A stretch of DNA of 29,259 bases from a virus, in the IMG/VR virus record IMGVR_UViG_3300050029_000111, positions 1 through 29,259 of that record; one strand, written 5' to 3'. Position 1 is the first letter of the stretch, and the number at the start of each line of letters is the position of its first letter. The notes under the pieces were generated by a model. The model ran no database searches. It was not told the DNA's origin and saw nothing but the letters and a program-made list of their open reading frames with translations. Both the position numbers and the translations under genes were made by a program. Positions 1-29,259 of the stretch are shown in pieces.

Positions 1-1165
1 TAGAGATAATAACGTTACCATTATTAGATGCTGTATCAATATACATATTAGGACCAGTATTACCATTGGTTCCAAATAATAAACGTCCCGAAGTATTTCT
101 ATATGCGATATCACCGGCAATGGCAGTCGTAAACCAGAACCCATTCTGGGAGGCTAATGCGACCCATGGGCTTTGTCCGGGGCCAGACGCTCCAATACCA
201 GAAGGTCCGGCACTTGATAGCTGAATCCATGACCCTAAATGCGATCCATACCATTCTTGCCAGTTTGAATAAAAATTTATATCATTCATTTGGACTAATT
301 TACCACCTGAATTAATCGAAGCGGTTGTTGCATTATATACACAACTTGCTGTATTACTTAAATTAGGTATAAAGGTAATACTATTAGCAGCACTTGAACT
401 AACCGCATTTAAAACATAAGAAGCAGTATTACTTAAATCAGGAATAAAGGTAATTGAAGTTGCGGCACTTGAACTTAATGAATAACTAGCACTTGCAATG
501 ATACTGGCCGTTGTTAAATAAGAACTTGTGGAATTTATTAAATTATTAACACTGGACGTTAATGCATATCCATTTAAATTAACGGGATATAAATTGGCAA
601 CATAACTGGCACTTAAACTTGAACTAGCCCAAGAACTAGATACTTGATATGTCTGAGGATATAAATTATCAACGTATGACGCCGAAATGGAACTACTAAT
701 GATACTAGCAGTAGTTAAGTAAGAACTTGTGGAATTTATTAAATTATTAACCTTACTATCATTGCTCGACGTATAATTGTTAAAACTAGAAGTCGTTACA
801 TATCCAATCACAGGATATAAATTGGGAACATAACTACTTGTTAATGAATAACTACTACTATTAACTGTTCCAACTATATTACTGGATGAAATATAAGAAG
901 CAGTATTACTTAAATCAGGAATAAAGGTAATTGAAGTTGCGGCACTAGAACTAACCGCATTTAAAACATAAGAAGCAGTATTAGCTAAAGTTGGGGTAAA
1001 GGAAATTGAATTTGCTATACCTGCAACATTTGCATAGGTTGCATCAGTCGCACTACCGGCTTGATCGGTATAGGCAGAATAAGATGACGATATAGCATTG
1101 GTTGCCGTGCCGAACAAGGAAGCAGTCAGTGATGTTATATTTGCTGTATCAGTTGTATAATTCAT
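1..1165 (-). CDS. Tail fibre protein, second fibre gene (partial, C-terminus outside window)
   Basis: The frame is open from an ATG at 1165 down to base 1 with no stop, so at least 388 residues are present and the C-terminus is missing. The ATG overlaps the stop of the preceding fibre gene as ATGA (1162..1165), which fixes the start. The protein is Ser/Ala/Thr/Asn-rich and built from repeats of the type SNTASY and SITFIPDLSNTASY, shared with the C-terminal part of the upstream fibre. The part nearest base 1 becomes Gly/Pro-rich (a GPSGIGASGPG stretch around 180-215, then TNGNTGPNMYIDT), as in trimeric fibre shafts. The likely role is receptor binding at the tail tip. Exact internal DNA duplications lie inside it. 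No S74 chaperone domain or other enzymatic domain is visible in the part present. Confidence 0.8.
   Translation of the reverse strand, partial: MNYTTDTANITSLTASLFGTATNAISSSYSAYTDQAGSATDATYANVAGIANSISFTPTLANTASYVLNAVSSSAATSITFIPDLSNTASYISSSNIVGTVNSSSYSLTSSYVPNLYPVIGYVTTSSFNNYTSSNDSKVNNLINSTSSYLTTASIISSSISASYVDNLYPQTYQVSSSWASSSLSASYVANLYPVNLNGYALTSSVNNLINSTSSYLTTASIIASASYSLSSSAATSITFIPDLSNTASYVLNAVSSSAANSITFIPNLSNTASCVYNATTASINSGGKLVQMNDINFYSNWQEWYGSHLGSWIQLSSAGPSGIGASGPGQSPWVALASQNGFWFTTAIAGDIAYRNTSGRLLFGTNGNTGPNMYIDTASNNGNVIIS
416..946 (-). repeat. Dispersed exact direct repeats inside the second fibre gene
   Basis: A 54-bp block at 416..469 is repeated exactly at 893..946. A 36-bp block at 396..431 recurs at 948..983, and a 31-bp block at 520..550 recurs at 721..751. 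All encode the SITFIPDLSNTASY-type modules. Similar, less exact copies are present at the C-terminal end of the upstream fibre gene near 1395..1460. Confidence 0.9.
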
Positions 1166-4100
1166 AATTTAATGACGGTCCAAGAAACTTCCCCGGTCAT
1201 GGCCGTGGCACTATTACTTGAAATTGTAAATCCACCCGTTGTTTTATTATAATATGTCCAAGATTTTGCATCAACTCCTGTTATTCCAATGGCATAATTA
1301 GTATTACTTAATCCTAATCCCGTTACACTGGATGTAAGCGGAGTTCCACCAAATGATGTATTCGGAATTATCCCGGCAATTTCACGAGTCGTATAACTTG
1401 CAGTATTACTTAAATTAGGTATAAATGTAATTGAATTAGCCGCACTAGAACTTAATGAATAAGAAGAAGTTCCTATTAATAATGAAGCCGTTATAACACT
1501 ACAACTAATATTACCAACTACATCAAGAGCATTGACTGGGTTATAAGTTCCTATTCCAACTTTTCCAATACTATTACTGGCACTTGTTGCTGTTGTTGAA
1601 GAACCTGAATAAATATTAGTAGCATAAATTACATTACCTATATTCAATGATGCCGCAGCAAAATTCTTCGTTCCTCTTCCTATTGCTATTGAATTTGGAT
1701 ATCCACCAGTATTAGTATAATCGCCAATTAATATGGACGATCCCGTTACTATTTTATTATTAACCGTATCTAAACCTCCGGCACTATAACCAATGAAAAT
1801 TGAATTATTAGCATTCGTTGCAGTAGCTCCGGCATTAAAACCAATGAAAATTGACTTATTAGCATAAGTTGCATAATAACCGGCTTGATAACCAAAGAAA
1901 TTACTATAATTAGCATTAGTTGCTTGCATCCCGGCACTATAACCAAAGAAATTACTATAATTAGCATTAGTTGCTTGCATCCCGGCACTATAACCAAAGA
2001 AATTACTATTATTAACATAAGTTGCTTGCATCCCGGCACTATAACCAAAGAAATTACTATTATTAGCATTAGTTGCTTGCATCCCGGCTTGATTACCAAA
2101 GAAATTACTATTATTAGCATTAGTTGCATAATAACCGGCTTGATAACCAAAGAAATTACTATACTGAGCACTAGTTGCTTGCACCCCGGCACTATTACCA
2201 AAGAAATTACTATTATTAGCATAAGCTGCATAATAACCGGCATTATAACCAAAGAAATTACTATAATTAGCATTAGTTGCACTATTACCGGCCAATTCGC
2301 CTACTATATTACTACTATTCGGAGTTGATCCTGAATTAACTAAATATCCTCCCAATTGAATATTATTATTAACAACTACATTAGAAGCACTTAATGTTGG
2401 ACTAGTGAAGGTTGAACCACTAACAGGATAAGGGAATAAATTACTAACGGATGAAGTTCCATTACCAAAATATACTTTTCGAGTATCTGTGGTATAAGCT
2501 TCTTGGCCGCTTAATAAGACGACACTTGATAAATTAGCATAAGTATTTTGACGGGGTATAATAGTTGCATTCAAATTGCCATTAGAATCAAGTCCGGCAA
2601 TTCCATTGGGGACATTAATAAAGGAAGGTGATACTGTTAAAGCAACGGAAGAAGTAGCAACTGTTCCTGATTGTCTAACAAATGCTCCGGCACCATTTCC
2701 AAGATATTCTGCTTGAGTCAAATGATAATATTCACCACCCTGACCACCTTGAATTCCTAATAAGTCATTATGTGTTGTAACTGTTGCTGCTCCAAATTGA
2801 GTTGTATAGGCCGATTGAACTGTTGGAGAAGTTGAACCACTCTGAACTATAATACGACCCGTTAATAAAGCAAAATCAGCGGTAGATGTTGGTAGAATTG
2901 GGACAGGTGCTGATTGAGCATTTAACAACGTATCATATTGTCCTCCCACTACAACAATGGCTCCATTAATATTATTAGCCAATATTTTGTAAATATAATT
3001 GACCGAACAAGAATTGGGAGCCAGAGGAGTTAATCCGGATGGACCATTGTAATAATCATTAATATAACCAACTCCATAAGAACTACTCCACACTGATGCT
3101 GATTGAACTAGATATGAGGTTATACATGTTGGATAATTATACGAATCAAAAACATCAAATGAAGTTTGATTAACGGAATACCACGTTGCTCCGGCAGATA
3201 TTGAGAAATCCGTTCCCGAACCAGCCGATAAAAGTAAGCCCGATTGTCTCTGATTACCATTTAATGAAACATCTTTAAGTGCTAATTTATTCGGTAGAGC
3301 TAATCCAGTCGCACCAAAGTCAAATTCTACATAATGCCAACCAAGACCATCAACCCCAACAACTTCTATGCCAGAGACAGGAATAATATTTAAGTCATTA
3401 ACATCAGTTTGATTAGAAGTAATATTATAAATTGCATTGCCACCCGATAATTCAGCAATGACAATATTAAGTAAATAAGGATTGAGAGCCAACGTCGTCT
3501 GAGGTATATTATAAGAAGTAATTACTCCTGTTCCATACGGATTATCATATAAATTTACAGAAGCACTTGTAATTGTAATAGTTCCATCGTTATTATTAGT
3601 AATAGTTGGAACTGAAGTTAATCCGGCATTACCATTCAATTGATCCAATTGAGTTTGAATATTACTTCTTACATCATTTAAATATCCCAATACAGTATTA
3701 TTGGCGGCAGTAATGGAAGAAGCAGTTATTGAATTATTACTCCAACTTGAAGTTCCAAGAATTGAAGCCGTTATATTATTACAAGAAATATCACCGGCAA
3801 CTACTATTCCGTCCTCAGTAATAGTTGTTGCTAAATGACTATTAACATTAAAATATATGGCGGGGGTAGCTGAAATTGCTAGTTGACCATATGGATTACC
3901 AATATAAGTTCCTCCCCTCGAATTTTGGTTAATAGCAACATCATTCCCAAACATTTGTATATTTGGTATTTGAACAGGTGAATAACTTGAACTAATTGCA
4001 AAAGAAGAACTTGCAACTGTCATTGAACTCGTTTGCGAGTTGGTTATGTAAGAACTTGTTACGTTAATTAAACTATTAATGGCGGCATCATTAGAACTAG

Positions 4101-4812
4101 TATAAGAATTAAATGTAGTATTATTGACCAATGAACTCGTGTCTATAAATTGAGACGGAGCATATGACGCAGAAATTGCATAACTTGCACTTTGATAACG
4201 AAGATCGGAGGCGGCAGCGGTGTAGGAATAAAGACTATTATTTTGAGGGGTAATGGTTTGTGAAACCATTGAAGATTGAACGATGCAATCATTGACATTT
4301 GAATCAGTCGTTGGTAAAATACGATCAATACAATTTTTTATTTTGCCAACATATTTTATCTTATAAGGTTGATTAGGAACAAGCGGAATTGTAAGGCTAC
4401 CCGTTAAATCGGTCACACAATCAATTCTATTGCCTGTAACCAGAAATTTACTACCACTAACATCGATAAAACCTATATTTTTATTTATGGGGATTAATGA
4501 AAAGTAAATGGGTAAATTAGAAATACCATTGGAATTTTCTAAATTAAAAGTTACATTGACTAATGATCCCGAAGAAGTGGAACCTGAAATTACTGAACCC
4601 GACTGATTAATATACCAATCATTTGAACTTTCTCCATTATTTTCTACTTTATAAATATTATCAACCAGTGAAAATGTGGCCGGAGCAACTGAAGAATTAA
4701 TGACATCGGCTAAAACCCGGTAAGAGCCATTGGTCAATGGATAAATAATTGGTTGAAAACTAAAAGAAGAAGTTACACTTGATCCATCAGCGTTAATAAA
4801 TTGAAATGTCAT
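1162..4812 (-). CDS. Tail fibre / receptor-binding protein with 17-residue tandem repeats
   Basis: A 1216-residue fibre. Roughly the first 190 residues form a beta-rich N-terminal part. SASYAISASYA-type low-complexity repeats follow. Near residues 680-700 there is an LLGIQGGQGGEYYHLT segment typical of phage fibres, then a GLDSNGNL and 'sGQEAYTTDTRKVYFGNG' region of the common fibre shaft type. About 9.5 tandem copies of a 17-residue unit (consensus NSNFFGYSAGMQATNAN) occupy residues ~849-1009, and a VGIGTYNPVNALDV motif near the end normally precedes endosialidase-type fibre tips. No S74 intramolecular chaperone follows it; the protein ends with a short beta-rich domain. The ATG at 4812 has AAGG about 12 nt upstream. 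The next fibre gene overlaps by 4 nt, so the two are translationally coupled and may form one fibre. The fibre assignment is firm; the receptor is unknown. Confidence 0.88.
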   Translation of the reverse strand: MTFQFINADGSSVTSSFSFQPIIYPLTNGSYRVLADVINSSVAPATFSLVDNIYKVENNGESSNDWYINQSGSVISGSTSSGSLVNVTFNLENSNGISNLPIYFSLIPINKNIGFIDVSGSKFLVTGNRIDCVTDLTGSLTIPLVPNQPYKIKYVGKIKNCIDRILPTTDSNVNDCIVQSSMVSQTITPQNNSLYSYTAAASDLRYQSASYAISASYAPSQFIDTSSLVNNTTFNSYTSSNDAAINSLINVTSSYITNSQTSSMTVASSSFAISSSYSPVQIPNIQMFGNDVAINQNSRGGTYIGNPYGQLAISATPAIYFNVNSHLATTITEDGIVVAGDISCNNITASILGTSSWSNNSITASSITAANNTVLGYLNDVRSNIQTQLDQLNGNAGLTSVPTITNNNDGTITITSASVNLYDNPYGTGVITSYNIPQTTLALNPYLLNIVIAELSGGNAIYNITSNQTDVNDLNIIPVSGIEVVGVDGLGWHYVEFDFGATGLALPNKLALKDVSLNGNQRQSGLLLSAGSGTDFSISAGATWYSVNQTSFDVFDSYNYPTCITSYLVQSASVWSSSYGVGYINDYYNGPSGLTPLAPNSCSVNYIYKILANNINGAIVVVGGQYDTLLNAQSAPVPILPTSTADFALLTGRIIVQSGSTSPTVQSAYTTQFGAATVTTHNDLLGIQGGQGGEYYHLTQAEYLGNGAGAFVRQSGTVATSSVALTVSPSFINVPNGIAGLDSNGNLNATIIPRQNTYANLSSVVLLSGQEAYTTDTRKVYFGNGTSSVSNLFPYPVSGSTFTSPTLSASNVVVNNNIQLGGYLVNSGSTPNSSNIVGELAGNSATNANYSNFFGYNAGYYAAYANNSNFFGNSAGVQATSAQYSNFFGYQAGYYATNANNSNFFGNQAGMQATNANNSNFFGYSAGMQATYVNNSNFFGYSAGMQATNANYSNFFGYSAGMQATNANYSNFFGYQAGYYATYANKSIFIGFNAGATATNANNSIFIGYSAGGLDTVNNKIVTGSSILIGDYTNTGGYPNSIAIGRGTKNFAAASLNIGNVIYATNIYSGSSTTATSASNSIGKVGIGTYNPVNALDVVGNISCSVITASLLIGTSSYSLSSSAANSITFIPNLSNTASYTTREIAGIIPNTSFGGTPLTSSVTGLGLSNTNYAIGITGVDAKSWTYYNKTTGGFTISSNSATAMTGEVSWTVIKL
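1785..2268 (-). repeat. Tandem 51-bp repeat in the fibre gene (about 9.5 units)
   Basis: Units of 51 bp encode 17-residue repeats with consensus NSNFFGYSAGMQATNAN. The middle units are nearly identical at the DNA level; the units at the 1785 end diverge to NSIFIGYSAG. Because the period is a multiple of three, copy-number change by slippage or recombination keeps the frame. The pattern resembles the Ala-Gly-rich repeats of trimeric adhesin heads and phage fibre shafts. Confidence 0.9.
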
Positions 4813-4887
4813 AATATTTGAGCCTTCGCTATGAACTACTTCTAGTTCGATTACCCACTGTTTGGGTGGTTATTCTATGCGGATTCG

Positions 4888-5079
4888 TCAAAAACTTACT
4901 AAATCATTTAATTTTTTTCGTCTCTTGGCACAGGTTGAACAGCCCTTAATATGGGTGTGAAATACTCTATCGATGACGGTAGCTATGGGTTCAGCAACTT
5001 TTGCAACGACATCACCCAATCCCTTAATCTTAGGTATTTCTTCTTGTTTACTTTTGTTTACATCGTGGAGTCTGATCAT
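4888..5079 (-). CDS. Small phage protein with a C-terminal CxxC-KR motif
   Basis: A 63-residue protein whose ATG overlaps the stop of the glycosyltransferase-like gene as ATGA (5076..5079). Its C-terminal part reads IKGCSTCAKRRKKLN, a CxxC followed by a basic stretch and LN; its middle contains GLGDVVAKVAEPIATVIDRV, which looks like an amphipathic helix. Short proteins with this GLGD...CxxCxKRxxxLN layout are known to me from other phage tail regions, but I know of no established function. There is no signal peptide and no clear membrane span. The single CxxC could bind metal only as a dimer or act as a redox pair. It is followed by a 75-nt gap before the fibre gene. Confidence 0.75.
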   Translation of the reverse strand: MIRLHDVNKSKQEEIPKIKGLGDVVAKVAEPIATVIDRVFHTHIKGCSTCAKRRKKLNDLVSF

Positions 5080-5687
5080 ACATTATTAATGGGGTGGGGG
5101 GTTGATAGATCATTGGCTCTGAATTTAGTTACCCCGCAATCAGGAAATTCTTCCATCCATCGAAGGATTCCCGTTTTATAAAAATCTACTAATCCATGCT
5201 CTATTCTTGTTTTACCAAATGATTTTTTGATGGGTTTTCTATTAAAAATAAAATCAACACGGCGAATTGCTTCTTGTTTGTTAGTGATAGTTTTTAAAAT
5301 GAAACTTTCACCATTGATGTTTGGAATGGGGTAGCATCCGATATTGAACGAATATCCTTCAACCATCTTGGTTAGTTCATCCTCCTTATTTGAAACATTA
5401 TTCCAGAAAGAAGGACTAACGATACAAGTATCATGCAGTAAGAAGATGGAACCGGTATGTTGTCGTTGTTGAGCTTGCCAATTCAACGCAGTATACTCCC
5501 AATTATTTTCCTTAAATGGTATCATGTTACACTCATACGACCCCGATAACATGGAGCCCGACGATATCATACCCCCAACAACTACAGTTATAGCCTCAGC
5601 CGGACAACCACTGGCACTTAAACTTGCCAACAAAGGCGGTAGGGTTAATTGATAATAATTTATATGGCTAGATATTAGGATTTGCAT
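5076..5687 (-). CDS. Glycosyltransferase-like protein (GT-A type, putative)
   Basis: 203 residues from the ATG at 5687 (MQILISSHINYY), which overlaps the end of the upstream glycosyltransferase gene by 20 nt; upstream in-frame starts (for example 5711) would increase the overlap. The N-terminus MQILISSHIN...LPPLLASL and the segment FLLHDTCIV (residues 82-90), where HDT sits at the usual DxD position, resemble small GT-A sugar transferases of the GT2 type. The canonical DxD is not perfect, so activity is uncertain. The neighbouring gene has a clean DDD motif, and both lie among virion genes, which suggests that the pair modifies fibre, baseplate or a host glycan. The stop overlaps the next gene by 4 nt. 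The fold assignment is by motif only. Confidence 0.6.
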   Translation of the reverse strand: MQILISSHINYYQLTLPPLLASLSASGCPAEAITVVVGGMISSGSMLSGSYECNMIPFKENNWEYTALNWQAQQRQHTGSIFLLHDTCIVSPSFWNNVSNKEDELTKMVEGYSFNIGCYPIPNINGESFILKTITNKQEAIRRVDFIFNRKPIKKSFGKTRIEHGLVDFYKTGILRWMEEFPDCGVTKFRANDLSTPHPINNV

Positions 5688-6318
5688 AGTATTTTTTAAA
5701 GGTGCGTTCATACTCTTCGTCGGCTCCCGGTTTAAGTGATAAAGCATTTTCGTCGGTCATATCATGCAGGTTTTCAAATTTATCAGTCGGAATAATTAAT
5801 TTATTAACCATTGGCAATCTTCCAAATAAATCAATTTCCCCGCAGGTCCACGAAAATTTACTATAATCGTGATTGAGGAACATCCATTTTTTCATGAGCA
5901 TGCAATACGCAATGATATGATTCACTGCTTTCGGATACTCGTTCAATTCTTCTGATTTAATTATTTCTCCCTCTTTATAGGAATAATCGCCTTTATTAAA
6001 TATTTTACCACATATTCCAAGAGCAGTATTATCGCCGGAATATTTCAATAGATCAGAAAATAATCCCGGCTTAATTTTTATATCATCATCCATCATGAAA
6101 ATATTATCATAGGAAGCCATCGAAGCTAGGGAATATCGAATATTTGCTCCGAGGTTCTTCTGTGAGTTTATTACGGTTATGGGATAATCGGTTTTAAATA
6201 TACCCGAATTATCCCACAATATTACTTCACCACATTCAGGCTCCGATAATATAGTCTTTAAATTTGACTCAATATTATGTGCTCGTTTCCAGTTTAAGAG
6301 AATAGATGTTATTTTCAT
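5668..6318 (-). CDS. Glycosyltransferase, GT-A fold (GT2/GT64-like)
   Basis: 216 residues. The start chosen is the ATG at 6318, one base after the stop of the large upstream gene; extending upstream would run into that gene. The N-terminus MKITSILLNWKRAHNIESNL followed by GEVILWDNSG (30-39) is the nucleotide-sugar-binding strand pattern of GT-A enzymes. NLGANIRYSLA (55-65) precedes FMMDDDIKIKPG (74-85), where D77-D79 form the metal-binding DxD. WTCGEIDLFGRL (157-168) fits the late acidic catalytic motif. The arrangement is like family GT2 or exostosin-like GT64 transferases carried by phages. Substrate and acceptor cannot be read from sequence. Its place between baseplate and fibre genes, followed by a second glycosyltransferase-like gene, suggests virion glycosylation or late modification of host surface glycans. 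Confidence 0.82.
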   Translation of the reverse strand: MKITSILLNWKRAHNIESNLKTILSEPECGEVILWDNSGIFKTDYPITVINSQKNLGANIRYSLASMASYDNIFMMDDDIKIKPGLFSDLLKYSGDNTALGICGKIFNKGDYSYKEGEIIKSEELNEYPKAVNHIIAYCMLMKKWMFLNHDYSKFSWTCGEIDLFGRLPMVNKLIIPTDKFENLHDMTDENALSLKPGADEEYERTFKKYYANPNI

Positions 6319-6319
6319 G

Positions 6320-9300
6320 TTAAAAATATAAATCGGGGCATAGATATTTGTAATCGTAGAGGGAACAAATAGTAGCACACGCATTGGCCTTTAGATTCCA
6401 TATATACAGCATGGAAACGGGAGCACCACCAACAGCAACATTTTTAATATAGGGCGGAGTAATACCTGAACTTGTCACGGTTGGATCATCAATCATCCAC
6501 TTAAAATGTCCTGAACTACTAATGGGGTTGGGAGCACCGTCAGTCGTTCCGTCTAATAATTTAGTTGTTGGTAATGTTAAAAAGGGTTCAATTTGTTGGG
6601 GCAGTCCATAGTAATCATAATAAAAAGTTGCGCCACCCTCACCCATCACGGTATAACTTTCCTGACAAGATCCATCATCTGAACGTGGCCCGATTACATA
6701 ATAAGGATCAACACCACATCTTTTATGGGGTGTTTGAAAATCAAAGGTCTGTTGATTCTGGACTACTTCCCCTTGCCAACGACTATTATAGAAATGATCA
6801 TAAGTAACATTGGGAATAGAATATTGTCGACAATTCTTATTCAATACTCCTTCATGATTATTACTATAGATTATCCATGCCGTATTGCCGCAAGTCGAAA
6901 CGCATTCATTTTCAGGAATACCATCGAGCGAAGCACTAACGATGCTTACCTGAGTTGCCTTGAATGATTTATATCCTAAATTAGGATTAGATCCAGTCGG
7001 AACCGGTAGACCCATACAGTCCGTTAAACCTGATAAACGACTAACTTCGGAGTTTGTCCGATTATCAACGACCCACTCTAAAGTAACAACTTGACCTTTT
7101 GGTTGATCATCACACCACCAAGTCTTGGAACCACTGCTTATAAGAAAATTAGCCTTCTGAAAATCACCACTGGCCGACGCATGAAAATCATCAATGTAAT
7201 TGATGGTAACGGAACTAGCCAGAGGAGATTGTTTAGGAACAAATATATTTTGAGGGTTAAATGTTCCTTTATAAAAATCAACAATGGCCGAGCCTGAATA
7301 TTGATTTTGAGGTGTTTCAAATTCTATTAAGGAATGAGTGTGATCATATGTTACATTAATAGGAGTTGTTCCAAAGGCTGGACATTTTGGATAACTTAAT
7401 CGACAAAATGTATTTTCAAATCCAGCAGGTAAATTTAAAATCAATGACCCCGTCGTTAAAGAATAGGGGGTTCCAACTCCATCACCACTAACCCCTGTTA
7501 TTGAAAAGAAACCATTAACATCAGTTCCTCCCCATATATCATTGGTTGATGGAGGGATTGTTGGATTTAAGAAAATAGCACTTGCCGTTCCATCTCCTTC
7601 ATAACTATAAAGGATACCTTGACCGGGAGTTGTCGACCAATCGGTATAGCAACTAACAGCCGTTTCATCAACGGTAAATCTATCTTGACCATATGGTTTA
7701 TTAAAATTCCAAGAAGGTATTGTTTGTTTTACTTCGCAGAATTTTTGTTTCCAACCAAAAAATCCTAAATTAATATTGAAACTATATGGAAACAAAAATT
7801 GAGCATCATAGTTATTCGTCCATTGCGTTGCCGTTAAAGGTAATCCGAATTGGCCTCCATTAACTTGTCCGTAACTTTCAATATACCACGCAGGATAACC
7901 GCCGTCTTCTGGATGACAAGCTTGATAATTATAAATGGGGAACCTCCAATCCCAATTACCTGTTTTGATTATCATGGGGGTGCTACCACTCCCCGCAACT
8001 ATGCTTGGTTTACCTAGTATGGAACCATCAAAGTAGGAACAAGTTCCTGTTGCTGCACAGATATCTTGCGAACCTGTTCCCGACCAATAAAATCCTTTGG
8101 CTGATTGATCGAACCACGCACAAGTATCGTAAGTTGGAGTCCAATCAGCACCACCCGGATCATATGTCGGAATCCAGCAAGGACTATAAGGAACGGCACC
8201 ATAGCTATCGTTGATTGGTATACCACGTCCCCCCGTGCTATAAGGTGCATTACCATTACTATCAGCAATGGGAGAACGAAGATCCAGTATCGGACAGGCT
8301 ACCTCAACATCGCTTGGTCGTCTATAATATTCATTATAAGTTACGAGCGGTGCAATATGAGCATAACCGTCAATACGGGGAGGATAAATATTATTATCTG
8401 TTAATTTCCAAGTTGATAACAAGGTATCCAATTGAGCTTGAACGTCATCCCCAGTATAGGCATCTCCCAAAGTAATCGATCCGTCATATTGATGATCTTC
8501 AAACCGAACTCCACAAGGACCATAAACAATATGCATGGTGATGTTGAATGTATAACTTGTTGCGGTTCTGGTAAAGGACGCCTCTAAAGTTGAAGTCCCC
8601 ATTACTCCTTTATTGGTATAGGCCGAACCCGATAAGGGAGAACTGGGATCATCACATAATAATACGCAATCAGCAGGATAGGGAACATCAAACGAAAGAG
8701 ATACATCCCAACTATTACCTACAGTGGGAAGAATAGCTGGTGGTCCCATTGGATCAGTCGTTACTTTCATAAATCCCGGCGGATACAAACCACCATAATC
8801 AGGACATTCGATGACGCCCGCAGCAACATTCCATTCATTCAGCAATTCTACGAATATTGGCATATGATTATTACCCGCAGGTAAATTTGTTAAGTCACCA
8901 GCAATCGGATTACCCGGATCATAGCTATAGGGATTATGGTAGGAGCGTGGTCCACTTTGAGGATTGCCATAAGAATCATAATGACCATTGGGGAAATCAT
9001 ATTCTTCAGCCGTGTCACCACATCCCGTTAAATGTTCTCTTGTCCACCCACCATCCATATTAATTGTTCCAAAAACTCCACCACAGTTATCATCAATTTC
9101 ATAACTCCCCGAAAAGTAGTCGGTGAACGTGGAATCAACGTTAGTTGTATTTGTTGTTACTTCCCCTGAATATTCATCGACAACGACAGTCCTCGCTGAG
9201 GTTGATGTACAACTTACGCCGGATCTTTGGTTGACCAAATACCATGGAGTATTGGTGTCGTCGCAAGGGTAAGACCCAGTAGCTTCAGCATATGAAACAT

Positions 9301-9889
9301 CTGAGCTATAATTTAAATCCCAAGTTACACTTCTATAAGTTGTTTGATTAGGCGTTCCATTAAATCCACGATAATCAATAATATTACCGGAACAACTCGA
9401 TTCAACATTGTTACCTGAATAAAATTCACAATCGGTGAGGGGTGGATTACCCTGTTGGTATTTTTTGGCTTGAACATTTTTATAGCCCCACCAATTTTCA
9501 CAGAGGGAATGAGTTACAAGGGAAGCTGTTGGATAAATCGGGATGAATGGAAATGTTGAATTATATCCATCGATTGGATTGGGTTGTAACCATTGACCAT
9601 GAGGGCAACCATTACCTACCATTGATGAAGTATCGTTACAGCACCAACTGGGAGTTGCATAGCAAGATTCATCACTTCCACATGTCAATGCAAATTTTCT
9701 AGAATAGGGCGAACCGGTTGTTGGGATAACGCCACGAGGCATAATCACATTATCATTGATTGCATCTTGAATTAAATAACTTGAAGTTGAACTGCCCGTG
9801 AAAAAGGGTAAATAAATTGGTTCTTGCCCGGTTTTCCAGCCGTCTGCTGGTGGGCGATATGGTTGACCAATTGAGCCAATATTCTCCAT
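6320..9889 (-). CDS. Giant cysteine-rich distal tail protein, function unknown
   Basis: 1189 residues from the ATG at 9889 (MENIGSIGQPYRPP), two bases after the preceding stop; an upstream in-frame start would overlap the previous gene. I count about 36 cysteines spread along the chain, often in pairs a few residues apart (for example SWCCND, CVLLCDD, CAATGTC, CVSTC and CATIC near the C-terminus), together with many Trp, Tyr, Pro and Gly. No collagen, coiled-coil or enzyme motif stands out. Its length, beta-rich composition and place after the tape measure and two distal tail proteins suggest a tail-tip, baseplate-hub or fibre-like component. The cysteine content is unusual for a protein assembled in a reducing cytoplasm. 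No metal-finger pattern with regular spacing was found. No homologue is recognised. Confidence 0.8.
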   Translation of the reverse strand: MENIGSIGQPYRPPADGWKTGQEPIYLPFFTGSSTSSYLIQDAINDNVIMPRGVIPTTGSPYSRKFALTCGSDESCYATPSWCCNDTSSMVGNGCPHGQWLQPNPIDGYNSTFPFIPIYPTASLVTHSLCENWWGYKNVQAKKYQQGNPPLTDCEFYSGNNVESSCSGNIIDYRGFNGTPNQTTYRSVTWDLNYSSDVSYAEATGSYPCDDTNTPWYLVNQRSGVSCTSTSARTVVVDEYSGEVTTNTTNVDSTFTDYFSGSYEIDDNCGGVFGTINMDGGWTREHLTGCGDTAEEYDFPNGHYDSYGNPQSGPRSYHNPYSYDPGNPIAGDLTNLPAGNNHMPIFVELLNEWNVAAGVIECPDYGGLYPPGFMKVTTDPMGPPAILPTVGNSWDVSLSFDVPYPADCVLLCDDPSSPLSGSAYTNKGVMGTSTLEASFTRTATSYTFNITMHIVYGPCGVRFEDHQYDGSITLGDAYTGDDVQAQLDTLLSTWKLTDNNIYPPRIDGYAHIAPLVTYNEYYRRPSDVEVACPILDLRSPIADSNGNAPYSTGGRGIPINDSYGAVPYSPCWIPTYDPGGADWTPTYDTCAWFDQSAKGFYWSGTGSQDICAATGTCSYFDGSILGKPSIVAGSGSTPMIIKTGNWDWRFPIYNYQACHPEDGGYPAWYIESYGQVNGGQFGLPLTATQWTNNYDAQFLFPYSFNINLGFFGWKQKFCEVKQTIPSWNFNKPYGQDRFTVDETAVSCYTDWSTTPGQGILYSYEGDGTASAIFLNPTIPPSTNDIWGGTDVNGFFSITGVSGDGVGTPYSLTTGSLILNLPAGFENTFCRLSYPKCPAFGTTPINVTYDHTHSLIEFETPQNQYSGSAIVDFYKGTFNPQNIFVPKQSPLASSVTINYIDDFHASASGDFQKANFLISSGSKTWWCDDQPKGQVVTLEWVVDNRTNSEVSRLSGLTDCMGLPVPTGSNPNLGYKSFKATQVSIVSASLDGIPENECVSTCGNTAWIIYSNNHEGVLNKNCRQYSIPNVTYDHFYNSRWQGEVVQNQQTFDFQTPHKRCGVDPYYVIGPRSDDGSCQESYTVMGEGGATFYYDYYGLPQQIEPFLTLPTTKLLDGTTDGAPNPISSSGHFKWMIDDPTVTSSGITPPYIKNVAVGGAPVSMLYIWNLKANACATICSLYDYKYLCPDLYF

Positions 9890-9891
9890 AA

Positions 9892-10842
9892 TTATTCGGG
9901 TGTATAGGGCAACCAACCCATGTTAAAATTAGACCCACTTAAAAATCCATTAACATACATGGTTTGATTATTGCAGAGTTGAGCTGCGAACATGGGGGAC
10001 ATAGCTTCCCAATAACGAATATTAGCATTAAGTGAACTGGTTCCTTCTTCGCTAAAAACCGACGCTGTCATTTGTAAATTTAAAGGTATCTCTGGATAAA
10101 TAGGATAAGCAATATTATAATCATTACGTTCATCGATGGTTGGCACGGGCTGGACACAAATAAATAATCCAGCACAAATAGGGCAATTACTCGAACTAGT
10201 AAAGGTATCAGTTGTCCCTATTGTCAGGGGAGAATTGTCCCAATCGACATAACTCGAACTTGCATTAGGAAATACTCGAACAACATCATTTACTGCATAT
10301 GAAGCAGATGATTCATAATCACTCATCCAGTTCAATCCTCCACTACCACCTAATATTTGCCAAAATGATTGACTTGCGGTAACTGTCCAATAGGATTCAA
10401 CCACACCGATAATGGGGGTAAACGTTTGAGTTGTTGGGTAATAAATATTATTAGCACGTCGGTAGCCATTAGCATAATCTTCCGTTATGGAACCACCATA
10501 AGAATCAATATTAGGGGCAACTGTTCCGATAAGTAAATCTGAAGTCATTATTCCTGCCGGGACATAATTTATACAAACCCAAGTTCCGACACTTGAACCT
10601 GATATCGATGAAGATATCGTTACCACATCATTAACGAAATATTCAGCATTAAAATCATAATTACCAATAAATCTCATTTTCTCATTGGCATATTCTTTAG
10701 TATGTTCAATGATATGTGAATTGTTGTGACTGGTTATTTTTATTCCTCTTCCAGCCACAACTTTATTGGAATTGACGCCCTGACCCAAGGCATTCAAATA
10801 AGAATTATCAGGATGCTCTAATGGATAGGGACGAATATGCAT
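9892..10842 (-). CDS. Distal tail protein with two carbohydrate-binding-like modules
   Basis: 316 residues, ATG at 10842, two bases after the upstream stop. The N-terminal ~50 residues (MHIRPYPLEHP...GRGIKI) look like an attachment segment. Residues ~57-95 (FIGNYDFNAEYFVNDVV ... WVCINYVP) and ~173-233 (WMSDYESSASYAVNDVV ... LFICVQPVP) repeat the same pattern: aromatic, xYxVNDVV, then an aromatic/Cys strand. That pattern resembles small chitin-binding CBM5/12-type modules found in phage tail proteins. The C-terminus (FLSGSNFNMGWLPYTPE) is Gly/aromatic-rich. Function is inferred: surface recognition at the tail tip, together with the 1189-residue protein encoded next. Confidence 0.72.
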   Translation of the reverse strand: MHIRPYPLEHPDNSYLNALGQGVNSNKVVAGRGIKITSHNNSHIIEHTKEYANEKMRFIGNYDFNAEYFVNDVVTISSSISGSSVGTWVCINYVPAGIMTSDLLIGTVAPNIDSYGGSITEDYANGYRRANNIYYPTTQTFTPIIGVVESYWTVTASQSFWQILGGSGGLNWMSDYESSASYAVNDVVRVFPNASSSYVDWDNSPLTIGTTDTFTSSSNCPICAGLFICVQPVPTIDERNDYNIAYPIYPEIPLNLQMTASVFSEEGTSSLNANIRYWEAMSPMFAAQLCNNQTMYVNGFLSGSNFNMGWLPYTPE

Positions 10843-10844
10843 AA

Positions 10845-11858
10845 TTAAGATGTAGGATTATTGGTTGCCGTAATTACAAGGGGGAAATCACGAGTAGGAC
10901 TTTCAATGTAGTAAATTCCATCTAAATATTCATTCCATATAAATTCTTGGGTTAGTTGAATTTTGTTCCGAGATATAAATTGAAAGGAGGGTGGTTTAAC
11001 TAACCAGCCTGCATAAGTAGTCCAAGGAAATACATCAATGGTTTTATTGGCCTGTTTCATATACGACCGGTTCATAAATCTAGAAACTGTATCAGGAGTT
11101 CCATATTTATTTATCAGGGACCTACTGGATAAAATATAGTTCACTGTTCCTTGAGAATTTAAACTACTATATTCTAAATCAGCCGATAACTGGAAAGCAC
11201 TATTGCTATTATTTTTATCAATGACCGCAGTTCTTTTTAATGTTTGGGTATAACTTGGAACTCCTTCAACCCCCATTCTAATATATTGTTGAATTTGTTG
11301 TGCTTGTTTATTAAACACCGTATAAGACCCCGATGTTACATTAATGATACTTTTATTTTCAAGGGATCGTTGAACGGCTAATTGCAGAGGAACCGGTAAT
11401 ACAACATAATTACCATTAGTTGATGGGGGAACAAACGAATTGGCTAAAAGACCTTGGGCATATAGTGGTTTCATATCCATTGTTGGAACTAACTCCCACT
11501 GTTCCGTTGCAAATAAACTTACGTTAAAATCTTCACTGGTAATGGTGTCCCAAGGAGCAGTAACAGTTATGTTATGAACGGGTCCTTCAACTATTTCATA
11601 GTTACATGACCAATCGGCAAAATAATTCGCTAAATTTTGAATATCATTATACGATATTGAAGTATAAACATGGGTAGTTTGCCCCAAGGTTGATATTTGA
11701 TAACTTACTCTACGTGCCGACAATTTAATTAATTGACTGGTTGGAAAGGATAATCCCTTAATCGGACTTGGTAGTGACCTGAATGGATCTTGTGGAATAT
11801 AAGCCGTTTGTTCAATGGATGATAATCCGTTTTGATGATAATTGATTTGATTAGACAT
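10845..11858 (-). CDS. Distal tail / minor tail protein downstream of the tape measure
   Basis: 337 residues, ATG at 11858 with GGAG (inside the tape-measure 3' end) about 11 nt upstream. The sequence is beta-rich with no transmembrane segment or enzyme motif. Its position directly after the tape measure is where siphoviruses encode the distal tail (Dit-like) or tail-tip adaptor, and the length fits such a protein. I cannot align it to Dit from memory, so the role rests on gene order. The adjacent gene follows after two bases, so the distal tail set appears co-translated. Confidence 0.65.
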   Translation of the reverse strand: MSNQINYHQNGLSSIEQTAYIPQDPFRSLPSPIKGLSFPTSQLIKLSARRVSYQISTLGQTTHVYTSISYNDIQNLANYFADWSCNYEIVEGPVHNITVTAPWDTITSEDFNVSLFATEQWELVPTMDMKPLYAQGLLANSFVPPSTNGNYVVLPVPLQLAVQRSLENKSIINVTSGSYTVFNKQAQQIQQYIRMGVEGVPSYTQTLKRTAVIDKNNSNSAFQLSADLEYSSLNSQGTVNYILSSRSLINKYGTPDTVSRFMNRSYMKQANKTIDVFPWTTYAGWLVKPPSFQFISRNKIQLTQEFIWNEYLDGIYYIESPTRDFPLVITATNNPTS

Positions 11859-11864
11859 AATATT

Positions 11865-13628
11865 TTATACTCCACCACCATATCCTGTAGGAGGAGTTTG
11901 TCCTCCAATTACGGTTGATGCTTTTATTACTGCGGTGTTGCTTGAGATCTGTCCAAGTAGTTCAACCATCTTTTGATTAAGAAGAACCATTCTTGATTGA
12001 TAGTTAGAACCAAATACACCGCCTATCTTTAGTCCGGTGGTTGATGAAGAATTACCTGTCCCCATGAATGCGCCAATATTAGGAATAGGTGGAACGATCT
12101 TAGAACCGGGAGTTCCGGGCTTCATTCCTGTTTTTATTGATGATACAATATTTCCTGCTGCTCCAAGTAGCACGGCACCTCTAGCAGATATCTTAGACAT
12201 TAATGCGATCTCTTCTTCTGTGGGTGCTTTCACCCCAATCTGTCCAAATTTTCTGGCAATACTCATAGGTTGAGATTTTTCAACAGACTCAGCGATCCTC
12301 TGAGAAATAGTCTTGTCACCAAATAATCCTTCTGTTCCGGCTGCTTTGTTTCTTAAATTGAATGATTTGTTTAACAAGTATTCAGCTTTATTTTCCATGC
12401 CTAGTTTAGATGCCACTGCCGCCATTCTCCCCAATCCATATTGCGCTCCTTTGGCTATACCAGATTCACCCCCCGTTAAAACTAATCCCGCCGTATTAGC
12501 AATACCCTCACCACCCCTTGCCATTTTCCCACCCGTTCCCAGAGCATCATTAGAAATTTTTGCTTGTTTATTGACCCATTCAGTCATAGATGGGTTGTTC
12601 TTGTCACTCATCAAATCCTGTGACCATTTTCTTATTTTATCACCACCCATCCATTTTGGTAATAAATGACTAAGTCCTGTTAAAAGTTCGCCAAATACTT
12701 TTGCTAAACCTTTAGCAATTAAATCAAATACACTAGTAAATATTTTCAGAACACCAAAACAAAAATTCAAGGCGACACCGAAAAATTCTTGTAATCCTTG
12801 TTTGAAAACTCCCATGTCACCCGTCAATATACCTTTCAAGAAATCAAATATACCTTTAAATAAAGTAATAACACCACCCAGAGCATTGATAATATCATCA
12901 AAAATTGCTAGTAAAAGTGAAGCCGCAGGTTTTAAGTCCGTTCCGATTTGTTTCAAATCAACCACTAAATTAGCCCAAGTAGCCGATAATTCATTAACCG
13001 TTCCTTCGGGAATTATTTGACCTGTAGATTCCTCTTCTTTTTTTTCACCCAACATCGTATTACCATTGAGACTTTGACCTATTTGATTGAGGAAATTTTC
13101 AGGTGTTCCCGTTATCTTTTCAATGTCTAACCGGTTTAAATTATCCGCTTTACTTATATCTCCGTTCGGAGCACCAGCTTGAATTTTCTGAACTCCAGCT
13201 ACTGCTTTCGATAAAAATTCTTCTTTCGTTAATGTTCGGATTTCATCCATACTTACTCCCAATCGATTGAGAGAAGCAATATATTCTGCATTACCATTCA
13301 AGGCTTCTTTACGAGCCTTATCGATATTTTCATACATACTCATAACAGCTTCTTCAGGAACATTAGCCTTAGAAGCTAATAACTGAAGACTCTGTAACAT
13401 CGTATTAGTTATACCCATGCTCTTGGAAGTCTGATCTAATTTCTGTGCCCATTCTCCTGTTTTTTGGGCGGCTTGCTCAATTGCAGCTACTGAAAACAAC
13501 ATTTTTAATTTGGTTGCTAGTTCTCCCTTGACAACCCCTTCCAACCCCTTCATGGCATTAGTCGTTTCCTGAATCTTAGGAACTGATTTATTATCACAGT
13601 CAATTACGAATTTTGCGCCTAGTCCCAT
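11865..13628 (-). CDS. Tail tape measure protein
   Basis: 587 residues, ATG at 13628, one base after the stop of the previous gene, with the purine-rich AGAAAGAT just upstream. Residues 1-130 are helical (MKGLEGVVKGELATKLKMLF, then AQKLDQTSKSMGITNTMLQSL), the usual pattern of phage tape-measure N-termini. A strongly hydrophobic helical block lies at ~235-322 (LLLAIFDDIINALGGVITLF, FFGVALNFCFGVLKIFTSVF), typical for the part that enters the host membrane. The C-terminal half is Gly/Ala/Lys-rich. By the rule of about 0.15 nm per residue, the tail would be roughly 90 nm, so this is a short siphovirus-type tape measure. Confidence 0.9.
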   Translation of the reverse strand: MGLGAKFVIDCDNKSVPKIQETTNAMKGLEGVVKGELATKLKMLFSVAAIEQAAQKTGEWAQKLDQTSKSMGITNTMLQSLQLLASKANVPEEAVMSMYENIDKARKEALNGNAEYIASLNRLGVSMDEIRTLTKEEFLSKAVAGVQKIQAGAPNGDISKADNLNRLDIEKITGTPENFLNQIGQSLNGNTMLGEKKEEESTGQIIPEGTVNELSATWANLVVDLKQIGTDLKPAASLLLAIFDDIINALGGVITLFKGIFDFLKGILTGDMGVFKQGLQEFFGVALNFCFGVLKIFTSVFDLIAKGLAKVFGELLTGLSHLLPKWMGGDKIRKWSQDLMSDKNNPSMTEWVNKQAKISNDALGTGGKMARGGEGIANTAGLVLTGGESGIAKGAQYGLGRMAAVASKLGMENKAEYLLNKSFNLRNKAAGTEGLFGDKTISQRIAESVEKSQPMSIARKFGQIGVKAPTEEEIALMSKISARGAVLLGAAGNIVSSIKTGMKPGTPGSKIVPPIPNIGAFMGTGNSSSTTGLKIGGVFGSNYQSRMVLLNQKMVELLGQISSNTAVIKASTVIGGQTPPTGYGGGV

Positions 13629-13629
13629 T

Positions 13630-14250
13630 TTAAATCTTTCTCTTTTTTGCGTTGTTTAATTGTTCTATATCAATGCGGTTCATCACTTTAATTGCTCCCT
13701 CTGCCTCGGAGTAGCTCGCCCATTCATAGAACATCTTCTTAAAATTCATATTTAATATCTCGGATTCATCATAGCCTAATTTTTTAAATATTAAAAATAG
13801 ATTTTGTCTCCAATCAGTTCCACTTGGAGTTGAAATGTCTTGATTTTGCTCTTCCGAGTATAAAGGCATTTCCATATGAAACTTTACATATGTTTCAAAC
13901 ATATTTAATTTCTTTAAAATATTCCAATCCGATTCATGTTCCATATTTTTTAGCATATTCTGTGTAAACTTATCAACATATTCTTTATAGTCGGTTGAGT
14001 TATCCAGCAATGTTAAATTCTCTTCATAATTTAAACCACAGACTAATAAAGCATGAAAGAAATAATAAATACTATCTTCCAAGGTTGTATCTTGTGCATT
14101 AATATTGACAATCGGATTCTGAGTATGTTCGAGAATCAATAAATGACCTAGGCAGAACGGCTTCAATTCAAGTCCGCATATGGTAAACTTGCGAGGAATA
14201 ATCGCATTCGAATAAAAATAGGAAGTGAAATCTTGTTCTTTTTTTGCCAT
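13630..14250 (-). CDS. Tail assembly chaperone-position protein
   Basis: 206 residues, between the tail tube and the tape measure, where siphoviruses encode tail assembly chaperones. The sequence is mostly helical, with a short beta start and an FTICGLELKPFCLGHLLILEHT segment near residues 22-43. That 'LkPfsLGHLllLe' pattern recurs in phage proteins at this locus. I saw no slippery sequence or second overlapping frame that would give the G/GT-type frameshift of lambda, so this seems to be a single-product version. The stop is one base from the tape-measure ATG. A 68-nt leader with a stem-loop separates it from the tail tube gene. Confidence 0.65.
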   Translation of the reverse strand: MAKKEQDFTSYFYSNAIIPRKFTICGLELKPFCLGHLLILEHTQNPIVNINAQDTTLEDSIYYFFHALLVCGLNYEENLTLLDNSTDYKEYVDKFTQNMLKNMEHESDWNILKKLNMFETYVKFHMEMPLYSEEQNQDISTPSGTDWRQNLFLIFKKLGYDESEILNMNFKKMFYEWASYSEAEGAIKVMNRIDIEQLNNAKKRKI

Positions 14251-14264
14251 AAATTTAATGTTGT

Positions 14265-14297
14265 GGGGAGACTATCAGTTATTAGCCAATAGTCCCC
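14265..14297 (-). terminator. Stem-loop after the tail tube gene (attenuator or processing site)
   Basis: On the minus strand GGGGACTAT and ATAGTCTCCCC can pair as GGGG/CCCC plus ACTAT/ATAGT with a two-base bulge and a 13-nt loop. No clear U-tract follows, so it is a weak terminator candidate. It may instead protect the upstream tail-tube message or reduce read-through into the chaperone gene. Confidence 0.4.
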
Positions 14298-14318
14298 TCC
14301 AATATTGATATATTACAC

Positions 14319-14711
14319 TTACGCAATAGCCAAGTAACGGATACATTTGAGTGTAACCTTACACGCATCAGTATTCGTTCTTTTGATTACGTCCGATTGG
14401 ACAATCCAACCAGAACCACTGATAGCCCCATCAGCCGCAATGGAAATTTTAGTTCCACGATCAGGATAGGTAATTGTAGCCGAACCAGATGCAGTCGAAG
14501 CATCCGTAGCCACATATTCCAAGGTTGCCGTTTCAGTCGGATTGTAACCAACCCATGCGACAACGTTACCTCGCTGATCACGTATTTCGTTTTCATCTAA
14601 TTTCAACTCATGATCAGTTGATTGATAGATGCCAGTGACACCGGTGATGGTAACGGCGGAACTGCCGAGACCCCATGCAATGTCAAGTCCGTAGTATGTT
14701 TGAGCAATCAT
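14319..14711 (-). CDS. Major tail tube protein
   Basis: 130 residues, ATG at 14711. Beta-rich with no Cys motif pattern. The segment HELKLDENEIRDQRGNVVAW followed by VGYNPTETATLEYV matches the familiar tail-tube pattern in which an 'IrDqnGnvvt' turn is followed by a 'nPteeatle' strand. Its place upstream of the chaperone-position gene and tape measure agrees. Its leader carries an 18-nt block identical to the one in front of the major capsid gene, consistent with high expression of both. Confidence 0.8.
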   Translation of the reverse strand: MIAQTYYGLDIAWGLGSSAVTITGVTGIYQSTDHELKLDENEIRDQRGNVVAWVGYNPTETATLEYVATDASTASGSATITYPDRGTKISIAADGAISGSGWIVQSDVIKRTNTDACKVTLKCIRYLAIA

Positions 14712-14727
14712 TTTATATTATCTTTCT
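14710..14727 (-). promoter_or_regulatory. Tail-tube translation leader shared with the capsid gene
   Basis: The 18-nt sequence AGAAAGATAATATAAAAT (minus strand), ending in the first two bases of the start codon, is identical to 17726..17743 in front of the major capsid gene. AGAAAG is complementary to the CUUUCU extension found at the 3' end of many 16S rRNAs beyond the core anti-SD, so it may be a non-standard ribosome-binding sequence. Confidence 0.5.
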
Positions 14728-14744
14728 CTTAATTTGTTAATTTT

Positions 14745-15197
14745 TTAGATTGGAACACACGCTCCAATAAATCTAAAGTTAAAATTGTTTATCCAAGCAT
14801 CACCAACCGTGACACTATTATAATTTCCAATTTGTATCTGCCAAAAATTGATACCGATACCATTTCCTTGACAAAATTGTGATGTAGCCAAACTTCCACT
14901 AACTGAATCAGTGAAGAGCGATAATACATTTCCGGCTAGGGTTGAATAATTATCAACGGTATCATCAGTAGCTATCTCCTTAACGACTATATCAACATCA
15001 AAAGCGTAACATCGTGAATTGAAGACAACTTCAGTTGCATCCTTTACAAAAACTATAATGGCCGGGGCAATTTTATCCTCGTTATCCATTCCCGTGTAAA
15101 CATTGGAATATAATGAACCAGAATTAATCGAAGCTGAGATATAAGTCGATATACCTTTTTCAGCAACGTTTAATGGATTAAATATCAATGGATTCAT
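14745..15197 (-). CDS. Tail terminator / tail completion protein (positional)
   Basis: 150 residues from the ATG at 15197 (MNPLIFNPLNVAEKG), one base after the upstream stop; an in-frame TTG four codons earlier is less likely. It is a mixed alpha/beta protein of the size of gpU-type tail terminators and is encoded just before the tail tube, the usual site. Segments such as YAFDVDIVVKEIATDD and VSLFTDS-like strands fit a small compact domain. I do not recognise a definite family, so the role is inferred from size and order. Confidence 0.6.
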   Translation of the reverse strand: MNPLIFNPLNVAEKGISTYISASINSGSLYSNVYTGMDNEDKIAPAIIVFVKDATEVVFNSRCYAFDVDIVVKEIATDDTVDNYSTLAGNVLSLFTDSVSGSLATSQFCQGNGIGINFWQIQIGNYNSVTVGDAWINNFNFRFIGACVPI

Positions 15198-15198
15198 A

Positions 15199-15573
15199 TT
15201 ATGATTCAACTAAAATATATTGTAATAAAGCGGGTAAAAGGGAACCGGTTGCTAATGCATATAGTTGAGCACTTCCACTATTTGTTAAAATACAAAAATC
15301 GCCAAGTTGAAGATTTGATGCATAAGAAGCGGTATTTCCAATGGCTAGTTTGATAGAAGCGGAAACATCCAAATTGGAAAAATATCCAAAACGGAAATCA
15401 TCAATACTTCCCGTTGGTAACTTAGTCCACGATGAACCTGTCGGAATATTAGCCGTATTTGCTATACTATTGCTGCCACTGGTCGTTGTATTTTCGGATA
15501 AAGTGGCGATGGTTCTACAACTATTATTATTTAGAACTAATTGCCCTGAAATTGTATATGTTTGTGCGCTCAT
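15199..15573 (-). CDS. Small beta-rich virion protein, unknown function
   Basis: 124 residues, ATG at 15573 overlapping the preceding stop as ATGA, with AGAAAGATA seven bases upstream. Rich in Ser, Thr, Asn and Leu, with no charged helices, it looks like an all-beta structural protein. It contains a TASYASN segment similar to the fibre modules (SNTASY), which may be compositional. It sits between the neck protein and the tail terminator candidate, so it could be a neck decoration, head fibre or tail completion factor. I do not recognise the family. Confidence 0.6.
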   Translation of the reverse strand: MSAQTYTISGQLVLNNNSCRTIATLSENTTTSGSNSIANTANIPTGSSWTKLPTGSIDDFRFGYFSNLDVSASIKLAIGNTASYASNLQLGDFCILTNSGSAQLYALATGSLLPALLQYILVES

Positions 15574-16262
15574 TTAAATGTATCTTTCTTTTGTAATTTT
15601 TGAAATTGTTCCGTATATTTACGTTCTATATATTTATTCATGGATGATATTTCTGATTGAATGGCCTCTTTTAATCCATCATTCAATATTTTATCAACGG
15701 TCGGAGAATTTTGTTTATTATCCATTCCGACCATATTCCAAATCCAACCAAATGATCGAGTTCCTGTTGTAACCTTAGCTGCTAATACATCACCCTTATC
15801 TTTTCCGTATTGTTTTACACCCGTTGGTTTTTTTGGAGCATATCTTTTAATGAATGATATATCACCCAATTTATTCCAATAATCTAATTTTTTAATACAA
15901 GGTATCCAACCAGCCCTCAAGAATCCAACACGAGTTTGAGCACGTTTGATATATTTTTCAATGGCTAATTTCATCTTATTACCACTCAATCCTTTTTTGT
16001 GTTGAGCCGCCAATTGTTTATTGACCAGAATAGCAACTAATGGAATTTCTGGATTAACTCTAGAAGGGACTCCCAATTTTTTAGGAATATCTGATTTATC
16101 AACGGCCTTAGTTGCCCTCATAGCTTGTAATGCTATAAAATATAATTTAGCATTGATAATATCAGCTCCTTCTCGTTTATTCCACGTTTTATATTCATCA
16201 AATACCTTGTGGAATTCTTTCATTCCTTCCAACTTCATTGTTATTTTAGCTTCGTTTGCCAT
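15570..16262 (-). CDS. Neck / minor tail protein (HK97 gp10-type position)
   Basis: 230 residues, ATG at 16262 with AGAGGA about nine bases upstream, one of the few recognisable Shine-Dalgarno sites in the structural region. The sequence is basic and mostly helical: an N-terminal KLEGMKEFHKVFDEYKTWNK helix, a central basic region around GLSGNKMKLAIEKYIKRAQTR, and a C-terminal helix ISSMNKYIERKYTEQFQKLQ. HK97 gp10-like or lambda gpZ-like tail-joining proteins occupy this position and have this character. The family is not certain. Confidence 0.6.
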   Translation of the reverse strand: MANEAKITMKLEGMKEFHKVFDEYKTWNKREGADIINAKLYFIALQAMRATKAVDKSDIPKKLGVPSRVNPEIPLVAILVNKQLAAQHKKGLSGNKMKLAIEKYIKRAQTRVGFLRAGWIPCIKKLDYWNKLGDISFIKRYAPKKPTGVKQYGKDKGDVLAAKVTTGTRSFGWIWNMVGMDNKQNSPTVDKILNDGLKEAIQSEISSMNKYIERKYTEQFQKLQKKDTFK

Positions 16263-16266
16263 ATTA

Positions 16267-16620
16267 TCAAATTCCTCTGGTAGTTGAATGAGCCACTAAT
16301 CTAAAATATGAATTAGTCGGATCTCTTTTTACCGATTCTACACGGTAATTAGTTCCATCCAAAGTATAAGTAATTATTTGTTGCGGTTGAGGAAGTCCAT
16401 TGGTGAATATAGATTCAAATTCTTCATCGATATAATTATACATCCGAACGGTTGCGGTCATGAGTCGAACAAGTTGAAAACCACCAGTTTCTAAATCACG
16501 ATTGAATTCGGTTATAGAAGGAATGAAGGTATATGAATTGCCTAACCACGTAAACGAAGGAAGACCCAAATCTTCTTCGGTTATTACTAGGTCTTCGCAA
16601 ATTTCAGATCTTAAACTCAT
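16267..16620 (-). CDS. Head closure / head-tail joining protein (putative)
   Basis: 117 residues from the ATG at 16620 (MSLRSEICEDLVITE); an in-frame TTG eight codons upstream is less likely. The layout 'FTWLGNSYTFIPS ... LETGGFQLVRLMTATVRM ... ITYTLDGTNYRVESVKRDP ... YFRLVA' is a small beta-barrel, as in head-completion and head-tail joining proteins, which often show a 'TY.G..YrV..v..d' ending. It lies first after the capsid gene terminator, where neck proteins are expected. Confidence 0.65.
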   Translation of the reverse strand: MSLRSEICEDLVITEEDLGLPSFTWLGNSYTFIPSITEFNRDLETGGFQLVRLMTATVRMYNYIDEEFESIFTNGLPQPQQIITYTLDGTNYRVESVKRDPTNSYFRLVAHSTTRGI

Positions 16621-16720
16621 TTTCAAGATATAACAATTCGTCAAAAGTTTGACTTGATTAAAACTTTGTTATATGCTAAGGATAATATTCAAACTCTTCT
16701 TAGTGCCGCTGAATATTTAC

Positions 16721-16749
16721 AAAAAAATAACCCTGCCGAAACAGGGTTA
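16721..16749 (-). terminator. Rho-independent terminator after the major capsid gene
   Basis: On the minus strand TAACCCTG-TTTCGG-CAGGGTTA forms an 8-bp stem with a 6-nt loop, followed directly by seven T residues. It lies 28 bp beyond the capsid stop. It is the clearest intrinsic terminator in the window and would cap part of the capsid transcripts while letting a fraction read into the neck and tail genes. Confidence 0.88.
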
Positions 16750-16776
16750 ATTGATTTTGATATTTAATTAACTAGA

Positions 16777-17724
16777 TTAGACTCCCGAAGTAGACCAAAC
16801 AGGAACAATCGCACTGGTATTACCAGCCGCTGTCCCATAAATTGAGACCACGGCCATTCTCCACGCAGGTAGAGAAACGTCGTATACCCAACGAACTTGG
16901 AGACTTAGACCAGAAGTAGGATCAACAGCAGTCGCAGACTGAACAAGACCATTGTTAATTTCCTGTGGTGCTCTCACGGCACAGACGAGTCCACCCTCAT
17001 GTCCGAACATCCCAATTAATTTATTCGTTCCATTGCTGTAGCTTGAACCACCTTGAGGTTTTGTAGCACCATAGAAACGAGCATATTTTTCAAGGTTGAA
17101 ACCAATCAATTCCTGAACCTTGTTTTGTTTAACGGCATTAGCGTCACCATAAATATAGGTAGGAAGAATTCCAGCTAATAATGATTGATAAGTATTCGGA
17201 GAAACGATACCATAACGACCATCTTCCGGAATTTCTAGATTACTGAGAGTAGTAGCAGCTTGCTGAACGGAAGTAGAACCAGTTACCGTGAATAATGAGC
17301 TTGAACCAACCGTAATACCATTAGTAAAAGAAGCTGACGTAATATTGCTAATAGCGTCAACAACGATACCATTCGCTAATTGTTTTACCATCTGAGGTAA
17401 ATAAGTATTCTGTAATACTTGAGGAGTAATAGTTGACCATTCAAGTTCATTGAAGACAACGTCATAATCACGCAATTTAAGCGTGGCCGTTACAGCACTC
17501 GAAGAAGCAGCAGTATCGGCCCAACCATTAGTTAGGTCATTAGGACTGCCCCATTGAGTATTGGAAATACGAGTCGTTACACTTATACCACCATTAGCAA
17601 TTTCAGTATCGAAATTTTTGGTGAATAAGTTGATTTTCGGCATACCTGCAATGTATTGAGCAAGAGATTCTTGAGCGAATACAGCGAGATAACCTTGTAG
17701 TGAGTTTGCGGATACGGCTGACAT
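16777..17724 (-). CDS. Major capsid protein (HK97 fold)
   Basis: 315 residues, ATG at 17724. The N-terminus (LQGYLAVFAQESLAQYIAGM) is helical, followed by a beta-rich region (FDTEIANGGISVTTRI) like the extended E-loop, then KLRDYDVVFNELEWS. The P-domain/A-domain signature IPEDGRYGIVSPNTYQSLL (165-183) is typical of HK97-fold coat proteins, where 'p..gR..v.sP..y..Ll' recurs. It is the last gene of the head block, preceded by portal, protease and scaffold-like genes and followed by a strong terminator, all as expected for the most abundant virion protein. It shares an 18-nt leader with the tail tube gene. No separate delta domain is obvious, so a distinct scaffold is likely. Confidence 0.85.
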   Translation of the reverse strand: MSAVSANSLQGYLAVFAQESLAQYIAGMPKINLFTKNFDTEIANGGISVTTRISNTQWGSPNDLTNGWADTAASSSAVTATLKLRDYDVVFNELEWSTITPQVLQNTYLPQMVKQLANGIVVDAISNITSASFTNGITVGSSSLFTVTGSTSVQQAATTLSNLEIPEDGRYGIVSPNTYQSLLAGILPTYIYGDANAVKQNKVQELIGFNLEKYARFYGATKPQGGSSYSNGTNKLIGMFGHEGGLVCAVRAPQEINNGLVQSATAVDPTSGLSLQVRWVYDVSLPAWRMAVVSIYGTAAGNTSAIVPVWSTSGV

Positions 17725-17725
17725 A

Positions 17726-17743
17726 ATTTTATATTATCTTTCT
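17726..17743 (-). promoter_or_regulatory. Capsid-gene translation leader with AGAAAG motif
   Basis: AGAAAGATAATATAAAAT on the minus strand, separated from the ATG by one base, is an 18-nt exact match to the leader of the tail tube gene (14710..14727). AGAAAGATA also precedes the gene starting at 15573, and AGAAAGAT precedes the tape measure start at 13628, so it is probably a ribosome-binding motif of this phage. Confidence 0.5.
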
Positions 17744-17746
17744 ATT

Positions 17747-18172
17747 TTAACCTTTGTTGATTTTATGAGATTTTAAAGCTAAGGTTATTAAATCTTTATT
17801 CTCGTTGTAGTAAGCAGTCTTATCTTCGCCATTTAATTCAGTAAATTTCTTTAAAGCATCTTGGGGATTAGTTGCTGGCTGCGTATTAATTATTTCGTGA
17901 GCAAATGTTGAGACTCCAATTGAGGCTAAGGCAGCATTTACTCTTAAATTTACACTTTTTTCAGTATCTTTGATTTTAATCTTCATTTCTTCTAGTTCTA
18001 CGGAATGAGCCATTTTTAAATTCTCATATTGGGTAGCGGTCGTTTCAATGGTTGATTTATAATCATTGATTTCTTTCTCCATTACTTGGAGAGTTCGATT
18101 TACATTATATAAATCATCCGTTTTGGATTTTAATTGATTCTGTAAAAGTTTAATGTTGGAATTTCCAAACAT
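17747..18172 (-). CDS. Coiled-coil protein before the capsid gene, scaffold candidate
   Basis: 141 residues, ATG at 18172, three bases after the upstream stop. Residues ~5-75 are a long heptad-rich helix (LLQNQLKSKTDDLYNVNRTL, then EMKIKIKDTEKSVNLRV), followed by VNAALASIGVSTFAHE (about 79-93) and a short acidic C-terminal helix (ALKKFTELNGEDKTAYYNEN). Proteins of this build directly upstream of the coat gene often serve as scaffold or capsid assembly factors. The 'vn..a..al.siG...' segment recurs in such genes in other phages. Function is inferred from position and coiled coil. Confidence 0.6.
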   Translation of the reverse strand: MFGNSNIKLLQNQLKSKTDDLYNVNRTLQVMEKEINDYKSTIETTATQYENLKMAHSVELEEMKIKIKDTEKSVNLRVNAALASIGVSTFAHEIINTQPATNPQDALKKFTELNGEDKTAYYNENKDLITLALKSHKINKG

Positions 18173-18175
18173 AAA

Positions 18176-18697
18176 TTATTTCAAGTTGATAGTTAAAAAC
18201 TGATCTTCGACGGTTTTCCTAAAGGCATTCATTTTGGGTGCCGGTTTCGTTCCGAAAGCAGCTAATTTCCAATCATCTACAGAAGGTAAACAGGCTTTTT
18301 TAGCTACCTTTTCATCTTCTTTTTTTTCTGCCTCCGGCTTATCTTCAGCCTTTTTCTCTTCTTTCTTCGGTTCTTCTTTTTTTTCCTCCGCTTTTTTCTC
18401 TTCCGGGACTTTATCTTCCATTTTCTTCTCTTCTACTTCTTCTTCGGAATTCTTATAAGTAGGATCATAGTCTTCCAATTCAAATTCACCGGAGCAATGA
18501 GGACAAGCAACTTTGTAGGCCGTTGAAATCTTTGTCTTTTTAATATCTACTTTTTCCGGAGTTGAAGAGGCAACTTCTGGTTTAGTATCTTCGGCTTTCT
18601 TTTCTTCCTTCTTAGGTTCTTCAGCCTTGGTTTCGATTGAGGGAGCAGCAGCAAGAGCCGAAGAAACAGCTTTGATTATTTTAGTTATTTTCATCAT
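18176..18697 (-). CDS. Lys/Glu-rich capsid-assembly protein with a CPHC motif
   Basis: 173 residues starting at ATG-ATG (18697 or 18694). The N-terminus MMKITKIIKAVSSALAAAP is basic and helical. Two highly charged EEKKAEDKP-type low-complexity stretches (residues ~25-45 and ~85-130) flank a small central module, VACPHCSGEFELEDYDP (63-79), that looks like half of a zinc ribbon. The end (LPSVDDWKLAAFGTKP ... VEDQFLTINLK) is more ordered. The layout, flexible charged arms between protease and coat gene, fits a scaffold or protease substrate. The purine-rich DNA of the charged stretches makes long open shadows on the other strand. Confidence 0.6.
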   Translation of the reverse strand: MMKITKIIKAVSSALAAAPSIETKAEEPKKEEKKAEDTKPEVASSTPEKVDIKKTKISTAYKVACPHCSGEFELEDYDPTYKNSEEEVEEKKMEDKVPEEKKAEEKKEEPKKEEKKAEDKPEAEKKEDEKVAKKACLPSVDDWKLAAFGTKPAPKMNAFRKTVEDQFLTINLK

Positions 18698-18702
18698 ATG
18701 AG

Positions 18703-19536
18703 TTATTTTGTTATATCTGAGTTCGTCAAAAATTCATCACATGTATCAGCGAGAATATCAACGAATCCATAAGTTAGAGCCTTTTTACCATTAAATGATA
18801 ATCCTTGGAGGTATTCGTCATTTATTTTTCGAGTTGAGGTAACAACTCCTTTAAATTGTAAATTAGTTTCTTCAACATCATCTTGAAGTATTTTCTTTTC
18901 TTCATCAGTTAATGACCGAAAACCATGACCTATTAATTTGTATTTACCGGCTGAAAAAGCTTCAATTTTAATTCCTTCCTGTTCCATTTGTTTGGTGCAA
19001 TCTTCGATGAGAGTATACACGCCAACGCTTCCTACTTCAGCCGAAGGAGTCATTCCAATTAATCCACATTGACTTAACAACCAATAGGCAGCACTGGCTG
19101 CTTTAAATTCCACCCAACCCTTTATAGGTTTTATATTACTATTAATAAAGGCTATTTTTCTTCCAAGTTCTTCAATGCCGGTCGTTTCTCCTCCGGGACT
19201 GGCAAATGATAAACAAATATCTTCGACACTGGAATCCTCAACACATTCATCCAACATCTTTGTTATCATGTCAACATTACATAATCCTAATTCTTCACAT
19301 GCTTCGGGGTCGGCACCCTTTATTAAAATACCACTAATAGGAATAATAGCCGTATATCCTCTCGGATCATTTTCTACAGTTGAATTATTATTAGACGTAG
19401 TAGCTTCTGTTTTTTTTGTTATAGTTGTAGGATTTTTAATATATCCTTCAACTCTCTTAACCAGAATAGAATAATCCAACGGAGATAATAACCACTTGCC
19501 ATTGGAAATTTTAGAAGCTAAACTGGTAATATTCAT
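18703..19536 (-). CDS. S49-family capsid maturation protease (ClpP/SppA-like)
   Basis: 277 residues, ATG at 19536 overlapping the portal stop as ATGA. The S49 core is visible: IIPISGILIKG (64-74), SFASPGGETTG (110-120) with the oxyanion Gly-Gly, KAASAAYWLLSQC (145-157) with candidate nucleophile Ser148, GMTPSAEVGSVGV (161-173), and FSAGKYKLIGHGFRSLTDEE (194-213), whose Lys200 (or Lys198) fits the catalytic lysine of the SppA type. The spacing of Ser and Lys (about 52 residues) agrees with bacterial SppA. In lambda-like phages the gpC-type S49 protease cleaves scaffold and portal during prohead maturation. No nested scaffold is apparent at its C-terminus; separate small genes follow instead. 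Confidence 0.9.
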   Translation of the reverse strand: MNITSLASKISNGKWLLSPLDYSILVKRVEGYIKNPTTITKKTEATTSNNNSTVENDPRGYTAIIPISGILIKGADPEACEELGLCNVDMITKMLDECVEDSSVEDICLSFASPGGETTGIEELGRKIAFINSNIKPIKGWVEFKAASAAYWLLSQCGLIGMTPSAEVGSVGVYTLIEDCTKQMEQEGIKIEAFSAGKYKLIGHGFRSLTDEEKKILQDDVEETNLQFKGVVTSTRKINDEYLQGLSFNGKKALTYGFVDILADTCDEFLTNSDITK

Positions 19537-21128
19537 GGTTGTTGTTTATTCAAATCTTCATTAGTATCAACAATAGGTTTAATAGTGCTGGTAACTTTAA
19601 CCGAAGTTTGTTTCCATTCAGAAATGACAAGGTTAATATCACGACCAGTTAAATCTGATATTTTCTTAGCTCTGGTATAAAATTCTAATAATTCTTGCTC
19701 TTGTTCAGCCATTGTTTCTGATGCCGTTTTATTATTTAAACGAGTGGTAGCTTCATTCAGTGATATCACACCAGAGTTTAAATTATCAATAACAATATCA
19801 TTATCATAACGGGCATCGAGACTGAAGAGAGGAGGATGAGTAAATTCAATTATCTTTGCTAAATTTTCTTCATTGTTCGGAGGAAGAAGGCCACCTTCAA
19901 TTGCTTTAGCCAATGCAAAGCCAACCGTTAACTTACAAACATTATCCAACAGAGTTTGTCGTTTGGTTATGGAATTTCTAAATACTTCAGCCGCAGCACT
20001 CGTAACCCGACCACCAATTTTATTAGTTGAAAAAATTAACTGATGAGGAACGCCTAATGTTGATAATACTTGAGTCTCAAGTTTCGTCATGTATTCTTGG
20101 GCATCGTTAGTTGGACCCGATGTAGCGAGAGTTTTAATATCCCCACCATCAGCTCGAACATATCTTACTTCTGGTCCTTGGACGATTTTAATTGCATGAT
20201 CATTAGGACTAATCATTAATCCATTACCACCTGAATCTTGAAGCAGTTGTTGAAAAGTGTTTTGTAATTCTTGTGGAGCTTCACCCGAAGCATTATGCTC
20301 CACTAACCCAATCATACTCTGGATTTTTAATTTATCCATTTCATATTGGTCTAATTCCTGTAAACTAATTGCTTGGAGAATTGCTGAACCAATCGAAGGT
20401 ATGCCACGATTCTTATCGAAGAAACGAGGATTAAAAATTAAACGAGCATCTCTTGAGTCAAAGAGCATATCAGGAGTCTGAGTAGCACTTGAATTAACCA
20501 GATTATCAGCATTACTAACGGCAAATGCTTTAGCTTCACCGGATGTACTGTAAATAACCCCATCGGACATAACACAACCCTTATATTTTCCTTCATCCAT
20601 TACCTGACCATCTCGCCCCAGATTTTTAATACGATGAGATGGAATAACTTGAAATTTAGGAAACCCACCAACTTGACCAAATACTTGAAGAATATCACCA
20701 TCCGTATCAATTGCTTGAGAAAGTAATGATAAACAAGTTTTAAAAGGATAAGACGAGCCACGATTACAACAATTTGGATACCAATCATCAGTTAACCAAT
20801 CAATCGCTAATTTTCCCCATTCTTTATCATTTCCCTTATAAACTGGAGCATATGCATCACCAACAGTAAACTGAGCTAAAATATCAATGGCCGCCGATAT
20901 TGTTGGATTTTGAGCAGCCATTTCACGGCTCCAACGAACTAATAATTCTCTACTATAAGTATCAAGTCCAGCCGAAGAATCTGATAAAGTGTAATAACGA
21001 TATTTAAATCTTCCAGCATTTCCATAGCCAAAAATTGACGAAAATAATCCAGCCCCCATTTTGTTTATCTTAGGTGCTACATTAACCTTTACGGACTCTC
21101 CTCTCGAATTAGTTACTTTAGTTATCAT
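19533..21128 (-). CDS. Portal protein, lambda gpB family
   Basis: 531 residues, ATG at 21128. Features of the lambda-type portal: an N-terminal YSRELLVRWSREMAAQNPTI segment (about 58-78), DILAQFTVGDAY, WYPNC...DGDILQVFGQVGGFPKFQVI (the 'W..DGe.f' region), FNPRFFDKNRGIPSIGSAIL (the 'R..qvRGvp.la..i' region), the long stem helix LQELDQYEMDKLKIQSMIGL, and LGVPHQLIFS near residue 360. It forms the dodecameric DNA channel at the capsid vertex, docking terminase and then the neck. It lies between the gpW-like gene and the S49 protease, exactly the lambda order W-B-C. Its stop overlaps the protease start. Confidence 0.93.
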   Translation of the reverse strand: MITKVTNSRGESVKVNVAPKINKMGAGLFSSIFGYGNAGRFKYRYYTLSDSSAGLDTYSRELLVRWSREMAAQNPTISAAIDILAQFTVGDAYAPVYKGNDKEWGKLAIDWLTDDWYPNCCNRGSSYPFKTCLSLLSQAIDTDGDILQVFGQVGGFPKFQVIPSHRIKNLGRDGQVMDEGKYKGCVMSDGVIYSTSGEAKAFAVSNADNLVNSSATQTPDMLFDSRDARLIFNPRFFDKNRGIPSIGSAILQAISLQELDQYEMDKLKIQSMIGLVEHNASGEAPQELQNTFQQLLQDSGGNGLMISPNDHAIKIVQGPEVRYVRADGGDIKTLATSGPTNDAQEYMTKLETQVLSTLGVPHQLIFSTNKIGGRVTSAAAEVFRNSITKRQTLLDNVCKLTVGFALAKAIEGGLLPPNNEENLAKIIEFTHPPLFSLDARYDNDIVIDNLNSGVISLNEATTRLNNKTASETMAEQEQELLEFYTRAKKISDLTGRDINLVISEWKQTSVKVTSTIKPIVDTNEDLNKQQP

Positions 21129-21131
21129 ACA

Positions 21132-21395
21132 TTAATATCGAATAATTCGTGATGAATTAGTTATTACTCCATATTTAGAGGGATTTAACCGCATTAAAAA
21201 TAATCGGGTTTCCATTAGAACATCTTCACACTTCATCGTAAATTCTTTACTAGATTCGACTCCCTCACCCGACCAACTGAGGACTACTATTCCTTTCAGT
21301 AGTAATTCTTTAGCCTTGGCACGAATTGCAAGGACTTCGTCTTCGCTATCCATTCCAATTTGAAATAATGTGCCCGTATTATTATATTCAGCCAT
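21132..21395 (-). CDS. gpW-like head-tail connector / head completion protein
   Basis: 87 residues between terminase large subunit and portal, the place of lambda gpW. The N-terminal half is helical (EDEVLAIRAKAKELLLKG), then VVLSWSGEGVESSKEFTM and a second helical/loop part EDVLMETRLFLMRLNPSKYG. The short chain, helix-hairpin-helix outline, 'SwsgeG.s..' turn and place fit the W family of phages with GpA terminases. It would plug or stabilise the filled head. ATG at 21395; the 28-nt gap behind the terminase stop contains a TTTTTGACGAAT motif that recurs elsewhere in the window. Confidence 0.72.
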   Translation of the reverse strand: MAEYNNTGTLFQIGMDSEDEVLAIRAKAKELLLKGIVVLSWSGEGVESSKEFTMKCEDVLMETRLFLMRLNPSKYGVITNSSRIIRY

Positions 21396-21423
21396 ATGGT
21401 TTATGTAAATTCGTCAAAAATAT

Positions 21424-23313
21424 TCACTTATTAGACTCTTGATCAGTGATAATTGAAGCTAATTTTCTTAATTCTGTCTCGGAAGTGAACGTTGAAGACA
21501 TTACTCCTGCTTGCATTGCAATTGTTAATGCCATAGCACAGGCATCTAGGTAATGATTATCATGGCCGATCTCAACCCATCTATTAACTGTAGCACCCGT
21601 TCTCTTATCAACGACCTCTCGTAATCCTTCCGATCTTAGTTGAGTATCAAAATCACTATCAGGACGATCTAATTTCCACTTAATGCCGGGTAATTTATTA
21701 TCTCTTAGGTTTGCCAATATGATTTTAACACTGGTAGTTGCCCAAAGAAGAAGAGGAGCAGGTATTCCCTTAAATTTTGATCCAATAGGAAAACAAGCAT
21801 CTTGAGGGCTTATCTCCGAGTATAATCGAGTTACGCCGTCCTTATGCTTATAACTAATCTTTTGATCACCCTTCATTGGTTGCCAACAAACATACCCCAA
21901 ATTTCTACCTTGTTGGATTACTTTACCCCGCTTAATACATTCTTGATAGATATTCTGGGTATTCTCACCATCACCACTATCAATCCCTAAACATTGCAGA
22001 GGAACTTTATTCTTTATTCTAATTTCTTCTAATTCGTCCCACGTTCTTGCTATTCCGAAATCAATTCTTCTTGATTCATTGCCATTCTTGTGCCATGCGA
22101 ATATTACCCAATATTTAATACCACCAGATCTTTGAACGTCAACTCCCATTGTCCTTACCCAATCTTGATTATTAGTATCATTAACATCATATGGTTCACA
22201 TAGTAGTGCCTGCATATCCAACATGGGTTCCGCTTTATAAAATTTACCTAATACTTGATTAACAAATATTTTCATTGGTTCGTCCAACCCCGTTGTTTTC
22301 TTAAATCTCTTGGCTAACATGTATTGAGTAGCAGCCGATTCAAATGATAAATTGATATTAACAAAGTTAGGCCAAGTATAAGAAACTATTGAAGGATCAC
22401 CATCATTTTTTATAAGAACATATTGTCCCGCATCATTCAACATTCGTCTTTCAGCCGGAGTATCGTGAACTTTACCTCGGCATTCTTCACATTCAAGCCA
22501 AGTAGTTTTAGCTGATTGCGCTATATTAGTCGTTTCTCCATCTTCGTTGAGAATTGTATCCCAGTTGAAACCACAGAATGTTTCGTCTTTTCTATGTTTA
22601 CTCCAATTGAAAGGTTGAACTTGTTTACAATGGGGGCAACACCATTGCCATTCATATACTAATCCGCTAAGATATATTCTCTCCAGTTCACTATCTTTAC
22701 CATTGGGCTGACTAGCAACAATTATTTTTCTTCTTCCAGCGAAAGCCGTCGTTCTGGCTTTAAATTTGTCAAATTCACCAACATCCCACTGATGAACCTC
22801 ATCACATAAAAGATATTTAACACTCATACCATGTTGGAGTGCCGTTCCCGATCCACCACAAGTAACCGCCATATGTGCTAAAGTTATTCCTGATTTTTTT
22901 GTAGAGAACTTATTATATTCCAATAGTGGTTTCATTACTTTACAATTCTTCAATAGTGGTATAAGACGAGTTTCCTGAAAGACATTGGAAACATCTACGT
23001 TGTGAAATATATTAAAAACAGGGCCAGGATTATTAATTATTATATAAGGTATGGCAAGTTCTTTAACGAGGCTCTTACCACCTTGAGTTGCACCTATGTT
23101 GTTGATTTGAACTATTTTAGGATCGTCAAATGCTTTCATCGGCTCAACTAAGTAAGGACTGGTATTAGTTATCTCTAACCTACCCGGAATTGAATATGCA
23201 GGTGGAAGTTCAACGTGTTCTTCACACCATTTTAAAAATCCTTTATTATAAGGCCGTTGAAATGCCGATCTATAAGTTTCTAATAATTCTTCTTGAATAT
23301 CTTTATTAATCAT
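21424..23313 (-). CDS. Terminase large subunit, GpA family
   Basis: 629 residues, close to lambda gpA (641). The N-terminal ATPase has Walker A GATQGGKS (74-81), Walker B YLLCDEVHQW (167-176) and motif III IIVASQPNG (197-205). A zinc-ribbon-like insert of CCPHC (225-229) and CEEC (275-278) is typical of this family. The C-terminal RNase H-like nuclease shows GVDVQ (D392), GIDSGDG (D445) and HYLDACAM (D590), a complete acidic set. It cuts concatemers and drives packaging with the small subunit encoded just upstream; the ATG at 23313 overlaps that gene's stop as ATGA. GpA enzymes usually make cohesive ends, so a cos-type phage is likely, but no cos site was recognised. Confidence 0.96.
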   Translation of the reverse strand: MINKDIQEELLETYRSAFQRPYNKGFLKWCEEHVELPPAYSIPGRLEITNTSPYLVEPMKAFDDPKIVQINNIGATQGGKSLVKELAIPYIIINNPGPVFNIFHNVDVSNVFQETRLIPLLKNCKVMKPLLEYNKFSTKKSGITLAHMAVTCGGSGTALQHGMSVKYLLCDEVHQWDVGEFDKFKARTTAFAGRRKIIVASQPNGKDSELERIYLSGLVYEWQWCCPHCKQVQPFNWSKHRKDETFCGFNWDTILNEDGETTNIAQSAKTTWLECEECRGKVHDTPAERRMLNDAGQYVLIKNDGDPSIVSYTWPNFVNINLSFESAATQYMLAKRFKKTTGLDEPMKIFVNQVLGKFYKAEPMLDMQALLCEPYDVNDTNNQDWVRTMGVDVQRSGGIKYWVIFAWHKNGNESRRIDFGIARTWDELEEIRIKNKVPLQCLGIDSGDGENTQNIYQECIKRGKVIQQGRNLGYVCWQPMKGDQKISYKHKDGVTRLYSEISPQDACFPIGSKFKGIPAPLLLWATTSVKIILANLRDNKLPGIKWKLDRPDSDFDTQLRSEGLREVVDKRTGATVNRWVEIGHDNHYLDACAMALTIAMQAGVMSSTFTSETELRKLASIITDQESNK

Positions 23314-23771
23314 TTTATTATTTTATTTTCTAAAATATCAAAGAAAACCATAATTTCTTTATCAAGTATGATTTTAATATCTTGTTCTGATTTACCTGCT
23401 AATCTAATGGGCCATTCATTCATAAGTTTCTTAATCATAACACTTTGTGCCGTGGCAATCTCGACTAACATTTGTTTTACATCTTCCGGCAAGAGTAAAT
23501 CTCGTTCCATTTCTCTTATCTTCAATTCCTTAATTCGAATGTCCTTTTCCTTATCTTCAACTTTCAAATCTTCCAATGTTAACTCTTTACTACTGTCAAC
23601 TTGTTCTTTATGTTCGGTATACCATTTCATCAACTTAACAGTGTTAACCTTGCCATTTGGTTGAATTCCATCAGCATTCATTGAATTCATTATCCTCACC
23701 AACTTTAGGGGTAAATTCATCCAGACTGCCGCTGACTTGATATTGGGGGCTACAACTTTATCTTTTCTCAT
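23310..23771 (-). CDS. Terminase small subunit, Nu1-like
   Basis: 153 residues. The N-terminus (VVAPNIKSAAVWMNLPLKLVRIMNSMNADG, ~6-35) looks like the winged-helix DNA-binding start of Nu1-type proteins. A heptad-rich segment follows (DKEKDIRIKELKIREMERDLLL, ~73-94), then a C-terminal part (LMNEWPIRLAGKSEQDIKII) matching the 'lp..laG......i...l..e' ending seen in small subunits paired with GpA. It overlaps both neighbours by ATGA. It should recognise the packaging site and recruit the large subunit. Confidence 0.8.
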   Translation of the reverse strand: MRKDKVVAPNIKSAAVWMNLPLKLVRIMNSMNADGIQPNGKVNTVKLMKWYTEHKEQVDSSKELTLEDLKVEDKEKDIRIKELKIREMERDLLLPEDVKQMLVEIATAQSVMIKKLMNEWPIRLAGKSEQDIKIILDKEIMVFFDILENKIIK

Positions 23772-24202
23772 AATGATTTTAATAAATTAACTGCTCTGGT
23801 TTTTTCTTGCTGACTCATGCCTTTCAATTGAATTTGAATGAGATTATAATATTTACCAAACTTATTAACTTCTACTTTTTTCTTGACTTTTGTTTTGATA
23901 GTTAACTCATTCTGCCGGATTACTTTACGTAATTTACAGGGGGTTAAATTATCTTTTACGGCTAAATCTAAATATTTCTTAGCCTTCAACGGATCTAAAC
24001 CCGCAACTTCAACATAAAATTCGGGGGCAATATGATGCGTTCTATTGACATAGGAGCCAATTGTAAGAAACCATTGAAACTTATGATGATCTAAACCACT
24101 CAACTCAAGAGCTACTTTCCAACCTTTTTCTACTTTTAAAAGATAAATAGCGTCGGCCAATTGGAATACTGCTTGATTATAAGTTTCAATATATGTTTTC
24201 AT
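23768..24202 (-). CDS. Predicted helix-rich DNA-binding protein upstream of terminase
   Basis: 144 residues with ATGA overlaps on both sides. The N-terminal half is helical and includes HHKFQWFLTIGSYVN; then IAPEFYVEVAGLDPLKAKKY followed by LAVKDNLTPCKLRKVIRQ resembles the 'vs.yr.va.l.pe....l..A...g.s...Lr..I' helices found in ParB-like and phage DNA-binding proteins. The C-terminus is basic (KTKVKKKVEVNKFGKYYN). A role in gene control or packaging is inferred. No catalytic motif is seen. Confidence 0.6.
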   Translation of the reverse strand: MKTYIETYNQAVFQLADAIYLLKVEKGWKVALELSGLDHHKFQWFLTIGSYVNRTHHIAPEFYVEVAGLDPLKAKKYLDLAVKDNLTPCKLRKVIRQNELTIKTKVKKKVEVNKFGKYYNLIQIQLKGMSQQEKTRAVNLLKSL

Positions 24203-24600
24203 TTTAATTTTCTATAATTGTTTGATTTATAACCAGTTTTAGATTCTGACAACATCCCGGTGTTTGTTTTTAAATTGTAATCCGATTGAATTTTCTTCAC
24301 CAATCCACTGAAATCTTGTTTGCTTATTCCAAGATTGCTGGCAATTGAAGTTATTGAATTGTTACATCCTATTAAAATCCCGACGTCATAATTTACCGCA
24401 TATAATAAAGCACATAGATACCTCTTAGGATTATTATCGGATAATAATGTAACGGCAAACTTATTAATAAAATCATTGATATCGAATGAGATAACATCTT
24501 TTTCTTCATCATCATTTTCACCACAAGAAGCAGTGATTGTTACGGAGAAATTTATATTATTGTTAATATAATCATAGCTATTAGATTTGTTATTATTCAT
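24199..24600 (-). CDS. Helix-turn-helix protein (putative regulator)
   Basis: 133 residues, ATG at 24600, overlapping the upstream gene by 8 nt. The N-terminus is Asn-rich and acidic; residues ~60-115 contain KRYLCALLYAVNYDVGIL and SITSIASNLGISKQDFSGLV, the latter a clear helix-turn-helix pattern (IA..LGISkq..s.lV). Sigma-region-4-like or MarR-like phage regulators have similar segments. It may act on the packaging/head operon that starts here, or on the divergent region upstream. Confidence 0.65.
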   Translation of the reverse strand: MNNNKSNSYDYINNNINFSVTITASCGENDDEEKDVISFDINDFINKFAVTLLSDNNPKRYLCALLYAVNYDVGILIGCNNSITSIASNLGISKQDFSGLVKKIQSDYNLKTNTGMLSESKTGYKSNNYRKLK

Positions 24601-24790
24601 ATTTTGATGGAAAGGGCCAGTTATCCCTTATTGATTGTGTATTTTCTACTCGTCGACCAGAACCTTTACCCACAACTGATCTCTGAGCAATTCGGGTTTG
24701 TTCTTCACTTGCCTTTCGGAATCCATCAGCTTCATTAGGAATATAAGCAGGGACTCCAAAGGTTTTCTTTTTATTTGTTATCTTCTTCAT
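24593..24790 (-). CDS. Small basic phage protein, unknown
   Basis: 65 residues, ATG at 24790, with no clear Shine-Dalgarno sequence. Basic N-terminus (MKKITNKKKTFGVPAYI), then a polar charged stretch ending NTQSIRDNWPFPSKYE. It has no Cys, no membrane span and no known motif. It is the first gene of the overlapping series that leads into the terminase. The 128-nt AT-rich stretch before it (24791..24918) shows TAGACAA twice in the direction of transcription, and no gene. Confidence 0.65.
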   Translation of the reverse strand: MKKITNKKKTFGVPAYIPNEADGFRKASEEQTRIAQRSVVGKGSGRRVENTQSIRDNWPFPSKYE

Positions 24791-24918
24791 ACTATATGTT
24801 GTGGTCTATTATTAAAAATTGTCTATATAAGGGGGTTTTGTTAAAAAAATTAAGTATATAAGCTCTCAACGCACTCGTCAGCCTGAAATTGTTTTTTGTA
24901 TATTTATATAAGAGTTGT

Positions 24919-25128
24919 CTAATTTTTTGGTATAGAATGTATATTCATATACATATTATCGATAGCCATTTCTTTTTTATTTACTTTACAATATTCATAT
25001 TCCGTTGTTATAATAACTCGTTTATCATTTGTTCTATCAATATTAATCACCATTCGTGAATACATATTATTGATAGAGTATTGCTCATTGTTATTCTCTG
25101 CTATTCTATATGTTAATTCGTGTATCAT
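24919..25128 (-). CDS. Small hypothetical protein
   Basis: 69 residues, ATG at 25128, stop TAG at 24919. The sequence (MIHELTYRIAENNNEQYSIN ... RVIITTEYEYCKVNKKEMAI) has alternating beta strands and charged residues and looks translated, but matches nothing I know. No strong ribosome-binding site. The end of the gene contains a TGTATAT-TC-ATATACA inverted repeat (24938..24953), which may be a protein site or chance in AT-rich DNA. Confidence 0.5.
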   Translation of the reverse strand: MIHELTYRIAENNNEQYSINNMYSRMVINIDRTNDKRVIITTEYEYCKVNKKEMAIDNMYMNIHSIPKN

Positions 25129-25196
25129 TAGTTATTATGGGCTAAATTAGTTCTGCGTTGATAGCCTTGCTAGTTGCCTTGGTAGTTGCCTCTCAA

Positions 25197-25361
25197 TTAC
25201 CAAATGACGAACTGTTGTTGATGAAAGCATTTCTTACAGATGCTATTACAACGTTTCTCTAAAAGATAACGATTCATTGTTTTATATTCTATTGTCTTGC
25301 CGCACTTATAACAACGACGAGTAGGTATTACTTCTTTATTATTGTTTAGTTGTTGATTCAT
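25197..25361 (-). CDS. 54-residue zinc-ribbon protein
   Basis: An ATG at 25361 and TAA at 25197 give 54 residues. The sequence contains RRCYKCGKTIEY (C17, C20) and RCNSICKKCF (C38, C42, C45), a treble-clef or zinc-ribbon arrangement with CxxC and CxxxCxxC. Such small phage zinc proteins often act on transcription or host proteins. Its start overlaps the end of the upstream 50-residue gene by 23 nt, as in the rest of this compact cluster. A TAGTTGCCT direct repeat lies just beyond the stop, at about 25170..25191. Confidence 0.65.
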   Translation of the reverse strand: MNQQLNNNKEVIPTRRCYKCGKTIEYKTMNRYLLEKRCNSICKKCFHQQQFVIW

Positions 25362-25491
25362 TTCGTTCCTTAATGTATTTAGTTATAAGAGGATATTCAT
25401 TAGACTTTATAGCTTTAACGATTCTTTTAATGAGCCGCTTGAAAAGAATCTCTTCGGCTTTAGTTGCTTCTCTTTGTTTGTTTTTTTTCAT
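25339..25491 (-). CDS. 50-residue basic helical protein
   Basis: An ATG at 25491 and TAA at 25339 encode 50 residues, highly charged and helical (MKKNKQREATKAEEILFKRL, then IKRIVKAIKSNEYPLITKYI). It overlaps the preceding gene by 32 nt and the zinc-ribbon gene by 23 nt. The amphipathic basic helix could bind nucleic acid or a host protein, but there is no recognised family. Confidence 0.55.
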   Translation of the reverse strand: MKKNKQREATKAEEILFKRLIKRIVKAIKSNEYPLITKYIKERNESTTKQ

Positions 25492-25696
25492 AATTTTCAA
25501 TTAATTCTAACGCCTCATTACCATCTTTGATTGCTTGATCAATGTCTGACATTTTAATTTCTTTAATAATATCTTCTTTTTTAAGTTTCTTAATAATGAT
25601 TTTTAATGTTTCGATCCAATCTTTGTTTTTGCCACAATCGTCGGTAATAAGTGATTGAAGTAATTTTATCTTGTATTGGGTAGTTGAACTTTGCAT
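25460..25696 (-). CDS. Small helical acidic/basic protein, unknown
   Basis: 78 residues from the ATG at 25696 (MQSSTTQYKIKLLQSL). A GTG at 25759 would add 21 residues but overlap the upstream gene by 32 nt, so I prefer the ATG without being certain. The chain is mostly amphipathic helix (WIETLKIIIKKLKKEDIIKE, then DIDQAIKDGNEALELIENYE). No domain recognised. Part of the tightly packed small-gene cluster. Confidence 0.55.
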   Translation of the reverse strand: MQSSTTQYKIKLLQSLITDDCGKNKDWIETLKIIIKKLKKEDIIKEIKMSDIDQAIKDGNEALELIENYEKKQTKRSN

Positions 25697-25727
25697 AAGG
25701 TTATTGTTTTTTATTGTTATAGAGGGT

Positions 25728-25955
25728 CTATATTCGTGTTTTGATTGATCGGGTGTCACCCGCAGTCTCTTTTATCTTATCTGAATGTTCAAGGTAATAA
25801 TCAACATAATACTCTTTATACCACTGAAGGTTCTCTTGACGATAAGCCGCTGTTCGAGCTTTAATCTTTTCTCTATTCTTTTTGTAGTATGCCGCAGCTA
25901 TTTTCTTGTGATAAGCTTTGTTAGAGTTGTTCTTGGGGTTTAATTTCTTTGTCAT
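25728..25955 (-). CDS. Small Tyr/Lys-rich protein with YYKKNREKIKAR motif
   Basis: 75 residues, ATG at 25955. Residues ~14-60 (YHKKIAAAYYKKNREKIKAR, then AYRQENLQWYKEYYVDYYLE) repeat a 'aaYykknreKi.a' helical unit that is common in the N-terminal parts of phage HNH endonucleases and related proteins, but no HNH domain follows. It is the first gene of the minus-strand transcription unit, facing the 982-bp intergenic region; TATATT lies close upstream of the start and may be a -10 box. Confidence 0.6.
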   Translation of the reverse strand: MTKKLNPKNNSNKAYHKKIAAAYYKKNREKIKARTAAYRQENLQWYKEYYVDYYLEHSDKIKETAGDTRSIKTRI

Positions 25956-25998
25956 ACAATATATAAATATAATGCTAAATAAGAAAAAGTTGAATTAT

Positions 25999-26190
25999 TT
26001 TCAATTATCTTTAAAATTGAAAGGTAAAGAGTTACAAGTAAGAAAATCTGTAAATTCTGTTTTATCCACTGTGGATAAAACAAAAATACCACATAACACA
26101 CGAAAAGAACAGACCTTTTATCCACGGTGGATAAAAAGTGTATTCCTCACAACACCCAAAAAGAAATCTGTCCGCCAAATTGACGGACAG
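25999..26190. promoter_or_regulatory. Ladder of four inverted repeats, two DnaA-box-like
   Basis: Four dyads: TTTCAATT/AATTGAAA (25999..26022, 8-nt spacer); GTTTTATCCAC-T-GTGGATAAAAC (26059..26081, perfect 11-bp arms); TTTTATCCAC-G-GTGGATAAAA (26116..26136, perfect 10-bp arms); and CTGTCCGCCAA-A-TTGACGGACAG (26168..26190, one mismatch per arm). The last three share a single-base centre and lie 56 and 53 bp apart. The minus strand at 26070..26078 reads TTATCCACA, a consensus DnaA box. This stretch holds no convincing gene. The likely role is operator or origin sites, inferred. Confidence 0.65.
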
Positions 26191-26310
26191 AATAGTGCTG
26201 AGAAATTAGCAAAAAGGAGGTTTTTTATATAATAAGTAACTCATACCTATATGCTGTATAGGAGATATAGGGATAGAAGTAGAATAAAAATGAGATAATC
26301 TACCAAAACT

Positions 26311-26586
26311 ATGACATTCTTGGGCGGTTTGTCATAACTTGTCATAGTGTTTGTCATATAGGAAACCATTGGTATCATTACCTAAAGTCTTATTATATGA
26401 CAAAATGACAATATTTACCCTTATGTTAAGAACAAGAGAAGGGGTAATAAGGTTTACGAGTGGAAGTCACTTTTTTTGTCATTTTGTCATTTTAGTGACT
26501 TTACCCGCATAAACATTGACGATTCTATATGACAACTTGTATGACATGGTCTTTTGGATTGTCATAAAAAGATATAATAAGTCATA
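26311..26586. repeat. Array of 11 TTGTCATA-like 8-mers (iteron-like)
   Basis: Copies of TTGTCATA or near variants lie at 26329..26336, 26339..26346, 26351..26358, 26476..26483, 26484..26491, 26559..26566 (and GTCATA at 26581) in one orientation, and as TATGACAA-like at about 26310, 26396..26403, 26404..26411, 26528..26535 and 26540..26547 in the other. The pair at 26476..26491 is framed by an inverted repeat AAGTCACT (26464..26471) / AGTGACTT (26494..26501). There is no gene here. Such arrays are usual for replication-initiator binding or multi-site operators. Confidence 0.7.
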
Positions 26587-26676
26587 AAATATGTCCTATT
26601 ATTAGACAGTGCATAGCTGCATAGTCACAAACAACTTGACTAAGAGAAATATATAAGATCTCTACATCTTAGGGCA

Positions 26677-26763
26677 TTTTATATGTTGGAGTGGAAAGGA
26701 GCTACTTTGCAGTTGGCATCCTATGCAAAACATATAAAAAGTATTTTTATTAAAATAAGTTGA
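26677..26763 (+). other. Long inverted repeat with a possible 26-codon leader ORF
   Basis: TTTTATATGTT (26677..26687) and AACATATAAAA (26729..26739) are perfect 11-bp complements enclosing 41 nt, with a small GCAT-CCT-ATGC hairpin inside (26716..26726). An ATG at 26683, with AGGG about eight bases upstream, opens a 26-codon ORF (MLEWKGATLQLASYAKHIKS...) ending with TGA at 26761. It may be a leader peptide, a small RNA structure, or chance. Confidence 0.4.
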
Positions 26764-26819
26764 TATTTTTTACGATTTATTGTATTTTGGTAGAAATGCA
26801 TTATATGTATATGTTGGAA

Positions 26820-26933
26820 GTCGAGAACTGAACCCAATTTTAAAATACCTCGGTGACTCCTAAAAAATGTGTTCTCGACAAACCTTCAACAAAGATAGCC
26901 GAGGTATTTTTTAATAAAAAAGTCGAGAACACA
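26820..26933 (+). promoter_or_regulatory. Interleaved complementary repeats in the helicase leader
   Basis: Elements in order: B0 GTCGAGAAC (26820..26828), A1 AAAATACCTCGG (26842..26853), B1 TGTGTTCTCGAC (26868..26879), A2 CCGAGGTATTTT (26899..26910, then two more T), B2 GTCGAGAACACA (26922..26933). A1/A2 and B1/B2 are each perfect 12-bp complements; B0 and B1 share a perfect 9-bp match. The pairs interleave, so they make a pseudoknot or alternative folds. A1:A2 resembles a terminator. The B cores are exactly 51 bp apart. The helicase ATG lies four bases after B2. Confidence 0.75.
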
Positions 26934-26937
26934 AATT

Positions 26938-28191
26938 ATGAGTAATACACAAACGAAACCGGTTAAGAAGCCCCTAAACATTGTAACGTCTATTAATCAA
27001 GACATCAATGATAACAATGTTATCTGTCCCCATGAAAATTCTTCATGGAAATTAAATAGCAATCCTATTAGACTTGATGAACTATCCATTTTCCTATGGA
27101 CTTATCGAGCAGCTAATGGTTTACCTGAAATTACCAAGGATAAGATTAATAACATATTATTATCTAAAGAATATGATGTTAAAGCCAAGAATCTTTCAAA
27201 TTTCAAAGACCTTATTCGATATAATCCGCTGGCTAAGGATTCTTGTGATGATATAATTAAAATATTAACCCATACAAATTATCATTTAATGTATCCAATC
27301 GTTTTAAAGCATATTGTATGGACAGTTAAGCGTAGATTATATGATTTACCAGTATATTGTCCTATATTCCTAAATATTTATGGTTCGGCTGGTTCTGGTA
27401 AATCAGAATTTGTCAAAGCAATGTTTAGTATTTTTCCAGCTACTTTAAAATCGCAAGTATCAAATGCCGCCGATTTGTTTAATGATGAACGTCAAGCCTT
27501 TCGTTTTGTTGAGAGTTATGTTATCTCGATGGACGAATTGACGGGTTTAAATAAAACTGATATGAATAAATTAAAAAATCAAATTGATGCTGAAAAGATT
27601 GTCTATCGTATGTTAGGATTTAATAAATTGGCCGAGGGTAAGAATAATGCTCAGTTAATCGGCACGAGTAATACTCGCTTACAAAATACATTATTTACCG
27701 ATTCTGATTTACGCAAATGGTGTGAGATTGATATTTTTAAGTATGAAGATAAAGAGGTCCCTGAAAAATTAGTAACTCCTCTCCAGAAATACGATTGGTT
27801 AAATTTCTGGCAAGCCATTGATGAAAATGCTAAATCTCCCTTTGAAGATTCTGAAATTTATAATGCCTTTCGCCGCTGGACTGAAGAACGTTGTTTAACA
27901 GAAACTCCAACGGTTGAATTTATCAAGAACTATATTGAAAAGAATGGTAATGCATTCAAGACAGTGGATGAAATCTGGGAAGCATATACCGTTCAAGTTG
28001 ATGATAAAGCAATGTCAAAGAGCAAATTAAAAGAATTAATTGAAAAGTATGGGTTTATAAAACATCGTATTACAAAGGGTAGAGGATATAATGTGCCTAA
28101 TATATCTCAGTGTAAGTATTTCTCAGAGGAGGATCAATTACATTATAAATCAACGGCCAATAAAGTAGAATCACTTAACAACAACTGGTAA
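26938..28191 (+). CDS. Replicative helicase, VirE/SF3-like P-loop ATPase
   Basis: 417 residues, ATG at 26938, no Shine-Dalgarno sequence. Residues 1-135 form a helical N-terminal part; the P-loop domain has Walker A GSAGSGKS (149-156), Walker B VISMDE (195-200), the KNQID...IVYRMLG region (213-227) and sensor LIGTSN (240-245), then DSDLRKW (255-261) with R259 as a candidate arginine finger. This is the order seen in VirE / DUF5906 and SF3 phage helicases, which unwind DNA as hexamers at the phage origin. The C-terminal ~100 residues (FRRWTEERCL ... KLKELIEKYGFIKHRITKGR) look like a winged-helix DNA-binding end. A primase gene follows after four bases. It is preceded by an unusual structured leader. 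Confidence 0.88.
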   Translation: MSNTQTKPVKKPLNIVTSINQDINDNNVICPHENSSWKLNSNPIRLDELSIFLWTYRAANGLPEITKDKINNILLSKEYDVKAKNLSNFKDLIRYNPLAKDSCDDIIKILTHTNYHLMYPIVLKHIVWTVKRRLYDLPVYCPIFLNIYGSAGSGKSEFVKAMFSIFPATLKSQVSNAADLFNDERQAFRFVESYVISMDELTGLNKTDMNKLKNQIDAEKIVYRMLGFNKLAEGKNNAQLIGTSNTRLQNTLFTDSDLRKWCEIDIFKYEDKEVPEKLVTPLQKYDWLNFWQAIDENAKSPFEDSEIYNAFRRWTEERCLTETPTVEFIKNYIEKNGNAFKTVDEIWEAYTVQVDDKAMSKSKLKELIEKYGFIKHRITKGRGYNVPNISQCKYFSEEDQLHYKSTANKVESLNNNW

Positions 28192-28195
28192 TAAT

Positions 28196-29110
28196 ATGAA
28201 TATAAGCATTATTGTAGATTCTTTGGTCTTGCCTGATAAAACCTTATTGGGCAATGAAGTAAGCGATTCCGTTCAAATTGATGATTTAAATGATCTGGCT
28301 TACGTGGCAACTAACTTTCATTTTGCTCCGGCAACTTTTCATAACACCCCTTATAAATCGGAATGGTTAACGGATAAAAATAAAAATTGGAAAGTTGGAA
28401 AGATTGGCCGGTGGAAAAACTTGAAAAATATCGAACAAATTCAATTCTTATCCTTTGACTTTGATGATGGAACAATATCCTCGGCTCAAATTCACATTCA
28501 ATTAAAAGATATTAATCATTTAATATTGAGTAGTAAATCACATATGGTTGATAAACAGGATGGCCGAGGAATTATTGAAAGATTTCATGTTTTTATTCCG
28601 TTGGATCGCCCCATAACTGACGGTGAATTATATAAATTTTCCTGTAAAAATTTTGCCGAATCCAGAAAATGGCCAGTCGATCAAGCCGTTATTGAAGGTT
28701 CCCGCTACTTTTTCAAACATACTAATGTATTATATATTGAAAATAATAAATGTGTAAAATATTTGTGGGGGTTTGAAGAATTATTAAAGGCTAATAAACA
28801 ACGGGAAGAATTTTGGAAAAAACAAAATATCAAGAAACAACAATCAGAATCATCACCCAGAGAAAATAATTATTCTCAGATTGGTTCTCCTTTAGAAAAA
28901 TTCCAATCGACTAAAACTTATAAATCATTACTAAATGGTTCGTTATCAATGGATGGTGATCGTTACAATAATAGTTCAAAAACATTAGGAGTCATGGTAA
29001 AATGTGGCTTAAAATATAAGGAAATAATGGAATTATTTGATAAATACTCAAATTATGGTTCAAATTTTACTCGTGAAAGCGTTGAAAGACGATTAAATGC
29101 TTGGGCATAA
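28196..29110 (+). CDS. Archaeo-eukaryotic-type primase (AEP)
   Basis: 304 residues, ATG at 28196, four bases after the helicase stop. AEP motifs: FLSFDFDDG (84-92) with D88/D90 as the metal-binding DxD motif; LSSKSHMVDK (111-120) and IERFHVFIPLDRPI (127-140), the 'sxH ... R.Hv..pL' motif with H116 and H131; and WPVDQAVIEGSRYFFKH (159-175) with D162 as the third acidic position. The C-terminal part (MDGDRYNNSSKTLGVMVKCG ... FTRESVERRLNAWA) resembles a PriCT domain. It would make primers for the adjacent helicase. Helicase and primase are separate here, whereas many phages fuse them. Confidence 0.85.
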   Translation: MNISIIVDSLVLPDKTLLGNEVSDSVQIDDLNDLAYVATNFHFAPATFHNTPYKSEWLTDKNKNWKVGKIGRWKNLKNIEQIQFLSFDFDDGTISSAQIHIQLKDINHLILSSKSHMVDKQDGRGIIERFHVFIPLDRPITDGELYKFSCKNFAESRKWPVDQAVIEGSRYFFKHTNVLYIENNKCVKYLWGFEELLKANKQREEFWKKQNIKKQQSESSPRENNYSQIGSPLEKFQSTKTYKSLLNGSLSMDGDRYNNSSKTLGVMVKCGLKYKEIMELFDKYSNYGSNFTRESVERRLNAWA

Positions 29111-29160
29111 TAACAAAAATCCTTATGTTTTCTAACAACACTATTATATTTATATCTTAT

Positions 29161-29259
29161 ATGAAACGAACTAACCAAGATCGAGAAGGCTATAAACAAT
29201 ATGAAAAGCTGGCAAAAAAATATTATGCTTCTTATGTTGAATTATGTGAAGATGATAAA
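29161..29259 (+). CDS. Third replication-strand gene (partial, runs off the window)
   Basis: The frame is open from the ATG at 29161 to the end of the window, 33 codons: MKRTNQDREGYKQYEKLAKK, then YYASYVELCEDDK. The N-terminus is charged and helical, and too little is present to assign a function. It follows the primase stop by 50 nt of AT-rich DNA that has a TATATTTATAT stretch just before the start. It may be a co-transcribed replication accessory gene. Confidence 0.6.
   Translation, partial: MKRTNQDREGYKQYEKLAKKYYASYVELCEDDK

Follow-up and report, generated by a model that had tools for sequence, protein, structure and literature searches.

Interleaved complementary repeats in front of a phage replication helicase gene and their possible role as a cis-acting leader RNA

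In the repZ and repA leaders of IncI-alpha and IncL/M plasmids, an upstream short open reading frame has a leader-peptide role, and a short loop-to-loop pseudoknot turns translation on. Leaders of replication genes have also been described as attenuators in the case of pT181 repC and pIP501 repR, in which mutually exclusive stems form and a terminator-like inverted repeat with a T-run is located just 5' of the start (PMC5703833). In the phage T4, the translational operator of gene 32 has a pseudoknot of approximately 28 nt at the mRNA 5' end, after which come UUAAA repeats with less structure (PMC535899). Gene starts that lack a Shine-Dalgarno site and have an A/T-rich upstream context are a trait of Bacteroidota, and the structure of the start region tunes initiation in flavobacteria (PMC6847099), while leader-peptide attenuation of the trp type has been reported in Flavobacterium psychrophilum (PMC9723704). 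The regulation of replication genes is little known in phages of such Bacteroidota-like hosts without Shine-Dalgarno sites.

The stretch of DNA analysed in the present study (the window) is a virus record of 29,259 bases from an unclassified phage, the structural genes of which run leftward and two replication genes rightward. An evident Shine-Dalgarno site was found at no gene start in the window, and an A/T-rich context was present upstream of many of these starts, which together suggest a Bacteroidota-like host. At the end of a 982-bp divergent intergenic region, directly 5' of a phage DNA-replication (helicase) gene, five short mutually complementary repeats occur in the order B0-A1-B1-A2-B2 and constitute an element of approximately 115 nt (Table 1). 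The helicase protein matched PF05272 with 32.3 bits (cut-off, 25) and phage primase/helicase profiles at 1e-7.

Table 1. Repeats, reading frames, and candidate signals in and around the element (window coordinates).
Feature	Position	Strand	Description
B0	26820..26828	+	GTCGAGAAC
A1	26842..26853	+	AAAATACCTCGG; 5' arm of the terminator-shaped hairpin
B1	26868..26879	-	TGTGTTCTCGAC; partner is B0 or B2
A2	26899..26915 with tail TTAAT (core 26899-26910)	-	CCGAGGTATTTT; 3' arm of the terminator-shaped hairpin
B2	26922..26933	+	GTCGAGAACACA; ends 4 nt before ATG
Spacer ACTCCTAA	26856..26863	+	Predicted pairing with 26936-26943 around the start codon, read from the minimum-energy fold
VapE-like (PF05272) helicase, 417 aa	26938..28191	+	Profile search; gene behind the leader
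Possible short leader ORF 1	26796..26831	+	MHYMYMLEVEN*; last codons are B0; too short for a coding test
Possible short leader ORF 2	26867..26914	+	MCSRQTFNKDSRGIF*; A-rich start context; from B1 to the U-run of A2
Promoter candidate 1	26760..26790	+	TTGATA-17-TATTTT, or (G)TTG-N20-TATTTTGG (Bacteroidota-like -33/-7); start ~26795
Promoter candidate 2	26786..26817	+	TTTG-N20-TATGTTGG; start ~26822
Antisense promoter candidate	26890..26921	-	TTTT-N20-TATCTTTG; start ~26885, running left

B1 and B2 are 100% complementary over 12 bp with 42 nt separating the arms, and A1 and A2 form another perfect 12-bp pair with arms 45 nt apart, which may be extended to 17 bp at 88% (26837-26853 / 26899-26915). 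B0 matches B1 over 9 bp (loop of 42) and is a direct repeat of B2 over 11 bp at a distance of 102 bp; the sequence GTCGAGAAC was found at no other place in the window. A first-pass annotation of this DNA had described the two interleaved inverted repeats and the third B core, and its coordinates were correct to the base. The repeat positions bore out its statement of an exact 51-bp distance between B cores of alternating orientation; the annotation had missed that A1 and A2 lie nearly midway between the B sites, with centre spacings of 26, 25, 27, and 24. The evenness of the five sites has a P of ~0.0024 under random placement, which is a post hoc figure. The better U-run is on the sense side (U6 vs U4), with T6 at 26907-26912 in the tail of A2.

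When the whole window was shuffled 300 times with dinucleotides preserved, interleaved perfect 12-bp pairs within 130 bp never arose, and those of 11 bp averaged 0.0033 per shuffle. Natural sequences gave the same picture: no interleaved pairs at 11 or 12 bp were present in 1.20 Mb of other viral or prophage-like loci or in 0.25 Mb from six phage genomes. The earlier judgement that two perfect 12-mers are very unlikely by chance was thus sustained by the shuffles and by 1.45 Mb of phage and prophage DNA, and the order of the elements together with the third B core makes chance even less likely. The element is real and non-random. The phage is rich in perfect 12-bp inverted repeats within 130 bp (5 in the window vs 0.39 expected), an abundance that favours neutral or chance inverted repeats, or two ordinary overlapping elements such as a long-loop terminator and an operator; we consider this explanation very improbable because interleaved pairs of at least 11 bp are missing from the natural phage and prophage DNA above and because three linked complementary elements stand evenly spaced beside a start codon.

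Relatives were sought in IMG/VR (helicase, terminase, capsid, portal, and the second replication gene), in GTDB genomes (helicase and terminase profile), in 395 genomes from the phylum to which a Paludibacteraceae genome belongs (Bacteroidota; helicase), and in GenBank phages (helicase and others). The yield of these searches was limited to two near-identical contigs and a single helicase relative at 30% (L003), the upstream DNA of which had no detectable similarity; since peptide-pattern scans can miss relatives at ~40-75% identity, the absence of such relatives is not proven. The sole other copy of the element found was in contig 3300037076_000173 (L002), with which the window shares 99.9% identity at 26731-29259 (3 of 2529 bases differ). 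Within the element, a single change, 26860 C->T, coincides with the mismatched position of the extended stem and touches none of the three helices, which speaks for the RNA reading; no repeat arm differs between these copies, which are two only. L002 lacks 26590-26730 and keeps the element, indicating that the element stays with its downstream gene, whereas the sequence immediately upstream is variable.

Several other features of this DNA were noted. The 141 bp missing from L002 are located between an array of TGTCAT repeats and the promoter region, and hold an 11-nt copy (TATATGTTGGA) of the sequence immediately before B0. The array (26311-26565) comprises 11 TGTCAT/ATGACA copies in both orientations, with 8 elsewhere in the 29 kb; it is iteron- or operator-like, is kept in L002, and adjoins an AT-rich stretch at 26590-26817 (71% AT). 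Further to the left, the leftward early region at 25689-26211 is strongly different from L002 2390-3422 (mosaic, with few aligned blocks) between flanks that are 96-99.9% identical. Two 21-bp palindromes, TTTTATCCAC[T/G]GTGGATAAAA, are placed 56 bp apart at 26060-26136 and flank a minus-strand TATTTTTG (-7-like, 26088-26081); they are operator-like for the leftward operon and absent from L002. Approximately ten tandem 51-bp units are present at 1778-2280 within a 1216-aa leftward gene. A scan of IMG/VR for the B motif returned three matches in GC-rich DNA, which look like chance. An unrelated viral contig (L010:1560-1670) carries three copies of ATGTCGAGAAC, two direct and one inverted, just upstream of an ORF; they share the B core GTCGAGAAC, possibly by chance. 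An invertible segment with B1-B2 or A1-A2 as recombination ends was rejected because the orientation is unchanged in L002 and a recombinase was not found, and an attachment or packaging site was rejected because no supporting gene lies nearby.

Nested folding of a growing plus-strand transcript with its 5' end at 26795 predicted three mutually exclusive states in the order B0:B1, A1:A2, and B1:B2. B0:B1 was the first state, with a P of ~1.0 until 26904; A1:A2 followed with a P of 0.93-0.95 at 26910-26928, and B1:B2 with a P of 0.98-0.99 from 26934 on. The predicted hairpin energies were -12.5, -13.8, and -17.1 kcal/mol, respectively, and since stability rises in the order of formation, each hairpin may displace its predecessor. 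The minus strand of the element gave a single folding state; therefore, the order is strand-specific. Under criteria that were chosen after the element had been seen (helices of at least 8 bp and loops of at least 30), three mutually exclusive long-range helices occurred in 0 of 400 shuffled leaders and two in 2 of 400, and three-state folding was found in 2 of 1294 stretches covering both strands of the whole window, the other of which is weaker (8-9 bp helices) and lies inside a coding sequence. The comparison of the leader energy with that of shuffled sequences, which the first-pass annotation had proposed, placed the whole leader below its shuffles (z -3.1; best nested fold, -31.7 kcal/mol). 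Its idea of an RNA switch or pseudoknot gains, in its switch part, from an ordered three-hairpin folding that is absent from shuffles and from the opposite strand; the evidence for the pseudoknot part is a rough energy sum, as discussed below.

Moving the 5' end anywhere between 26600 and 26820 left the relay unchanged. A transcript beginning at 26822 still formed B0:B1 in a shortened version (P 0.99 until 26900), and one beginning at 26824 did not. Promoter candidate 1 agrees with the sigma-70 consensus at 9/12 positions and with TTTG/TAnnTTTG at 8/10, and such matches are common by chance. Candidate 2 is a 9/10 match, one of 12 such plus-strand matches in the window; its start would trim B0 by 2 nt to 7 bp, which counts against an RNA relay.

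The A1:A2 stem consists of an 8-bp core (UACCUCGG/CCGAGGUA) and then U6, and has the GC-rich stem and U-run of an intrinsic terminator; together with T6, it ends 25 nt before ATG. The 8-bp core, T6, and 45-nt loop on which the terminator form had been based were all reproduced. This loop compares with 3-8 nt in intrinsic terminators, and A1:A2 was absent from the listing of a terminator scan; loops of 42-45 nt exceed what is usual for intrinsic terminators and would slow folding, which counts against the RNA reading. The positions of B1:B2 next to the start codon and of B0:B1 as a third pairing option, both previously suggested, were recovered in the sequence and in folding. When the full leader is in its minimum-energy fold, the spacer listed in Table 1 extends B1:B2 with one mismatch (26860 with 26939). 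The start region was predicted to be unpaired at 0.20 in the final state vs 0.90 when A2 is occluded, since B0:B1 then re-forms; a ribosome that has reached the end of short ORF 2 is one example of what could occlude it. The masking of the start codon is not an outlier among 28 genes of this phage, in which its opening cost (8.9 kcal/mol) ranked 3, and this counts against the leader RNA.

Taken together, we suggest as the best reading that the element may be a cis-acting leader RNA, a switch or attenuator of the helicase (replication) operon, to which we assign a probability of roughly 0.45. As RNA polymerase advances, B0:B1 would form first and enclose A1. The emergence of A2 would then allow A1:A2 to form, a hairpin with U6 in the shape of an intrinsic terminator, and if the polymerase escapes, B2 would emerge and B1:B2 would form, with its extension covering the start-codon region and lowering translation. 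The default state would be OFF twice, by termination and then by start-site masking, whereas the start would be left open by any factor able to hold B0:B1 or to block A2, for instance a protein, a second RNA, or a ribosome engaged on short ORF 2. The repeats with their rarity, position, and strand were observed directly; the relay, the order of the hairpins, and the masking of the start site are predictions of folding only; and we infer transcription from upstream of B0, termination, the host group, a signal, and a purpose, namely, the dosing of the replication helicase. The fuller proposal of a three-step strand-directional relay, in which one hairpin would topologically enclose the terminator arm, the shared arm would pass from pre-emptor to start-site masker, and transcription and translation would both be controlled, appears rather unlikely as a whole.

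The main rival to the leader RNA, which we also hold to be on the doubtful side, is an array that acts as DNA. The B sites, and perhaps the A sites, would be bound by a phage repressor or replication initiator, evenly placed on the helicase promoter and start as part of an origin or operator region with the TGTCAT repeats, and complementarity would be a by-product of alternating orientation. The exact spacing of the B centres corresponds to approximately five helical turns, with A midway and the post hoc P given above, and equal spacing is not required by an RNA mechanism and counts against it. In addition, the start of promoter candidate 2 would fall within B0, where operators are classically located, and the TGTCAT copies with the AT-rich stretch have an origin-like layout before the VapE-like helicase. 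However, two unrelated site types that are each perfectly complementary over 12 bp, and a T6 exactly in the A2 tail on the sense side, are not expected of binding sites; the B core is not itself palindromic. The operator or initiator site put forward in the first-pass annotation consequently remains a mixed case: the even spacing, the promoter candidate in B0, and the adjacent iteron-like array speak for it, while the strand-specific fold order and the failure to identify a DNA-binding repressor among the phage proteins scanned speak against it. The RNA and DNA levels could also be used together.

Two other explanations also act at the RNA level. The order A1-B1-A2-B2 is exactly that of an H-type pseudoknot, and A1:A2 and B1:B2 formed together may provide a stable translational operator for the helicase or another phage protein without a switch in time, for which T4 gene 32 is a precedent (PMC535899). 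Its loops (14, 19, and 11 nt) would be long enough to bridge 12-bp helices, and a rough energy of -31 to -34 kcal/mol is equal to or below the nested optimum; this figure was obtained by roughly adding up the two stems under an assumed penalty, and B0 is given no role. We regard a stable pseudoknot as improbable. Even less probable, and in our opinion barely likely, is countertranscript control as in pT181 and pIP501, by which an antisense RNA from ~26885 would pair with B0-A1-B1 and change the hairpin choice. The inverted repeat and T-run just 5' of a replication gene resemble the pIP501 leader layout (PMC5703833), and the antisense promoter candidate in mid-leader is a 9/10 match to TTTG/TAnnTTTG, with ~0.1 such match expected by chance within the element. 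On the other hand, promoter matches of this grade occur approximately once per 1.9 kb of strand in the window, no terminator for the candidate antisense RNA is visible, and the antisense RNA, as modelled, would prevent A1:A2 from forming, an effect contrary to that in pT181.

Returning to the leader RNA, Rfam release 15 covariance models gave no match above the gathering score anywhere in the window, and a described family with this architecture was not found in our searches. The assertion that no described element has this design was nevertheless too strong with regard to the logic, because pT181/pIP501, the IncI-alpha repZ leaders, and the T4 gene 32 pseudoknot are similar in principle. By our analysis, plasmid replication-gene leaders and the T4 operator appear to be functionally nearest, and the element is not placed in any of them. 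As in the pT181 repC and pIP501 repR attenuators (PMC5703833), mutually exclusive stems lie in the leader of a replication gene, an inverted repeat with a T-run is found just 5' of the start, a 5' sequence (here B0) vies with the last stem for one of its arms, and mid-leader has a possible antisense promoter, which is a promoter-like match only in the present case. The locus differs in belonging to a phage rather than a plasmid and in its pre-emptor, since B0 pairs with B1 and not with A1, competes with B1:B2, and encloses A1; moreover, two separate hairpins interleave here, one with the U-run (A) and one near the start (B1:B2).

With a possible pseudoknot and a putative upstream short ORF in the leader of a replication gene, the element is comparable in description to the repZ and repA leaders of IncI-alpha and IncL/M plasmids (studies cited in PMC10724649); the present element has two 12-bp helices and a predicted final state that masks the start. 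The T4 gene 32 operator (PMC535899) has in common with it a phage replication gene, an RNA pseudoknot (here a possible one) upstream of the start, and possible autoregulation, whereas the structure here would cover ~92 nt, with long helices reaching the start codon. Trp-type attenuators also use alternative hairpins, one of which is terminator-shaped, and possible short leader ORFs overlap the arms here; however, there is no run of regulatory codons, and the downstream gene encodes a phage helicase rather than a biosynthetic function. Since leader attenuation has been reported in a flavobacterium (PMC9723704), the principle fits the probable host group. If the leader RNA reading is true, the element joins termination and start-site masking in ~115 nt through three hairpins ordered in time by transcription. 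It would then be a naturally occurring instance of RNA folding in timed steps, and would give phages a counterpart to the copy-number attenuators of plasmids.
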